Below are positions 1 to 64,000 of a stretch of 64,000 nt of DNA, one piece after another (positions within the stretch are counted from its first letter, which is position 1; every line of letters begins with the position of its first letter). This DNA comes from Mesotoga sp. Brook.08.105.5.1 (GTDB lineage: Bacteria; Thermotogota; Thermotogae; Petrotogales; Kosmotogaceae), in the NCBI RefSeq assembly GCF_002752635.1, contig NZ_AYTW01000017.1:62001-126000 (forward strand). The letters are read 5' to 3'. A program made the position numbers and the translations under genes. The notes under the pieces are model-generated. The model was not told the origin of the DNA. It ran no database searches and worked only from the letters and a program-made list of their open reading frames with translations.

Positions 1-735
1 ACGAGAGAAGACTTACTCAGGGTGACTGAAGAAAACCTGAACAAACTCTTGAGAAGGATCGCTTCAGGAAGGTTGAGAGAGGCGGGGAAGATAGGGCAGG
101 CACTGGGAAGGATAGAGAACAGGTACAAGATGGCCAAGCATTTCATTTTCAAGATAGAGGATGGGAAGTTCGATTACAGGAGAAATGAAGAAAGTATAGC
201 CTTTGAAGCTTCTCTTGATGGATTTTATATAATCCGAACCAGTGTAGAGAAAGAGAAGTTGACTGCAGAAGAAGTGGTGTACAGCTACAAGAGTCTATCC
301 AGAGTTGAGAGGGCATTCAGGACGCTAAAGGGAGTGGATCTGAAGATACGGCCAATACACCACTGGCTTGAGAAGAGAGTGAGGGCTCACATATTTCTCT
401 GCATGCTAGCGTATTATGTTGAATGGCATTTGAGGGAGTTATGGAAGAGCCTGATCTTCACTGACGAATATACCGATAGAGAACATGTACTACAGGCTAT
501 TAGATCCAAAAGCGCACTTGAGAAGACGAGGAAGAAGAAGCTGAGTGACGGGACACCGGTACACAGCTTTCAGACTCTTCTATCTGAAATGAGTACGATT
601 GTCTGTAACGATGCCAGGGTACCTGCGGTACCGGAGATACCTTCATTCACGATAATAACAACTCCCAACGAGGTACAGAGAAAAGCTCTTGAACTTGTCG
701 GATTGAAACAACTCAGCAAACGTAGACAGAAATAA
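1..735 (+). CDS. IS4/IS1634-family transposase, C-terminal part (partial at window edge)
   Basis: The reading frame is open from the first base, so the protein starts outside the window; 244 codons are seen. The segment around residues 95-140 has the pattern YxxLxxVExxFRxLK followed by a hydrophobic helix, which matches the YREK region around the third catalytic acid of IS4-superfamily DDE transposases, and resembles the IS1634 group. It would cut and paste its own element. The stop at 733-735 is followed within about 50 bases by a chromosomal gene fragment on the other strand, so the right end of the element lies here. The first GTG inside (22) is not needed as a start. Whether the element is complete cannot be judged from this window. 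Confidence 0.8.
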   Translation, partial: TREDLLRVTEENLNKLLRRIASGRLREAGKIGQALGRIENRYKMAKHFIFKIEDGKFDYRRNEESIAFEASLDGFYIIRTSVEKEKLTAEEVVYSYKSLSRVERAFRTLKGVDLKIRPIHHWLEKRVRAHIFLCMLAYYVEWHLRELWKSLIFTDEYTDREHVLQAIRSKSALEKTRKKKLSDGTPVHSFQTLLSEMSTIVCNDARVPAVPEIPSFTIITTPNEVQRKALELVGLKQLSKRRQK

Positions 736-800
736 TCACTTCATTTCTCTGAAATCCTTTCAGATAGCTATTTCTTGCTTGCTCAGTTCGGGAACTTCAG
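1..800 (+). mobile_element. Right end of an IS4/IS1634-type insertion sequence
   Basis: The element comprises the transposase 3' end and a short non-coding tail. Its right border is placed between about 780 and 815, because the downstream minus-strand gene loses family similarity there and stops at 783. The terminal inverted repeat cannot be confirmed because the left end is outside the window, so the border is approximate. Confidence 0.5.
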
Positions 801-1259
801 GTTAGTGATTGCCGCATCGAAACCTGCTCCAACAACGTTTACTGCATATCTAGTTGAATTAGTGCCGTTGAAATCTTTGAAGTTTACCCTTAGCAGGTCG
901 ATCTCGCGAATTCTCTTTCCAGATGCTATTTTCACCATTTCTCTGTAGTCTTGTTCAAGGTTTATGGCTCTCGCGAGATCATTCCCTGAGCCAACGGCGA
1001 CTATGCCGATAGAAGCTCCCGAATTGCCAGCTTTCATTCCGTTTATGACCTCATTCAGAGTCCCGTCTCCGCCAACACTTATTATTCTCTCGTAGCCGCT
1101 GTTAAGAGCCACAAACTGCAGAGCATCACCTATACCCGTCGTTATGTGTAGGTCATAATCACCAAGTTTTTCGCGAATCAGTTCGGAGATGTAGCTTTCA
1201 AACTCACGGCCTGCTTGACCATGACTGGCATTTGGATTAACTACTACGAGCGTATTCAA
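783..1259 (-). pseudogene. Lipid/diacylglycerol kinase-like gene (LCB5/YegS type), 3' truncated by the IS
   Basis: The 158-residue product begins MNTLVVVNPNASHGQAG and contains the GGDGTLNEVING nucleotide-binding motif (near residues 62-73) and the VGSGNDLAR motif of the diacylglycerol kinase catalytic domain. Complete YegS/LCB5-like lipid kinases have roughly 300 residues, so only the N-terminal catalytic lobe remains. The last residues before the stop at 783 probably come from the end of the insertion sequence. The start is TTG with a good GGAGGT site 7 bases upstream. It follows kamE in the same direction after a gap of 49 bases and may be cotranscribed. It is probably non-functional, since the second lobe of the fold is missing. 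Confidence 0.75.
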
Positions 1260-1308
1260 AACACCTTACCTCCGCTTAAGCTACGATGGTAGATTCTATC
1301 ACAAGTTA

Positions 1309-2088
1309 TCAGACCACAGACTCGAGTTTGTGGACAATGAAACTTGCTACATCTTCAGCAAAAGTGCCTGGCCCGAATCCCGCATCGTATCCCAATTCCT
1401 TTGCCAGTTCATGAGTTATTCTTGCTCCACCTGCCACCAAAACGATCTTCTTCCTAATGTTTTCCGCTTCAAGAAGCTCCACAAGGGCAGTCATATTCTT
1501 CAGATGAACGTTCTTGGCAGTTACAGTTTGAGATACCAGAATAGCATCGGCATTTAGTTCAATTGCCCTTGCTACCAACTCCTCGTTTTGGACCTGGCTA
1601 CCTAGATTGTGAGCATCTATGTTCCTGTATCGTTCCAACCCATAGTGACCTGCAAAGCCTTTCATATTCATTATTGCGTCAATGCCAACAGTGTGAGCGT
1701 CCGTTCCTGTGCTAGCTCCAACCACAACTACCTTTCTCCCTATCCGCTCTTCAATGAACCTGTCGATCTCCTCCATAGACAGTTTCTCCATTGCTATCTT
1801 GGGAACTCTAATAGAAGTGTAGTCAACTGAATGGGAGGATTCTCCGTATGCTACAAAAAAAGTGAATCCGGTCGTCATCTCTCTTGAAAATGAGATCTGA
1901 GGATTTTTTAGGCCCATCTTTCGCATCAATAATCTGGCAGCCTCATCGGCCTCGGGACCTCCAGGTAGAGGAAGAGTAAAGCTGAGCTGAACTTTGCCGT
2001 CGTTCATCGTGTCTCCGTAGGGAGTGATCCTGGTGAGATCTACTGCAGCAGGAAGTTCATTCTTTTTGTATGAGTTTTTATCCATCAT
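1309..2088 (-). CDS. kamE: Lysine 5,6-aminomutase, beta (B12-binding) subunit
   Basis: This subunit works with KamD to move the terminal amino group of beta-lysine, giving 3,5-diaminohexanoate; the enzyme needs adenosylcobalamin and PLP. The 259-residue protein carries the base-off cobalamin motif DAHTVG (D130-H132-G135). The lysine in MNMKG is K143. These line up, one residue offset, with cobalt-ligand His133 and PLP-Schiff-base Lys144 known for the clostridial beta subunit. A Rossmann-like B12 domain follows to the C-terminus (GYDAGFGPG). ATG 2088 was chosen because GGAGGGAGTT precedes it; the reading frame could extend to a TTG at 2100, but that lies inside the ribosome site. It overlaps the end of kamD by 11 bases, which suggests translational coupling. 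Confidence 0.95.
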   Translation of the reverse strand: MMDKNSYKKNELPAAVDLTRITPYGDTMNDGKVQLSFTLPLPGGPEADEAARLLMRKMGLKNPQISFSREMTTGFTFFVAYGESSHSVDYTSIRVPKIAMEKLSMEEIDRFIEERIGRKVVVVGASTGTDAHTVGIDAIMNMKGFAGHYGLERYRNIDAHNLGSQVQNEELVARAIELNADAILVSQTVTAKNVHLKNMTALVELLEAENIRKKIVLVAGGARITHELAKELGYDAGFGPGTFAEDVASFIVHKLESVV

Positions 2089-3640
2089 AACTCCCTCCAA
2101 GCATCTTCTCGATAAATGGATTCCTGTAGCTGTTTCCCTTTTTTTCGACTCCCTCCAGTCCTTTTCCGCCGTGGAGTGATCGCTTTATGTTTGCAAAAGT
2201 CCCCTTCTCTAGTGTCTCAAACAAACCTACTGATTGAATTTCCTTCAGTAGATCCACGGCTTCATCTAACACTCTGGAAGCTCTTTCCTGGATTATGCCA
2301 TCTTCTTTGAATACTATCTCATCACTAAGATTTCGCAGGTTATTGAATATGTACCGTGCGTTTTCAATTGCAAGGTACCTGTCGCTCATGAAGGGAGTGT
2401 GAATCGCTTCAGTAAGCATTCCAAGGAGTTGAATGCCTTGATTAGTCATGATGGAAATCACATTGAAAAGAGTATCCTGAGCGTAACCCATGAAGATGTT
2501 TCCTGTCATGAACTTTGTAGGAGGCATGTATTTCAGTGGCGCCTTCGGAAATATCTCCCGGCTCATCTGCGCTTGAGCAAGTTCGTACAGGAAGCCGTTT
2601 TCTATTGAGGGATCCATTTCAAAAGCGTGCCCAAGACCCATCTGTTCCTCGGGAATACCTGCCATTAATGCCAGCCTTTCGTTTATGAACTGGGAAGCCA
2701 GTACCGTGTGGGCTTCTTCATAGGCATCGGCAGTAGTCAGGTAGTTATCTTCACCGGTGTTGATTATTACTCCGGCGAATCCATTAATGACCCTTGAAAA
2801 GTATTGGTCGATTATGGTCCTCTTCATGTTTATGTCTCTGAACAAGATACCGTAAAGGGCATCGTTCAGCATGACATCAAGTCTTTCAATAGCTCCCATT
2901 GCCGCAATTTCCGGCATGCAAAGTCCGGAGCAATAATTACAGAGCCTGATATATCTTCCTACTTCTTCTCCAACTTCATCAAGCGCAGACCGCATTATTC
3001 TGAAATTCTCTTGAGTGGCGTATGTTCCACCGAAACCTTCCGTTGTCGGTCCAAAGGGGACATAATCCAGAAGGCTCTGCCCCGTCGATCTGATTACTGC
3101 TACTATGTCGGCGCCTTGCCTTGCTGCCGCCCTTGCTTGAACCACATCCTCATAAATGTTTCCAGTTGCTACTATCACATAGAGATAAGGTTTCTTGCCT
3201 TCACCCAGTTCCTGTATAAGAGAGTCGCGCTTAACTCGATTCAAGCGAATCTTCTCAACTGTCTCTTCCACTAAACCGTCGATAGCTCCAAAGACTTCGA
3301 CTTCAGGTCGGTAACCGAGACTTCTCAGGTCAAGTCTGCCATGTGAGATCTCCTCAGCAATTCTCTGTGGAGAGAGACCGGTTACGAGTATGGCATTGCC
3401 TATTGCGTATGCTGCGCCTTCGCTTAATAGGTTCGCGGATTTGAGGTGATCGACAACTACGTTTGACATTGGAACACCGTACTCATCGACTCCATCTATC
3501 CCGAGAAGCCTACATATTGCTCTCTCTACACTAACTGTAGTATGTTCGTTGACGAAATTGTGCACTGCATCAGCTATCTTTCGAGAGTAATTCCGCGCTT
3601 CTTCTACTTTATTCCAGTCTAAGTTCAGTTTTCCTTTCAT
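2078..3640 (-). CDS. kamD: Lysine 5,6-aminomutase, alpha subunit
   Basis: This 520-residue TIM-barrel subunit forms the active enzyme with KamE and handles D-lysine or beta-lysine in the second step of lysine fermentation. The sequence aligns throughout with known KamD proteins by eye, with characteristic stretches such as VRSTGQSLLDYVPFGPTTEG, RLCNYCSGLCMPEIA and FINERLALMAGIPEEQMGLG. Length is usual for the family. Its ATG overlaps the stop codon of kamC (ATGA), and its own 3' end overlaps kamE, so expression of the subunits is tied together. No defect is visible. Confidence 0.95.
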   Translation of the reverse strand: MKGKLNLDWNKVEEARNYSRKIADAVHNFVNEHTTVSVERAICRLLGIDGVDEYGVPMSNVVVDHLKSANLLSEGAAYAIGNAILVTGLSPQRIAEEISHGRLDLRSLGYRPEVEVFGAIDGLVEETVEKIRLNRVKRDSLIQELGEGKKPYLYVIVATGNIYEDVVQARAAARQGADIVAVIRSTGQSLLDYVPFGPTTEGFGGTYATQENFRIMRSALDEVGEEVGRYIRLCNYCSGLCMPEIAAMGAIERLDVMLNDALYGILFRDINMKRTIIDQYFSRVINGFAGVIINTGEDNYLTTADAYEEAHTVLASQFINERLALMAGIPEEQMGLGHAFEMDPSIENGFLYELAQAQMSREIFPKAPLKYMPPTKFMTGNIFMGYAQDTLFNVISIMTNQGIQLLGMLTEAIHTPFMSDRYLAIENARYIFNNLRNLSDEIVFKEDGIIQERASRVLDEAVDLLKEIQSVGLFETLEKGTFANIKRSLHGGKGLEGVEKKGNSYRNPFIEKMLGGSYDG

Positions 3641-5010
3641 TCACAGCCTCCCACGATATTGCCTTTTATCAGCTCTATGAATTTTTTGTCAAGTCCCATA
3701 ATACGGGCGATTGCAATAGCCTCCTTCGGAAAGATTACTTTGTCCCTCATTTCTATAAGTGAGTGGTCAACGTAGTAAGAAATCTCCCTGTCTCTTTCGG
3801 TTTCAATTCTGTGGTGATCAACACCTTTAATCATAAATAACTGGGCGGAGTTGATTTGGAGTGCCTCCTCGTAATGAGATGTGAAAATGGAGCGGCACTT
3901 GGGGTTGCGACCGAGATAATCGGCAGAGGCTATCAAGAAAGCGGGACCTTCAACAGGATTAGTGCTCCGACCGATCTCGTCGAACAGGAACAGGCCCGCG
4001 ATTTCCGCTTGAACTATCTCGATTGCTTCTTTCAGGTGTTGAATTTCTCCCGCAAACGACGACAGACCATCGGTGAAAGACTGTTTGTCCCCGCTGAAAT
4101 AAACCACCGACTCGTACACGGGAATAAAAGCTTTATTTGCAGGAACAAAGAGACCGTACTGAAACATTGTTTGAAGAAGAGCGACACTCCTGAGAAGAAC
4201 GGATTTCCCGGTCATGTTACCGCCAACGATGACAACCTTTCGTCCAAAGTTTGCTGAAAATGGCTGGAACTCCTTCCCCTTTTTTCTGAGGCTCTCGGAT
4301 ATCTCTGGATTGAAGAGGTCTTCGAACTCATACTCTCCAGAAGAGATTTCTGGTTTCCTCAAGCCTAGCTTCTTATTCAGATCGGTGAGAGCGATTACTA
4401 GGTCTATGTTTCCGGTCTTGTTAATCGCTTCCTCGAGGACGTCACGATACTCTCTTAGTCTATCCGAAAGATCGGCTCTCACCCTCCTCTCAATCTCGAA
4501 GTTCTTCTGAACAAGTTCATCAAGACTCTTGGTATGTTCTCCACCTATTCGCTGTAACCTGTGAAGCTCCTCCCTAACCTCACCGAGTGCATCGTCGAAG
4601 TTATTGGAGATATAGAAGCTCTCTGTTTGGGAATTATCAGGGTCTAGAATTGAAAATACGGGCGAAAGGCATGGGAGTTGCATCCATGAGCCGCAAGTGC
4701 CTAGTTCTTCCCTAAGCTTTTCGCACCAGTAAGTGAAGCTCTTGATTTCAAAGAGCTCTATATCCTCAAGCAAATTTCCACCGGAGAGGTTTGAGATTGT
4801 CCCCCTAACATCCCGGATCCTTGATAAAATTCGCTTAAGTGAAGGTACGATCTCTTCCTTCTTGAGAATCTCCTCTTGCCTTCTGTGAATTTCTTCTATT
4901 GACTTTCTGGTGGTAAGAAAGGTGAGGTTGCGCAGCGCCTCTCTTCCAATAGGTGTTATTGGCTCAATGAGAGAGATTATGTATTCAAATCCGCAGTCAA
5001 GGTATTTCAA
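3637..5010 (-). CDS. kamC: MutS-like ATPase of the lysine fermentation cluster
   Basis: This 457-residue protein has the C-terminal ATPase domain of the MutS family: Walker A GGNMTGKS, Walker B LFLFDEIG followed by RSTNPVEG, and the TSHYEEAL segment. It lacks the N-terminal mismatch-recognition domains of MutS. In the described Fusobacterium and Clostridium lysine clusters such a gene (kamC) always sits with kamB and kamDE, and the pair is thought to reactivate the aminomutase by exchanging damaged B12; that role is inference from gene context. The start is TTG at 5010, overlapping the kamB stop (TTGA), with GGAGGA about 9 bases upstream. A central helical part (residues about 120-200) looks like the MutS lever. 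A DNA repair role is unlikely. Confidence 0.85.
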   Translation of the reverse strand: MKYLDCGFEYIISLIEPITPIGREALRNLTFLTTRKSIEEIHRRQEEILKKEEIVPSLKRILSRIRDVRGTISNLSGGNLLEDIELFEIKSFTYWCEKLREELGTCGSWMQLPCLSPVFSILDPDNSQTESFYISNNFDDALGEVREELHRLQRIGGEHTKSLDELVQKNFEIERRVRADLSDRLREYRDVLEEAINKTGNIDLVIALTDLNKKLGLRKPEISSGEYEFEDLFNPEISESLRKKGKEFQPFSANFGRKVVIVGGNMTGKSVLLRSVALLQTMFQYGLFVPANKAFIPVYESVVYFSGDKQSFTDGLSSFAGEIQHLKEAIEIVQAEIAGLFLFDEIGRSTNPVEGPAFLIASADYLGRNPKCRSIFTSHYEEALQINSAQLFMIKGVDHHRIETERDREISYYVDHSLIEMRDKVIFPKEAIAIARIMGLDKKFIELIKGNIVGGCE

Positions 5011-6011
5011 TTTGCCGTCTCCTCCAGAACATCGATTACGGGAACACTGACAAACTTCTCCAGGGCTTCTACAAGCTCTCTTGACTTGACACTGAAACCT
5101 GTTGGCGAATAAGGGTTCACCGTTACCGCGATGAGATTGGCTGGATAAACAACTTCAAGTCTTCCTCCGGATCTTTCGTACTTCACGAGAGTCTGTTCGT
5201 CAACGAAAATACATGAAAAATCTCTAATTACTACTCTCGTTCCGGGTTCTGCAAGACGAAGCAAAACGGAAGATGTCAGTGATCCGTTTATGTAGATTGT
5301 TTTCCCCACAGTATCTGTGCTTGAGTACGATGCTGTCAAGGATGAGGAGGATAGTCTTTCAAAGACCCCATTATCATCTATCCATACACCGATCTCGAGG
5401 GGGAGTAGGCGATTTCGGAGCTCTCTTTCTGCACCGGGAAGAGAGATCAGCTTCACCGCAAAACGTGTCTTTCTTACTAATTCTTCTAAGTTCATCGACA
5501 GAGCGGCACCGGTTGCAAGGATTAATCCGTCCGATATTCGTGGAGCTCCGGGGCTAAGTCTCGATGTAGAACCATCTATAAGAACCTTATCACAGCCATA
5601 GGATTTCAACGTCTTTACAGTTTCGCACAGATAGTCCAGAATAGATGGCCCCGAAATTATTACTTCGCCAGCAGTCTCTGCTCTTGCGAAGACCGTTCTG
5701 CCGAGAGGGGATCTGTAATCCCTCAGGTCTAACACAGTGGCGGAAAACCGTCGGTTGTGGAAGTCCTTCTCGGATGTTGCGAAATAAGTGCCTTTACTGA
5801 CATTGATCTCGGGCTTTTTATTCAGGAAAATCTGGTCTATCTTCTCACCTTCAAGTCCCGTTGATGTCAGTCCAACAGAGACTCCCTCTTTTCTAAACTC
5901 TCTCAACAGCCGATTAAGTACGACCGTCTTACCGGTGTTCTTTTCCAGGCCGATCACGGATACTGTTTCAATTCCATCGGTTAATTCTATGACGCTGATG
6001 GGAGGTCTCAT
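5007..6011 (-). CDS. kamB: P-loop protein of the lysine fermentation cluster, putative aminomutase-reactivation partner
   Basis: The 334-residue product has an N-terminal P-loop, GLEKNTGKT (residues about 22-30), and a Mrp/CobQ-like look in the first 60 residues. The rest has no motif I can name. In known lysine clusters a protein of this kind (kamB) precedes the MutS-like gene, and both are suspected to keep lysine 5,6-aminomutase active. Its ATG overlaps the stop of the MaoC-like gene (ATGA), and its end overlaps kamC. The assignment rests on P-loop plus gene order rather than on a biochemical signature. Confidence 0.75.
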   Translation of the reverse strand: MRPPISVIELTDGIETVSVIGLEKNTGKTVVLNRLLREFRKEGVSVGLTSTGLEGEKIDQIFLNKKPEINVSKGTYFATSEKDFHNRRFSATVLDLRDYRSPLGRTVFARAETAGEVIISGPSILDYLCETVKTLKSYGCDKVLIDGSTSRLSPGAPRISDGLILATGAALSMNLEELVRKTRFAVKLISLPGAERELRNRLLPLEIGVWIDDNGVFERLSSSSLTASYSSTDTVGKTIYINGSLTSSVLLRLAEPGTRVVIRDFSCIFVDEQTLVKYERSGGRLEVVYPANLIAVTVNPYSPTGFSVKSRELVEALEKFVSVPVIDVLEETAN

Positions 6012-6418
6012 TCTCCAGTGAAGAGCAGCAATGCTTCGCCGTCAACTGCCTTCTCTCCATTGCTCTTCTCGACAGTTGTACCAACCAGTAGTCTCTTTTT
6101 CTCTTCGTTTTTCTCGAGGATTTCGATAGTGATCTTCACTTCCTCTTCCAAAAAGATTGGCTTCAAGAACTTGACTTCTTGTTTCATGTAGATAGAACCC
6201 GGTCCAGGAAAGTCATTTCCAAGGATGGCCGAGATGATTCCTACAGAAAGCATCCCGTGAGCTATCCTCCTTCCAAAACGTGTGTTTTTCGCGAATTCTT
6301 CGTCAGTATGAACAGGATTCTTGTCGCCAGTCAACTCGGCAAATGAATCTACCATAGCTGTTGTGATCACTCTCTTTGTAGAGAAACTTTTGCCTTCATA
6401 GAAATCTCGAAATCTCAT
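6008..6418 (-). CDS. MaoC-like (R)-specific enoyl-CoA hydratase, embedded in the lysine cluster
   Basis: The 136-residue hot-dog protein shows the MaoC hydratase motif with catalytic Asp and His: [16 protein letters not shown], then [10 protein letters not shown]. Proteins of this type hydrate trans-2-enoyl-CoA to (R)-3-hydroxyacyl-CoA. It lies between kamA and kamB with four-base overlaps on both sides (ATGA at 6415-6418 and at 6008-6011), so it is a true operon member. The likely substrate is crotonyl-CoA made by Kal, giving (R)-3-hydroxybutyryl-CoA; this is inference. The start was set at ATG 6418 rather than further upstream because of the stop-start overlap with kamA and the preceding GAAGGTGA. 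Confidence 0.85.
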
Positions 6419-7683
6419 TTCTTCACCTTCTTTTCTTTCCACTTCTTAATTCTTTCTCTTCTCTGAAGGGTCGTGGGTTCGAAACTCATGGAATTTCCAT
6501 AAAGAAGGTCGGAGACACCCGTAAACTCGTATTTCTCTTTATAGAGACTGTCATCAACGTCGCTGGAAGTATCCTCCGGCTCATGATACGTGGTGATTAC
6601 TCCTTCATAATTTCTTAGAACGACTACTCTATCTGACTCGGAGATGTTGTACTGGGGCATCACTCTAATCTTACCGCCTCCGCCAGGGGCATCGACCACG
6701 AACGTTGGAACGCATAGTCCCGAAGTATTTCCAATCAAAGACTCCATGATTCCTATTCCTTTCCTTATGGAAGTTCTGAAATGGCCGATGCCTTGTGAGA
6801 GGTCACACTGATATATGTAATAGGGTCTAACTCGTATTTTGACAAGCTGGTGTACGAGCTCCATCATTATGTAGGGGGAATCATTCACTCCTCGAAGGAG
6901 AACGGATTGATTTCCCAACGGTATTCCTGCATCAGCGAGCATTTCGCATGCTCTCGTAGAATCGGGAGTGATCTCCAGTGGATGGTTGAAATGAGTGTTA
7001 ATCCAAATCGGGTGGTATTTTCTCAGCATTTCTACAAGTTCGGGAGTCACTCGTTGGGGAAGAACGACAGGTGTCCTGGTGCCAATTCTGATTATCTCCA
7101 CGTGGCGGATCTTTCTCAGCTCGCTAAGAATGTACTCGAGATATTCGTCTCCTACAAGCAATGCATCTCCTCCGGAGAGCAGCACATCTCTTACCTCTGG
7201 GGTTTGCCTAATGTATTCAAGTGCATCGTCAATTTCCTTTCTCGTTCTTGGCTTATCGAGTTGACCGGCAAATCTTCGTCGTGTACAATGCCTACAGTAC
7301 ATCGAGCACTGGTCTGTAATTAGAAAGAGGACCCTGTCGGGATATCTGTGAGTGAGTCCCGAAACCGGAGAGTCTTCATCTTCATGAAGTGGGTCAATCA
7401 TATCCCATCTGTCGATTCTCAGTTCCTTGTCCGTGGGAACTGCCTGCCTTCTTATCGGGCATCTTTGATTGATTGGGTCCATGAGAGTTGCATAGTACGG
7501 TGTAATTGACATTCGAAGTGTTCTAAGGCACTCGGCAATTCCGAGGGCCTCTTCTTCGGTGATCTCAATGATCTGCCTCAGACCTTCAACCGACTTCACT
7601 CTGTTGGCAACCTGCCAGCGCCAGTCACTCCATTGAGCAGTAGTAACCTCTTTCCACATTGGAATTTCCCTGTAATCTCGCAT
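6415..7683 (-). CDS. kamA: L-lysine 2,3-aminomutase
   Basis: This radical SAM/PLP enzyme converts L-lysine to L-beta-lysine, the first step of the pathway. The 422 residues include the cluster motif CSMYCRHC (CxxxCxxC), the GGDALL segment, and all three residues that define the lysine enzyme: Asp in YQCDLSQG (Asp293 in the clostridial enzyme), Asp and Lys in [10 protein letters not shown] (Asp330 and PLP-binding Lys337). Length and ends agree with the family. It starts nine bases after kdd with GAGGTGG as ribosome site. A second, divergent KamA-like gene lies at 53579-54682. Confidence 0.96.
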
Positions 7684-7692
7684 TGCTCCACC

Positions 7693-8724
7693 TCAAATGT
7701 ATAGCTTCTGAAAAAGCCTTCTAATACTGTCTGATTCTCTCAAAATGTCCAACGCAAGCTCATCGTGGCCTTTGGTGTACCCGTTCCCGATGATCATGGT
7801 AATATCCTTCCCGACACCTTCTGCTCCTAGGGCCGCTCTGGTAAAGGAGGTGGCCATGCTGAAGAAATAAACTATGCCTTCGTTTTTGGTAACGAGTATC
7901 GAGCTCATCTCAGTGTTGGGAACATTCACATTGTTTACTACCACATCACAGAGCTTACCTGCTGTCAGTTCGTGAATCTTATTGTAAACTTCAAGAGGCT
8001 TTGTTGCATCTGCAATAACTACCTCATGGGCAAGGTTAAGCTCTCGGATCCTCTTCGCATTTTCTTCAGAATATTCTACTACAATCACTTTTCCTGAGTC
8101 ACCGCATTTCTTCATCGCTTGGTAGCAACATAACACTCCGGATTTTCCGCCACCCCCAAGTATTGCTACACTCATACCACGCTGCACAAGCTTGTCGACT
8201 TGCGCCGGAGCTCCCGCAACGTCCAGAACTGCAAGGGCCATCTTAGCGGGAATATCTGATGGCAGTTTTGCGTATATCCCACTCTCAAACAGTATAGCCT
8301 TCCCTTCGACATCCACCTGATCTTTTTCGAGATGCACCTTCAGAATCCTCTCGATTTTCAGCGGCGTCAAGGATAGCGAAACAAGTGAGGCAATTCTGTC
8401 GCCAACTTCTAATTTACGGTCTTTAAGGGCTTCTCCTATCCGCGAGACTCGACCAATTAGCATTCCTCCTGAGCCTGTAACTGGATTCTGAAGCTTCCCC
8501 CTATTGTTGACTATATCGATTATCATGGCAGCGATTCCCAATTCATCGTCTTTGCAAGCTTCTCTCATCTGGGTGAAACTAGCGGAGTCAACGTTAAGGG
8601 TTTCCACATCAACGGAGATTTCATTGTCATAAAGATCCTCTGAGTTGTCAATTTTTCTCGCTGCTTGAGGGAGAAATCCGAGCGGCTCAATAACTCTATG
8701 GCTCCCAAATGGGCATCCCTTCAT
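7693..8724 (-). CDS. kdd: L-erythro-3,5-diaminohexanoate dehydrogenase
   Basis: This 343-residue dehydrogenase oxidatively deaminates 3,5-diaminohexanoate to 3-keto-5-aminohexanoate with NAD(P)+. The start [14 protein letters not shown] and the motifs NPVTGSGGMLIGRV and AILGGGGKSG (dinucleotide-binding loop, residues about 186-195) are typical of Kdd. The protein is a remote relative of medium-chain dehydrogenases. Its ATG overlaps the kce stop codon by four bases. It stands between kce and kamA, the same neighbours as in described clusters. Confidence 0.93.
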   Translation of the reverse strand: MKGCPFGSHRVIEPLGFLPQAARKIDNSEDLYDNEISVDVETLNVDSASFTQMREACKDDELGIAAMIIDIVNNRGKLQNPVTGSGGMLIGRVSRIGEALKDRKLEVGDRIASLVSLSLTPLKIERILKVHLEKDQVDVEGKAILFESGIYAKLPSDIPAKMALAVLDVAGAPAQVDKLVQRGMSVAILGGGGKSGVLCCYQAMKKCGDSGKVIVVEYSEENAKRIRELNLAHEVVIADATKPLEVYNKIHELTAGKLCDVVVNNVNVPNTEMSSILVTKNEGIVYFFSMATSFTRAALGAEGVGKDITMIIGNGYTKGHDELALDILRESDSIRRLFQKLYI

Positions 8725-9545
8725 TTATCTTTCCTCCTAATTCCAAGTATTTCTCTTGCTTCGTTAGGAGCTGCTATGTCTCTGCCCAACTCTTTTGCGA
8801 TTCTCACTACTCTCTCCACCAGCTGAGCGTTAGAAACCGCAAGCTCTCCCCTTCTATAGTAGATATTGTCTTCAAATCCCACTCTAACATGTCCTCCCAT
8901 CAGGATGGCAACTGTTGCCAAAGGGAGCTCATACCTACCAATTCCTGCTGCGGTCCAGGTACTGTCAGTCGGTATATTGTTAACCATGTGAATCAGGTCT
9001 TCGATATTCCCTGGGCAGGCACCCGGAACACCAAGAACAAAGTCAAAGTGTATTGGGCTTCTTAACAGTCCTTTTTTTTGCAAACGTAGAGCATTTTCTA
9101 TCATGCCTCTTTCAAATACCTCTATCTCAGGCTTTATTCCTTTCTCTTTCATCTCCAGAGCGAAATACTCCATTGTTTTCTCTGAATTGAAGAAGACATC
9201 ATCTCCAAAGTTGCACGTTCCGGCAGAGAGGGTCGCCATCTCCGGATTGATCTCAAGAGGTTGAGATCTCTCTTCCACTTTATGCCATACTGCTCCACCG
9301 GTGGATGGCTGGAATATCAGATCGCACTTGCTTCTGATTCTTTCCATGATTTCTCTATAGATTTCACGATCTTGTGTGGGCTTTCCAGACGAGTCTCTTG
9401 CGTGAACGTGGACAATGCTCGCTCCTGAGAGAAAACAATCGTATGCTGCCTCCGAGATTTCTTCAGGAGAAACCGGTAGCGCCGGTTGTTGTTTTTTCGT
9501 GACTTCTGCACCGGTAAGAGCTGCAGTGATTATCAACTTATCCAT
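8721..9545 (-). CDS. kce: 3-keto-5-aminohexanoate cleavage enzyme (BKACE family)
   Basis: The 274-residue protein belongs to the DUF849/BKACE family, zinc-dependent TIM barrels that exchange acetyl-CoA for a beta-keto acid head. Here the products would be acetoacetate and 3-aminobutyryl-CoA. The zinc-ligand pair is seen in SIVHVHARD (residues about 44-52), and the C-terminal [11 protein letters not shown] segment is the family signature. It overlaps kal by eight bases and kdd by four, consistent with one transcript. Confidence 0.93.
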
Positions 9546-9930
9546 CGTTTTTCCTCTGCTTGTTCTTGGGTACTACGCATGTACCACTAGCTCTGCATAC
9601 TAGGACAGGTTCAGAAAGGCTCTCAGCCGCGGAATCATTGATATCAGGTCTTGCCTGAGCAACTTTGAAGGCTTGAAATGTCATCTTTCTAGAGGTGTTG
9701 CCTCTAGAGACAATTTCCCCTGTTGCTTCAATGTAATCCCCTGCGTAGACGGGAGCGAGAAACTCAACGTTATCATAGGCTTTGAAAAGCCCTTCATCGC
9801 CATCGCTTTTAATCAAGAGCTCAGTAGCCACGTCTCCGAACATCTGAAGGATTCTTGCTCCATCAACAAGGTTTCCCCCGTAATGAGCATCATGAAGACT
9901 CATTCTCACTCTAACCATCGTCTTTTCCAA
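9538..9930 (-). CDS. kal: 3-aminobutyryl-CoA ammonia lyase
   Basis: This hot-dog enzyme removes ammonia from 3-aminobutyryl-CoA and yields crotonyl-CoA, the last dedicated step of lysine fermentation. The 130-residue product begins with the family pattern [19 protein letters not shown]. The TTG at 9930 was chosen because a strong AGGAGGTG site lies six bases upstream and because known Kal proteins begin only a few residues before VRMS. The frame itself is open to 9978. It is the first gene of the operon, so its promoter must lie between 9931 and the divergent manC start at 10146; I see no single convincing promoter there. Confidence 0.92.
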
Positions 9931-10145
9931 AACAACACCTCCTTCATTTATTTTGCCTTCAAACTGTAACTTTATCAAAGCTCGCCGGCGCTAATTAGAA
10001 GCGTACAGGGTCGAACAATACTTTCTATGTCTCTCTTTCTATTCTGTTATACACGATTTTTCCGAAAAATTACCTCTCCGCCTTTGCCGGGTAAAGCTCT
10101 ACCTTTCTGGTATGCTATAGATATCGGATCTATCGGGAAGGAGAG

Positions 10146-11156
10146 ATGTGCATGGTCAAGACTCTAATAATGGCTGGGGGAATAGGGGAAAGGCTTTGGC
10201 CTGTTAGCGTAAAAAAAAGACCCAAGCAATTTCACAAGTTTGGGTCAAACAAAACGATGATTGAAGAGACTATCGAAAGAATGGAGGAGCTTACCGACGA
10301 GACAATCATAATTACTACAAGAGAGCAATATCCTCTTATGCAGTACTATCTGCCTCTCTTCCCGAGTGAAAATGTGATTTTCGAGCCGATGAGAAGAAAC
10401 ACTGCTCCCGCCATCGCTCTCGGGAGCAGTAGGTTTTCTCCCGAAGACACTATGGTTATTGTTCCCGCAGATCACGTAATAAGAGATAAAGAGAATTTTC
10501 TGAAGACGTTAAGGACGGCGATCAGATTTGCTGAGTCTCACGAATCGCTTGTTACTATAGGAATAACTCCCACACATCCCTACACAGGCTATGGATACAT
10601 AGAGAGGGGGAATGTGGTTGATGAAAACGATGAGGTCTATGCGGTGAAGAAGTTCCACGAAAAGCCTGACTACGAGACTGCTCAGCAGTATTTTCGGTCA
10701 GGCAGGTTTCTTTGGAATTCGGGGATGTTTGTTTGGAGGAAGAGCGTTTTTGATTCAGAGCTCTCAGAGAACTTCCCCGATCTATTTTCTGTAATCTGCG
10801 AGATCAAAGACAGGCCCGAAGAAATCGAAGAGATCTATGAGAGACTTCCGAAGATTTCGATTGACTACGGTCTAATGGAAAGGTCTTCTAGAGTTGTTAC
10901 TGTGCAGGGGAATTTCTACTGGAATGACATAGGGTCCTGGGATGCGGTTTATGATTTGCTAATTAAAGACAAGAACGGGAACGCAATTGAAGGAGAATTC
11001 TCAACAAGAGAGGTGAAAAACTGTTTGCTGATCAATCACACACAGAAGAAGCTGGCAATATCCGGCATTGATGGCTATATTTTGGTGGCGAGTAGTGAGG
11101 GAACTCTATTATGCAAAAGAGGAGAGTCACAGGAAATAAAAGAGATAATAGTGTAA
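10146..11156 (+). CDS. manC: Mannose-1-phosphate guanylyltransferase
   Basis: This enzyme makes GDP-mannose from mannose-1-phosphate and GTP, for surface polysaccharide or compatible-solute synthesis. The 336 residues start with the nucleotidyltransferase signature LIMAGGIGERLWPVS and continue with RPKQF, FEPMRRNTAPAIAL, KKFHEKPD and WNSGMFVW. The second, phosphomannose-isomerase domain found in longer ManC proteins is absent, which is normal for the short form. AAGGAGAG precedes the ATG. An internal ATG at 10152 is a possible alternative start. The next gene begins 11 bases downstream, so the two form an operon. Confidence 0.92.
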   Translation: MCMVKTLIMAGGIGERLWPVSVKKRPKQFHKFGSNKTMIEETIERMEELTDETIIITTREQYPLMQYYLPLFPSENVIFEPMRRNTAPAIALGSSRFSPEDTMVIVPADHVIRDKENFLKTLRTAIRFAESHESLVTIGITPTHPYTGYGYIERGNVVDENDEVYAVKKFHEKPDYETAQQYFRSGRFLWNSGMFVWRKSVFDSELSENFPDLFSVICEIKDRPEEIEEIYERLPKISIDYGLMERSSRVVTVQGNFYWNDIGSWDAVYDLLIKDKNGNAIEGEFSTREVKNCLLINHTQKKLAISGIDGYILVASSEGTLLCKRGESQEIKEIIV

Positions 11157-11167
11157 GGAGGAGAAAA

Positions 11168-12553
11168 GTGGATAGAAAACTTGACGAAATTGTGATTTCC
11201 CTGAAGGAGGAACTGGTAAGATCAATATCCGATTCAATTAAAATCAAGTCGGTTCAGGATACTCCGGTGGATGGCGGTCCCTTTGGCAAAGGAGTAAGGG
11301 ATTCGCTTGATCAAACTATCAAGCTGGCGCAGAAGCTAGGCTTTGAGGCAAGGAACGCCGATGGGTATGTAGGCATAGTAGATTATGGATTGGGCGAGAC
11401 TTTCGGTGTTCTTGGTCACCTTGATGTAGTTCCAGAAGGAGAAGGTTGGGAAGTTCCACCTTACAGCGGCCTGGTGAAGGACGGAGAGATCTGGGGAAGA
11501 GGAACTCAGGATGACAAAGGCCCTATGATTGCAGCACTTTATGCTCTCAAGGCAGTAAAGAACTATGTTAAGAAGCCCTCCAAGAGGATTAGGCTGATTT
11601 TCGGAACAAACGAAGAAACTGGCTGGGAGTGTATGAAGTACTATGTCAAGCACGAAGAAATCCCAGATTTTTCTGTGACACCCGATGCCGCTTTTCCTGT
11701 GATTTTTGCGGAGAAAGGAATAGTGAATTACGGGATTTCAGCACCTGCCATCAGTAGAGAGAAAGGGCTGGTAATCGAGAACTTGACTGCCGGAGAAGCA
11801 CCAAACATGGTTGCTTCGTCAGCAAAGGTAGTTCTCAGGGGTGCAGACGACGAGATTCTAGAGAAAATTCGCTCCTTCTCACCGAAAAATAATACTAAAC
11901 TAGAGATAAATAAGTCGGATAGAAGAGTTGAGATTTCGATAACGGGAGTCTCCGCTCACGGATCCACCCCAAATAAAGGGCAGAGCGCATTGGCAGCTCT
12001 GGTAGATCTTCTCGCGGAGCTTCCTCTGGAAGATTCTGAGATGAAGAGGCTTTTGAGTACAATAAGAAACAAGATTGGTTACGAATTCTATGGCGAATCG
12101 TTAGGAATTTCCGGAAGGGATTCGATGTCTGGAGAATTGACTCTCAATATGGGAACTCTCAGGCTTCAAGCCGGAGTCCTGAAGCTTGTAATTAATATCA
12201 GATACCCCGTTTTCTTCAATGAAGCAATGATAAGATCGCAGATTGAAGAGGTTTTCAATGGATTCCGGGTCGAAAGCTTTCATCACCAGAAGCCGCTTTA
12301 TGTATCTCCCGAATCGGAATTGGTAAAGATGTGCAGAGAAGTATATAAGGAAGTGACGGGAAATGATGAAGAACCGATAGCTATTGGTGGAGGAACATAT
12401 GCCCGGGCAGTGCCAAATGCCGTGGCTTTCGGAGCTTTGTTGCCCGGAAACGTTGAACTGGCCCATCAGCCAAATGAAAGGATATCGATTGAAGATGTTC
12501 TTCTTGTGGCAAGAATTTACGCTCAGCTATTCCTTAGGTTTTTGCAGACCTGA
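11168..12553 (+). CDS. pepV: M20-family dipeptidase, PepV/Sapep type
   Basis: This cytoplasmic zinc metallopeptidase cleaves dipeptides. The 461-residue sequence shows the M20 metal-site motifs GHLDVVPEGEGW, WGRGTQDDKGP and TNEETGWECM; the inserted lid region and the C-terminal AHQPNERI histidine motif fit the PepV subgroup rather than DapE. The start is GTG 11168, in frame with a longer open frame but directly preceded by AAGGAGGAG at 11155-11163. The gene follows manC by 11 bases and is closed by a hairpin terminator. The gene name is by family resemblance. Confidence 0.85.
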   Translation: MDRKLDEIVISLKEELVRSISDSIKIKSVQDTPVDGGPFGKGVRDSLDQTIKLAQKLGFEARNADGYVGIVDYGLGETFGVLGHLDVVPEGEGWEVPPYSGLVKDGEIWGRGTQDDKGPMIAALYALKAVKNYVKKPSKRIRLIFGTNEETGWECMKYYVKHEEIPDFSVTPDAAFPVIFAEKGIVNYGISAPAISREKGLVIENLTAGEAPNMVASSAKVVLRGADDEILEKIRSFSPKNNTKLEINKSDRRVEISITGVSAHGSTPNKGQSALAALVDLLAELPLEDSEMKRLLSTIRNKIGYEFYGESLGISGRDSMSGELTLNMGTLRLQAGVLKLVINIRYPVFFNEAMIRSQIEEVFNGFRVESFHHQKPLYVSPESELVKMCREVYKEVTGNDEEPIAIGGGTYARAVPNAVAFGALLPGNVELAHQPNERISIEDVLLVARIYAQLFLRFLQT

Positions 12554-12586
12554 GTAAGAAGCAGCTTGCGTGACAAGTCAATCAAG

Positions 12587-12617
12587 GGCCGAAGAAATTG
12601 TTACTCGGCCTTTTTTT
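12587..12617 (+). terminator. Rho-independent terminator after the manC-pepV operon
   Basis: The hairpin arms GGCCGA (12587-12592) and TCGGCC (12605-12610) are separated by 12 bases and followed by seven T residues (12611-12617). It lies 34 bases after the peptidase stop codon and ends the plus-strand transcript before the convergent MATE gene. Confidence 0.85.
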
Positions 12618-12631
12618 GATCCCGGATGCTG

Positions 12632-13963
12632 CTAATCAACAACGTTTTTCAGCCACTTCCATGTCAAAGTCCTTCTGACTCCCAGAATTGCCTTGAAGAG
12701 TTCTTCAATCATCATCGCGACGTAGACGAGAGTGAGCGGCCATTTCAGTACCAGTCCGGTGACGGCCACAAGAGGAATTCCCACTCCCCAAAGCGATGCA
12801 ATCTCGATGATCATAGCTGCTCTGGTGTCTCCTCCGCTTCGGAGAACTCCAACGATGTTCACTGCATTAAACATTTTGATTGGCTGGGAGATGCCCACAA
12901 TGATAATTATGGTTAGGACAATATTCTTGAGTCCCTGATCTATATTGTAGAAATTCACGATGATCCTCGAAAGCAGAATGATGATGAGGCCGGTTGCCAC
13001 TGCGGTCATCACAGTAAGCTGAAGCAGCTTCTTTGCGTTATACTTTGCCTGAGTGAAGTTATTTCTTCCCAGTTCTGCTCCTACCATGACAACTGTCGCT
13101 GAAGCTAATCCGCCAAAAATGACGAACCCGAAGTTTTCGATGGTGCTGGATATATTCCTGGCAGCTATAAACTCAGTACCCATTCTTGCCATAACAAGCG
13201 AGTACATTGTAATGCCCAGGCTCCACAAAAACTCATTTACTATCACTGGAGTAGCATATTTCATAAGCCTTTTGAAAAAAGGAGCTTCGAACTTGAAGGC
13301 GAATTTAGAAAGCCTTACAGGGGTTTTCCTTCGCAAGACAATATTGACAAAAATCACGAACTCCACAAATCTTGACAGGAGAGTTGCTAGTGATGCTCCA
13401 TAAACACCTAGAGGTTGGATCGGTCCAAAACCAAAAATCAGCACGTAGTTCACCACTGTATTGATCGACAGAGCGACAAGACTTACATACATAGGGATTC
13501 TGGCTTTTTCCACTGTTCTCAAAGCCATCGCGATAATAAAAGAAAATGATGTCAGGAACGTTGAAAAGGCTACTGGCCTTGCATATGTCGCGCCGGTTCT
13601 TATTACTTCAGTATCGGTAGTGAAGATCATTAATACTCTTTCGGGGAAAAAGAACAACAGCACAAAGAATACAACGGCGGCTCCCATGGTAATGTAGAGA
13701 ATGTGCCCGAGCGTCTTCTCGATGTTCTTTTCGTCTCTTTTTCCCCAGTACTGCGAAACGAATATTCCGGCTCCGCTAGAAACTCCAAAGGTGAGAATAT
13801 TGAGAATAAAGACCACCTGATTCACCAGACCCACGGAAGCTATTGCGGTTGTGCCTAATTGTCCAATCATAAGGTTGTCAATGAGATTGAGGCCGGTAGA
13901 TATTAGATTTTGAAGTGTTATAGGTATCGCAATGGAAAGCATTCGCCTAGTGAAATCCTTCAT
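12632..13963 (-). CDS. MATE-family multidrug/sodium antiporter
   Basis: The 443-residue integral membrane protein has about 12 hydrophobic segments in two similar halves, as in MATE exporters. Typical segments are IPITLQNLISTGLNLIDNLMIGQLGT near the N-terminus (positions given only approximately) and NIVGVLRSGGDTRAAM near residue 370. It probably expels drugs or metabolites in exchange for Na+ or H+. The start was set at ATG 13963 because GGAGGT lies just upstream; a TTG at 13975 would place the ribosome site inside the gene. The gene is a single unit, convergent to pepV. The substrate cannot be told from sequence. Confidence 0.9.
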   Translation of the reverse strand: MKDFTRRMLSIAIPITLQNLISTGLNLIDNLMIGQLGTTAIASVGLVNQVVFILNILTFGVSSGAGIFVSQYWGKRDEKNIEKTLGHILYITMGAAVVFFVLLFFFPERVLMIFTTDTEVIRTGATYARPVAFSTFLTSFSFIIAMALRTVEKARIPMYVSLVALSINTVVNYVLIFGFGPIQPLGVYGASLATLLSRFVEFVIFVNIVLRRKTPVRLSKFAFKFEAPFFKRLMKYATPVIVNEFLWSLGITMYSLVMARMGTEFIAARNISSTIENFGFVIFGGLASATVVMVGAELGRNNFTQAKYNAKKLLQLTVMTAVATGLIIILLSRIIVNFYNIDQGLKNIVLTIIIIVGISQPIKMFNAVNIVGVLRSGGDTRAAMIIEIASLWGVGIPLVAVTGLVLKWPLTLVYVAMMIEELFKAILGVRRTLTWKWLKNVVD

Positions 13964-14100
13964 ATCGACCTCCAAAAATTGAACCGTTGAATTATACAGC
14001 TATTTCTCGAGATAGGCAATAGTACGACCGAAGAAGCAAAAGCACCATAAGTTGCTATAATGATGATAATAAGTATTTCGCATTATAAAGGGGTGTCTCT

Positions 14101-14544
14101 GTGAAGAAAATCGGAATAATCATTTGTGGTCGGTATCAGAGTTGTGGGGGAGGGAAATGTCTCAGAGCAATGAGAGAACATGTGGGTGGTTTTTCCATTT
14201 ATCCTGATGAAGAAGAACTGGTTCTTGTCGGTTATTCTTATTGTGGAGGCTGTCCGGGGGGAAATGTAGAATACGTGCCTCAAGAAATGATCAAGAACGG
14301 AGCCGAAGTAATTCATCTCGCAACTGGAATGGTGGTGGGTTATCCACCTTGTCCACGACTAAGTCAATTCAAGGAGTTCATTGAGAGTTACTATGAGATT
14401 CCAGTCGTGATTGGGACTCATCCCATACCAATGAAATATCTCACCGCCCACGAGAAGCTTTCATTCTGGGAGAAATCAGACATGTATGAAAAAGCGGAAC
14501 ACCTGATGAAAGAGGATAGGGAGATAATGAAGGCGTATGACTGA
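14101..14544 (+). CDS. CGGC-domain metal-binding protein
   Basis: The 147-residue protein has the features of the CGGC domain: an N-terminal IGIIICGRYQSCGGGKCLRA segment (residues about 4-23) and a central YCGGCPGGN. The cysteines are suited to bind a metal or cluster. The function of the family is unknown; it is common in anaerobes. GTG 14101 is preceded by AAGGGGTG. The following gene is read in the same direction 44 bases later, so cotranscription is possible. Confidence 0.8.
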   Translation: MKKIGIIICGRYQSCGGGKCLRAMREHVGGFSIYPDEEELVLVGYSYCGGCPGGNVEYVPQEMIKNGAEVIHLATGMVVGYPPCPRLSQFKEFIESYYEIPVVIGTHPIPMKYLTAHEKLSFWEKSDMYEKAEHLMKEDREIMKAYD

Positions 14545-14588
14545 TCCGGAATCTCCCGATCTTGTCGGGCCTGAAACCGGGGGAAGAG

Positions 14589-15362
14589 ATGATTAGTGAG
14601 AAAAGAATCTCTCAGTATATTCGAAGCGCACTGAGCACTATCAGTGCCGACAGAGAATCGAAAGAGAAAATTAGAAGAGAAATGAACTACGATATCCAAA
14701 ACAAGGTCTTCGACAGCGGTAAAGGGGATCCTTTTGAAGTGCTGGGAAACCCCGCTTCGTATGCCAGAGAATTTATAGAAGAGAGGAAATCGACTTACCC
14801 TCAGGTTCGCACGAGGTTTTCTCGGACTTGCGGTATCGGAGGCCACGCCGGTTATGAATTTATTTCTAAGGCAACTGTTTTAGGCCTGCCTTTCATCCAC
14901 ATTAATACGCGTCCGTTTGGAGTTGCAAAAGGCATCATTGCAGTCGTGAATGTGGCAATCGGAGTGTTGGCCATTGGTGGAGTTTCAATCGGACTTTTCA
15001 GCTTTGGAGGGGTAGCGCTTTCTCTTCAGCTTTCTCTGGGTGGATTGTCTGCCAGTCTTTTCTCTACATTTGGCGGATTGGCAACTGCGTTGTATCTAGC
15101 AGGCGGGGGCCTTGCGGTTTCTTATGATTTTGCAGTGGGAGGAGCAGCTATTGCCAGAAACTACGCGATAGGAGGCTTTACATCTGCAAGAGTGGCTATT
15201 GGAGGAGAGGCTAGAGGTGTAACTGCAATATAAGAGCAGAGTGGAGTTGGGGATTACCTTCTCAGATTGCCAAGAACGGCCGACCAGATAATTGACTTTG
15301 TGATCTCAAAAGGTGAAGAAGTCAGCGCCGTATTTGAATGGGCCGTTAGGCTGATTTATTGA
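14589..15362 (+). pseudogene. HAAS-like/glycine-rich repeat membrane protein, interrupted by an in-frame TAA
   Basis: An N-terminal helical part (about 65 residues, ending DPFEVLGNPASYAREFIEE) resembles the HAAS/DUF1700 signalling domain. It is followed by a roughly 100-residue hydrophobic stretch in which GG recurs every 7-13 residues (IGGVSIG, FGGVALS, LGGLSAS, GGGLAVS, VGGAAIA, IGGFTSA). The frame meets TAA at 15231-15233, giving a 214-residue product. The same frame then stays open for 42 more codons with plausible protein (GVGDYLLRLPRTADQIIDFV, then ISKGEEVSAVFEWAVRLIY) to TGA at 15360-15362. I therefore read it as one gene with a recent nonsense mutation. Readthrough or a short functional form cannot be excluded. 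The ATG at 14589 follows GGGGGAAGAG. Confidence 0.6.
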
Positions 15363-15603
15363 CTCTTAGAGACGGCCCCCCCATTAGAAGCTTCACTTTC
15401 CTATCTCATTCTGAGTTGGTTCTTCGGATATGATAACCAGTCTGCTTTTGTCAAATCCCGGCAGAAGCCAGACGGACGCGGTTCCCAATTCTCTTCATAT
15501 CTGTTCCGATTTGACCATAACCTTTTTCATTGGAATGACACATATGAAAAACAATGGCAGACGGTTTGATGTAAACTATTATCTGTTGGATGGGAGGTAG
15601 ACT

Positions 15604-16902
15604 ATGATAGAGAGATATGCGCTTTCCCCCCTAAAAGAACTTTGGGAACTGGAAGCCCAGTATGAGAGATGGCTCGAAGTGGAACTGGCCGTCGTCAATG
15701 CCTATGAGAAGACAGGGCGAATTCCTCAAGGAACACTTGAAAAGATGAAGTCCGCAGCAAGAATTGATTTGGAAGCGATTGCCGAAATTGAAAAGCAAGT
15801 AGATCACGATGTCATTGCTTTCATAAAGTTCGTGACACAGGGAATGGGGGATGAAGCCCGTTATTTCCATCTTGGATTAACATCATCCGATGTTGTGGAC
15901 ACTGCCCTTTCGCTTGCCGTTAGAGAGTCCGGGCGCCTTATTGTCGGGTCTCTGGAACAGCTCTCGAGAGCACTGAAAGAAAAAGCAGTTGCCTATAAAG
16001 ATGTAGTATGTATGGGTAGGACTCACGGCATACATGCTGAACCCACTTCGTTTGGGCTGAAGTTTCTATCGTTCTTTGTTGAAATAGAGAGGGCGATCCT
16101 TCGCTTGAACGTAGCTATAGATGGTTGCTCAGTTGGGAAACTGAGTGGAGCCGTTGGAAACTACGCTAATATTTTGCCGGAGATCGAGAGTATTGCTCTG
16201 GGCGAGCTCGGTCTGAGGCCGACCGCTGTTTCCTCCCAGATCATCCCGAGGGATATACACGCCGAGTTTCTTTCGGCGCTGGCAATTACGGCCTCTTCAA
16301 TAGAGAGAATGGCTGTGGAGTTCAGGCATCTCCAGAGAACAGAGGTCCTGGAAGTTCAAGAGCCATTTAAGAAGGGGCAGAGAGGTTCTTCCGCTATGCC
16401 TCACAAAAAGAATCCCATTATATGTGAAAGGCTCACCGGTATGGCGCGTTTGATAAGAAGTTACGCAGGTGCTTCACTAGAAGATATCGCCCTTTGGCAT
16501 GAAAGGGACATCTCCCATTCCAGTGTAGAGAGAGTAATCCTGCCGGATGCGACACTGCTTCTGTATTATATGGCTGAGAAGTCTGTTTATCTTGTGAGCA
16601 ATCTTGTTATCTATCCCGAAAGAATGAGAGAAAACTTCAAGGCCTCCAGAAACCTTGTTTTCTCCCAGAGGGTCATGTTGGCCTTGATCGAAAAGGGCAT
16701 GTCGAGAGAGGAAGCTTACCGGTTGGTACAGGAGTTATCAATGGATTGCTGGAACGGCAATCTTGATTTCAAACAGTTGGTTCTGACTAATCAAGTGATC
16801 ACAGGGCTCATGAATTCAGAAGAGATTGGAAGACTTTTCAATCCTGATTATTTTTTGAGAAACGTTAATTGCGTATTTGAGAGAGTTCTTAATGGAGGTT
16901 GA
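15604..16902 (+). CDS. purB: Adenylosuccinate lyase
   Basis: This enzyme acts twice in purine synthesis, releasing fumarate from SAICAR and from adenylosuccinate. The 432 residues contain the fumarase/aspartase superfamily signature GSSAMPHKKNP (near residue 262), the GRTHGIHAEP active-site histidine region and the TSSDVVDTAL segment. Length matches the bacterial type. Its ribosome site is GGGAGGTAG. purA starts five bases after its stop, forming a purine pair. Confidence 0.96.
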   Translation: MIERYALSPLKELWELEAQYERWLEVELAVVNAYEKTGRIPQGTLEKMKSAARIDLEAIAEIEKQVDHDVIAFIKFVTQGMGDEARYFHLGLTSSDVVDTALSLAVRESGRLIVGSLEQLSRALKEKAVAYKDVVCMGRTHGIHAEPTSFGLKFLSFFVEIERAILRLNVAIDGCSVGKLSGAVGNYANILPEIESIALGELGLRPTAVSSQIIPRDIHAEFLSALAITASSIERMAVEFRHLQRTEVLEVQEPFKKGQRGSSAMPHKKNPIICERLTGMARLIRSYAGASLEDIALWHERDISHSSVERVILPDATLLLYYMAEKSVYLVSNLVIYPERMRENFKASRNLVFSQRVMLALIEKGMSREEAYRLVQELSMDCWNGNLDFKQLVLTNQVITGLMNSEEIGRLFNPDYFLRNVNCVFERVLNGG

Positions 16903-16906
16903 CCGA

Positions 16907-18160
16907 GTGAAGAAACTGGCCGTTGTTGGAGCCCAATGGGGCGATGAAGGAAAAGGAAAGGTTGTCAATTACTTTTCCAGGGATTTTGAGTGGATAGTAA
17001 GGTTTTCCGGTGGCGCAAATGCCGGTCATACGATCTATGTTGGGGATAAAAAGTATGTGAATCATCTTTTGCCCTCGATAAATCCTGTGATTGATTCAAA
17101 GGGCTTTCTTGGTGCAGGGATGGTAATAGATGTCGGGCAGTTGATTGAGGAACTGAAAATCCTGGAAAGAGATTTCCCGGGCATCTCCAGTAGATTCTAT
17201 CTTGATCCCGAAGCCTTTATCGTTCTTCCCTGGCACAAAGAGGAAGACCTTTTGCTTGAGAAGATGCGCAAGGTACCGATCGGCACAACGGGAAGAGGTA
17301 TAGGACCCGCTTATACCGACAAGGCATCGAGAGAGGGGCTGAAGCTCTTCGTCCTCTTTGACGAGGCACTCTTGAGACAAAGACTCGAAGCGATATATCA
17401 CATGAAGAGAAGCAAGTATAACAGGGATTTCGCTGTCTCTATAGAGGAAATGTTGGTCTATCTGCAAGGTTTTAGAGCTGAGCTTGAAAGGCTCAGCGTC
17501 AATTTCACAAGTGCGGTAGATATGTATAGAGTCTTCAGGAGTACTTCCGTCTTGTTTGAAGGAGCTCAGGGTGTTCTTCTGGACCTGGATTTTGGCACAT
17601 ATCCCTTTGTGACATCCGGGGCGTGTATGGCTCATGGAGTATCCTCGGTAGGTTTCTCTACTTTTGAACTAGACGGTGTCTACGGGGTTCTCAAAGCTTA
17701 CACAACTCGGGTAGGAGCCGGCCCCTTTCCGACAGAAGAGGCCTCCGGGGTAGGTGAGCTACTGCGGGAAAGAGGAAAGGAATTCGGCGCAACAACAGGT
17801 AGAGCACGAAGGATAGGCTGGCTGGATCTTCCCGCTCTTAGATATGCAAAAATCAGGTCTGGTCTAACGGGCCTCGTTATTACGAAAGGAGACGTACTGA
17901 ACGGACTGGATGAAGTGAAAGTCTGTGTGGCGTATGATGTCGATGGAGTCGTAAAGGAATTGCCTTCCACTTCGTATGATTTCTTCAGAGCAAAACCAAT
18001 TTACGAAACTGTTAGTGGATGGCCCGTTACTGATCACATAAACTTCCTGAAGTACATGACTTTTATCGAAAGAGAAACGGGTGTCGAGATTGACTACATC
18101 TCATATGGGCCGAAAACTGAAGAGATGAAAACCAGGAACGATCTTATAATGAACATATAG
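16907..18160 (+). CDS. purA: Adenylosuccinate synthetase
   Basis: This GTP-dependent enzyme joins IMP and aspartate to form adenylosuccinate, the substrate of the neighbouring PurB. The P-loop-like motif GAQWGDEGKGK lies at the very start, followed by GGANAGHT, PIGTTGRGIGPAY and TTGRARRIGW. The start is GTG 16907: GGAGGT lies seven bases upstream and the protein then begins VKKLAVVGAQWGDEGKG, as in homologues; the open frame extends upstream into purB. The product has 417 residues, usual for the family. Confidence 0.95.
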   Translation: MKKLAVVGAQWGDEGKGKVVNYFSRDFEWIVRFSGGANAGHTIYVGDKKYVNHLLPSINPVIDSKGFLGAGMVIDVGQLIEELKILERDFPGISSRFYLDPEAFIVLPWHKEEDLLLEKMRKVPIGTTGRGIGPAYTDKASREGLKLFVLFDEALLRQRLEAIYHMKRSKYNRDFAVSIEEMLVYLQGFRAELERLSVNFTSAVDMYRVFRSTSVLFEGAQGVLLDLDFGTYPFVTSGACMAHGVSSVGFSTFELDGVYGVLKAYTTRVGAGPFPTEEASGVGELLRERGKEFGATTGRARRIGWLDLPALRYAKIRSGLTGLVITKGDVLNGLDEVKVCVAYDVDGVVKELPSTSYDFFRAKPIYETVSGWPVTDHINFLKYMTFIERETGVEIDYISYGPKTEEMKTRNDLIMNI

Positions 18161-18191
18161 CCCGGTTTTGGGGAAGGAGGGAAGGCAGAGA

Positions 18192-19580
18192 ATGGAAATA
18201 CTACTCACGAACACGATGTCACGAAGAAAGGAAGTCTTCAAGCCGTTAAGGGAAGGCGAGGTGGGCATATATACTTGTGGACTCACTGTTTATAACTTCG
18301 CTCACATTGGTAACCTGAGGGCGTACGTCTTTGCCGACACCCTCAAAAGGATGTTTCTTTTCAACGGGTACAAGGTCAATCATGTCATGAATATTACTGA
18401 TGTGGGCCACTTGACCGGAGACGAGGATGAAGGCGAGGACAAGATGGAAGCCGGTGCAAGACGCGAGGGGAAAACCGTCTGGGAGATAGTGGACTTCTAT
18501 ACCGAGGCTTTCTTCGACGATCTGAAGAGATTGCGCATCATCTTCCCAACTGTCACATGTAGGGCAACCAGGCACATAGACGACATGATTGACATGATAC
18601 GCAAGATAGAATCTAACGGATACACATATGTCGCTGGTGGAAACGTATATTTCGACACTTCGAAACTGCCGGACTATGGAAAGCTGGCAAGGCTTAAGCT
18701 TGACGAGGACAATACGCGTTCTAGAGTGGAAAGCGATCCCTATAAAAGAAACCCCTTTGATTTCGTCCTGTGGTTTACTCGATACAAGTACGATAGCCAT
18801 GCAATGCAGTGGGACTCTCCGTGGGGCAGAGGTTTTCCGGGATGGCATATCGAGTGTTCTGCGATGTCTTCGAAGTACCTCGGTGAAAGATTCGACATCC
18901 ATACGGGCGGCATAGACCATATTCCAATTCATCACACAAACGAGATTGCCCAGAGCGAGGCCGCTTTCGGTCATGAATGGGTTAATTACTGGCTCCATTC
19001 TGAATTCCTCGTCATCGGCGAGGGGGAGAAGATGTCCAAATCCTTGGGCAACTTCATTACTTTGCAGACGCTGATCGACAAGGGTTACGATCCTGCAGAG
19101 TATCGATACTACCTTCTGGGAGCTCACTATAAGAAGCAGCTGGCTTTCACACTCGAGGCTCTCGATGGAGCGAAAAGCGCCATGAAGAGGCTTACAACTA
19201 AGATAGGAGAATTGAAGGGATCAGAAGCACCTGTTAGTAAACTCAATTCAGTGCTTCTGAATGAATTTCATGAAGCAATAAACGACGATCTGAATACACC
19301 CAGGGCACTCGCTGTTTTGTGGAAGGTAGTAGACAGCGAGGATCTCCGTCCTGGCGAAAAGCTCTCATTGATCAACGAATTCGACAGAGTTCTTGGACTA
19401 GGTCTTTCCGAAATCGAAACTGAGGTAATTCCCGAAGAAGTAGAAGAGCTTGCAAACCAGAGAGATCAGGCTCGAAGGGGCAAGGACTGGAAGAAAGCAG
19501 ATGAACTGAGGAAACTGATTTCTGAAAAGGGATATGAAGTTCTAGACGAAAGAGACGGATACAAAATAAGAAAGAAGTGA
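18192..19580 (+). CDS. cysS: Cysteinyl-tRNA synthetase
   Basis: This class I enzyme charges tRNA-Cys. The 462-residue sequence contains the HIGH-like motif FAHIGN, the zinc-site motifs CGLTVY and GWHIECSAM, HTGGIDHIPIHHTNEIAQ, and the KMSKS loop EKMSKSLGN. The start was set at ATG 18192, since homologues begin with a short leader before NTMSRRKEVF; AAGGAGG lies 11 bases upstream. It follows purA by 31 bases and is probably in the same transcript. Confidence 0.95.
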   Translation: MEILLTNTMSRRKEVFKPLREGEVGIYTCGLTVYNFAHIGNLRAYVFADTLKRMFLFNGYKVNHVMNITDVGHLTGDEDEGEDKMEAGARREGKTVWEIVDFYTEAFFDDLKRLRIIFPTVTCRATRHIDDMIDMIRKIESNGYTYVAGGNVYFDTSKLPDYGKLARLKLDEDNTRSRVESDPYKRNPFDFVLWFTRYKYDSHAMQWDSPWGRGFPGWHIECSAMSSKYLGERFDIHTGGIDHIPIHHTNEIAQSEAAFGHEWVNYWLHSEFLVIGEGEKMSKSLGNFITLQTLIDKGYDPAEYRYYLLGAHYKKQLAFTLEALDGAKSAMKRLTTKIGELKGSEAPVSKLNSVLLNEFHEAINDDLNTPRALAVLWKVVDSEDLRPGEKLSLINEFDRVLGLGLSEIETEVIPEEVEELANQRDQARRGKDWKKADELRKLISEKGYEVLDERDGYKIRKK

Positions 19581-19971
19581 ATCGCAGCGAATACCGGTAG
19601 ATGAAGAGTTTTCCGTGAATTCAACGCTTCTCGATGTCACGTTTGCAGTAGGATCTTGGCCTAAGATCTGTCTTCAAGCAGAGTTTTTTGACTTGTGAAG
19701 AAGATTTTTATTACAGGTTCGGTTTTCTTCATGGTTTTCGCTTCAAACAACGATCTGTCCATCCGTACCATATCGTACGATATCAATACTTCAGTTTATG
19801 AACTCAGAACCAATAGGTAAATGACAAAGGACTTCTGTTCATTGCCTTTCTGAAGACTTGGTCCGCCATTATTGCGGGTATTTAACTGATAATTTATATC
19901 GGCTTAACTGAGAAGAATCTCCATGCTGTTAGAATATTTGTGAAAGATATAACAAATTAGGAGGTATTTGT
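19581..19971. other. Intergenic stretch without a recognisable gene
   Basis: No frame with protein-like character or RNA gene is visible in these 391 bases. They include a perfect 14-base palindrome ATATCGTACGATAT at 19770-19783, which could be a protein-binding site. The last 60 bases must hold the promoter and ribosome site (AGGAGGT) of the OsmC gene. Confidence 0.4.
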
Positions 19972-20415
19972 ATGCCAGATGCGAATTTCAGAGTGAGAGC
20001 AGTTTCGGAAAGTCCGACGCGAGTTGCCGTAAAGGCAAGGAATTTTACTATGATAGTTGATGAGCCACCAAATCTCGGTGGTGACGATAAGGGTGCCAAT
20101 CCTGTCGAGTATGTTTTGGCCGCATTGGCCGGCTGTTTGAATGTAGTCGGACATCTTGTAGCAAATGAGATGGGCTTTCAAATAGACAAGCTGGAGATCG
20201 ATGTTTATGGCCCGCTGAACCCGGCCAGATTGTTTGGCAAATCGTATGAAGACAGAGCGGGTTACAAGGAGATAACCGCAGAGATGAAGTTTGATACCGA
20301 CGCAGATGAAGAGACGCTAAAGAAATGGGTCGAGGCTGTGGAGGACCGTTGCCCAGTCACTGACAACCTGGGAAATTCTACACCGGTAAGGGTGGTTGCA
20401 AAAGAGCTTACATAG
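19972..20415 (+). CDS. OsmC-family peroxiredoxin-like protein
   Basis: The 147-residue protein fits the OsmC/YhfA family: NPVEYVLAALAGCLNVVGHLVANEMG carries the first conserved cysteine (near residue 59, shown here over two motif parts) and AVEDRCPVTDN the second (near 126). Such proteins reduce organic hydroperoxides through these cysteines. AGGAGGTATTTGT precedes the ATG. It is a single gene closed by a long hairpin. Which hydroperoxide it uses is unknown. Confidence 0.88.
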   Translation: MPDANFRVRAVSESPTRVAVKARNFTMIVDEPPNLGGDDKGANPVEYVLAALAGCLNVVGHLVANEMGFQIDKLEIDVYGPLNPARLFGKSYEDRAGYKEITAEMKFDTDADEETLKKWVEAVEDRCPVTDNLGNSTPVRVVAKELT

Positions 20416-20424
20416 GTCTGATAA

Positions 20425-20460
20425 ATCTGAAAGGGCTCCTTCAGAGGAGCCCTTTCAGAT
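20425..20460. terminator. Perfect hairpin between convergent genes
   Basis: Two 16-base arms (20425-20440 and 20445-20460) pair perfectly around a four-base loop. The hairpin sits between the stop codons of the OsmC gene and the convergent subtilase gene, so it likely ends both transcripts, although no long T run follows. Confidence 0.75.
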
Positions 20461-20461
20461 T

Positions 20462-22105
20462 CTAATAACCGGACGATTCGTTGACCGGAAAGAACTGGAC
20501 CGGAGTCTCGAGCTCATTATGCCCGCTGCTGAAAAAAGATAGAGTCACGGCGTTCTCAATTTCCGGGTGCCAGGTTGTAGTTGCACTGGAGCCAGAGAAG
20601 CCGTAATAGCCCAGGAGGTCGCCTTTGTCGATCTCTTTGTTTCCATTGAAATCTCTCCAGACCCTTATTTTGATGTAATTTTCCGTGAGTCCGCTTACGT
20701 AAAATGAACCGTCTGCCTCAACTTCGGCTTCCTTCAGAACCTCACCCGAAGTGGAGAGGATTTGGACCAAGAGAGGTCTCCGCTCTTCGTCGAAATTTAG
20801 AGCATCGCATGCCTGAATAAGGCCGTATCCATAGTACTGATCCCATCCCGGATCTCCCAGATCAAGGGCCGTTTCCCGAAGGATCTTCCTGATGATCTCT
20901 TCGCCAGAAGAATCTCTGCCTGCGTAACCTTGTGCCATCAAGAGAGCCGCAAGCCCCGTTACATGTGGCGCCGCCATCGAAGTGCCAGACATAGCGGAAT
21001 AAGTGTTTCCCTCGCCAAACGAGTATCCCGTGCTCAATATCTGTGAGGATGACGAACCTCCCGGAGCGACAAAGTCAAGATGTTCTCCGTAGTTCGAATA
21101 GCTTGCCCTTTGCATCGTATTGTCGACTGCGCCTACTGATAGTACTTCTTCGTAGGAAGCCGGATAATATGGCCTTGAGGAATAGTAATTGCCTGAGGCA
21201 GCTATCATCAAGACTTCATTTTCCGATGCGTATTGGATGGCTGCTGCAACAACCGGAGAGTCCGGTCCTGCAAGGCTCATGTTTATAATCTTTGCTCCGT
21301 GATCAACCGCGAAGATGATGCTTCTAGCGAGTATGTCATCAGTGGTTTTTCCTTCTTCGAAAATTTTGATTGGCATAATTGTGCGGTGCTCTCCCCATGT
21401 AATCCCCGAAACCCCGAGAGAATTGTTTGTTCTTGCAGCAATCGTACCTGTAACATGGGTTCCATGGGATTTAACGGGATCGTAATCTGTAGGGTCATCA
21501 TCACCGTTTATTAGATCGTATCCCGGAAGAAAGACACCTTCTAAATCCGGATGATCCAGCCTAGCGCCCGAGTCAATAACAGCTACAACAACCGTTGACG
21601 ATCCCCTTGCAATTGTCCAGGCTTGAGGCATCTGAATCATCGGGTAGTTCCACTGATAGGGATACAACGGATCGTTGGGGACACTCTCCTCGGATTGAAG
21701 AGTGAAAATCTTTTCCGGCTCGATTGATTTAACTCCTTCAATGCCATACAACGAAGATGGATCGTTTGTTTTCACAACTGCATAGCCAAGAGACCCATCT
21801 CTTGAATAGAACTCATCAAGAATCTCTAGTCCAGAAACGCCTGAGATTATTCCTGAATTAAACCCTCTATCAAATAGGACAACAAATTGATTACTCAGGA
21901 AACCCTGCTCAATGTCTTTAGCGGAAAACGTGGGAGAATATGCCGCAGTTCTTTGAAAATTATCGATAACTGGAGTTTCTGGAAAGTAAGGAATGACCTG
22001 ACCTGAAAGAGAGTAATAAACCTCGGGTTTGATGCATCCCGTTAGCGAAAAACAAAGAACAATAAAAAGCGTAATCAAGAGCGCGAAAAATTTCCTAAGC
22101 AGCAT
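20462..22105 (-). CDS. Subtilisin-like serine protease, lipoprotein
   Basis: The 547-residue precursor starts with a lipoprotein signal: basic MLLRKF, a hydrophobic core and the lipobox LTGC, so it should be anchored outside the inner membrane. An inhibitor-like propeptide region (to about residue 155) is followed by the S8 catalytic domain with Asp in VAVIDSGARLDHPDL, His in SHGTHVTG and Ser in GTSMAAPHVTG. The C-terminal 110 residues include a calcium-loop-like DFNGNKEIDKGD. The ATG 22105 was chosen because GGAGGTTCAG precedes it; the frame is open further to 22171. It would degrade external proteins and so feed the peptide-uptake and amino-acid fermentation genes in this window. Confidence 0.92.
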   Translation of the reverse strand: MLLRKFFALLITLFIVLCFSLTGCIKPEVYYSLSGQVIPYFPETPVIDNFQRTAAYSPTFSAKDIEQGFLSNQFVVLFDRGFNSGIISGVSGLEILDEFYSRDGSLGYAVVKTNDPSSLYGIEGVKSIEPEKIFTLQSEESVPNDPLYPYQWNYPMIQMPQAWTIARGSSTVVVAVIDSGARLDHPDLEGVFLPGYDLINGDDDPTDYDPVKSHGTHVTGTIAARTNNSLGVSGITWGEHRTIMPIKIFEEGKTTDDILARSIIFAVDHGAKIINMSLAGPDSPVVAAAIQYASENEVLMIAASGNYYSSRPYYPASYEEVLSVGAVDNTMQRASYSNYGEHLDFVAPGGSSSSQILSTGYSFGEGNTYSAMSGTSMAAPHVTGLAALLMAQGYAGRDSSGEEIIRKILRETALDLGDPGWDQYYGYGLIQACDALNFDEERRPLLVQILSTSGEVLKEAEVEADGSFYVSGLTENYIKIRVWRDFNGNKEIDKGDLLGYYGFSGSSATTTWHPEIENAVTLSFFSSGHNELETPVQFFPVNESSGY

Positions 22106-22210
22106 CTGAACCTCCGGATCTAGATAGAAAGATTGTACCATCATCTCTGAAGCATTGTATTCATTTGACAAATCGATTTAGATAACAACCACGAATGGAA
22201 ACACGCAAAC

Positions 22211-22240
22211 AAAAAAAAGCGGCCGCTAGGCCGCTTTTTG
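22211..22240 (-). terminator. Bidirectional hairpin terminator downstream of mscL
   Basis: GCGGCC and GGCCGC arms around a four-base loop are flanked by eight A residues on the left and TTTTT on the right, so the structure has a T run when read on either strand. It lies 13 bases past the mscL stop and ends that minus-strand transcript. Confidence 0.85.
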
Positions 22241-22252
22241 CTAATTATTATC

Positions 22253-22714
22253 TCAAGTTTTCTTTCCAAGTTCAGATGTACAGTTAGGACACCTCACTGC
22301 ATCGATAGGAATCGATGTGTGACAGAAAGGACAGGTCTTGGTTGTTGGTGCAGCCGGAGCCTCTTCTTTCTTCAGTCTGTCCCGCATTTTGTTGATTGCT
22401 CTTATAATCAAGAAGATAACAAAAGCGAGAATAATGAAATTAATAATCGCGTTGATGAAAAGACCGATGTTTATAGTTGCTGCACCGGCCGCTTTTGCCT
22501 CTGCGAGTGTTGCATAAGATTCCCCTGATATGTTTATGAATAGGTTGCTTAAATCAATGCCGCCTGTGAATAGACCGAGAATTGGCATCAGTATGTCGTC
22601 TACAAGAGATCTCACAATTACTTGAAACGCACCACCGATTATGATACCAACAGCAAGATCAATGACGCTGCCGCGACTGATAAACTTCTTGAACTCTTTC
22701 CACACACCACTCAC
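22253..22714 (-). CDS. mscL: Large-conductance mechanosensitive channel with a zinc-ribbon tail
   Basis: This emergency release channel opens under membrane tension during osmotic downshock. The first transmembrane helix with the hallmark GSVIDLAVGIIIGGAF and the second helix (residues about 82-107) are present, as is the RLKKEE cytoplasmic segment. After a short Ala/Pro linker the protein ends with CPFCHTSIPIDAVRCPNCTSELG, a four-cysteine zinc-ribbon pattern not part of the classic channel. The total of 153 residues is longer than the usual about 130-140. GTG 22714 is the likely start, but a GTG three codons later is equally possible, with GGGGGTGA just upstream. Confidence 0.93.
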   Translation of the reverse strand: MSGVWKEFKKFISRGSVIDLAVGIIIGGAFQVIVRSLVDDILMPILGLFTGGIDLSNLFINISGESYATLAEAKAAGAATINIGLFINAIINFIILAFVIFLIIRAINKMRDRLKKEEAPAAPTTKTCPFCHTSIPIDAVRCPNCTSELGKKT

Positions 22715-22882
22715 CCCCTCTACTGTGAAGTTATGGAAACATTATAATCTGGTTTAATTCCAAAAGCAAAGTCCAAAACACTCTTAATAAGCGGTTCGTT
22801 TTGATCTACTCACCAACACCATTATTAAAATTAGACTCTGCATTGCTTTCGATTGAGCTTCAGAGATCTCCAAAACATCATC

Positions 22883-24565
22883 TCAATAAGCGACAGCCTG
22901 CCCGTCTCTTCTGGGATCGGCTCCTCCAAATAGTATTCCAATATCTCTGTTGAACAAGACGGCATGAACCCCACCGAAGTAGGGATCATAGTCGTTTCTT
23001 ACAGTTATGTCATGCCCCATTTCGATTAGCCTATTGTAAGCGTTAATTGATATCCTTCCTTCTATGGACATCGGGCCAGTCTGTGTCCTAAATACTCTGG
23101 GTGCGAGAATTGCTTGCTGTACAGTCATTCCGTGGTCAATGATGTTGCTTATCGTTTGAGCCACAGTAGTGATAATCCGTGTACCTCCTGGCGCGCCGAT
23201 AGCCATATATGGTTCACCTTCAGGATCAATAACCAGAGTAGGACTCATGCTACTGAGAGGTCGTTTGCCAGGTTCGACTGAGTTTGCTGAGCCGGGGGTT
23301 TTTACGAAGTCGTCCATGTGATTATTGAGAATAATTCCTGTTGTCGGTACAACAACGCCGGAACCAAAGAAGTAATTTATGGATTTTGTAATAGCAACCA
23401 TGTTTCCTTCTCTGTCCATAACAGAAAGATGAGTAGTGCTTCCGCTTTCGAACTTCCAGGGGTCACCGGGCTCGACGGATTCAAGTGGAATGCGCTTATC
23501 GATTTTCTCAGCAAGGATCCTAGCATAATCTTTCGAAGTTAGTCCCTCGAGAGGAACATTTACAAAGTCAGTATCTGCCATGTATTTTGATCTATCTGCA
23601 AAAATCAGTTTCATTGCCTCCGACCAGATGTGGATCGTCTCGGCTGTGTTGTCTCCCATCGATCCGACATCGAAATTTTCCATAATATTTAGGAGTTCAA
23701 TCACATGAGTTCCTCCAGAGCTGGCAGGTGGAACTGACAGAATAGTGTAACCTCGATACGTGCCAACAACTGGTTTGCGAACCTTCACTTCATAATTTGC
23801 AAGATCATCCATTGTCATTACTCCGCCGCGTTTCTGAACTTCGGCCACAATCTTCTCGGCAATTTCCCCAGAATATATCGCATCTTTCCCGTTCTCTACG
23901 ATAGATCTTAGCGTATCGGCCAAGTCCTTTAGTACAATAGTCTCACCCACTTCATAAGGAATACCTCCATACTTCAAATAGAGGTCTACGCCATTTTCCA
24001 TCATCATTATCTTCTCGTAGTTATCGCTAATAATTGAAAAAAGGTTAACTGTTACGGGGATTCCCTTCTCGGCCCAGTCTATGGCCGGCTGAATTACTTC
24101 TTCTCGAGAGAGCGTTCCGTAGTTTTCAAGAGCGTACAACAGGCCAGCGACTTCACCTGGAACCCCGACGGCCTTTCCTCCGATGACGCTCTCATAGTTT
24201 ACTGGGCGATTATTCTCGTCAAGATTGAAAAAAGTGGGGCTTGTAGCGTTCGGTGCAGTTTCTCTGAAATCAATAACTACTGCTTCGTCCATATCGGCCA
24301 GCTTAATTATCATGAATCCTCCGCCGCCAATTCCAGAAGCATTAGGTTCCAGAACTCCTATCGCAAATGCCGTAGCTATCGCAGCGTCTACCGCATTCCC
24401 TCCCATCTCGAGAATTCTAACGCCTACTTCTGAGGCTTCGGGTTTTGCGGCCGCAACAACTCCATTTCTTCCCTCTGCATCCCTTCCATAAAGGTTAAGA
24501 GGGTTCGATGCCAGGACGGTCCCAGCGATTAGTATTGATACAAGAAGAAACATGGTTTTTCTCAT
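22883..24565 (-). CDS. ggt: Gamma-glutamyltransferase
   Basis: This exported N-terminal-nucleophile hydrolase cleaves or transfers gamma-glutamyl groups, for example from glutathione. The 560-residue precursor has a signal peptide (MRKTMFLLVSILIAGTVLA). The autocleavage threonine is in GSTTHLSVMD, and family motifs include GGNAVDAAIA, GIGGGGFM, NNHMDDF and PLSSMSPTLV. The start was moved to ATG 24565 because GGAGGAGAG precedes it. It stands alone between mscL and the divergent nadE. Confidence 0.93.
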   Translation of the reverse strand: MRKTMFLLVSILIAGTVLASNPLNLYGRDAEGRNGVVAAAKPEASEVGVRILEMGGNAVDAAIATAFAIGVLEPNASGIGGGGFMIIKLADMDEAVVIDFRETAPNATSPTFFNLDENNRPVNYESVIGGKAVGVPGEVAGLLYALENYGTLSREEVIQPAIDWAEKGIPVTVNLFSIISDNYEKIMMMENGVDLYLKYGGIPYEVGETIVLKDLADTLRSIVENGKDAIYSGEIAEKIVAEVQKRGGVMTMDDLANYEVKVRKPVVGTYRGYTILSVPPASSGGTHVIELLNIMENFDVGSMGDNTAETIHIWSEAMKLIFADRSKYMADTDFVNVPLEGLTSKDYARILAEKIDKRIPLESVEPGDPWKFESGSTTHLSVMDREGNMVAITKSINYFFGSGVVVPTTGIILNNHMDDFVKTPGSANSVEPGKRPLSSMSPTLVIDPEGEPYMAIGAPGGTRIITTVAQTISNIIDHGMTVQQAILAPRVFRTQTGPMSIEGRISINAYNRLIEMGHDITVRNDYDPYFGGVHAVLFNRDIGILFGGADPRRDGQAVAY

Positions 24566-24707
24566 TTTTCTCTCCTCCTTAAACATGAGATTACCTTAAC
24601 GTATAAGTCTAGCATTTCTGGCAACTGAAATTTCTTCGATGTCAGACTTTCCAATGGGTTCTTTGTGTTGAACATTCAGTTTTCAAGAACGGAGGATTAG
24701 TCTAGTA

Positions 24708-24713
24708 TAATCT
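24708..24713 (+). promoter_or_regulatory. Probable -10 box of nadE
   Basis: A perfect TATAAT lies only 13 bases before the nadE ATG (24727). Transcription would start about seven bases later, leaving a leader of under ten bases. A good -35 box is not seen (TTCAAG at 18 bases spacing is weak). GGTGATC just before the start could pair with the 16S 3' end only if it is transcribed. Confidence 0.45.
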
Positions 24714-24726
24714 TATTGGTGATCGT

Positions 24727-25566
24727 ATGCGAGAAATTGTCGATTTTATAAGAACGACTGTTTTGAAGTGGGGCTATCGAGGGGCTGTGATAGGAATAAG
24801 CGGAGGAATAGACTCCGCGGTGGTAGGTAAGCTAGCCGTAGATGCCCTAGGTAATAGAAACGTATTTGGCCTTCTAATGCCCGAACGCGACTCTTCGAAG
24901 GATACCCTGGAGGATTCGAAGCTCGTAGCGCACTTCCTGGGAATAGACTTCAAAATCAAGAACATAAGTTCGATTCTCCGTGCTGTTGGTTGCTATAGAC
25001 TTCAACCGCCGGCCCTTTTAATACCTCAGTCGGTTAAGGAAAGGTATGTAAGGGATAAGTGGCAGCAGCTTTCTTCAGACCCTTTCCTTGACGACCTGGC
25101 CGACAGGGGCAGTGAAGAATTCAAAAGGGGACTGGCTTTCTATAGAGCTAAGCACAGAGTCAGGATGGTTTCGTTGTATTTGGAAGCTGAGAAAAGGGGT
25201 TACGCTGTACTTGGCACGACAAACAAGACCGAATGGCTTTGCGGACTTTATGTGAAGTGGGGAGATGATTCAAGCGACATTGAGCCAATCAAGCATCTGT
25301 TCAAAACTGAGGTCATTAGCCTTGCTAGAGAATTGGGAATTCCGGAGAGGATCATAGAGAAGCCGCCGAGTCCTGACCTTATTCCTGGTGTTACCGATGA
25401 GACTGCTTTTGGGATGTCTTTTACTGAGCTTGATGAGGCACTCATAAAGATAGAAGCCGGAGAAAAACTAAACCCTCACGACAAGAAGGCCGTGAGGATC
25501 ATGGAAATAGTGAAAGCGGCCGAACACAGACAGTTCAGAAATCTGTCTGTTTTTCAGCAGAAGTGA
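24727..25566 (+). CDS. nadE: NH3-dependent NAD+ synthetase
   Basis: This enzyme amidates deamido-NAD with ammonia and ATP in the last step of NAD synthesis. The 279-residue protein has the N-type ATP pyrophosphatase loop SGGIDSA (residues 25-31), GTTNKTEWLCG and the WGDDSSDIEPIKHLFKTEV segment. It has no glutamine amidohydrolase domain, so ammonia is the donor. Its 3' end overlaps the convergent hypothetical gene by 32 bases. The leader is unusually short, see the -10 box. Confidence 0.93.
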   Translation: MREIVDFIRTTVLKWGYRGAVIGISGGIDSAVVGKLAVDALGNRNVFGLLMPERDSSKDTLEDSKLVAHFLGIDFKIKNISSILRAVGCYRLQPPALLIPQSVKERYVRDKWQQLSSDPFLDDLADRGSEEFKRGLAFYRAKHRVRMVSLYLEAEKRGYAVLGTTNKTEWLCGLYVKWGDDSSDIEPIKHLFKTEVISLARELGIPERIIEKPPSPDLIPGVTDETAFGMSFTELDEALIKIEAGEKLNPHDKKAVRIMEIVKAAEHRQFRNLSVFQQK

Positions 25567-26629
25567 AGGTCTCTAGACCGTTACTCCACGAAATACTTAT
25601 CAGATTAATCGCCACTCTTTCCAGCTGATGATCAGCAAATTCCGGAAAGTCGGTGAAATCATGCTTTTTTGCTTCCCCGGGTCCTACGCTTAGGCCCTCT
25701 AGCTCCTTCTCAGCAACGTAAAGCTCCTTGCCCATAGGATCAAGCAGTCTGAAAGATATATGGACTCCCTTAACCGTCCCAAGGTCTGAATTATTTTTTA
25801 TCCTCAGAACAACTCCCTTCTTCTTGCTGAAGGTTCCGACCTTCTCTATGCTTGATTGAACCACGACTTCACGATGGAGAGAGTCGGTAGTCTTTCGATC
25901 CCCGGCCAGGTACAGGTCTGCAGATTCTGGAATGCTTTCTTCCAGATCCAGAGAGGATACTGGTATTTCCTCACCGAGCGGTTCAGGCAGCGATTCATTC
26001 TTAGTTTCAAAACTCTCTAGAGATTTGTACAGCTGATAAAGATCCCACAAGTTGTCGTTGAAGACTCTGTGCTTTTTCAATTCATTAACAATAATCTCCG
26101 TACTGAATGAATCTAAACTAACCTTTGAGTTCTCCTTGCGGATCTTTGCGCCGTCTTGTCCGAAGAAAACTCCAGAAAGAACAAACCATTCGTCAGGTAG
26201 CGGAAAGACGAATCTTCCCAAATGCTCTTCCTTTGAAGAAAACTCTATTGTGTTAACAATAATTGGAACCACATAATCTGTATCTCTCTTTGCGGGAATC
26301 ATCGATGCCTCGTTGTCCGATACGACTCTAATAGTCTTGCCTAAAGTTCTCGATTCGAATGCCCAGAGCGATACCGAGTCTTCGTAAAGTTTGTCGCCAA
26401 CGACTTTGATTCCATGTAGTTTAACTGAACTTAAGTCCAGCTTGCTCTTGGTTAGAGAGAATCTCGAAGCTTCCATTTTCACTTCGATAACGGCCATTAA
26501 TCGGTCTCTGTATTTGGCAAAGACTGGATCGGAAGGAAATGTAAAAGTTATTCCGTCATGCTTTGATTCTTCAATAAACACTGAGCCTGAAGCACTTATA
26601 AGAAAAGCCGAGTACTCAATAGTCTTCAT
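25535..26629 (-). CDS. Hypothetical protein, 364 residues
   Basis: I do not recognise a family. The sequence is soluble, without signal peptide or membrane segment, and rich in short beta-strand-like stretches. The C-terminal 100 residues (VGTFSKKKGVVLRIKNNSDL, then VKGVHISFRLLDPMGKEL) look like an immunoglobulin-like domain of the kind that describes relations between flexible and rigid groups. A low-complexity acidic linker lies around residues 225-260. The ATG 26629 follows GGGGGAAACAAC; the frame upstream is open to 26719 but lacks a better site. Convergent overlap with nadE means the two transcripts can pair at their ends. Confidence 0.7.
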   Translation of the reverse strand: MKTIEYSAFLISASGSVFIEESKHDGITFTFPSDPVFAKYRDRLMAVIEVKMEASRFSLTKSKLDLSSVKLHGIKVVGDKLYEDSVSLWAFESRTLGKTIRVVSDNEASMIPAKRDTDYVVPIIVNTIEFSSKEEHLGRFVFPLPDEWFVLSGVFFGQDGAKIRKENSKVSLDSFSTEIIVNELKKHRVFNDNLWDLYQLYKSLESFETKNESLPEPLGEEIPVSSLDLEESIPESADLYLAGDRKTTDSLHREVVVQSSIEKVGTFSKKKGVVLRIKNNSDLGTVKGVHISFRLLDPMGKELYVAEKELEGLSVGPGEAKKHDFTDFPEFADHQLERVAINLISISWSNGLETFTSAEKQTDF

Positions 26630-27083
26630 GTTGTTTCCCCCTTTCTCTTTGTTATCTCCGATAACAGCATTATACCTCATACGGTTGTTGTGGTTTAAGC
26701 AAAGTCGACTGGCGGGCAAGTTTTAAGTTCCTTTAACAAGTAGGATAACATAATGATTTTGAATCCCCATCATCGAAAGATTCAGTTTTACGAAAAGAAT
26801 GCCAGGGTGTAACTAGCTCTTTGGCCCACGCTCCTCTTGCTTTATTCACTTCTGATTTGTGACTACATGAGATCTCGGTCAACGGTACAGATATAGTGCT
26901 CCCGAATAAAAATGTTTCAGGTTCTTTGCTCCCAACAAAGGTTGTGGGTATTGTGGAAAACAGGTGCAGGTGCATGCAAGTTTCTATGAGAATGTTAGAG
27001 ACACCTATATGAAGAAGAGGGGGAGGATCCCCCCTCTTTGATTACTCTTAATGCAAAGTCCTGACTGAAGCGCGAAACCTCTT
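26630..27083. other. Intergenic region, possible gene remnant
   Basis: No intact gene was found in these 454 bases. A plus-strand frame at about 26863-27010 reads ISVNGTDIVLPNKNVSGSLL and further plausible residues but has no start or ribosome site, so it may be a decayed fragment. The minus-strand frame at 26733-26975 has no supporting signal. A GC hairpin lies at 27015-27038. Confidence 0.3.
27015..27038 (-). terminator. Hairpin downstream of the metalloprotease gene
   Basis: Arms of nine bases (AAGAGGGGG at 27015-27023 and CCCCCTCTT at 27030-27038) flank a six-base loop. The T run is poor, so termination is plausible but not certain. Confidence 0.5.
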
Positions 27084-29531
27084 TCAGGGCCTGGTCTCTA
27101 ATCCTAAGTAGAGTCCCAATCGAGAATTGCTGTATTGAATGCCAATCTTTGGGAAAAGATCTCCGAGACCGATAGTTGAACCGACATTTACAAATAGATA
27201 CATAGCAGAATGATCTAGATTAGTGTTTGATCCATTTACCTCAATTCCGACTCCCATCTCTTTTAGAAAGAAGAGTGGACTCCATCCCCAGTTGATCCGA
27301 TATAGTAGTTGGGCTCCATTGATATACCAGTAGAAGTCTTCGTAGAAACCCACTCCAAGACCGACAGACGTTCCCAAGGTTGGAGAGAATGTTGCATCAA
27401 GAGCAAGCAACGGTGTTATCTTTCCATTTGAGAGTCTTATGCCCGGTTCTAGGGAAATCGAGAAGAGATTTCCGTTTAGACTCAACGGGACGGAAGTCGT
27501 TATTCCACCCGATGTGTCCAGTCCAATGTAAGCATGCGATCTGAATCTTGTGGAAGGATTGAGAGGCAACTGGAACAGCTCAGAAGAGAGGCCGGCGCTT
27601 GCAATAGGAGCTTCGGGAACGCCCAGATTGACAGTAAGAATTGCATTGACCCCTTCAAATACCTGCCCACTGTACTCGGCAGTTAGGGAAAGCTTGTTGG
27701 TTCCGAATGTGAACGATGGCATTAGCGTCATAGAGTGGTTAGAATCATGGGACAGGTGAAGAGTTAAAAAGCCCAAAGAAAAGTGCTCGCCATCGTACGA
27801 TACAAGAGGCGCTCTCAAAATTGGATTCAAGAAGTGAAGGAAGGTTTTCTTAAGATAATTGCCTTCTGTGTAGTCCGCCGCTGCAGGGTCGAAGTCGTCG
27901 GGTTCAACTTCTTTGACAACGTATGGGCTACTCTGTAGATCAAAGGTAAATATCGACATTCCTTTCTCTTGTCTGGAATGTCCAAATCCATATACAGTAG
28001 AATCGAGCACGACGGCCTTTTCGAGATTGGCTCCCTCGGTAAGTCTGAAAACCTCACCTGATTCAACATCTACGGAAAAGGCATCCATGAACCCCTCTTC
28101 GTAGGAGGAGGTAAAGATTATTTGCCCATTGTTATAGTCGATACCCCTTCCTTTGAGATATGGATCTTGTAGAATGATCTTGAATTCACCTTCGGTAAAT
28201 TTAGCGATCGCTCCGTTGATACCGTCCTTCGAGAGGAGCATTATCAAACTACCGTCTTCGAGTGCTATTATGTCCTTGATCAACCACGGGATTGTTGTTA
28301 GCTGCATTTCTTCGAAGTAGATTGTTGAAAATCCAGTCTTCGTGTCATAAAGCGCTTTTATCAGTCTTCCATTGTAGATATCAAAGGCAGTTACCATGCC
28401 CTTGTCCAGAAGCCTAACTGAGAGAGGAGGTCTGTACGACCAGATCTCTCTAAGAGTTGTGCTTCTCTCAGTGACTGAAGTCATCAGGTAGATGTTACCT
28501 TCGCGCCATTTAAGGGTAATTGCTCCAAAGTCAGAGAGTCTTCTAGAAAAACCTCCATCAACATACTCTTCAATTCCTCTTTCAACTGCCCCATTCCATG
28601 AACTTGCTTCTCCAAAAACAGAATAAGAGAAAATGACGCCGTTTTCCGTCTTGGTCATGTCAAGTATCTGTCCATTCTTGATCGTCTTGACTTCGTTCAA
28701 TGTTCCGTAGTCTGCGGCTTCAGATTCCACTTCTTCTTTCCAGTCATCATAAAGCACGTCTAGCGTTTCGTCAAATGCGATTCTTGAGGCGTTGATTACC
28801 CCTATGACAGGCATTCTCCCCGAAACTTCTTTGTGAAACTCCTTCACAGATTCTATTCCGAACCTTCTGACGAGATAATCATAGAAACTGGCAATGTAGT
28901 TGTAATAGAGAGCTCCTCCGCGGTAGTCCTCACGCGAAACGGACAGAGCGTAGTCCAGGCCAGCGAAGGAGTCGGCCTTCATATTCTGATATGTCATCTC
29001 TTTCCCCCACAATGGGTTGTTCAATCTTCCCTCGGAGAAGTAATTAGAGGATTCGGCGAACAAGGTCACTCCTTCAATAAATGGTGAGAACATCTGCGGC
29101 GAAAAGAGTTCCGTTCCTAAAAGCACTCTAGAAATGAACGCAGGCACACCTGTTGTGTAAGTCAGGTGGGCGATATGAGTGAATTCATGCATCAACAACT
29201 GTCTATACAAATTCGACACATTCATTCTCGTTGAGAGTATTGTGTCGGCAGGCCACACAAAGATCTGAATAGTCTTGTGGTTTTGAGCCTGAGCGATACC
29301 GTTCGTATTTGCCCCGAAATCTTTCAGAACGATGTTTATTCTTCCGGGGTCGTTGCCCACCAGTTCAACGACTTTCGGTCTTATAGATTCAAAGACATTA
29401 CCTACATGGATAGCGATCTCCTCGAACCCCTTACGGTAGTAGATATCAGCATTTGGAAATTCAAGAACTTTGTTGGCCAGCGAAGTGACTGCGATTAGAG
29501 CCACAGCTGCCAATAGTATCGTTTTTCTCAT
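27084..29531 (-). CDS. Surface metalloprotease with beta-propeller-like middle and C-terminal beta-barrel-like domain
   Basis: The 815-residue product begins with a signal peptide (MRKTILLAAVALIAVTSLAN). An N-terminal gluzincin-type protease region has HEFTH at residues 115-119 and the downstream FIEG (E153), a likely third zinc ligand. From about residue 270 to 560 there are short repeats of the TolB/propeller kind (for example GQIIFTSSYEEG, VVLDSTVYGFGHS). The last 240 residues alternate polar and hydrophobic residues with many Gly and aromatic positions, like an outer-membrane or toga barrel. No family name is certain. It is preceded by GCAGGAGGTATGCC. It could degrade proteins at the cell surface; this is inference. 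Confidence 0.7.
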   Translation of the reverse strand: MRKTILLAAVALIAVTSLANKVLEFPNADIYYRKGFEEIAIHVGNVFESIRPKVVELVGNDPGRINIVLKDFGANTNGIAQAQNHKTIQIFVWPADTILSTRMNVSNLYRQLLMHEFTHIAHLTYTTGVPAFISRVLLGTELFSPQMFSPFIEGVTLFAESSNYFSEGRLNNPLWGKEMTYQNMKADSFAGLDYALSVSREDYRGGALYYNYIASFYDYLVRRFGIESVKEFHKEVSGRMPVIGVINASRIAFDETLDVLYDDWKEEVESEAADYGTLNEVKTIKNGQILDMTKTENGVIFSYSVFGEASSWNGAVERGIEEYVDGGFSRRLSDFGAITLKWREGNIYLMTSVTERSTTLREIWSYRPPLSVRLLDKGMVTAFDIYNGRLIKALYDTKTGFSTIYFEEMQLTTIPWLIKDIIALEDGSLIMLLSKDGINGAIAKFTEGEFKIILQDPYLKGRGIDYNNGQIIFTSSYEEGFMDAFSVDVESGEVFRLTEGANLEKAVVLDSTVYGFGHSRQEKGMSIFTFDLQSSPYVVKEVEPDDFDPAAADYTEGNYLKKTFLHFLNPILRAPLVSYDGEHFSLGFLTLHLSHDSNHSMTLMPSFTFGTNKLSLTAEYSGQVFEGVNAILTVNLGVPEAPIASAGLSSELFQLPLNPSTRFRSHAYIGLDTSGGITTSVPLSLNGNLFSISLEPGIRLSNGKITPLLALDATFSPTLGTSVGLGVGFYEDFYWYINGAQLLYRINWGWSPLFFLKEMGVGIEVNGSNTNLDHSAMYLFVNVGSTIGLGDLFPKIGIQYSNSRLGLYLGLETRP

Positions 29532-29585
29532 GGCATACCTCCTGCCTCAGACCATAGGTGAATGAGTTTACCCGTGAACGACACG

Positions 29586-30050
29586 TTATACTCCAAACGT
29601 GTCCCTAAAAAAACGCTTAGTTTCCCTTACGTTTAGGTATGTCCTGAAGGTCAATTTCATTTTTCCGCCTGTCCAGACTATCTTCATCACGGTACTGTCT
29701 GTGTTAGCACCTCCTGATGAAGAGTCCATAGTACTGGAGACCTTGACTTTTTTCAGTGAGTCTTTCGGAATGAAGAGATTACCAGGTGTTTCGTTCAAAA
29801 TCTCTTCTCTTGTCTTCTCGTTGTATCTGTCAAGCAAAGAAGAACCCGCAGACATCACAGATGCCATCTTTTTGAAGAACCCTTCGTTTCTTTCTTCGGA
29901 GGCTTCCTTTGCCTTCTTAACGGCTTCATTTGTTATTGATTTAGTCAACTGCACCAACAAGAGTCCCTCTGGAATTACAATAACATCGTACACCTTACTT
30001 CCAAAAAGTCCCGAAGAGCCTCCAGGAAAAAGTGCCAAAACGTTGTCCAT
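29586..30050 (-). CDS. Hypothetical protein, 154 residues
   Basis: I do not recognise this protein. It lacks a signal peptide and membrane segments. An N-terminal strand-rich part (VYDVIVIPEGLLLVQLTK) is followed by a charged helix (residues 40-60) and a strand-rich C-terminal half ending MKLTFRTYLNVRETKRFFRD, reminiscent of a PH-like fold. GGAGGTTTTCTAA precedes the ATG. It lies 54 bases upstream of the metalloprotease gene on the same strand and may be cotranscribed. Confidence 0.6.
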   Translation of the reverse strand: MDNVLALFPGGSSGLFGSKVYDVIVIPEGLLLVQLTKSITNEAVKKAKEASEERNEGFFKKMASVMSAGSSLLDRYNEKTREEILNETPGNLFIPKDSLKKVKVSSTMDSSSGGANTDSTVMKIVWTGGKMKLTFRTYLNVRETKRFFRDTFGV

Positions 30051-30184
30051 TTAGAAAACCTCCAAATGAAAGGTCTGCTTACGGTTCCGTTATATTCTAT
30101 CATTGATGTGCTGTCTTACCGCAAACTAATAGTCTGTTGATGCATAATGGTGTTATGAACGAAGTGAAGCTGGAGGAGGCACTT

Positions 30185-31036
30185 ATGTGGGCATTTTACG
30201 ATGGCGAATTTGTTCAAGAAAAGGGTAAGCATGTTCAACTGGAGAATAGGGGACTCACTTTTGCGGACGGTCTCTTTGAGGTTGTAAGGACAATCAAAGG
30301 CAGGATATTATTCTTCGAAGATCACTTCACGAGGATGATTAAGAGCGCTGCTTTCTTCAACATGGAGATTCCGTTCACTTCGAAAGAGACAAAGGAGTTT
30401 GCATCGGAACTAATCAGAAGAAATGCAATTGAAGACGGGGAACTCTATATACAACTTACAAGAGGAACAGATCTTCACAGAGAACACAGATTTCCTTCAG
30501 AGAAAACCCCAAGCACGTTCTTTATGCTTGCACTTCCATTGAGAAGAATTGATGCAGAGAACTGGAAGAATGGAGTTAAGCTCTTCACCTATCCAGATCT
30601 AAGACACAAGCTATGTGAGCACAAGACGATAAATCTGCTGCCCAACGTTCTTGCCAAGAACTTCGCCTATAGCAACGGAGGCTACGAAGCTTTGATGTTT
30701 AGAGACTTTGAAGGCAAGAAAGTTGCCACAGAAGGTGGCAGTTCGAATTACTTTCTTGTGAAGAACGGTGTTTTTTTCACTCCAGAAATCGATAACATTC
30801 TCCCGGGCATAACGCGGGGAAAAGTGATCGACCTCATTAAGAAACTGGATTATCAGGTTGTCGAAAAACCGGTTACCGTAGATGAATTTCTTGAGGCTGA
30901 GGAAGTCTTTCTCGTAAGCACAGTCTCCAGGGTGATGCCTGTCAGAGCGATAGACCAAGTCTGTTTCAGCGTTTGTGGTGATTATACTAGACAGATAATG
31001 CAGTCTTACGAAGATCTCTTCTTCTCTTCCAGGTGA
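30185..31036 (+). CDS. PLP-dependent aminotransferase class IV (D-amino acid or branched-chain type)
   Basis: The 283-residue product follows the class IV pattern: RGLTFADGLFEVVRTIKGRI at residues 24-43, the PLP-lysine segment in LCEHKTINLLPNVLAKN, EGGSSNYFLVKNG, and PGITRGKVIDL. Size and motifs fit D-alanine aminotransferase, branched-chain aminotransferase or aminodeoxychorismate lyase; I cannot choose between these by eye. The start was set at ATG 30185, because GGAGGAGG lies five bases upstream; earlier ATGs (30137, 30155) lack such a site. It is a single gene. Confidence 0.82.
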   Translation: MWAFYDGEFVQEKGKHVQLENRGLTFADGLFEVVRTIKGRILFFEDHFTRMIKSAAFFNMEIPFTSKETKEFASELIRRNAIEDGELYIQLTRGTDLHREHRFPSEKTPSTFFMLALPLRRIDAENWKNGVKLFTYPDLRHKLCEHKTINLLPNVLAKNFAYSNGGYEALMFRDFEGKKVATEGGSSNYFLVKNGVFFTPEIDNILPGITRGKVIDLIKKLDYQVVEKPVTVDEFLEAEEVFLVSTVSRVMPVRAIDQVCFSVCGDYTRQIMQSYEDLFFSSR

Positions 31037-31084
31037 ATGATTTGGTATTAACTTGTGTTGGAAGGTAAACAATACGTATAAATC

Positions 31085-31125
31085 TTCCCTGTTTTGGGAA
31101 ATCTTCTCTGTGACTGGTATATAAT
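31085..31125 (+). promoter_or_regulatory. Probable promoter of the peptide-uptake operon with a small inverted repeat
   Basis: TATAAT at 31120-31125 lies about 50 bases before the start of the binding-protein gene. TTCCC and GGGAA (31085-31100) form a short inverted repeat where the -35 region should be, possibly an operator; the -35 hexamer itself is weak. Confidence 0.4.
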
Positions 31126-31173
31126 TACATAAATTTTCCGTGTTCCAAATAATCTTTCTTGGAGGTGTGCGGG

Positions 31174-33258
31174 ATGAAAAAGCTCCTGGTTTTCTTTCTA
31201 ATTATTCTCTTCTCAGCGTTCTTGTTGGGACAGGTTCTCCCGGAAGAGGCGATTCCTGTAATCGAATCAAAAGGAATCATGTCTTCAGTCGATGAATCAC
31301 CGTTAACTTATTCAGAATTCAGGAATGCAGTTGAAAAGGCCTTTCCCGGCAAGGGAAATCTGATCTCCGGAGCAGGAGAGGTCTTGAGAGCAGACTTCGC
31401 CGTTGCGATGGTTGAGGTTCTCGGTCTGAAGTCTGAAGCTCAGTCCTACGATGAGATTTGCACCACAGCAATTGACGAGTGGGACGCTCCGGTGGAGGCA
31501 TGGGGAGCCCTCACTGTTGCTTACAGGAGCAATCACCAACTTCTCGATTTCCGATATGGCCACTTGATCGAGGCCAGCTCACCCATCACAAGGGAAGAGG
31601 CTGCCATTTCGATCTACATGGCTATGAATCCTCCAGTTAGGGGCGGAATGGCAACGACTGCGGTTACTGCCGATGCTCCTGGTTTCAACACCTTGTTCAC
31701 TTCTTCCGGACTGACATGGACGATCTGCAATATCATTGGCGATGGAATAACCGGAACAGACAAGGACGGATTCTACTTTCCGAGAATGGTCAAGAGAATG
31801 CCAAGTCTAGAAAACGGGCTGATGGTAATAAACGAAGACGGTTCACTTACGATAACTTACGAGTTAAGAAAGGGAATGAAGTGGCACGATGGAGAGCCAG
31901 TGACTGCCCATGATGCGAAGTTCCAGTGGGAAGTTATGAACAGCGGCGCCCCGGTTACGACGAACTACTTCGAGAGGTCAGTATCCGAAGTCAATGTAAT
32001 TGACGACTATACATACTCTATTACCCTTCCTGAACCCCTAAGTAATGCCGAGCTGGGGTCTTCCGTCTATGCCTATTATTTCGGCTGGTTCCAGCTGCCA
32101 GAACATGTCTACAGAACAAGCTTCGAAGCAGCAAAAGCAAGCGGAAACTGGGATCGTTTTGTTGAAGAAGCTACGAAGAATCCTATTATGACAGGACCCT
32201 ACAAGTTCAAAGAATATGCTGAAGGTCAGTATGTGATAATGGAAGCTTTTGATGACTATTATATGGGTAGGCCGAACATCGACCAGCTGGTAATGAGAAT
32301 CATTCCTGACATGGACGTTGTTTTTGCTTCCACACTAAATGGAGAAATCGATTTCGGTAGGTACACTCTCTCCCTCAAACAGTCGGTACAGCTGGAGAAT
32401 CAACGGGCAGACATGTTCAACGTTTTCTATACACCAAACATTGCTTACGATAATCTGAACTTGAATCTAAGGGATCCCGAGGATACAACAAAACCCCATC
32501 CGATCTTTGGAGATAAGAGGGTAAGGCAGGCCGTTCTCTATGGTATAAACAGAGAGCAGATAAGCAATGTAGTATACGCCGGACTGGCCGAAGTGGTGGA
32601 TACCTGGATTACTGATCTTCATCAGATGAGAGAAGCACTTAAGGCGCCAGATGTTAAACATTACGAATACAATCCCGCAAAGGCCAAAGCACTGCTTGAA
32701 GAGGCTGGCTGGAAGCTCAACAACAGAGGTATCTATGAGAAAGACGGTAAAACCTTGAAGTTCAAGCTTTCTCTTGCTTCGGGAAGTGGAGATTATCAGA
32801 TGATGGCACAGATTATCCAGGGCATGCTGAAACAGGTCGGAATGGACGTCGAGATCGATGTGAAGCCTGCTCTCGTTATATGGACAGAAGCTTTCCCTTA
32901 CGGAAACTATGATGCTTTGCTTTCCGGCTGGGGTTATGGTGTCAGCGACGAAGCAGCCAATTACTGGACCACAGATCAGATACCTTCTGACGAGAACTAC
33001 TGGGGAGGAATGAACTATACCGGTTGGGCAAACGCTGAAAACGATGAGATAATTAACGCGGCCGCAAAGGAGCTTGATCCAGAGAGGAAACAGGCTCTCT
33101 ATGAAAGGCATTTCGCGCTCTGGACGGATGAACTCCCCGTTCTGCCGTTAGTAGTTGCACCGACACCTCATTTTGCAAAGAAGTACATCAAGAGTTTCAA
33201 CTCTGGATATGATAATGGACTCGGCTGGATAATCCAGAACTGGTACATAGATAGATAA
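31174..33258 (+). CDS. Peptide ABC transporter substrate-binding protein with N-terminal SLH-like segment
   Basis: This extracellular protein binds oligopeptides for the downstream DppBCDF importer. The 694-residue precursor has a signal peptide ending near LLGQ. Residues about 20-145 resemble one or two S-layer homology repeats (EEAIPVIESKGIMSS, LRADFAVAMVEVLGL, ITREEAAISIYMAMNPP), which could attach it to the wall or toga. From about residue 165 the SBP family 5 domain runs to the end (TYELRKGMKWHDGEPVTAHD near residue 230, VRQAVLYGINREQI, AKALLEEAGW). ATG 31174 follows TTGGAGGTGTGCGGG; the upstream ATG-less frame is not used. It is the first gene of the operon, followed by a GC hairpin. 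Confidence 0.9.
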   Translation: MKKLLVFFLIILFSAFLLGQVLPEEAIPVIESKGIMSSVDESPLTYSEFRNAVEKAFPGKGNLISGAGEVLRADFAVAMVEVLGLKSEAQSYDEICTTAIDEWDAPVEAWGALTVAYRSNHQLLDFRYGHLIEASSPITREEAAISIYMAMNPPVRGGMATTAVTADAPGFNTLFTSSGLTWTICNIIGDGITGTDKDGFYFPRMVKRMPSLENGLMVINEDGSLTITYELRKGMKWHDGEPVTAHDAKFQWEVMNSGAPVTTNYFERSVSEVNVIDDYTYSITLPEPLSNAELGSSVYAYYFGWFQLPEHVYRTSFEAAKASGNWDRFVEEATKNPIMTGPYKFKEYAEGQYVIMEAFDDYYMGRPNIDQLVMRIIPDMDVVFASTLNGEIDFGRYTLSLKQSVQLENQRADMFNVFYTPNIAYDNLNLNLRDPEDTTKPHPIFGDKRVRQAVLYGINREQISNVVYAGLAEVVDTWITDLHQMREALKAPDVKHYEYNPAKAKALLEEAGWKLNNRGIYEKDGKTLKFKLSLASGSGDYQMMAQIIQGMLKQVGMDVEIDVKPALVIWTEAFPYGNYDALLSGWGYGVSDEAANYWTTDQIPSDENYWGGMNYTGWANAENDEIINAAAKELDPERKQALYERHFALWTDELPVLPLVVAPTPHFAKKYIKSFNSGYDNGLGWIIQNWYIDR

Positions 33259-33269
33259 TTGGCTTCTTT

Positions 33270-33300
33270 GGGGGAGAAGATGAGCTTCTCCCCCATGTTT
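33270..33300 (+). terminator. Hairpin between binding protein and the rest of the operon
   Basis: Ten-base arms GGGGGAGAAG (33270-33279) and CTTCTCCCCC (33285-33294) enclose a five-base loop; ATGTTTTCTT follows. Such a partial terminator or mRNA-stabilising hairpin is typical after abundant binding-protein genes and would lower expression of the peptidase and permease genes. Confidence 0.7.
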
Positions 33301-33328
33301 TCTTACATCATCTTTCGGAGGTTTCGAC

Positions 33329-34705
33329 ATGAAGTTCAGAGAACTTATCGATGCAGTCCCCGACTACAAGGAGTTCTTCACAGTCGAGGAAATGAACCAT
33401 AGATCGTTCGAACTCGCAAAGAAGTATCCAGACAAAGTCAAGATATATGAGGCAGGAAGATCACGTGCCGGAAATCCAATCTATGTTCTGGAAATTGGTA
33501 AAGGTAAAAAGAACGCACTTCTGTTCGGCTGTCCTCATCCAAACGAGCCGATAGGTGCAATGATGCTGGATTTCCTGAGTGAGAAGCTTGCAAGCGATGA
33601 CGCTTTTCGCGATGGATTAGACTTCACCTGGCATCTGATAAAGGTAATTGACGTCGATGGCACAAAGCTGAATGAGGGGTGGTTCAAAGACTCTTCTTCA
33701 ATAAGAAAGTATGCAGGCAACTTCTACAGACCGCCGGGCCACGAACAGGTTGAATGGACCTTCCCTGTTGATTACAAAACTCTGCATTTCCACTCGCCAT
33801 TGCCGGAGACAGAAGTGCTTATGAAGCTTATTGAAGAGAAGAAGCCCGATTTCATGTACTCTCTTCACAATTCCGGGTTTGGAGGGGTCTATTATTATGT
33901 GAGCGACGCAGTTCCAGAACTCCATGAAACTTTCAGGAAACTTCCAGGTTTGTTTGGTTTGCCCCTTGCTCTTGGAGAGCCGGAAGCGCCTTTTTTGGAG
34001 CAGCTCGAACCTGCTATTTTCAAGCTTTTCGGAATGGCTCAAGAGTATGATTATCTAAAGAAGAATCTTGGTCCAAACAAAGACCCAGCAGACGTCATCA
34101 AAGCCGGTACTAGTTCTGATGATTTTGCTTCATCCGTGGCCGATACGTTTTCCTTGGTTTGTGAGATGCCATACTATTATGATGCAAGGGTCGAAGACAT
34201 GTCTGAAGCAGAGATTACGAGGAAGGAAGCGCAGAGATTCAACTATCAGAGGTCCGTCGAGAATTTTGAGTTTGTGAGCGAAGTGTTGAAAGCGCTTGAA
34301 CCTTACGTTATAGACAGAAAGTCGCCGTTCTACAGAGTCTTCAAGAATGTTCTTGAAACCTACCCAGATCAACTTCAAGCGCAGAAGAATTGGATTGAAA
34401 ATGACCAGTCTCTGGAGAGAAAGGCAAGTATGGCAGAGGTCTTTGATAATAAGATTGTCAGCCAGTTCTATCAATCATTGATGCTAGGGATGCTAAAAAG
34501 ATTGGTCAGGGAGAATGATGACGGATCGGAGAAGCTGTCGGCAATCTCCAAGATGGCAGATGAGGCATTTGAGAGGAAAATGGAGTATCTTGAAGAGAAT
34601 CTAAACTACACTACAATCCCCATAAAGAGTCTTGTCAGTGTTCAGCTGATTGCAGGTTTGAATGTTGCCGATTATATTCAGAGAAGGGAAAGCCGGATAT
34701 CGTGA
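33329..34705 (+). CDS. M14-family zinc carboxypeptidase, cytoplasmic
   Basis: The 458-residue protein has the M14 zinc motif HPNEPIG (HxxE, residues about 70-76), a later SLHNSG histidine and the AGRSRAGNPIYVLEIG strand that precedes the site. No signal peptide is present, so it should act inside the cell. It lies between the binding-protein gene and the permease genes; the dppB start overlaps its stop. It probably trims peptides after import by the same operon. The second half of the sequence is less typical and may include an accessory domain. GGAGG precedes the ATG. Confidence 0.85.
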   Translation: MKFRELIDAVPDYKEFFTVEEMNHRSFELAKKYPDKVKIYEAGRSRAGNPIYVLEIGKGKKNALLFGCPHPNEPIGAMMLDFLSEKLASDDAFRDGLDFTWHLIKVIDVDGTKLNEGWFKDSSSIRKYAGNFYRPPGHEQVEWTFPVDYKTLHFHSPLPETEVLMKLIEEKKPDFMYSLHNSGFGGVYYYVSDAVPELHETFRKLPGLFGLPLALGEPEAPFLEQLEPAIFKLFGMAQEYDYLKKNLGPNKDPADVIKAGTSSDDFASSVADTFSLVCEMPYYYDARVEDMSEAEITRKEAQRFNYQRSVENFEFVSEVLKALEPYVIDRKSPFYRVFKNVLETYPDQLQAQKNWIENDQSLERKASMAEVFDNKIVSQFYQSLMLGMLKRLVRENDDGSEKLSAISKMADEAFERKMEYLEENLNYTTIPIKSLVSVQLIAGLNVADYIQRRESRIS

Positions 34706-35688
34706 AAGTATATTTCCTGAAGAGGTTTCTCGAACTTATCCCGGTCTTCTTTGCAATATCGATCATAATATTTGTGATAATGAACTCCATGCCGGGAGAT
34801 CCTCTCCTCCAGATGAGAATGCAGAATCCTCGGGCAATGGCCAACGATCCTCAGAGGATGAAGGAACTAAGGGAGTATTATCGCCTTGATGATCCTCTTC
34901 CGGTGAAATACTTCTCATGGCTGAAGAGTGTTATGATTGGCGACCTGGGATATTCGAGCATGTACAAGACTCCGGTAATAGACCTCATTTTTTCACGGCT
35001 ACCGAATACTTTAATCCTTACTATCACCGCATGGTTGATTGGGCTGGTAGTAGCTCTTCCTATTGGGATACTTTCGGCAGTAAAGAAATATTCTGTTTTC
35101 GATTACTCAACGACTGTATTTGCTTTTGTGGGAATCTCTTTGCCTGGATTCTGGTTTGCTTTGATCGCGATAATAATTTTCAGCGTTGGTCTCGGTTGGT
35201 TTCCCGTTTCCGGTATGTCAACCTATGGGGTCACAGGTACTTGGAATGTCTTTGTTGACAGACTGAGACATCTCGTACTTCCCGCCTTTGTTCTAGGTTT
35301 GGTACAGGTTGCTTCTTGGGTAAGGTATATAAGAACGTCTCTGCTGGAAGTTCTTGATCAGGATTATGTTAGAACTGCGTATGCGAAAGGGGTTCCCGAT
35401 AGAAAGGTCATCATCAAGCACGCTCTTAAGAATGCTATGATACCGATTATCACCATAATCGCCCTAGACATTCCGTATTTCTTCGGCGGAGCATTGATCA
35501 TTGAAACGGTCTTCTCCTGGCCGGGAATGGGGAGACTTATGTACAACGCGGTTATTTCAAGCGATTACAATCTGGCGATCAGTTGTCTGATGTTCCTAGC
35601 GATTGTAACCCTAATATCGAATCTGGTTGCCGATTTACTGTATGTGTTGGTCGATCCAAGAATCAGAATGGGCAGAAAGGGAGCTTAG
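34702..35688 (+). CDS. dppB: Peptide ABC transporter permease, DppB type
   Basis: The 328-residue inner-membrane protein has six predicted membrane segments. Typical family parts are FLKRFLELIPVFFAISIIIF at the N-terminus, MPGDPL, LDQDYVRTAYAKGVPDRKVI (the EAA loop that contacts the ATPases) and FSWPGMGRLMYNAV. It forms a heterodimer with the next gene product. The GTG start overlaps the peptidase stop codon (GTGA). Confidence 0.93.
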   Translation: MKVYFLKRFLELIPVFFAISIIIFVIMNSMPGDPLLQMRMQNPRAMANDPQRMKELREYYRLDDPLPVKYFSWLKSVMIGDLGYSSMYKTPVIDLIFSRLPNTLILTITAWLIGLVVALPIGILSAVKKYSVFDYSTTVFAFVGISLPGFWFALIAIIIFSVGLGWFPVSGMSTYGVTGTWNVFVDRLRHLVLPAFVLGLVQVASWVRYIRTSLLEVLDQDYVRTAYAKGVPDRKVIIKHALKNAMIPIITIIALDIPYFFGGALIIETVFSWPGMGRLMYNAVISSDYNLAISCLMFLAIVTLISNLVADLLYVLVDPRIRMGRKGA

Positions 35689-35690
35689 CT

Positions 35691-36623
35691 ATGCGAAAAT
35701 TCTTCTATAAAAGGAAACTTGACGAAATCGAGGAGAAGGCGCGCCCGATCCATATAAACAGTTACAGGCAGTTGGTATGGGCAAAGTTCAAGAGTCATAA
35801 ACTTGCCGTGTTAGGTGCCGTGATGCTCGTTGCAGTTGTTATATTCACTCTGATAGGTCCGCTCTTCATCGATGTGGGCTACGAGGACATGGATTTCTCT
35901 AACCTCTTTTCTCCGCCGTTTACAGAAGGTCATTTATTCGGAACAGATGAACTGGGACATGATGTGCTTGTTAGAGTAATGTATGGAGGAAGAATATCTC
36001 TATTCGTGGGTTTCGCCTCTGCAGTCATAACCACTCTCATTGGAACTGCCGTAGGTTTGTTTTCAGGCTTCTATGGAGGACTGGTAGATAGATTCCTGAT
36101 GAGATTTGTAGATGTGATGCTTTCTATTCCTATGTTTCCAATTCTAATCACCCTTACACTTGTCTTTGGCTCCGGGATATCTAATATCATTCTAGTGTTA
36201 ACGGTCTTCGGCTGGATGGGTGTTTCCAGGTTGGTCAGGGGACTGGTTTTATCGATAAGAGAGACCGAGTATGTTATGTCGGCCAAAGCTATGGGGGTCA
36301 GAAATGTGAGAATCATTCTCAGACACGTTCTGCCAAACGTAGTACCAATTGTAATTGTCTCTGCAACATTGAACATGTCTTACGCGATTCTCGCCGAGTC
36401 GTCCCTTAGCTATCTTGGGCTTGGCATACAGCCTCCCATGCCGTCATGGGGTAATATGCTTCAGAGAGCCATGAACTATATTCTTGGCACAACTACTGGG
36501 GTAAATCCATGGTGGCTTACCGTATTCCCGGGATTCTTCATATTCATCACAGTACTGAACGTGAACTTTCTTGGAGATGGACTTAGAGATGCTCTGGATC
36601 CGAAATTTGTGAGTGAGAGTTGA
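35691..36623 (+). CDS. dppC: Peptide ABC transporter permease, DppC type
   Basis: The 310-residue permease has an N-terminal cytoplasmic tail, six membrane segments, HLFGTDELGHDVLVRVMYGG and the EAA loop RETEYVMSAKAMGVRNVRII. The start was set at ATG 35691, two bases after the dppB stop and after AAAGGGAGCTTAGCT; the open frame reaches far into dppB but is not used. It pairs with DppB to form the channel. Confidence 0.93.
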   Translation: MRKFFYKRKLDEIEEKARPIHINSYRQLVWAKFKSHKLAVLGAVMLVAVVIFTLIGPLFIDVGYEDMDFSNLFSPPFTEGHLFGTDELGHDVLVRVMYGGRISLFVGFASAVITTLIGTAVGLFSGFYGGLVDRFLMRFVDVMLSIPMFPILITLTLVFGSGISNIILVLTVFGWMGVSRLVRGLVLSIRETEYVMSAKAMGVRNVRIILRHVLPNVVPIVIVSATLNMSYAILAESSLSYLGLGIQPPMPSWGNMLQRAMNYILGTTTGVNPWWLTVFPGFFIFITVLNVNFLGDGLRDALDPKFVSES

Positions 36624-37612
36624 AAAGCATGGAAAGAATACTCGAAGTTGACAACTTGAAGATTTCCTTTAAAACCCAGCTTGGAAGGATAACACCTCTA
36701 GACGGGGTCTCCTTTAGTCTATCAAAGGGAGAGACTCTCGGGATCGTGGGAGAATCTGGCTGTGGCAAGACAATCACAGCTTTCTCAATAATGAGGTTGC
36801 TCCCAAAGAACTCCTTTCTCGGTGAAGACACAAGAATTGCTTTCAGAGGGAAGGACATTTCGACGCTCGGCAAGGAAGAGCTTCAGAGGATTAGAGGCAA
36901 GTCGATATCTATGGTATTTCAGGAACCCATGACCTCATTGAATCCCCTCTACACGATCGGATGGCAGATTTCCGAAGTATATAGACTGCACGAAGGTCTT
37001 AGTGAGGAGGAGGCAATGACGAGGAGCGTGGAAATGCTCCGGCTTGTTGGGATTCCAGAGCCTAAGAAGAGAGTCACGGAATTTCCTCATCAACTGTCTG
37101 GAGGAATGAGGCAGAGAGTAATGATTGCTATGGCGCTCGCCTGCAGCCCGGAGGTGCTCATTGCCGACGAACCAACTACAGCGCTTGACGTAACCATTCA
37201 AGCCCAGGTTTTGGAGCTAATGAACGAGCTGAAGGATAAGTTCAGCACAGCCACGATAATCATTACGCACGATCTGGGAGTAATTGCCGAAATGTGTGAT
37301 CGAGTTCTTGTGATGTATGCCGGTCAGATTGTAGAGAGCGGTGGGATATTCGATATCTTTGACAGTCCAATGCATCCCTACACAAAGGGGCTGATCAACT
37401 CGATACCGAAGATAGAAATTTCCAAGAAAGAACAGAGAAAACTGAATGTTATAAGTGGTTATGTTCCGCATCCTTCAAGCTTTCCTGAAGGATGTAGATT
37501 CAGGCCCCGGTGCTCGGTGGCATTTGATAGGTGCCTGGAAAAACCTCCTCTGATCGATTTTGAGAACGGGCATTCAGTTCGTTGCTGGCTTTTCGAAAGG
37601 AATGATCGATGA
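36620..37612 (+). CDS. dppD: Peptide ABC transporter ATPase, DppD type
   Basis: This ATPase energises peptide import together with DppF. The 330 residues include Walker A GESGCGKT, signature LSGGMRQR, Walker [13 protein letters not shown] and the oligopeptide-type C-terminal cysteine region [18 protein letters not shown], thought in some relatives to bind an iron-sulfur cluster. TTG 36620 overlaps the dppC stop; ATG 36629 is the alternative start and gives 327 residues. Confidence 0.92.
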
Positions 37613-38607
37613 TGTTATCTCCAATGGTAGAAATCAAGAATCTGAAGAAGTGGTTTCCTATAAAGAGCGGTTTCAGAAAAAAATCGCATCTTAAGGCTGT
37701 AGACGGCGTGGATCTGCACATATTCAAAGGTGAGACTTTAGGACTTGTCGGAGAATCGGGTTGTGGAAAGACTACAATAGGAAGAACTCTAATAAAAATC
37801 TACCAGCCTACAGATGGAGAGTTTCTTTACAGAGGGGGAGGTTCCACGGATGACAACGTAGATATCTTCTCTCTTTCCGAATCGAAAATGAGACCCTTCA
37901 GGAAAGAGATACAGATGGTCTTTCAAGATCCATATGCATCTCTCAATCCGCGAATGACAGTACATGACATAATTGCGGAAGGATTGAGAGTACACTCCGT
38001 TGGCAAGAGTAAAGAAGAGAGAAAGTCTATGATATCCGATATCCTTGAAAAGGTAGGTCTGAGGCCAGAGTATATGTATCGTTACCCCCACGAGTTCTCC
38101 GGAGGGCAGCGACAGAGAATAGGAATAGCCAGATCGATGATCCTGAATCCTGCTCTTGTCATTTGCGACGAGCCTGTTTCAGCGCTTGATGTATCTGTCC
38201 AGGCACAGGTTATAAACCTTCTTGAAGATCTAAAACATGAGTTCGAGCTGACTTACCTATTCATTGCACACGACCTCGCGGTAGTAAAGCACATTTGTGA
38301 CAGGATTTCGGTTATGTACCTGGGAAAGATAGTGGAAACCGCGGAGACAGACGAGCTTTTCAATAATGCGCTTCATCCCTACACTCGCGGACTGCTTTCT
38401 TCTATCCCCGTGCCGAATCCTCATTTGAGAAAGACTGGAAAGAGAGAGATAGTGAAAGGAGACATACCTTCACCTGTCGATCCGCCCGATACATGCAGAT
38501 TTGTAAAGAGATGTCCGAAAGCCTTCGACAGATGCGGTAAAGAAAGCCCGTCGCTTAAAGAAGCAAGTGACGGTCATTTTGTTTCGTGTTTTCTTTATGG
38601 TGAATGA
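37609..38607 (+). CDS. dppF: Peptide ABC transporter ATPase, DppF type
   Basis: The second ATPase has 332 residues with Walker [13 protein letters not shown], signature FSGGQRQRIG, Walker B LVICDEPVSALD and the C-terminal CRFVKRCPKAFDRC region. Its ATG overlaps the dppD stop by four bases. It closes the operon; the next gene is convergent. Confidence 0.93.
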   Translation: MMLSPMVEIKNLKKWFPIKSGFRKKSHLKAVDGVDLHIFKGETLGLVGESGCGKTTIGRTLIKIYQPTDGEFLYRGGGSTDDNVDIFSLSESKMRPFRKEIQMVFQDPYASLNPRMTVHDIIAEGLRVHSVGKSKEERKSMISDILEKVGLRPEYMYRYPHEFSGGQRQRIGIARSMILNPALVICDEPVSALDVSVQAQVINLLEDLKHEFELTYLFIAHDLAVVKHICDRISVMYLGKIVETAETDELFNNALHPYTRGLLSSIPVPNPHLRKTGKREIVKGDIPSPVDPPDTCRFVKRCPKAFDRCGKESPSLKEASDGHFVSCFLYGE

Positions 38608-38680
38608 GGATTGCCGTGAGCAGCCTATCAAAGTTTCTATGGGCCTAAATGCTCGATTGCGGAAACACCATGAGCGTTCC

Positions 38681-39961
38681 TTAGTCGAAGATGTATATCC
38701 AGGAGAACATTGTGTCGATGAGTTGTCTGTCGACATGTCTGAACTCATAGTAGTGATCGGGTGTTGACAAGCCATCTCTTACAGGCATGAAATAGTGGTC
38801 CAGACCGGGTAATAACTGGAAATAGACGTTGATTCGTGTCCAGAGTGCATTCATAAACATTATGTAGTCCTGAACGGTTGACTCGAAATCTGCATCACCC
38901 TGGACTATTAGGACCGGTATTTCCAATTCCCTTATGGTCTCAATATGATTCATTCTGTCAAGTTCATAGTAGTAGCCGGCCGTTGCCGCAAGAACAGGAG
39001 TACCTGGGGGTAATTTGCCATCTAGCGCGGCCTGCAAGTAATCTGTAAGAAGTTGTGTCTGCTGCCCTCTATCTGTTTCGTAAATCGATGCAAAGTACTT
39101 CTGCTTATCGATTATTACTTGAAGCTCTCTTCTGGCCGGGGTGGCAAGAAGAATAATCCCATCAACTCTAGGGTCTCTGGCGGCGATTACTGGGGCAACT
39201 CTGCCTCCGAGTCCGTGCCCAGCAAGAAATATTGATGAAACTGACGGTATTCTCGACGCAGCGGTTATTGCACTGACGACATCCTCAATCACTTCTGTTT
39301 CGATGCTAGGAGGGGTTTGAGATAGCCGCTCTCCGAATACAAAGGATCTCTTATCATACCTCAGAACGGCCACACCTTGAGTCGCCAGTCCCCAGGCTAT
39401 CTGCCTGAATGGTTTGTTCGGCCCAATTGTAGAATCTCTGTCCATAGCTCCCGAATCATGTATGAGAATCACAAGTGGATACTTGTCAATCTCTTTGGGA
39501 ACGGTAATTACTGCGGGAAGCCGGTATCTTCCCTCGCCAATTGTTATTTCAAACTCATCAAACTTGCTTGTATCGATATACTCGGCTATACTTCCCGGTT
39601 GAAGAGTCGGTTGAATTACAAAAGTGTCGACCTTTCCCTGATCATCAATTACTACGTTGAAATCTATAAATCCTCTCTCGAACTGAGCGTGAAAGATGAA
39701 GACCGTGAAACCTCTTATCTCGCTCCTCTCTGTCGAGAAGACAAAAAGATAGTTTCCGTACTCGTCTCTTAGCTGCTGGAATTCTCTTTCCATTTCTTCA
39801 ACATTGTACAGACCTTTTGCCCGCACGCTCTGCATTTCGTATGCAAGATAATAGTTGCCACGCAACAACAACTGAAGGTACCTATCGGCCAGTACCTCAG
39901 ACCCAAGGAGTAATGTGAAAGCTAAAAAAGCTGCAATTCCTGATGAAATTATCCTTTTCAA
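38681..39961 (-). CDS. Exported alpha/beta hydrolase with DUF3887-like N-terminus; nucleophile replaced by Gly
   Basis: The 426-residue precursor begins with a signal peptide (MKRIISSGIAAFLAFTLLLG). Residues about 25-125 look like the DUF3887 domain often placed before such hydrolases. The hydrolase fold follows with IHDSGAMDRD (oxyanion region), the nucleophile elbow near residue 247, and C-terminal LIVQGDADFE and PGLDHYF carrying the acid and histidine. The elbow reads AGHGLGG, whereas active relatives have GHSLGG, so the serine is missing; I checked this in the DNA (GGGCACGGACTC on the coding strand). It may be inactive or a binding protein. The start is TTG after AGGAG. Confidence 0.82.
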   Translation of the reverse strand: MKRIISSGIAAFLAFTLLLGSEVLADRYLQLLLRGNYYLAYEMQSVRAKGLYNVEEMEREFQQLRDEYGNYLFVFSTERSEIRGFTVFIFHAQFERGFIDFNVVIDDQGKVDTFVIQPTLQPGSIAEYIDTSKFDEFEITIGEGRYRLPAVITVPKEIDKYPLVILIHDSGAMDRDSTIGPNKPFRQIAWGLATQGVAVLRYDKRSFVFGERLSQTPPSIETEVIEDVVSAITAASRIPSVSSIFLAGHGLGGRVAPVIAARDPRVDGIILLATPARRELQVIIDKQKYFASIYETDRGQQTQLLTDYLQAALDGKLPPGTPVLAATAGYYYELDRMNHIETIRELEIPVLIVQGDADFESTVQDYIMFMNALWTRINVYFQLLPGLDHYFMPVRDGLSTPDHYYEFRHVDRQLIDTMFSWIYIFD

Positions 39962-40040
39962 CCCTGGCTTCTCCTAAAATAAGATTCCAACATTTTCGTT
40001 TCTAACTCAATGATAAACCAACAGCCCTCAATTGATGAAA

Positions 40041-40065
40041 TTAAAACGGAGGGCGTTTGCCCTCC
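40041..40065 (-). terminator. Terminator of the NatAB-like operon
   Basis: GGAGGGC (40048-40054) and GCCCTCC (40059-40065) form a seven-base stem with a four-base loop. On the minus strand it is followed by GTTTTAA, 38 bases after the permease stop. Confidence 0.75.
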
Positions 40066-40102
40066 ATTTACAATAATCAGGCTACTTCATACCAAAGGCA
40101 TC

Positions 40103-41296
40103 TCAAGAACCTGAACTATCCATTATCTTTTCGCTGTTGAAGACCTTTGTCAAGAAGTATATGAACAGAGATATGTAAGCCAGATTACTCAACAACATTA
40201 GCACAAATCTCGTCATCACAAAGTTAGCAGTAATAATATCCTTCATTACGAAGATGGAGTTTACAAGCGGGATGAAGTAAAGCAGGAGGTTATCGGGTGA
40301 CTCCATCTGCATAGTTGCAACTCCCAGTACTATTGCGATAATATATATGGGCATCACATAACCGCTTCCCTCTTTCATGTTTCTTGCTAAGGAGCCAAGG
40401 AGAACAATTAAGGCGGCTGCGAGCCCAGACATTGTCACCAGTGTAATGAAGAGACCAAAGAGAGTTGTGGCTGACAGGGATGAGAAATTGAGCTCACCAG
40501 CCCCAAATGCAGGTCCTCCAACTCTAAAAGCGATTATCAGGCCGATGAAGGTGAATATGCTGTTCAAGATCGCAATAGTCATTACATACAGAATCTTCCC
40601 TGCAGCAATTGATGATCTCGACACCTGATTAACAAGCAGGACAGGCATGCTTCCCCTCTCTTTTTCGCCCGCAGTTGTGTCGAGGCCTATATTCATGGAT
40701 CCGGCGAAGATGTAAATGAGCAGCAAGTACGGGATCAATGTGGCCAGCAGCTCTGTTCCCTGAGATTCTTCCGGCGCAACATCTCTTTTCTCTACACTTA
40801 CTAGATTGAGATCTTCGAGTGTCAATCCATGTTCGAGAAGCTTCTCCGAAAGAAGTAGAGATGAATATGACAATAGGGCATTCTGAACTATTTGAGCCCC
40901 ATACGAAGAACCTCTTGAAGTCGAATTATAGAAGAGACGCGCATCCAACTTCTCTCCACCACGAACTCTTTCCGCGGCATCTGCGGGAAACTCTACCATG
41001 ATTGAGTTTTCCTGGTTTCTGACCGATTCTTCGCTAAGATTTTCGTCAATTTCAAATGAAATCATCTGGTCAAGAAAACTCAGGAACCTCCCATCGGGTA
41101 AATTAACTATCTTCAGCTTGTAGACTGTTTTTTCGTAGGTTTTGGCTTGGGATGAAGAAACTGTGTTCATTACGAGGAAGATCACTGGCATGATCAACAT
41201 CGGCAAAATAAGAACTGCGAAGACAGTTCGGGCGTCCTTGAATATATTCTTGAGTTCCTTTCGAAAGATAATTAGAGCATCCCTAAACAATCTCAA
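40103..41296 (-). CDS. ABC-2 type exporter permease, NatB-like
   Basis: The 397-residue membrane protein has one N-terminal membrane segment, a 150-residue external domain and five or six C-terminal segments, the layout of NatB/ABC-2 permeases. Motifs include IFRKELKNIFKDARTVFAVL and TAGEKERGSMPVLL. With the ATPase encoded just upstream it would export Na+, a drug or another small compound; the substrate cannot be assigned. It overlaps the ATPase gene by 14 bases. The start is one of two TTG codons (41296 or 41290). Confidence 0.85.
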   Translation of the reverse strand: MRLFRDALIIFRKELKNIFKDARTVFAVLILPMLIMPVIFLVMNTVSSSQAKTYEKTVYKLKIVNLPDGRFLSFLDQMISFEIDENLSEESVRNQENSIMVEFPADAAERVRGGEKLDARLFYNSTSRGSSYGAQIVQNALLSYSSLLLSEKLLEHGLTLEDLNLVSVEKRDVAPEESQGTELLATLIPYLLLIYIFAGSMNIGLDTTAGEKERGSMPVLLVNQVSRSSIAAGKILYVMTIAILNSIFTFIGLIIAFRVGGPAFGAGELNFSSLSATTLFGLFITLVTMSGLAAALIVLLGSLARNMKEGSGYVMPIYIIAIVLGVATMQMESPDNLLLYFIPLVNSIFVMKDIITANFVMTRFVLMLLSNLAYISLFIYFLTKVFNSEKIMDSSGS

Positions 41297-42032
41297 TCAC
41301 CCCTTCTCTGTCGGCAATCTTAAAGAACACGTCTTCAAGATTGTCTTCGCCAAACTTCTCATAAAGCCCTTCAAGAGTGTCGTCTTCAACTAGCCTGCCC
41401 TTGAAGACAATTCCAACTCTATTACATAGCTTTTCGGCAACAGACATGATGTGAGTGGAGATTATTATCGTCTTTCCCTGGTCGCGGTAGTCTTTGAGAA
41501 AGTCGGTGACTGTTCTTGCCGTAAGGATGTCCAGACCGTTTGTGGGTTCATCAAAGATTATTACTTCGGGATTATGAATAAGACTCACTGCGATAGCAGC
41601 CTTTTGCTTCATTCCTGTAGAGAGCTTCCCGATTCTCTTGTCAAGGAAGTCATTCATATCCAGATATTCTGATAATTCCTTTGTCCGTCTAGAGATATCT
41701 GTGTCCCTCATATGACTGAGTTCGCCGTAGAATTTAAGCAGTTCCTTTGGTGTAAGGTTTCCCGATAGTTTCATATCGCTTGTAAGGAAGCCGATTCTCT
41801 TACGAACTTCTGTGGGTTGAACTACGCAGTCGAATCCCATTACGCTTGTCTTTCCTCTGTCTGGCTTGAGAAGAGTTGAGATAATTCTGAGGGTTGTAGT
41901 CTTTCCGGCACCATTTGGCCCTAGAAGGCCATAAATGCTCTTTGGCTCGGCGGAAAAGCTCAACGAATCGACTGCTACGACCTTTTTTCTTCGACTTTCG
42001 AAAGTCTTTGTGATTTTCTCAACCTTGACCAT
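41283..42032 (-). CDS. ABC-2 type exporter ATPase, NatA-like
   Basis: The 249-residue ATPase has Walker A GPNGAGKTT, signature LSTGMKQKAAIA, Walker B VIIFDEPTNGLD and the H-loop STHIM. It forms a two-gene unit with the permease. AGGAGGCAAAAA precedes the ATG. The closest look is to sodium-exporter NatA, but related ATPases export many substrates. Confidence 0.9.
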   Translation of the reverse strand: MVKVEKITKTFESRRKKVVAVDSLSFSAEPKSIYGLLGPNGAGKTTTLRIISTLLKPDRGKTSVMGFDCVVQPTEVRKRIGFLTSDMKLSGNLTPKELLKFYGELSHMRDTDISRRTKELSEYLDMNDFLDKRIGKLSTGMKQKAAIAVSLIHNPEVIIFDEPTNGLDILTARTVTDFLKDYRDQGKTIIISTHIMSVAEKLCNRVGIVFKGRLVEDDTLEGLYEKFGEDNLEDVFFKIADREGVIEIV

Positions 42033-42173
42033 TTTTTGCCTCCTAAAAACGTTTGTTCCAGGGTGTAGAATAGCATTCTGTTGTTAATGTGAAGTGAAGA
42101 AATAAGAATCGCAAAAAAATATTTCATTATAGCGTGGATATGGATTAATTATATTCACAACGGAATTCAATTA

Positions 42174-42202
42174 TTTCAATCCTTGATAAATTATAGTATA
42201 AT
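42174..42202 (+). promoter_or_regulatory. Probable promoter of the tldD operon
   Basis: TATAAT (42197-42202) is preceded at 16-17 bases by TTTCAA/TTCAAT in an AT-rich stretch. The leader to the ATG at 42299 would be about 90 bases. Confidence 0.5.
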
Positions 42203-42298
42203 TTGTCATAAGAAACGTGCTTGGAAATCTTAGTGTCGACTCTTCGGAGAAGGCTTGCTTAGTGATGAACAAAATACCATTGCATTAGGAGGTTCTAG

Positions 42299-43729
42299 AT
42301 GAAGGTAGAAGATTCAAGATATCTAAACGATAAACGGGACTTGATGAAAAAACTTTTGCGTTCTCTGGAACGTGACTTTCCTTACGTTTCAGTTCTCGGC
42401 ACGGATGTCAGGGGTAAACAGTACCAGGTGATGACAACTGGGATTAGCGTGAACGATTCGAGATGGTCCGAAAGAGGGTTCGTGCTCAGGATTCATGATG
42501 GAAGAGGTTACTTTGAATTCTCGTTTAATCAAATGGGGAATCAATCAATTGAGGAAATTGTCAAGTATGTCAAGAGAAAGCTTTCTGCGTTCAGGAAAAG
42601 TATGAATGAGAAAAGTCTAGATGCTTCAGCAGTATCGATGCTCGAAGAAGAGGAATCAAAACTCTGTTTCAATGACGAAGTTGGAATTCTTCCGGGTTCT
42701 CTTTCGGCAGGAGAGATAATCGATAGACTTTCTTCTTTTAAGGATACGGCTCACGAACTCTCCAATGAAGTAATAACTGTAATGGCCCTCATGGAAAACG
42801 TGCAAGTGAGTAAGCTCTTCATTTCTTCCAGGAAGGAGCTCTCACAATCCTACATCTGGTCTCAAGGTTATTTGCACGTCGTTGCCAGAAGAAACAAGAA
42901 GACCAAGTATAGTATGAAAGGTTTTTCGGGACTGAAGGGTCTGGAGGTTCTAGACGAGATGGAAGCGTTCGTCGGAAAAGTCGTCGAGAATGCTCGACTT
43001 CTGCTCTCGGCCGAGAGAATAGATCCAGGTGAGTACGATGTAATTTGCTCGCCCGATGTTGCGGGACTGATTGCTCACGAAGCTTTCGGACACGGAGTCG
43101 AAATGGACATGTTTGTGAAGGGGAGGGCAAAGGCCGTCGAGTATCTGGGAAAGCAGGTTGCGTCTGAGTTAGTTACGATGCATGACGGAGCGGCCGGTGT
43201 AAGAGAGGTTTCATCTTACGCTTTTGATGATGAAGGCAGTCTGGCAAAGGACACGGTGATAATAGAAAAGGGAATTCTCAAGAGGGGAATTTCAGATTTG
43301 ATTTCTGCATCTGTTCTTGGAACTGAGCCGACCGGCAACGGTAAGAGGGAATCGTTTGAGAGAAAAGCATATGCACGCATGACGAACACATATTTCTCTC
43401 CGGGAAAAGATGATCTAAAAGATATGATCGAATCAATAGATTATGGTTTTCTTCTTGAGGACTATTACAGTGGAATGGAGGATCCCAAAAACTGGGGGAT
43501 TCAGTGTGTCATAGCCTACGGACGCGAGATCAATAAAGGCCAGTTTACAGGTCGCATAGTATCTCCAGTAATGATGACAGGATATGTACCTTCATTGCTG
43601 AAGTCGATTTCCATGGTATCTGGAGATTTCAAGCTCTCAGGAACGGGAGCCTGCGGTAAAGGTCACAAGGAGTTCGCTAAAGTCTCTGCGGGCGGACCAT
43701 ATATTAAGGCAAAAGCGAGGTTGGGATAA
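42299..43729 (+). CDS. tldD: TldD-like metallopeptidase subunit
   Basis: TldD pairs with TldE to form a zinc protease that cleaves unfolded or modified peptides. The 476-residue protein carries the HExxxH zinc motif in LIAHEAFGHGVEMD (about residues 259-264) and the C-terminal GACGKGHKEFAKVSAGGPYI with a cysteine typical of TldD. AGGAGGTTCTAG precedes the ATG. The stop overlaps the next start (TAATG), so both subunits are made together. The name is by family; this is a divergent TldD. Confidence 0.85.
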   Translation: MKVEDSRYLNDKRDLMKKLLRSLERDFPYVSVLGTDVRGKQYQVMTTGISVNDSRWSERGFVLRIHDGRGYFEFSFNQMGNQSIEEIVKYVKRKLSAFRKSMNEKSLDASAVSMLEEEESKLCFNDEVGILPGSLSAGEIIDRLSSFKDTAHELSNEVITVMALMENVQVSKLFISSRKELSQSYIWSQGYLHVVARRNKKTKYSMKGFSGLKGLEVLDEMEAFVGKVVENARLLLSAERIDPGEYDVICSPDVAGLIAHEAFGHGVEMDMFVKGRAKAVEYLGKQVASELVTMHDGAAGVREVSSYAFDDEGSLAKDTVIIEKGILKRGISDLISASVLGTEPTGNGKRESFERKAYARMTNTYFSPGKDDLKDMIESIDYGFLLEDYYSGMEDPKNWGIQCVIAYGREINKGQFTGRIVSPVMMTGYVPSLLKSISMVSGDFKLSGTGACGKGHKEFAKVSAGGPYIKAKARLG

Positions 43730-45003
43730 TGATAGAGACGATTGTAAAGAACCTTGAAGCAAATTCAGTAGATGCATGGAGAATAAGGGAAGAGAACATT
43801 GAGAGTGAAGAGTATTTCTTTGTAGGGAACAAAGCAGATCTTGGAAGGGCGAAAAAGGTAAAGAAGTATGAAGTAACTGTCTACCGTGATTTTGAAGAGG
43901 GCGAAAAGAAATACAGGGGAAGCTCGACGGTTACTGTAAACCCGGGAACAACGGTTGAGGAAATCGTCCAGTCAATACAGGAGGCCTTTTTTGCTGCAGG
44001 TTTCGTTAAGAATCCCTGGTATCCAATGGCACCGGGATTTTCACGGAGATTCGAAACAGCCGAACATGACCTTCACGATCTTTCAAGAGATGCGATCGGA
44101 GCAATCTTTTACAATGAAAAACCGTCCAATTCATGGTTGAATTCTGTTGAGATTTTTGTGACGAGAAACGGGTACCACATTCTCAACTCTGAAGGTCTCG
44201 ATGTGACTTTTTCAAAATATAGAACATACATCGAAAGCATTGTAAGTTCTTCTGGCAGAGAGGAAGTTGAGCTGTACGATCAGTTTCTCCTTGCGCTTCC
44301 CGATGTTGAACGTATAAGGGAAAGGATTTCCAGGCTACTTCTGATGGTCTGTGAAAGGGCTAATGCTGTTCCTACGCCAACTTTAGACAGGATACCGGTA
44401 GTACTTACGGGAGAGCCGGCGAAAGAGGTAATGAGATACTATTTGAAACAGGCAAATGCACGTCTTAAGTATGACAGGATATCCGAAGTTGAACCTGGAG
44501 ACTCTGTTCAGTCAGGAGAATCGGGAGATAAGATAGCGCTTGAAGTCGTACCGGAACTTGAAGGTTCATACTTCAGCCTTCCTGTTGACAATGATGGTTT
44601 TCTCATTGAGAAGAGGACGGTTATCGAAAATGGGATCTTGAAGGATTACTGGGGTGACATCAAATATTCCCACTACCTGGGAATCGAACCAACAGGTGCT
44701 GTTCTGAACTTCTCGGTTGGTCGTGGCAGTCTCAGCATTGACGAGATGCGAAAAGTTGATCATCTGGAGGTTACTAATTTTTCGGCAGTTGACGTTGATG
44801 AAACAACGGGTGATTTCGGAGGAGAGATCAGATTAGGCTGGTATTTCGATGGTTCGGAGAGAATCGCGGTGTCGGGAGGTTCAGTAACCGGTAATCTAAG
44901 AGAACTTGATTCAATCTATCTGTCGAAAGAGACAGAACTGGACGGAGATTACTATGGACCGATCTCGATAGCAGTAGAGGGGTTGAAGATTTCGGGTGAG
45001 TAG
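43729..45003 (+). CDS. TldE/PmbA-like subunit
   Basis: The 424-residue protein belongs to the PmbA/TldD family but lacks the HExxxH motif, as expected for the non-catalytic TldE partner. Recognisable parts are the N-terminal beta domain with TVTVNPGTTVEEIVQSIQEA and the C-terminal segment DNDGFLIEKRTVIENGILKD. It overlaps tldD by one base. Together the products should form a hexamer that encloses the active site. Confidence 0.8.
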   Translation: MIETIVKNLEANSVDAWRIREENIESEEYFFVGNKADLGRAKKVKKYEVTVYRDFEEGEKKYRGSSTVTVNPGTTVEEIVQSIQEAFFAAGFVKNPWYPMAPGFSRRFETAEHDLHDLSRDAIGAIFYNEKPSNSWLNSVEIFVTRNGYHILNSEGLDVTFSKYRTYIESIVSSSGREEVELYDQFLLALPDVERIRERISRLLLMVCERANAVPTPTLDRIPVVLTGEPAKEVMRYYLKQANARLKYDRISEVEPGDSVQSGESGDKIALEVVPELEGSYFSLPVDNDGFLIEKRTVIENGILKDYWGDIKYSHYLGIEPTGAVLNFSVGRGSLSIDEMRKVDHLEVTNFSAVDVDETTGDFGGEIRLGWYFDGSERIAVSGGSVTGNLRELDSIYLSKETELDGDYYGPISIAVEGLKISGE

Positions 45004-45020
45004 TTTTTGCGAAGGTGCAC

Positions 45021-45686
45021 ATGATTATTGAGACAATAAGAATGAGGCATTCAACGAGGAAGTTCCTCAGTTACGACCTGTCTGCTGAGGAGAAGGAAAG
45101 GCTAATGAACTTCTTCAGGGAGCTTCCTACTCTTCATTCTTTGCACCTGAAATGGACCCTTAGAGATCTAAACAAAGGATCGGGTGTTATATTTGCACCG
45201 TGTCCCGAAAAGCCGAACTGCCTTGTGGAATACGGATTCCAGGGAGAGATCATTGTTCTGGAAGTGACCAAGATGGGATTAGGCAGTTGCTGGAATGCCG
45301 GGATTAGAGAGGAAGGCTCTCCTGCTGGGATTATCCTTGGTAAGGAAGATTCAGGGAAGGTAACTTTAAACGATGTCCTTACCGGAATGGGGAGAAGGAA
45401 GGAGTTGAAATCTCTTGTCGAGGGACCGTTGCCCAAAGATGAGAGGTTGCTTCAAATATTGGAATCATGCAGACTTGCCCCTTCTTCGATGAATAGGCAA
45501 CCCTGGAGATTCAACGTTCAGAATGGCGATCTATACATCTGGACAAAAGGCAACGTGATTGGAGGGGGTCACTGGATAGATCTTGGGATTGTGCTTTCAC
45601 ATGCATACATCACTGCGCTTGAGTTCTTCTCGAAGGTTTCGATAGAAAAAGCTGCCAGAGACAAATACAGAGTGATCATGAGTTAG
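45021..45686 (+). CDS. Nitroreductase-family flavoprotein
   Basis: The 221-residue protein shows the nitroreductase pattern: IIETIRMRHSTRKF at the start (FMN-binding Arg-x-Ser-x-Arg), a central GLGSCWNAGI, ESCRLAPSSMNRQPWRF, and a C-terminal LGIVLSHAYITA. It follows the TldE gene by 17 bases, so it is probably the third gene of that operon. The substrate is unknown. ATG 45021 follows GAAGGTGCAC; the GTG at 45015 is the alternative start. Confidence 0.8.
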   Translation: MIIETIRMRHSTRKFLSYDLSAEEKERLMNFFRELPTLHSLHLKWTLRDLNKGSGVIFAPCPEKPNCLVEYGFQGEIIVLEVTKMGLGSCWNAGIREEGSPAGIILGKEDSGKVTLNDVLTGMGRRKELKSLVEGPLPKDERLLQILESCRLAPSSMNRQPWRFNVQNGDLYIWTKGNVIGGGHWIDLGIVLSHAYITALEFFSKVSIEKAARDKYRVIMS

Positions 45687-45762
45687 CGGCTAGTTGTTGC
45701 TTCGTTCTGAAACTTTGACTTCCTGCAGACATCGGATTGCGAAAAGAAAAGGTTCTTCTCGT

Positions 45763-47820
45763 TCATTCTCTAAGTAGTCTTAGAGAGTTCATAACAGCTA
45801 CAAGAGTTACTCCGACATCTGCAAATACAGCCCCCCACATGTTCAAGAGACCCAGAGCGCCAAGGCAGATGAAAAGGATTTTTATTCCCAAAGAGATTAC
45901 GATGTTTTGGATAGCTATGGTATTTGTCAGTCTTGAAAGCTCTATCGCTCTCGCGACTTTTGTGAGGGAGTCACTTGAGAGAACTACGTCTGCTGTCTCT
46001 ATCGTTGCATCTGCTCCAGAATTTCCGATAGCGATCCCAACGTCAGCTCTAGCGATTACCGGGGCGTCGTTTATGCCATCGCCAACGAAAGCTGCATGTT
46101 TCCCTCTTCTCAAAGCCGATTCCACAATGTTCATTTTTTCCTCGGGGGTTGCTCCAAAAACGAAACCATCAAGCTCGAGGCTGGTGGACACAGAGGCCGC
46201 GGCATCGTAGTGGTCACCGGTAAGCATCACTATCTCCTTGATCCCAAGTTTTCTCAATCTAGCCAGGGCTTCTGACGAATCGTCCTTAAGAGCATCTGAC
46301 AACTCAAACACTCCCTCAATGCTGCTATCTATTACCATAAACAGCTTGTTGGATCCATTGTCTCCCTTGTACTCGATTCCAAGATCCTCTAGGAGGCGAT
46401 AGTTGCCGACACTGATTTCCTTGCCGTCGACTTCGGCTTTGACGCCCTTCCCAGCTATCTCTGAGTAGTTGGAAACGCTCTTGTAACTGGGAATCTCAGA
46501 GACCAACCTAACGAAACGATCTGCAATAGGATGAGTAGAATAGCTCTCAATAAGAGCTGCATATTCCAGCAACTCTCTTTCACTGTATTGGCCAACTTTT
46601 TCCATTCTAGTGATTTCTGGTTTTCCTTTAGTAAGTGTCCCCGTCTTGTCAAAAAAGATCGAGTCTACTTTTCCTAGAGACTCAAGATAGTTGCTTCCTT
46701 TGAAGAGTATTCCTTCTCTCGAAGCCTTTCCGATTCCTATGAAGTAGCTTAATGGCACGGATATTACCAGAGCGCATGGACATGAGATTACAAGGAGTAT
46801 TAGCGCTCTGTGAAGCCACTCAGATATCGTACCTCCCAAAAGCAAAGGCGGGAAGATGGCGACAGATGCTGCAATCAATATTACAAACGGAGTATAGATT
46901 CTTGAGAATCTTGTGATGAAACGCTCCTTGCTCGACTTTCTCAGAGTTCCTTCTTCTACCAATTCAAGCATTCTGCTTGTATATGACTTCTCAAGAGTAG
47001 CTGAAGCTACAACTTCTATCACACCGGACTTATTGAGTGTTCCTGCGATAACAGCGTCTCCTTCACCGACCAAAACAGGATCGCTTTCTCCCGTAAGAAG
47101 CGATTTGTCGAGTGAAGTGCTTCCTGAGTCTATTACTCCATCGATAGGGATCCTGTCACCAACTCTCACAATGAATCTGTCGCCGGGCCTAATCTCTCTT
47201 GCAGGTACTGTCTTCAACACTCCATCTACCATTTGAACAACTTCATCAGCTCGAAAATCAATGAGTTCTTTCACCGATCTCCTAGACTTCCGCAAAGCCA
47301 GCGATTCCAGAAGCTCGCCAAGACTGTAGAAGATCATTACTGCCACTGCCTCTGGCAGTTCGTGAATCAGAAATGCACCCAGGGTCGCCACAGTCATCAG
47401 GAAATTCTCATCGAAAAAGTCTCCCCTCAGAAGGTTCTTCAGGGCCCTCAAGAAAGTATTGCCACCGGCGACGAGATAAGCGATCACAAACAGACCATAT
47501 TCGAGAAACTCTCTGTCTCCGTGAAGAATTGTGGACAAAGCGATCGCAATTAGAAGCAGAGCTGTTGAAACAATCAGTCTTGTCAGTTCCACAACGGGAA
47601 AGTCTCTCACAATCTTGGAGTGTTCTAGCAGTGAGAGTTCTGGATCTTGTTCCTTTATTATCTCATTCAGCTCGTCCAGTGAGTGATTATTCTCACCATA
47701 TATAACAACAGTTGCAGAAGAGAAATCAATCTTTGCATTAATCCCTGATCGTTCAAGCCGGTCTTCAATTTTGACTGCGCATTTAGGGCAATCTAGACCT
47801 TCAATTCTGTACTTCATCAT
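45763..47820 (-). CDS. P1B-type heavy-metal ATPase (Zn/Cd/Pb exporter)
   Basis: The 685-residue pump has one N-terminal heavy-metal domain with GLDCPKCA (CxxC), about eight membrane segments, the metal-binding SCPCALV motif, phosphorylation site FFDKTGTLTKG and GDGINDAPVIA. The CPC motif together with the CxxC domain and the ArsR neighbour suggests export of Zn2+, Cd2+ or Pb2+ rather than Cu+, which is an inference. The start is ATG 47820 or 47817, inside the end of arsR (20-base overlap), after GAGGTTGAG. Confidence 0.92.
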   Translation of the reverse strand: MMKYRIEGLDCPKCAVKIEDRLERSGINAKIDFSSATVVIYGENNHSLDELNEIIKEQDPELSLLEHSKIVRDFPVVELTRLIVSTALLLIAIALSTILHGDREFLEYGLFVIAYLVAGGNTFLRALKNLLRGDFFDENFLMTVATLGAFLIHELPEAVAVMIFYSLGELLESLALRKSRRSVKELIDFRADEVVQMVDGVLKTVPAREIRPGDRFIVRVGDRIPIDGVIDSGSTSLDKSLLTGESDPVLVGEGDAVIAGTLNKSGVIEVVASATLEKSYTSRMLELVEEGTLRKSSKERFITRFSRIYTPFVILIAASVAIFPPLLLGGTISEWLHRALILLVISCPCALVISVPLSYFIGIGKASREGILFKGSNYLESLGKVDSIFFDKTGTLTKGKPEITRMEKVGQYSERELLEYAALIESYSTHPIADRFVRLVSEIPSYKSVSNYSEIAGKGVKAEVDGKEISVGNYRLLEDLGIEYKGDNGSNKLFMVIDSSIEGVFELSDALKDDSSEALARLRKLGIKEIVMLTGDHYDAAASVSTSLELDGFVFGATPEEKMNIVESALRRGKHAAFVGDGINDAPVIARADVGIAIGNSGADATIETADVVLSSDSLTKVARAIELSRLTNTIAIQNIVISLGIKILFICLGALGLLNMWGAVFADVGVTLVAVMNSLRLLRE

Positions 47821-48172
47821 CCGACTCAACCTCAACCAATTCGTCAAAGTGCTCTTTTGCGATCTTTATCAGATCAATAACGTGATGGTCGCCTAAAGAG
47901 TATAGGACTGATTTCCCTTCTCTTCTACTCGTTACGAGTCTGAATGACCTAAGTAGCTTGAGATGATGAGAGATTGTTGGTAATGTTAATCCAAGAATTT
48001 CTGCAAGATCACATGTGCATAAGTCGGCGTTTGAAAGGAGGAAGACGATCTTTGTTCTGGTCTCATCGGAAACAACCCTAAAAAGCTCCGAAAGACCTGA
48101 GACTTCTTCCGCAGACTTTCTGTATCTCTCTTTGTCGACGTGGATTTCTCGACTTGGGCAAAGGGTGCTCAC
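47801..48172 (-). CDS. ArsR/SmtB-family metal-responsive repressor
   Basis: The 123-residue regulator has the winged-helix DNA-binding segment LGLTLPTISHHLKLL and, in the preceding helix, ADLCTCDLAE. The two cysteines match the metal-sensing alpha-3 site of CadC/ArsR proteins (ELCVCDL), and a further cysteine stands near the N-terminus (CPSRE), as in CadC. It likely releases its operator when Cd, Pb or Zn is bound and so induces itself and the overlapping ATPase. GTG 48172 is preferred because AAGGGGG lies six bases before it. Confidence 0.9.
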   Translation of the reverse strand: MSTLCPSREIHVDKERYRKSAEEVSGLSELFRVVSDETRTKIVFLLSNADLCTCDLAEILGLTLPTISHHLKLLRSFRLVTSRREGKSVLYSLGDHHVIDLIKIAKEHFDELVEVESDDEVQN

Positions 48173-48187
48173 CAAAAACCCCCTTAA

Positions 48188-48238
48188 CGATTAGATGGTT
48201 ATCTAATCGATTATACTTCTTTTGGCTGCACTGGTCAA
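48188..48238 (-). promoter_or_regulatory. Promoter and operator of the arsR-metal ATPase operon
   Basis: On the minus strand TTGACC (48233-48238) and TATAAT (48210-48215) are spaced by 17 bases, a near-consensus promoter. Directly after the -10 box lies a perfect inverted repeat of nine-base arms CGATTAGAT/ATCTAATCG (48188-48196 and 48201-48209) that would cover the transcription start, the usual position for an ArsR-family operator. Confidence 0.85.
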
Positions 48239-48239
48239 G

Positions 48240-49509
48240 TTATTTGCCCAATACTCTCGCAGGCGTTGAAATAAGAAGCCCCTTACCACCAAAAGTGAAA
48301 ACACCCTCAACGTAATAGACTGTCGGTTGTTCAAACGAGAATTCAATTGCCTGGTTATCTTCGATAACCTTGAAGTCAAACTCTGATCTTTTGAAGTCGC
48401 CTTCAGGAGAAGAAGATGTGAAGATTCTTAGTTCCTTCAGCTCTGAGTCCCCTCTCTCGACTGTCGGGATGAACTTTGTGGAACTCCCGGATCGTTCTTC
48501 TGAAATGCTCAATGAAGGGAGAATCTCTCCCGCATTGAGATTATGGATCATCGAACTGATTGCTTGGGTTACCGTAAAGACTTCGTATTCATGTCCTGCG
48601 TTCGCAGCGTAAACCATGGAAGAATAGCCTGATAGTTTGTCTTTGTACAACCTTGAAGCGTCTATTGGCCAGTAGGGATCGTTAGTTCCAATAACAATAA
48701 GTTTCGGGATATCGAGTTCAGAACGATAGGTGAAGGGATCTATGTACTCAAGCAAATCTCTCTTTGTCGGATCATCTAAATTATCTAGGATTCCACTTTC
48801 AACATATTCTCTTATTGAGGGACTAAAGCTTCCCCAGAACTCGAGCTGATGTTCCATTTTGCAGCGACATTCAGATTATCAAACGTGATGGGAACGATTC
48901 CTGTAACTCTCTTATCCATGGCAGCGGTGAGCCAGCAAGTCCATCCCCGTTTAGACCCGCCTGTCAAGATGAAGCCGTCTACAGTGTCTCCGTTATCCCT
49001 CGCATAGTTATCTAGGAGACTCATGGAAATGATGGTCGATTGAACCACAGGTAAGAGAGCGGGCCAACTGTAGTCACCGGTCTCAATGCATTAGGAGAAT
49101 GAGTAACTCAATAACCAATCCTCCCTAAGGCCACCAAAGAGGGGTTGGTTTGGAATATCAAATAGGACTGCAACATATGTTCGGTTTTGAAGTGCCAGCA
49201 ATCTAAATAGGGAGAGTTCTTCCTGAGAATACTTGAAATTCCCTGCGATGAATACTACCGCAACATTAGATTTCACGCTGGGCGGTCTAATAATCATTAG
49301 GTGGTTCTGCCACTGAATATCCTGTCATAAAACGGAATCGAATCGAATTGTTTCAATCTCTATCAGTCCTTGCGAGGGTGTATCTACAACATGTGAGTTT
49401 GCTTCTTGGAGGGTTGAAGGAAGAGCGTGTGTTTGGAGAAAAGCATTTATTGTGACTCCTGAAAGTGCAGTTGCAGCAATCAAAATTGACGAAATGACAT
49501 AATCCTCAT
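48240..49509 (-). pseudogene. PhoPQ-activated pathogenicity-related (PqaA-like) hydrolase, multiply broken
   Basis: Pieces in three frames together spell an exported PqaA-type protein. They are a signal-like IAATALSGVTINAF (about 49440-49490), QDIQWQNHLMIIRPPSVKSN, VDGFILTGGSKRGWTCWLTA (48930-48990), FWGSFSPSIREYVESG and PKLIVIGTNDPYWPIDA, with stop at 48240. Lesions seen are a frame change just after the ATG at 49509, an in-frame TGA at 49325-49327 where homologues appear to have Trp, a frame change near 49090, and one in the A run near 48857-48860. The gene began one base after the WYL regulator stop, so both were one operon. It can no longer give a full protein. Confidence 0.85.
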
Positions 49510-49510
49510 A

Positions 49511-50188
49511 TCAATCACTCAATACCTTTTCCAGAATATTGGTAACTACTCTTAGCCTATCAATCACATCATCCGGTGCAACGATCCTTATCGCTTCATT
49601 TGAAGCAATAAACATTATCAGGTCCCCAAATCGGAAGAAGCGATAAGTTTGAAGCTTACTGTCAAGTTCAAAGGTAACCTCTTTGAATTCAGCCTCGCGG
49701 GGAACCACTCTGTTCCACAGCATTGGCTCCTCAACGTAGTGTATGCTGGAGACTCTTGCTGTCTCAACTGTGTCGGTCCTTATGATACATAGATGTCCAT
49801 CTTCGTGTATTCCGTAGAATACCTCGTGCCTCTGGTCAAAGCAAGCAGGATGGAATAAGAATTCACTTCCCCCTCTAAGAACTAGCCTCACCGCTTTCTT
49901 CCGCTCGACTGCTTTCAGTAAAGTGAAGCTCACCCGATCCTCAGCTATCATCTGTGATTTCATGCTGTCTTCGAAGAGAGAAGGAAGGCGGTAAGACTCA
50001 GAGTAGAAGTATTTCCCTCTTTTTCTAGAGTACTTGAGTGGTGCTCCCAGGTTTATTCTCAAGTATCTGAAGTCCCTTAATGCCTGCCGGCTTGAGATTC
50101 CGAACTTCTGAGTATACTCTTTCATGGAGGCTTTGTCGTTGGTTGACAGGCGGTTGTGAAGCCAGATAATTCTCATTTCTCTAGACAT
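49511..50188 (-). CDS. HTH/WYL-domain transcriptional regulator
   Basis: The 225-residue protein has an N-terminal winged-helix part (EYTQKFGISSRQALRDFRYL, residues 23-42) and a central WYL-like ligand domain (KAVRLVLRGGSEFLFHPACF), followed by a C-terminal extension. Proteins of this type are DNA-binding switches, often linked to defence or stress genes. The start was set at ATG 50188, preceded by GGAGGTGGCAGAC; the GTG at 50197 lies in that site. The downstream target gene in the same direction is now a pseudogene. What it senses is unknown. Confidence 0.8.
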   Translation of the reverse strand: MSREMRIIWLHNRLSTNDKASMKEYTQKFGISSRQALRDFRYLRINLGAPLKYSRKRGKYFYSESYRLPSLFEDSMKSQMIAEDRVSFTLLKAVERKKAVRLVLRGGSEFLFHPACFDQRHEVFYGIHEDGHLCIIRTDTVETARVSSIHYVEEPMLWNRVVPREAEFKEVTFELDSKLQTYRFFRFGDLIMFIASNEAIRIVAPDDVIDRLRVVTNILEKVLSD

Positions 50189-50316
50189 GTCTGCCACCTC
50201 CGGTAGCTCGGATGAAGCCTGCCATCTTCGCAGAACCGTATTTGAAGATGATAGAATTGCATTAGTATTATACAGAATTGAATAGACTAAATCCAGAAGA
50301 GAGCAATGGAGAGCGT

Positions 50317-50976
50317 ATGATTAGAGGGATCATTTTCGATCTGTTCGGCACTATTGTAAGTAATAGAAGGCTTTTCAGACCAATTTGCTCGAAAATGGCA
50401 GAAGACGTTGAAGTTCAATCGGAAGAGATAGAAAGAGACTTTGTCAGTCTATACAGAAGGTACTTCAATGACTGTCATAAGATGCCGTTTCAACCTGAGA
50501 GATACTACTACTATCTCCTTATAGCGGATCTCATCGACAAGTACAAGTTGCCGGGAGATATGGAATCATACTGTAATTACATGTATGATTCTTTTTCAGA
50601 ACTGCCGGTTTATCCCGATTCAAGGGTCTTGAAGAGGATCTGCAAGGACTATAAAGTTGCAATTCTGACGAATGCCGATGACGTCTTTGTCAGAAAAGTG
50701 GTTGAGAGAAATAGAATCCCTCATCATGTGCTATTGACTTCCGAAACGGCAAGATCATATAAGCCTTCAGAAGTGATTTTCAACGAGGTTCTTCTAATGT
50801 TGAAACTTGCCCGGAACGAGGTTTTGTTCGTTGGCGACAGCATACAGGTCGACATGCTTGGAGCCGCCGGAGCTGGAATTAAGGGTATACTTATTGATCG
50901 CTCAAAGTCTTATTTTGATTACGCACCCAGAATCGAAAGTTTGGAGGATTTGCCTAGTTTGCTAAGGCAGTATTGA
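50317..50976 (+). CDS. HAD-superfamily hydrolase
   Basis: The 219-residue protein has the four HAD motifs: nucleophile Asp in IIFDLFGTIV, motif II ILTNADD, the lysine in SYKPSE, and FVGDSIQVDMLGAAGAG. A helical cap lies between motif I and II, as in phosphoglycolate phosphatase or haloacid dehalogenase relatives. ATG 50317 follows GGAGAGCGT. Its 3' end overlaps the convergent aldolase gene by 23 bases. The substrate cannot be told. Confidence 0.88.
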   Translation: MIRGIIFDLFGTIVSNRRLFRPICSKMAEDVEVQSEEIERDFVSLYRRYFNDCHKMPFQPERYYYYLLIADLIDKYKLPGDMESYCNYMYDSFSELPVYPDSRVLKRICKDYKVAILTNADDVFVRKVVERNRIPHHVLLTSETARSYKPSEVIFNEVLLMLKLARNEVLFVGDSIQVDMLGAAGAGIKGILIDRSKSYFDYAPRIESLEDLPSLLRQY

Positions 50977-51991
50977 GAGCAGATTCGAATTCTGTCAGGA
51001 CTCTGTCGATATCATCGCGCGAGACATTCAGATTCGTCACAAAGCGCCACTCTCCACCTTCTGGGGGATTTATCTTAATACCTTTATCCAGCAGTGTTGC
51101 TACTATAGGTTGTGAACTGACTTTCTTCGTGATTCTGAAGAAGACCATGTTTATATCCAGCCTTTCATTGAAGACATCCACATTTGGGATCTTCGAAAGG
51201 CCTTCGGCGAGATACTTCGCATTACAATGGTCGATTGAAAGACGATCTGTCATCCCTTCTAGAGCATATATTCCTGCTGCCGCGATGATTCCGACCTGGC
51301 GCATCGCTCCTCCCATAATCTTTCTTCCCTTTCTTGCTTTGGCAATGAACTCCTTGGTCCCGGCTAGCATTGAACCAATCGGCGCCCCAAGTCCTTTCGA
51401 TAGGCAGAACATTACCGAATCGGAATTTGCGGCGATTTCTGCCGGGCTAACCCCTGAGGCGATTGCAGCGTTGAAAATCCTCGCTCCGTCTAGATGGAGG
51501 GGGACATTTCTCGCTCTTGCCAATTCGTAGACTTCACTCATATACTTTAGAGGGAGTGTTATACCGCTTGAGTGCGCGTTTTCAAGGCAAATGAGGCCGG
51601 TTCTAGGATAATGAAGGTCTTCTGATCTGATCGCTTTCCTTATTCTCTCCACAGAGGGCATCCCATCGTCACAATCAAGGGTTCTCATTTGAACGCCCGC
51701 TATGACCGCAGAAGCACCTGCTTCGTGAACTATTATATGATTTGAGGCCGGGATTATTACTTCATCACCCCTGAGCGTGTGAGTAAGAATTGAGAGCTGA
51801 TTTCCAAAAGTTCCGGAGGGTACAAAGAGAGAGGCCTCCTTTTTGAGAATACTTGCTGCTATCTCTTCAAGCTTGTTTACTGTCGGGTCGTCTCCGTAAA
51901 CATCGTCTCCTACTTCGGCGTTGGCCATCATCCGGCGCATTTCCTCTCCTGGAACTGTAACTGTATCACTTCTAATATCGATCAGCTTCAC
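50954..51991 (-). CDS. ltaE: Low-specificity L-threonine aldolase
   Basis: This PLP enzyme splits threonine or allo-threonine into glycine and acetaldehyde. The 345 residues include the start IDIRSDTVTVPGEEMRRMM, GDDVYGDDPTVNKLEE, the substrate and PLP region LHLDGARIFNA, and the PLP lysine in FCLSKGLGAPIGS. The length is standard. On the minus strand GGAGGTGCTGTC precedes the start, and TTTATAAT about 25-30 bases further upstream is a likely -10 box. Convergent overlap with the HAD gene. Confidence 0.93.
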   Translation of the reverse strand: MKLIDIRSDTVTVPGEEMRRMMANAEVGDDVYGDDPTVNKLEEIAASILKKEASLFVPSGTFGNQLSILTHTLRGDEVIIPASNHIIVHEAGASAVIAGVQMRTLDCDDGMPSVERIRKAIRSEDLHYPRTGLICLENAHSSGITLPLKYMSEVYELARARNVPLHLDGARIFNAAIASGVSPAEIAANSDSVMFCLSKGLGAPIGSMLAGTKEFIAKARKGRKIMGGAMRQVGIIAAAGIYALEGMTDRLSIDHCNAKYLAEGLSKIPNVDVFNERLDINMVFFRITKKVSSQPIVATLLDKGIKINPPEGGEWRFVTNLNVSRDDIDRVLTEFESALNTALAN

Positions 51992-52304
51992 GACAGCACC
52001 TCCAAAGGTTTGTTATGAAAACAATTATAAACCAAAATCACGATATTGAAAAAAAGCCGGATCTGATGATCCGGACTATATGGGGTTCCTATCTAAGGGG
52101 GATAGGGGGGTTATAAACTATAATTATTCTAATTTGTTTTTGTTAATATCACTTTGTGTTAATGGGGCAACATTATGCAGGATGAATTACTTATTGCTTA
52201 ATACCTGATCGAGATATTAACCTAGCGCTGTCTGAAATCAATGGCTGTAGCTACACTATATAGGTGCTTATAGAAATGACACTGCAAAATGCAGTAGATA
52301 GATG
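51992..52304. other. AT-rich intergenic region with a terminator hairpin
   Basis: At 52057-52074 the arms CCGGATC and GATCCGG form a hairpin that, on the minus strand, is followed by CTTTTTTTC (52049-52056), a Rho-independent terminator for transcripts coming from the DUF3795 gene. The ltaE promoter region lies left of it. Nothing else is recognised; GGGGGATAGGGGGG at 52097-52110 is a G-rich tract. Confidence 0.6.
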
Positions 52305-52726
52305 TTACGCTAGAAGAAAGATATTCTCGAGAAAAAGAAAAATCGCGGTTCCGGCAAAGCCTTCATATCTTGCCTGCTCTTCACTGTTCTCGAAATGTTC
52401 TCTGTGTACCTTATCTAGCCTTCTTCTTGCGCCGGGTAGGGTTCTTAGAAACCTATCAAGTGTCTCGCAAGGGTAGCGATCGGATTCTCCACAATTTGAA
52501 ATAGCCCTTTTTTCACAACAGATCTTGAAGGGCAACCTTCGCACAGTCTGAAATGCACATCACCGTGGCAACCGCTGCAGTTGATATCCATGAAGTTGAG
52601 GTCGAATCCGAAATCTTTTGACCATCTACTTGCCGTTTCCCTTCTCATTGAATCATCGTTGGCTAGAGTGGCTCTGTATGTGTCGCACTTAGTGCAGTCG
52701 ATCCCGCAGAATGCTATCATATTCAT
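52305..52726 (-). pseudogene. DUF3795-like cysteine-rich protein gene with a frameshift
   Basis: The first half (from ATG 52726) reads MNMIAFCGIDCTKCDTYRAT, then FMDINCSGCHGDVHF and RLCEGC, typical of DUF3795 proteins. In that frame the next residues lose similarity and a stop comes at 52445. Moving to the neighbouring frame near 52528 restores the family pattern: FKICCEKRAISNCGESDRYPCETLD, given here as adjoining motifs, ending at 52305. A single-base change in the CCC of TTGCCCTTC would explain this. The function of the family is unknown; its cysteines probably bind metal. GGTGGT precedes the start. Confidence 0.75.
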
Positions 52727-52818
52727 ACCACCACCTGAACCTGCGACAATCAATAGCGTCTACTCATGAGTAGAGCATAGCATTATGAGAGAAAAAGACA
52801 AATCTATGGAGGTAGAAC

Positions 52819-53556
52819 TTGAAACCAATAGTAACCGAAGAGGTTTACAAAGTGAGATACTACGAGCTGAAGAACGATTGGAAGGCCTCAATTTCTGCTA
52901 TTATGGATTATTTTAACGACATAGTCACTCTTCAGACAGTTGAGATCGGTCACGGCGTGGAGGTTATGAGTAAGGGCGAATATGCCTGGCTTCTGCTTCG
53001 TTGGGATATTGCAGTTAGCAGGTATCCAGATTTCATGGAGAGCGTGGTTGTCAGGACTACCCCGCATTCAATGGACAGGTTCTATGCTTATAGGCGTTTC
53101 GAGATATTCGACAATTCAGGGCTACGTATTGTTGAGGCAAATTCGCAGTGGATCTTGATCGATCAGAATCGACGAAGACCTGTTCGAATTGGAGAAGAGC
53201 TCTACAGAAGATATGGTATTGACGAGGGTTTTCACCGACCACTTTCTTTCCCTAAGATCTCTGTGTTTGAGTCAAAGGGAGAAATGACTACTCTGAGAGT
53301 TCGAAAGTCAGATCTAGACACTAATGGTCATTCGAATAACGTATCGTATGTCAAATGGCTTATGGAAGCGATTCCGGAAGAATTTGATGGCAAGACACTT
53401 CGAAGACTTACTATTGAGTACCGGCATGAATCTAGAAAAGAGGATGAGGTTCTTGTGGACGGGGTATTTCAAAATAAAAGTAGTTTCGTTGAGGGCCTTC
53501 ATAGAATCAGCAAGCGTGAAAAGCTTCTGACGCTAGCCAGAACAGAGTGGATATGA
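52819..53556 (+). CDS. Acyl-ACP thioesterase
   Basis: The 245-residue protein consists of two hot-dog domains, as in FatA/FatB. The second domain carries the active-site pattern DTNGHSNNVSYVKW (DxNxHxNN, residues about 173-186), and the first has WKASISAIMDYFNDIVTLQ near the N-terminus. It would release fatty acids from ACP and so set chain length. The start is TTG 52819 with GGAGGT six bases upstream. The 3' end merges with a bidirectional hairpin. Confidence 0.9.
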   Translation: MKPIVTEEVYKVRYYELKNDWKASISAIMDYFNDIVTLQTVEIGHGVEVMSKGEYAWLLLRWDIAVSRYPDFMESVVVRTTPHSMDRFYAYRRFEIFDNSGLRIVEANSQWILIDQNRRRPVRIGEELYRRYGIDEGFHRPLSFPKISVFESKGEMTTLRVRKSDLDTNGHSNNVSYVKWLMEAIPEEFDGKTLRRLTIEYRHESRKEDEVLVDGVFQNKSSFVEGLHRISKREKLLTLARTEWI

Positions 53557-53578
53557 AGGACGGTGTGTGCCGTCCTTC
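53555..53578. terminator. Bidirectional terminator between thioesterase and KamA-like gene
   Basis: Nine-base arms GAAGGACGG (53555-53563) and CCGTCCTTC (53570-53578) with a six-base loop lie exactly between the two convergent stop codons, touching the first. Confidence 0.75.
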
Positions 53579-54682
53579 TTAAACAAGAGTATCTGGATCT
53601 ACGTAGTCTTCCAGCCAATAGGCATCAGGATTTCTATCGAAAGCCATAAAGAGATCGTATCTTCTGGGATCTGCGGCTCTATGGTACTTCATATATATTT
53701 TGTTTTCATCAAGACCTACATATTCAATCTTTCCCGTTGCATGAGACATAACAAATCGAGCTCTCTTGGCAAGGCCCGAGACACCGTCTATCGACTTCTT
53801 GAAGATTTCGTAACCTCTTTCGGCAGGGACTGCGTAGGTGTGATTGCCTTTTGTAGGTCTGCACTGGAATACATAATAAGGGGGAATCCCAATGAACGAG
53901 AGCTTCTTGAATAGATCTGTCATGACCTCAACGCTGTCGTTCACTCCTCTTATCATAGGTGTTTGGTTGCATATTACCGCTCCGGCATCCCTCAAAATGT
54001 TTAGGCCCTTTACCGCTTGATCTGTCAGTTCTCTCGGGTGGTTAAAGTGGGCCATTATATAGATTCTCTTCTGTGGAGTACTGTACTTACTGATCATTTC
54101 TGGCAGATCGGGATCGTTTATTATCCTATAAGGATTGAATGCAACCATTTTACTCCCGAACCTTATTATGCCCACGTGATCTATTTCTCTTAGCTGTCTC
54201 ACAATGTCACCGAGTTTTTCTGTGGATAGTATTAGTGAGTCTCCTCCTGTGAGAAGAACATTTGTAATCTCTCTGTGTTTCCTAATATACTCTATTCCTG
54301 GCCTGACGTCATTCACTACCTCTTTGTTGTCTGTCGAAAAGAGTCTCTTTCTAAAGCAGAACCTGCAAAAGCTTCCACAGACCTTCGAAACAAGGAGCAA
54401 AGCAGTATCTGTGTACTTGTGTTCCGTTCCAGGGGCTACAGCATACTTGTGCTCCTGAGAAGCATCCAAATCCCCCCACTCGTCGAGTTCTTCAAGATCG
54501 GGAACGATTATCCTCTTTATTGGGTCGTGAGGATTATTCCAGTCAATAAGTCCCAGATAATAGTCGTTGGCCCTAAAGGGATAGACTTCCGTAACCCTTC
54601 TTATTTCTCTTATCCGTTCTTCACAAAGGCCCTCGATTTTGTCAACACTTGTGAGGTATTTAGGACTATGCAAATTCACCAC
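53579..54682 (-). CDS. KamA-family radical SAM protein of unknown substrate
   Basis: The 367-residue protein has the cluster motif CGSFCRFC (CxxxCxxC), LLTGGDSL and the family core RGVNDSVEVM. At the position of lysine 2,3-aminomutase Asp293 it has Arg (FQCRPTKGN), and the Asp330/Lys337 region reads MSHATGK, so the lysine is kept and the carboxylate is lost. It is thus a PLP/SAM enzyme of the aminomutase group but not a lysine 2,3-aminomutase; it belongs to a widespread subgroup without assigned function as far as I know. It is also shorter at both ends than KamA. It is a single gene between two terminators. Confidence 0.85.
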   Translation of the reverse strand: MVNLHSPKYLTSVDKIEGLCEERIREIRRVTEVYPFRANDYYLGLIDWNNPHDPIKRIIVPDLEELDEWGDLDASQEHKYAVAPGTEHKYTDTALLLVSKVCGSFCRFCFRKRLFSTDNKEVVNDVRPGIEYIRKHREITNVLLTGGDSLILSTEKLGDIVRQLREIDHVGIIRFGSKMVAFNPYRIINDPDLPEMISKYSTPQKRIYIMAHFNHPRELTDQAVKGLNILRDAGAVICNQTPMIRGVNDSVEVMTDLFKKLSFIGIPPYYVFQCRPTKGNHTYAVPAERGYEIFKKSIDGVSGLAKRARFVMSHATGKIEYVGLDENKIYMKYHRAADPRRYDLFMAFDRNPDAYWLEDYVDPDTLV

Positions 54683-55050
54683 TCCTTACATTTGGATTTA
54701 GTTACACTAGAACACTTCTCTTCTGAATCGAGAAGGATCACAAAAAACCAGATTCCCGGACAACTGGACTACTCAACGTTAACCATGAAGCTACACTTAT
54801 CCTAGAGGAACACGAAGAATCAATGATATTAATCATACGAGTAAGCCAGCTTCGCACTCAAGAAACATGAGTCTGTGCACAAATAACGATAAATTATAAC
54901 ACATGAACTACTCTGCCTCGCTTAGATCGACGCATGATCTTGTTATGGATCTTCAAATGAGCTTTACAAGACCATACACCTAGGGGGTATAGAGAGAAGT
55001 GAAAAGCCCCTCCGGAAAGAGGGGCTAGTATTGGTGAAATATCGGGAGTT
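54683..55050. other. Intergenic region without a gene
   Basis: These 368 bases hold the upstream region of the KamA-like gene (no clear ribosome site nearby) and, at 55005-55026, the terminator of the repeat protein gene. No protein-like frame or RNA gene is seen. Confidence 0.5.
55001..55026 (-). terminator. Terminator of the cadherin-like repeat gene
   Basis: AGCCCCTC (55005-55012) and GAGGGGCT (55019-55026) form an eight-base stem with a six-base loop; on the minus strand TTTTC follows. It is 25 bases past the stop codon. Confidence 0.8.
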
Positions 55051-57258
55051 CTATTCGGTCACTAGAATGATATTTCCCATGTAATCGCCTGCAGGAGAGT
55101 ATATCTTTCTGTTGAGTTGAGAATCAACATCATCAAATACCGCAGTACCGATTAAAGTATCTCCCGATTCGTTGACCGCGAAGAAGTGAATCTCATTGAA
55201 GTCGAAGATCCAGTCTGTTTGAATTACTGACTGTCTTTCCCGAGACAGAATCTCGTGCTGACCAGCAACGATTCTTACCAAATCACTATCAACTGAGCGA
55301 AGTGCATATGAGATTATCGTTACCTTTTCTGAGGTTTCAACCATAACTGTGAATCGATTCTCTGTTTTCATTCCCTTTTCGTCCATGACTTCCAGGAGGA
55401 CCTCATTCTTTCCGATATCTTTTCTGGTGGGAATGAATGAATACCTCCCTTCAACTACTTCGCCAGGTCCCGACAAAAGTCTGAATTCAAGATTATCGCC
55501 ATCTGGATCGCTCGCGAACTCTCTAAGGTATAAAGAATACTCGCTTCCTACCTCCGCGATGCCGTCTGGTATGAATAGATCTGCTGGTCTGTTCTTGTCT
55601 CTCACGTCTATTCTAATAAGAAGGCTATCCGACAAACCGAGGCTGTCGTATGCAGTGACAGTGGCGAGTTTCTGCCCCTGGTCGTTGTAGCCGGGAGAGA
55701 ATACATAACTGGACTCCTCTATTCTTCCATAACCTTCCATCTCAAACTCAAGATCATCTCCATCGGGATCGAAAAAGAGACTGCTCAGGTCCAGGTTAAG
55801 GGTGAATGTCTCCATAATCGTTGTATTCAGCGAAGGGATGACCTTGACAGGGGCTCTGTTCACGTTCTCAACGTCCACGGTAAATGTGCCGATGCTTTCG
55901 AGTCCCTTGCTGTCTCTGGCAAGCAATTTGACTTCATGAGTGCCTTCTGAGTCGAAATCGGGAGAGTAAAGATAGTGACCATCTTCGATCGCGCCGGGTC
56001 CTTCAACGATTTCGAAATCCAAATCATCTCCATCGGGGTCGAAAACGAAAGCCCTGAGATATATCCTTAAGGTCTCACCCTCTTTAACTCCCCAATCTGG
56101 TATAGATACTGTTGGCGGTCTGTTGACTTCGTTCACTCTTATTCTAAAAGCTGCAGTACTTGTTCCACCCTTCTCGTCTTCCAGGAATACTGTAACAGAT
56201 TCCTCGCCAGCTTCGCCGAAACGAGGAGTGTACTTGTACTTGCCATCGACAATTTCTCCCGGTCCTTCGATAGCAAAGCTTACCTCGTCTCCATCGGGAT
56301 CGATAACCCTTTCGACGAAGTCAATTTCCACTGTATCGCCCTCGTTCAAGACGATGTCACTTAAGAGAAGCTTTGGGGGACGGTTAAAGTCTTTGACTTC
56401 GACCTCGAAGCTTGAAAAGGCTTCGTTCCCGTAACTGTCTTCTACCCTGATAATCACGCTCTTCGTTCCAGCATCTGCAAAAGAAGGCTCATATACGAAT
56501 AAACCATCTTCAAGTAGTCCAGGACCTTGTTCTATACTGAAGAAGATTTCATCTCCATCTACGTCGACGACAGCAGAGGCAATATCCACCGATATACGTT
56601 CTCCCTCGTTGACTACTTGATTCTTGATTTGCATTACTACTGGTGGAGCATTGACATCAATGATTTCGAGTGGAATGTCGCGAGCTGTCTCATTACCGTG
56701 AGTATCTCTGGCAATTACTCTCAAGACGCCATTACCGGCATCGTTGTAGCCTGGGGAATAGGTGTAGATACTTCCTTCCAGCTCGCCCGGCCCCTCAACC
56801 GAGAATTCCAGGTTGTCTCCATCTGGATCAACGGCAATTGAATTCAGGTCTATAGAAAGCGTCTCTCCTTCATTCACTACAACAGGAGATGTATCGATTT
56901 CGGGAGGTCGATTCACCCTTATCACATTAACAAGCATTTCATCTTCAGAGCTCTTTCCTTGTTCATCCGTTGCGCGAATCCTGACAGCGATCTCCCCAGC
57001 GTACGAAAACCCTGGTTCAAAAGTGTAAGAAAAGCCAGACAAAACACCGGGCCCATCTATCAGTTCAAGAGCAACCTCGTCAACTTTTTCATCACTGACA
57101 AATTGCTTCAGATTCACAGAGAGCTTTTCACCCTGGTTGACCACCTGCACAGGTAATTCTATCTGCGGCTCCTTGTTTAGGACTCCGGGAAGCGTAATAA
57201 TAAGTATTATTGCAGCCACACCAGCAACAACTAGAACGTAGACCATCCATCTCTTCAT
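55051..57258 (-). CDS. Membrane-anchored protein with seven cadherin-like/Ig-like repeats
   Basis: The 735-residue protein starts with a single membrane segment (VYVLVVAGVAAIILIITLPG) and no clear cleavage site, so it is probably anchored with the bulk outside. Seven repeats of about 85-90 residues follow. Each has VVNEGETLSIDL-like, DPDGDNLEF-like and YSPGYNDAG-like elements and ends in VNRPP or a variant; the first repeat lacks the DPDGD calcium-type motif. A unique domain of about 95 residues (from VTIISYALRSVDSDLVRIVAG) ends the protein. It may serve in envelope structure or adhesion. ATG 57258 or 57264 is the start. Confidence 0.85.
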   Translation of the reverse strand: MKRWMVYVLVVAGVAAIILIITLPGVLNKEPQIELPVQVVNQGEKLSVNLKQFVSDEKVDEVALELIDGPGVLSGFSYTFEPGFSYAGEIAVRIRATDEQGKSSEDEMLVNVIRVNRPPEIDTSPVVVNEGETLSIDLNSIAVDPDGDNLEFSVEGPGELEGSIYTYSPGYNDAGNGVLRVIARDTHGNETARDIPLEIIDVNAPPVVMQIKNQVVNEGERISVDIASAVVDVDGDEIFFSIEQGPGLLEDGLFVYEPSFADAGTKSVIIRVEDSYGNEAFSSFEVEVKDFNRPPKLLLSDIVLNEGDTVEIDFVERVIDPDGDEVSFAIEGPGEIVDGKYKYTPRFGEAGEESVTVFLEDEKGGTSTAAFRIRVNEVNRPPTVSIPDWGVKEGETLRIYLRAFVFDPDGDDLDFEIVEGPGAIEDGHYLYSPDFDSEGTHEVKLLARDSKGLESIGTFTVDVENVNRAPVKVIPSLNTTIMETFTLNLDLSSLFFDPDGDDLEFEMEGYGRIEESSYVFSPGYNDQGQKLATVTAYDSLGLSDSLLIRIDVRDKNRPADLFIPDGIAEVGSEYSLYLREFASDPDGDNLEFRLLSGPGEVVEGRYSFIPTRKDIGKNEVLLEVMDEKGMKTENRFTVMVETSEKVTIISYALRSVDSDLVRIVAGQHEILSRERQSVIQTDWIFDFNEIHFFAVNESGDTLIGTAVFDDVDSQLNRKIYSPAGDYMGNIILVTE

Positions 57259-57349
57259 AAACATCCCCCTTTCTATCTAATCGAAACCTGAGTTCGTTGT
57301 ATTGATTGACCTAAATGTTTTCATTTCGTGGACGTCAGCTTCTGTAAGC

Positions 57350-57991
57350 TCAACCTTTTCTTTCACTTCTGATCGTTTCAGATGAAGGTTGTGCGTCAGG
57401 CACCTGATCTTGCTCAAAAAGAACAACTACCTCATCGAATCCCATTCCAAGAAAGAGCCCATGAAAGAAGTTTCTCGCGCTTTCTTTTGAAGTCTCTTCA
57501 ACCCCCATCTCATATGCACTCTGAAGTGCCTGTTTCTCAATCTCCTTACTGTATGACTGAAATGTCTTAAGCATATCCCTGTTACCAAAGATTCTTACGA
57601 GTACTCCGCTTTGATTGATTACTTTGATGTCTGGAATCTTACTCTGAGGTATCGTCACTTCGAGTTTGGGAGCAGGAAGGGTGAGTTTTATTCTTCTTGC
57701 TTCACCTTCATGGACCTCTATGGAATCTTCCCTTAATCTCCTCAGATCGAGATAACCACGTACCTGGAATGGAACGATGAAGATGAATCGTTGGACCGTT
57801 CCTGGAACGAGACTTCCTCTCTCGGGTTCGAAAATCAGCAAGGTAGTCATCTTGGCAGTGCTCAACTCAGAGATTCTCTCTACCTTATGGATTATCGATT
57901 CCGATTTGAAACTCGTCTTCTTTCTCGACTGGAAGAAAAGGAGAACGAGTATAGCTATTATTGCGAAAAGTACTATATTCAGAACGAACAA
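57350..57991 (-). CDS. DUF4230 family membrane-anchored protein
   Basis: The 213-residue protein has one N-terminal membrane segment (LNIVLFAIIAILVLLFF) and a soluble domain with the DUF4230 look: AKMTTLLIFEPERG, FIVPFQVRGYLDL, KLTLPAPKLEVTIPQSKI and a C-terminal helix near AYEMGVEETSKESARNFF. Its function is unknown. TTG 57991 follows GGAGGTGACTAG. It lies between the DUF5362 gene and the repeat protein, all on the minus strand and possibly one operon. Confidence 0.8.
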   Translation of the reverse strand: MFVLNIVLFAIIAILVLLFFQSRKKTSFKSESIIHKVERISELSTAKMTTLLIFEPERGSLVPGTVQRFIFIVPFQVRGYLDLRRLREDSIEVHEGEARRIKLTLPAPKLEVTIPQSKIPDIKVINQSGVLVRIFGNRDMLKTFQSYSKEIEKQALQSAYEMGVEETSKESARNFFHGLFLGMGFDEVVVLFEQDQVPDAQPSSETIRSERKG

Positions 57992-58017
57992 CTAGTCACC
58001 TCCAAAGTTTGGCTATT

Positions 58018-58428
58018 TCAGAAGCTATTCATGTAATTTGCCATTAGACTACCCATAGCAGCCATGGAAACTATTGTTATAACTATGAATACAAGGGCTA
58101 GGATTATTAGTATTCCCTGAATTCTGAAGTAATGTCTAAGGCTGTCAAGCGCAATTTCCAAGTTGATTGACGCCTTTGATTGGACAAACGAGTCTAATTC
58201 CTTCTTCGAACTCCTAAGTTTCAGCCCCATAATCAAAGCAACTACTGCGCTTATAGCACCGAAAATCGAGAAGGGGTTTGCCACCATACCTACGATAGAC
58301 CCAATAATCCCAAGAACGGCACCTACTATAGTCCATATACCGACAAATCCAGCCCAATAGCTGAGACCGCTCAAAGTTTGATAAGTGATACCTTCTATGC
58401 CGGATACCCCATCCGTTCTCTCCAACAT
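58018..58428 (-). CDS. DUF5362-like small membrane protein
   Basis: The 136-residue protein has two hydrophobic regions of paired helices (FVGIWTIVGAVLGIIGSIVG near residue 28 and the segment ending ILIILALVFIVITIVSM). A charged helix lies between. This is the layout of the DUF5362 family; function unknown. ATG 58428 was chosen, eight bases after GGAGG; the frame reaches a GTG inside that site. It is the first gene of the three-gene minus-strand group. Confidence 0.65.
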   Translation of the reverse strand: MLERTDGVSGIEGITYQTLSGLSYWAGFVGIWTIVGAVLGIIGSIVGMVANPFSIFGAISAVVALIMGLKLRSSKKELDSFVQSKASINLEIALDSLRHYFRIQGILIILALVFIVITIVSMAAMGSLMANYMNSF

Positions 58429-58437
58429 ATGCAACAC

Positions 58438-58873
58438 CTCCTCTTCTTATCTCACTCCAAGTTTATCAGAGAAGAAAGAAAATCCATTCAACAACTGAGT
58501 TGTGTGTAACGGGTTCACTCCAATACTCTTTCTGTCGATGATAAAAAGTCGCCAAACGTTGATCCTATTCATATGTAGAAATCGAAGTCCAGATACTGTT
58601 GATGAGATCAGGGATTTGCCGAGTGCATGAAAGAAGCGGTGGACGGGCAACCAGAGGCTTACCATACGCAGTTTGACTGGCCGTTCTGGCTGCAAAACAA
58701 ACCTTGCTCCGGCCCTTATCGTCCTGCTTTTTGACATCAAACCACGCTCTCGTGTTCTCAAAAGCTTTTTGCTAACCGATTGTCGTTTCCCCCTTCACAT
58801 GATCTGTTTCAAAGAATACAATGATATAATTAAAACAATCTATATCGGCATTGAGAAGGAGGTTCGACAAGTT
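58438..58873. other. Intergenic region upstream of the aldo/keto reductase
   Basis: No convincing gene is seen in these 436 bases. TATAAT at 58825-58830 is a likely -10 box for the reductase gene and AAGGAGG lies 12 bases before its ATG. Minus-strand frame 58447-58761 has no ribosome site and no family look. Confidence 0.45.
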
Positions 58874-59830
58874 ATGGAATATCGCAAAGTTGGAAGAAGT
58901 GGTCTTCTTATTAGTGAGCTGAGTCTCGGATCATGGCTTACTTTTGGAGCGCAACTAGATATCGATAACGCAAGAGAAACCATGAGAGAGGCATATAAAG
59001 CGGGAATTAACTTCTTTGATACCGCTGAGGCATACGCCAGCGGTATGGCCGAATCAATGATGGGCGAGATCCTGAAGGAGTTCAAAAGAGAGGAAGTTGT
59101 CGTTTCCACGAAGATCTTCTGGGGAGGAAGCAAACCAAATCAGAAGGGACTCTCAAGAAAGCACCTTCTTGAGGGGACCTGGAATTCTCTCAAACGACTC
59201 CAGCTTAATTATGTTGATATACTATATGCTCACAGACCGGATCCCGAGACTCCGATGGAGGAAGTAGTCCTTGGAATGGATTACATTGTCAGAAACGGTC
59301 TTGCCTTCTACTGGGGGACATCTGAATGGAGTTCTAAAGAGCTGGAAGAAGCCCACAAAGCTGCCGAGAAGTTGAATGCCATTCCTCCTGTTGTTGAGCA
59401 GCCGCAGTACAACATGTTTGTGAGAGAAAGGGTTGAATCGGAGTATCAGTCTATCTACAAACAGTACGGTCTTGGTCTTACTGTTTGGAGCCCTCTTGCC
59501 AGTGGTCTTCTTACGGGGAAGTACAACAGTGGTATTCCGGAAAACAGTAGGTTAGCCAAGTTCCCCGGTTTGAAAAAGCACCTTGAAGAGAACAGAATAT
59601 TCTCTGAAGAAAATCTAAGAAAGGTTGCCAAACTGGCAGATGTCGCAGAGAAGCTCGGGACGGGACTCGCTCAGCTGGCACTTGCCTGGATCCTCAAGAA
59701 TGAAAACGTTAGTTCAATTATCCTTGGAGTTAGTAGGGTTGAACAGCTTAGAGAAAACCTCAAAGCCCTAGATTTGAAGGAAAGATTGACCGACGATGTT
59801 GTGAAAGAAGTAATGGCGATAATCGATTAA
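58874..59830 (+). CDS. Aldo/keto reductase, potassium-channel beta-subunit type
   Basis: The 318-residue TIM barrel uses NADPH to reduce aldehydes or ketones. It begins YRKVGRSGLLISELSLGSWL and shows the catalytic set Asp in NFFDTAEAYASG, Lys in VVVSTKIFWGG and His in DILYAHRPD, then WSPLASGLLTGKYN. These features match the Kv-beta/YghZ branch (AKR6/14). ATG 58874 is supported by AAGGAGGTTC and homologous starts, although the frame is open to 58673. It stands alone. Confidence 0.9.
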   Translation: MEYRKVGRSGLLISELSLGSWLTFGAQLDIDNARETMREAYKAGINFFDTAEAYASGMAESMMGEILKEFKREEVVVSTKIFWGGSKPNQKGLSRKHLLEGTWNSLKRLQLNYVDILYAHRPDPETPMEEVVLGMDYIVRNGLAFYWGTSEWSSKELEEAHKAAEKLNAIPPVVEQPQYNMFVRERVESEYQSIYKQYGLGLTVWSPLASGLLTGKYNSGIPENSRLAKFPGLKKHLEENRIFSEENLRKVAKLADVAEKLGTGLAQLALAWILKNENVSSIILGVSRVEQLRENLKALDLKERLTDDVVKEVMAIID

Positions 59831-60084
59831 GATTCTAGTCTCAATAAATGGAAAATGAGAAGGGAGGCGTTATAAATACTGAAGAAAGCATTCTTGTTAC
59901 TCTCTTGATCTTTCGTGATCATGTTCGCGAGTTCATGCTTGTACTTGTTTCCAGTATCTATTCCGATCGTTGAAGGGATAAAAGAAGCCATTGATTTTGA
60001 ACTTCGCGGGAGTTCCGTTGCGTTTTCGAGCTTTGCCTTCGGAACCGAGACAGTTCCTTAGTTGGACGAGATCATTTGCGTATT

Positions 60085-60297
60085 CACCCCCCAGGGGAAT
60101 TGGACAAGTAAGTTAGGAATAGTAGACTAAGAAGGGGTGAATATGGATGAAGCATCCGAGAGGCAAGAGTTATGATCCTGAGTTCAAACTTAGATTAGCT
60201 AAGGAGTTTGCAGAGACAGACAAGACACTTGAAGAGATTGCACAAGAGAATGGAATAAGCTCCAAGGGTTTGCGAGGCCAGAAAGCAGACGCAGTTG
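60085..60297 (+). mobile_element. IS3-family remnant inside the lipoprotein pseudogene
   Basis: The segment contains a C-rich, G-rich left-end-like stretch (ACCCCCCAGGGGAATTGGACAAG begins near 60088) and the 5' part of an orfA gene. The transposase orfB and the right end are missing. The borders are approximate, taken from where lipoprotein-like coding stops and resumes. Confidence 0.6.
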
Positions 60298-60308
60298 GAT
60301 CTTCCTGA
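60147..60308 (+). pseudogene. IS3-family OrfA (HTH) fragment
   Basis: The frame reads MKHPRGKSYDPEFKLRLAKE and continues TLEEIAQENGISSKGLRGQK, the N-terminal helix-turn-helix of IS3-family OrfA proteins (typical pattern YDxEFKxxxV, then AxExGIS). It runs into lipoprotein DNA and stops at 60308 after 53 codons, about half of a normal OrfA. AAGGGGTGA precedes the ATG. Confidence 0.7.
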
Positions 60309-60690
60309 CAATTTCGCAGTTGTTGGTCTTGAAGTCATGGCGCGAGTTGAATGGGCTCTCCAAAACCCTCACCCACAAGACTCAATAAACATCGACTTTT
60401 ACGTGTTCAGAGAGCCAAGAAAACAAAGATCTGCCGAGGTTTTTAGACAACCCGTCTGTCATAGCAGATCACAGGCTATTTAATGTGATTAATCCGGGAG
60501 AAAACTATTTCGAAATTGAATCGAGAGATTCCAAGGCTCTGGAAATACTTCTCGAGATTATCACTGGTGGGATGGCATAAGATATCCATTGGGTGGCAAT
60601 CTACAAATATGCCGCCACTTCAACTTCAACAGCAACCATCCATCTCAGCGGAACAGTTTGGGTCAAGAGAGTTGTGGAGCGAAATTGATA

Positions 60691-60724
60691 ATGCAAGAAG
60701 GGCCCGCAAAGGGCCTTCTTGCAT
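60691..60724. terminator. Hairpin terminator at the end of the proline operon
   Basis: ATGCAAGAAGG (60691-60701) pairs with CCTTCTTGCAT (60714-60724); inside, CCC/GGG adds three pairs after one bulged G. It lies directly after the rocA stop (60726-60728 on the minus strand) and can act for both directions. Confidence 0.75.
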
Positions 60725-60725
60725 A

Positions 60726-62297
60726 CTAGAGGATTTTTTCGCTAATCGATTTTCCCTGGAGGAAAAGCAGCAAATAATCTCTTCCACCTGCTTTGGAATC
60801 TGTACCAGACATATTGAATCCACCGAACGGTTGAACGCCTACAAGTGCTCCAGTACACTTCCTGTTAAAGTATAGATTTCCAACGTGAATCTCTGCCTTA
60901 GCTCTCTCGATTCTCTTCCTATCCTTGCTGTAAAGCGCCCCGGTTAGTCCGTACTCCGTACCGTTGGCAATCTCGATTGCGTGATCAAAATCGTGTGCTC
61001 TGATAATCGCTGTTACCGGTCCGAAGATCTCTTCTTGTGCAATCACTGCATCAGGCGACACGTCGGCAAACACTGTAGGCTCTATGAAATATCCTTCTCT
61101 TTGGAGAGAGTTACCTCCGGTTATCAATTTGCCTTCTCTCTTCCCAACATCAATGTAGCTCAGAATCTTGGCCACTGCGCCTTCGTTGATGACGGGGCCG
61201 ATGTAGTTGCTAGGATCAGTTGTATCTCCGACGGTTAGAGCCTCGGTTTTCTCCTTCACTAATCGAACTATCTCGTCATAGACATCCTCGACCACGATAA
61301 TCCTTGATCCGGCGGAACATTTCTGCCCTTGAAAGCCAAACGCACTAGCTACAGCTCCAGATGAAGCTGCACAAATATCGGCCGTTTCATCAATGACCAC
61401 ACAGTCTTTGCCTCCCATTTCCAGAACCACTCTCTTCACCCATATCTGCCCATTGTTATGCTTTGCCGCCAGTTCGTTAATTCTCAATCCAACTTCTTTC
61501 GAACCCGTGAACGAGATGAACCTTGTAAGCGGATGCTCTACCAGATAATCGCCGATTTCACTTCCCGAACCTGGCACAAAGTTGACTACCCCATCTGGAA
61601 GTCCCGCTTCCTTAAGTATTTCAACAAATTTAGCAGCTATCACCGGTGAGTCCGATGCGGGTTTCAGTAGTACACAGTTTCCCGAAACTGCGGCCGCTGT
61701 TGTCATACCAGCCATAATCGCCCCAGGGAAATTCCAGGGAGGAATGATTGCCCCAACTCCTAACGGGATATATATCAGTTCATTTAGTTCGCCTGGAATC
61801 TGAACAAGTGGCTGAGGACTCGCGTATCTGAGGGCTTCTCTAGAGTAGAATTCAAGAAAGTCTATCGCTTCTGCAAGATCGGCGTCTGCTTCTATCCAAC
61901 TCTTACCAACTTCGAGAATCATAGTTGCATCAAGTTCGAACCGTCTTTCCCTCATAATGCGTGCAGCTCTTAGGAAAGGCTTGACCCTTTCTGAAGCCGG
62001 CAGCCTGCTCCATGTTTTGAATGCTTGATAAGCGGTTTCCATTGCCTTGTCCACAAAGTCCTTGTTGGCTTTTGAAACCCTCCCGACGACTTCATTTGGA
62101 TTTGCTGGATTTGTTGAGATGATTTTCTTGTCGGTCGAATAGTATTTGCCTCCGATGAACAGATCATAATCCTTACCTTGAGATCGGATCTTCTCAAAAG
62201 CATGATTCATTAAGGATCTTACGTCGGGATCGTCGGGATTGATATAAGGCTCGTTTGCAAAAGGCGGGATTATCTGGAAATCTGTCGCTTCAAACAT
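60726..62297 (-). CDS. rocA: 1-pyrroline-5-carboxylate dehydrogenase
   Basis: This enzyme oxidises P5C (as glutamate semialdehyde) to glutamate with NAD+, the second step of proline breakdown. The 523-residue protein has the aldehyde dehydrogenase motifs PWNFPGAIMAGM, FTGSKEVGLRI, catalytic Glu in VLEMGGKD and catalytic Cys in FQGQKCSAGSR. The length and the N-terminal part (FANEPYINPDDPDVRSLMNHAF, given as approximate motif) match the P5C group. AGGAGGTTACGAAG precedes the ATG, 12 bases after the FAD-enzyme gene. Confidence 0.93.
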   Translation of the reverse strand: MFEATDFQIIPPFANEPYINPDDPDVRSLMNHAFEKIRSQGKDYDLFIGGKYYSTDKKIISTNPANPNEVVGRVSKANKDFVDKAMETAYQAFKTWSRLPASERVKPFLRAARIMRERRFELDATMILEVGKSWIEADADLAEAIDFLEFYSREALRYASPQPLVQIPGELNELIYIPLGVGAIIPPWNFPGAIMAGMTTAAAVSGNCVLLKPASDSPVIAAKFVEILKEAGLPDGVVNFVPGSGSEIGDYLVEHPLTRFISFTGSKEVGLRINELAAKHNNGQIWVKRVVLEMGGKDCVVIDETADICAASSGAVASAFGFQGQKCSAGSRIIVVEDVYDEIVRLVKEKTEALTVGDTTDPSNYIGPVINEGAVAKILSYIDVGKREGKLITGGNSLQREGYFIEPTVFADVSPDAVIAQEEIFGPVTAIIRAHDFDHAIEIANGTEYGLTGALYSKDRKRIERAKAEIHVGNLYFNRKCTGALVGVQPFGGFNMSGTDSKAGGRDYLLLFLQGKSISEKIL

Positions 62298-62309
62298 CTT
62301 CGTAACCTC

Positions 62310-63461
62310 CTATACTACGTTTTTTTCTATTGTAAAGCCTTCCTGGAATCTATTTAGGCTCAGGTTTGAAATGTCAACGCTTCTCGGTTCTCCATGTACT
62401 ATCCATTCGGCGACAGCCTCTCCAACAGCCGGTGCTAACATGAATCCGTGACCGGAGAACCCAATTGCATAGTAGAAGTTATCAATATCGACGGCGCGAT
62501 CGATGATGGGTTGAGCATCGGGAGACATGTTATAGAGACCTGCCCAGTGTCTCAATACTCTAACGTCGCGTAGGAATGGAAAGAATTTAGGCATCTTCTC
62601 GGTCATTTCTCTTAGGAACTTCCAAGTTGGGGTAACATTATGTCCAGGGAGTTCGTCCTTGTCACCCTGCCCCATGATGAAGTTTCCCGCCTTTGTCTGT
62701 CTTATGTAGAAGTTATTCTCGAAACTTATGACCAGCGGATCCATAATATGCTCTAGAGGCTCCGTTACGAAGATCTGGTGTCTATAGGACTCAGTAGGAA
62801 GCTCAACTCCAGCCATCGCCCCCACCTCATGGGAGTATCCGCCGGCAGCGTTAACGACAACTTCTGTTTCGATCTTACCTTTGCTTGTTTGCACAGCCAC
62901 AATTCTTCCATCTTCGGTAATGATATTTTCTGCAGATGTATGAGTTAAGATCTCAACCCCCATTCTCTCAGCGGCCCTAGCATATGCAAACGTTGTCAGG
63001 TGAGGATTTGCGTGACCATCACTTGAACAGTAAGCGGCGGCTCTAACACCTGACATGTCGATAAACGAGAACTTCGAAGATGCTTCGTTTTTTGACAGGA
63101 GCTCAACATCAAGATTCTCTTCCTGTTGCATCTTGGTGTTTCTTTCGAAAAGCAAAACCTCTTCTTCTGTGTAGGCCAGAAGAAGATAACCTCCCTGAAA
63201 GTATTCGATATCGAACCCCACTTCGCTTTCGAATCTCTTAAAATGCTCAACACTCCGCATTGCCAGTCTCACATTCATTCTCTCAGACCATTGCTGTCTT
63301 ATGCCTCCGCCACACCGACCAGTAGAACCTGAAGAAAGATAGTCTTTTTCAAGAACAACAACATCGCTCACACCATTTTTTGCAAGATAGAAGGCAACTG
63401 CAGTTCCGATTACACCTCCGCCGATAACAACAACTTTGTACCTACTCTTCACTATCATCAA
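62310..63461 (-). CDS. FAD-dependent amino-acid dehydrogenase, probably proline dehydrogenase beta subunit
   Basis: The 383-residue flavoprotein is of the DAO/sarcosine oxidase beta type: dinucleotide motif VVVIGGGVIGTAVAFYLAK, the GSTGRCGGGIRQQWS segment, and C-terminal AIGFSGHGFMLAPAVGEA. Next to P5C dehydrogenase and an iron-sulfur subunit, it most likely oxidises L-proline, as the beta subunit of dye-linked proline dehydrogenases in hyperthermophiles; sarcosine or another imino acid is the alternative. It overlaps the upstream gene by 20 bases. The start may be TTG 63461, ATG 63458 or GTG 63452. Confidence 0.82.
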   Translation of the reverse strand: MMIVKSRYKVVVIGGGVIGTAVAFYLAKNGVSDVVVLEKDYLSSGSTGRCGGGIRQQWSERMNVRLAMRSVEHFKRFESEVGFDIEYFQGGYLLLAYTEEEVLLFERNTKMQQEENLDVELLSKNEASSKFSFIDMSGVRAAAYCSSDGHANPHLTTFAYARAAERMGVEILTHTSAENIITEDGRIVAVQTSKGKIETEVVVNAAGGYSHEVGAMAGVELPTESYRHQIFVTEPLEHIMDPLVISFENNFYIRQTKAGNFIMGQGDKDELPGHNVTPTWKFLREMTEKMPKFFPFLRDVRVLRHWAGLYNMSPDAQPIIDRAVDIDNFYYAIGFSGHGFMLAPAVGEAVAEWIVHGEPRSVDISNLSLNRFQEGFTIEKNVV

Positions 63462-64000
63462 CCCCAGTTTCAGCTATTGCTTTGAAGCTTACAGGCATAG
63501 AAGGTGGTCTGAATATCCCTGGAGCAAGCTCTTCAACAGGCACTCCCGTCTCCCTTGACAGAATCATCAAAGTATTTAGTCTGCACGTCCTACCTCCGCA
63601 GGGTCCCATACTTATTCTCAAGTACCTGCGCAGTTCTTCGAAATCCTTATACCCATCTTTTATCGCTTTTCTTATCTGATCTACTGTGACTTCTTCACAA
63701 CGGCATACAATGGTTTCTGCCTCTTGTGAAGGCACGAAAATGTTTCTAACTCCTTGTGCAACTTCCGAAGGAACAATGATGTAGACAAGATTTGTTTTGT
63801 TTGGAGACCTTGCTACTCTTTCCACCTCTGCCGTACATATCACTTCCCCATTCCTTCCCAATGCACTTACATACTGACCCTTTACGGGCAGGGGAAGAAA
63901 CTCGTAGGGGATACCGATCGATGAGGTTCCGTCTTTGTTCTCTCTGAACATAAAAATCGCAAGACCTGGGCACTTAGTGGCGCAAATGCTACAACCAGTA
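63442..64000 (-). CDS. Iron-sulfur electron-transfer subunit of the proline dehydrogenase complex (partial)
   Basis: The frame is open to the right edge of the window, so the N-terminal part is missing; 185 residues are seen. Upstream of the internal ATG at 63951 it reads TGCSICATKCPGLAIF, which has the spacing of part of a 4Fe-4S ferredoxin motif (CxxCxxxCP). Further on, CRCEEVTVDQIRKAIKDGY and MGPCGGRTC form a BFD-like 2Fe-2S domain (four cysteines). Such subunits link the flavin of proline dehydrogenase to other carriers. The stop overlaps the start of the FAD gene. Taking ATG 63951 as the start would wrongly cut the ferredoxin motif. Confidence 0.8.
   Translation of the reverse strand, partial: TGCSICATKCPGLAIFMFRENKDGTSSIGIPYEFLPLPVKGQYVSALGRNGEVICTAEVERVARSPNKTNLVYIIVPSEVAQGVRNIFVPSQEAETIVCRCEEVTVDQIRKAIKDGYKDFEELRRYLRISMGPCGGRTCRLNTLMILSRETGVPVEELAPGIFRPPSMPVSFKAIAETGVDDSEE

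Follow-up and report, generated by a model that had tools for sequence, protein, structure and literature searches.

The window, the whole 64,000-nucleotide stretch of a Thermotogota genome (Kosmotogaceae) under analysis, encodes two enzymes of the KamA family of radical-SAM/PLP aminomutases, raising the question of which amino acid is converted by the second of these. Exactly two KamA-family genes occur in the genome, in keeping with an earlier note on this DNA, which had called this protein a second KamA-like enzyme. The other gene (6415-7683, minus strand) codes for an ordinary lysine 2,3-aminomutase with both D293 and D330. It is localised in what reads as a lysine-fermentation cluster (783-9545, minus strand), the ordinary setting for this first KamA, together with what we take to be the lysine 5,6-aminomutase subunits, a MutS-like protein and Kdd- and Kce-like proteins. 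The second gene is an open and intact frame of 367 codons (53579-54682, minus strand) with a GTG start codon and an alternative TTG start 12 nt downstream (at about 54670), the latter being better matched to the AAGGAG site. An operon reading was rejected, as an acyl-ACP thioesterase gene faces the gene in convergent orientation and about 370 bp separate it from the gene just upstream; it is monocistronic and located 44-51 kb from the lysine-fermentation cluster. The upstream gene (55051-57264, minus strand) codes for a 737 amino acid protein with tandem Ig/cadherin-like repeats (Big_9), which is probably exported.

The 367 amino acid protein matches the Pfam family Radical_SAM, scores above the cut-off of the KamA family profile TIGR00238 (203.1 versus 199.2 bits) and contains both the CxxxCxxC motif and the PLP lysine (K337) of this family. 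It is not covered by any NCBIfam equivalog, with every score lying far below the cut-off. Assignment to lysine 2,3-aminomutase (TIGR03820; 219 versus 525 bits) was rejected, the protein having R293 and lacking D330, as was assignment to arginine 2,3-aminomutase (TIGR04468; 200 versus 600 bits), which requires D293 where R293 is found, and to EpmB (TIGR03821; 165 versus 369 bits), no efp or epmA neighbours being present in the window. The score to the AblA-like-2 profile is 205 bits against a cut-off of 396. Orthology with the glutamate 2,3-aminomutase Eam, the identity which the earlier note had set against its own reading, is likewise rejected by sequence (TIGR04368; 221 versus 650 bits), with R293 and a deletion in place of K293 and N330 and a position in a different deep clade. 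The sole PDB sequence match is the lysine 2,3-aminomutase 2A5H, which is also the clear best Foldseek match (TM 0.78, E 2e-29; runner-up E 1e-5) of the AlphaFold2 model (pLDDT 93, pTM 0.91). The window protein shares the fold, CxxxCxxC motif, R134 and K337 with KamA/AblA (2A5H, TIGR03820), but has lost D293 and D330 and shows only 29-33% identity.

Residues are numbered here after the Clostridium subterminale KAM (2A5H) through an alignment of 117 family proteins. The 4Fe-4S/SAM motif CGSFCRFC (codons 102-109; 54356-54379, minus strand) corresponds to KAM C125/C129/C132, R111 (54350-54352, minus strand) to R134, which binds the amino-acid carboxylate, and K318 to K337, the PLP Schiff-base lysine. 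The motif and R134 are conserved in 95 of 95 members of the clade to which the protein belongs (R-clade), and K337 in these and in all 74 members of a second set. Along with C125, C129, C132, R134 and K337, Q258 is invariant among the 95 aligned members, and P294, F133 and K112 are also common to all of them. In QCRPTKGN (codons 273-280; 53843-53866, minus strand), R275 takes the place of Asp293, the ligand of the lysine epsilon-amino group in KAM, while MSHATGK (codons 312-318; 53729-53749, minus strand) stands in for the KAM loop DAPGGGGK, with the loss of D330. Clade-specific basic residues corresponding to KAM 324, 325 and 327 are contributed by KRAR (codons K306-R309; 53756-53767, minus strand), and most clade members are basic at these three positions. 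D330 is absent in all 95 members, where MSHxxGK replaces DAPGGGGK, and R293 is found in 95 of 95 and in 73 of the 74 members of the second set, drawn from other phyla (168 of 169 altogether). The charge reversal at 293 is conserved clade-wide and is no private mutation of the window gene. The single aligned member without R293 (L299; G204:C1:2270993-2272066) has Met there and is perhaps a diverging or decaying copy.

The earlier note had described the PLP lysine and 4Fe-4S motif as kept, Asp293 as replaced by Arg and Asp330 as lost, all of which the alignment bears out. The anion-binding side-chain pocket it proposed would be the natural reading of a protein in which the lysine-binding acids are gone, residue 293 is basic, the residues for the cofactors are retained and none of the equivalogs applies. 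Activity on lysine is suggested by the automatic annotation of relatives as lysine 2,3-aminomutase and by ablA-ablB genes adjoining the R-clade gene in one locus (L108). It is nevertheless very improbable, as both acidic lysine ligands are lost in every member and one has been exchanged for Arg in all but one of those aligned, while an AblA with D293/D330 is already encoded next door in L108 and AblB is found near the R-clade gene at no other locus.

The known glutamate enzyme was recovered among the homologues (L115; 716 bits to TIGR04368, above the cut-off) and carries K293 and N330, the residues which Ruzicka and Frey are said to have described for the Clostridioides difficile Eam in 2007. 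Since Eam has K293, acid specificity through a basic residue at position 293 has a precedent, with a different residue. Like the window protein, Eam (TIGR04368) is a radical-SAM/PLP KamA enzyme with a basic residue at KAM 293 and no Asp330; it differs in having Lys and Asn where the window protein has Arg and a deletion, and in grouping with the lysine enzymes (SH-aLRT 100). The window protein and Eam probably catalyse the same reaction, the conversion of glutamate to beta-glutamate already known for Eam. The undescribed radical aminomutase predicted in the earlier note would probably stand as far as the clade is concerned, no description of which was found in the open-access literature searched, and less so for its likeliest reaction, which is known from C. 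difficile. A further glutamate-2,3-aminomutase-like protein (L117; G263:C76:1909-3117), with K293, lies within an open frame of 926 amino acids and may be joined to a further domain.

From R293, the Eam precedent, the existence of beta-glutamate as a known solute and the dicarboxylate symporters encoded beside some homologues, we infer glutamate as the substrate, and we give a probability of about 0.6 to the window gene encoding a glutamate 2,3-aminomutase which makes the osmolyte beta-glutamate. Following the chemistry of the family, L-glutamate would form an external aldimine with PLP, released from K318, with R134 holding the alpha-carboxylate and R293 (window R275), perhaps together with the basic residues at 324 and 327, holding the side-chain carboxylate at the site where KAM uses D293/D330. 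SAM would be cleaved by the 4Fe-4S cluster to a 5'-deoxyadenosyl radical that takes a hydrogen at C3, and the amino group would shift from C2 to C3 via an azacyclopropylcarbinyl radical, yielding beta-glutamate (3-aminoglutarate). Poorly metabolised, this product would serve as an anionic compatible solute, made in one step and balancing K+. An osmotic-response 2,3-aminomutase acting on another substrate, such as glutamine, aspartate derivatives or N-acylated or other anionic amino acids, and producing another beta-amino-acid solute, would also be in line with R293, which tells only of a probably anionic or polar side chain, with the many positions at which the clade differs from Eam (R112K, R116T, T133F and the loop deletion) and with ion/osmotic regulation, which is substrate-neutral. 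This we consider unlikely, given that dicarboxylate symporters adjoin the R-clade gene and that, among anionic beta-amino acids, beta-glutamate is the one known as an osmolyte of methanogens (PMC1224877).

A maximum-likelihood tree of 88 sequences (quick search without bootstrap, root not fixed) separates KAM, GAM, ArgAM, EpmB and AblA-like-2 (SH-aLRT 100) from the R-clade together with rhizobial and actinobacterial R293 proteins (SH-aLRT 100). GAM, the true glutamate 2,3-aminomutase (K293/N330), is nested in a group of lysine enzymes of the first side, and the charge reversal at 293 therefore apparently arose twice, in a tree whose root is not fixed. As a single group excluding the rhizobial and actinobacterial rows, the R-clade proper has a support of only 64%, and these rows, EpmB and AblA-like-2 form poorly placed long branches. 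The inclusion of EpmB in the same family raises the prospect of protein modification, as by EpmB/EpmA on EF-P, or of a radical-SAM enzyme other than an aminomutase. Such a role is highly unlikely, however, with EpmB retaining D293 and grouping with the other clade, no EF-P or EpmA neighbour seen and the PLP lysine invariant in the R-clade.

Members of the R-clade with 54-63% identity are encoded in archaea (Methanomicrobiales and Methanosarcinales/ANME) and in Nitrospinota, Nitrospirota, Planctomycetota, Calditrichota, KSB1, Zixibacteria, Latescibacterota, Acidobacteriota, Desulfobacterota, Actinomycetota and Campylobacterota, with one member in the Bacillota at 51% identity. Several genomes have no KamA gene besides that of the R-clade, which is therefore more than a mere paralogue of lysine aminomutase. 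Judged on its sequences, the R-clade is a separate and widespread KamA clade, distinct from the known enzymes. Two R-clade genes are present in some genomes (L039 and L104 on the same contig; L064 and L248 in G112), where the surrounding ion or osmolyte genes differ between the copies, a hint that each copy may be regulated separately.

A Pfam tally of 105 near neighbours comprises 190 families, each of them with four members at most, and no constant or dominant operon partner of the R-clade gene was found among these 105 neighbours, which fits a one-enzyme, one-step pathway from glutamate. Ion and osmolyte functions are encoded beside the gene in a minority of loci, a theme that is qualitative. 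The R-clade gene of L108 adjoins a TrkA-type K+/H+ antiporter gene as well as ablA-ablB, and a K+/H+ antiporter also adjoins L248, the second copy in the L064 genome. A cation-chloride cotransporter and a P-type ATPase are encoded near the gene in L104 and L090, TreT, a trehalose phosphatase and GT20 in L101, and GT20 in L293. A Na+:dicarboxylate symporter gene overlaps the R-clade gene by 17 nt in L064 and is located two genes away in L097. The window gene itself has no osmotic neighbour.

Rfam scans of the window and of about 690 kb surrounding about 96 homologues returned, besides tRNAs, four matches in three loci and no other riboswitches, and each of the four immediately precedes an R-clade gene, on the strand of that gene. 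In Paenibacillus cellulosilyticus (L113), a c-di-AMP riboswitch (RF00379; 80.5 bits, E 9e-17) is found 147 nt upstream. In two actinobacteria, the proteins of which carry QCRPTxGN and SHATGK, an nhaA-I RNA (RF03057) occurs about 99 nt upstream (L188) and tandem nhaA-I RNAs are present with the nearer one about 57 nt upstream (L189). By our own estimate, one match within a 150-nt leader would arise by chance in about 1 in 100 cases, and matches in three independent loci in about one in a million. The c-di-AMP riboswitches report osmotic and K+ state. The nhaA-I RNAs are the Li+-I riboswitch class, which controls cation transporters (PMC9646797), while the osmoprotectant targets of Na+ riboswitches include ablA and eam (beta-glutamate) and a tandem Na+/c-di-AMP switch has been described on ablA (PMC9337991). 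No riboswitch was detected in the leader of the window gene or in the Thermotogota loci, for the window at gathering or E<=1 thresholds, and no further ones were found in 20 Thermotogota and other loci, 20 Desulfobacterota loci and 16 other loci. Taken together, the riboswitches and neighbours of the homologues point to salt or osmotic adaptation.

The R293 proteins of actinobacteria and rhizobia share Arg293, the MS..GK loop and the side of the deep split with the R-clade, but differ in their NRPS, luciferase-like monooxygenase or ATP-grasp contexts and show 31-40% identity. Several of the actinobacterial genes (L174-L182, L147, L149, L203 and L211) adjoin NRPS, P450 or luciferase-like monooxygenase genes, and their products may supply some unknown building block of the beta-amino-acid type. 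On rhizobial plasmids (L146:4911-8527 and L145), the R293 gene occurs with ATP-grasp ligase genes in what looks like a small natural-product locus, near which an AblA-like-2 gene is located in L146. Given these sister enzymes, R293 need not signify glutamate specificity everywhere. In incednine biosynthesis, IdnL4 is likewise proposed to convert glutamate to beta-glutamate, but it belongs to secondary metabolism; the need for it was confirmed by gene disruption, while activity was not seen in vitro (PMC11284099). No IdnL3-like beta-glutamate decarboxylase was recognised by eye beside the actinobacterial R293 genes in ten loci. The sister contexts, the enoyl-CoA hydratase and 3-hydroxyacyl-CoA dehydrogenase genes flanking the R-clade gene in L087 and the lysine-fermentation cluster of the window organism would favour a glutamate (or other) aminomutase with a biosynthetic or catabolic role, in natural products or fermentation, unrelated to osmotic stress. 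Such a role is quite unlikely, however, as the window gene stands alone and far from that cluster, the R-clade proper lacks a shared biosynthetic partner and the only riboswitch matches upstream of its genes are of ion or c-di-AMP types.

That marine methanogens contain beta-glutamate as a solute has been known since about 1990, and the compound has been reported in Thermotoga too, while to our knowledge the enzyme for its biosynthesis has not been settled. Martins et al. reportedly found in 1996 that T. neapolitana builds up beta-glutamate with salt and that T. thermarum and F. islandicum contain no organic solutes. The R-clade gene is presumably present in T. maritima, T. neapolitana, T. petrophila, Thermosipho melanesiensis, Petrotoga mobilis, Kosmotoga olearia and Mesotoga prima, and presumably absent from Pseudothermotoga thermarum, P. 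hypogea, Fervidobacterium nodosum, F. pennivorans, Defluviitoga tunisiensis and Kosmotoga pacifica. Of those without the gene, P. thermarum, Fervidobacterium and Defluviitoga are low-salt organisms. A simple salinity rule fails, however, because K. pacifica, a marine vent organism, also lacks it and freshwater methanogens carry it, the gene being found in Methanocorpusculum labreanum, Methanoregula formicica and a fen Methanoregula. The main evidence against the beta-glutamate reading comes from methanogens, in which, according to Roberts (2005), early NMR labelling had excluded that beta-glutamate is made by a glutamate aminomutase; a CoA pathway was proposed in that review (PMC1224877).

There is about an even chance that the R-clade is the general source of a beta-amino-acid osmolyte, whether beta-glutamate or an unrecognised anionic one, in many anaerobic bacteria and methanogens, having arisen independently of the C. 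difficile Eam through a second charge reversal at residue 293 and being miscounted as lysine 2,3-aminomutase when osmolytes are surveyed. If its enzymes do make beta-glutamate, one gene would account for this solute across many phyla and the archaea, and would serve as a marker by which it could be traced genetically in sediments and digesters, while automatic annotations predicting N-epsilon-acetyl-beta-lysine would be corrected. Specificity for acid side chains would further have originated a second time among the radical aminomutases in this clade, with R293 and the absence of D330 as a simple signature.
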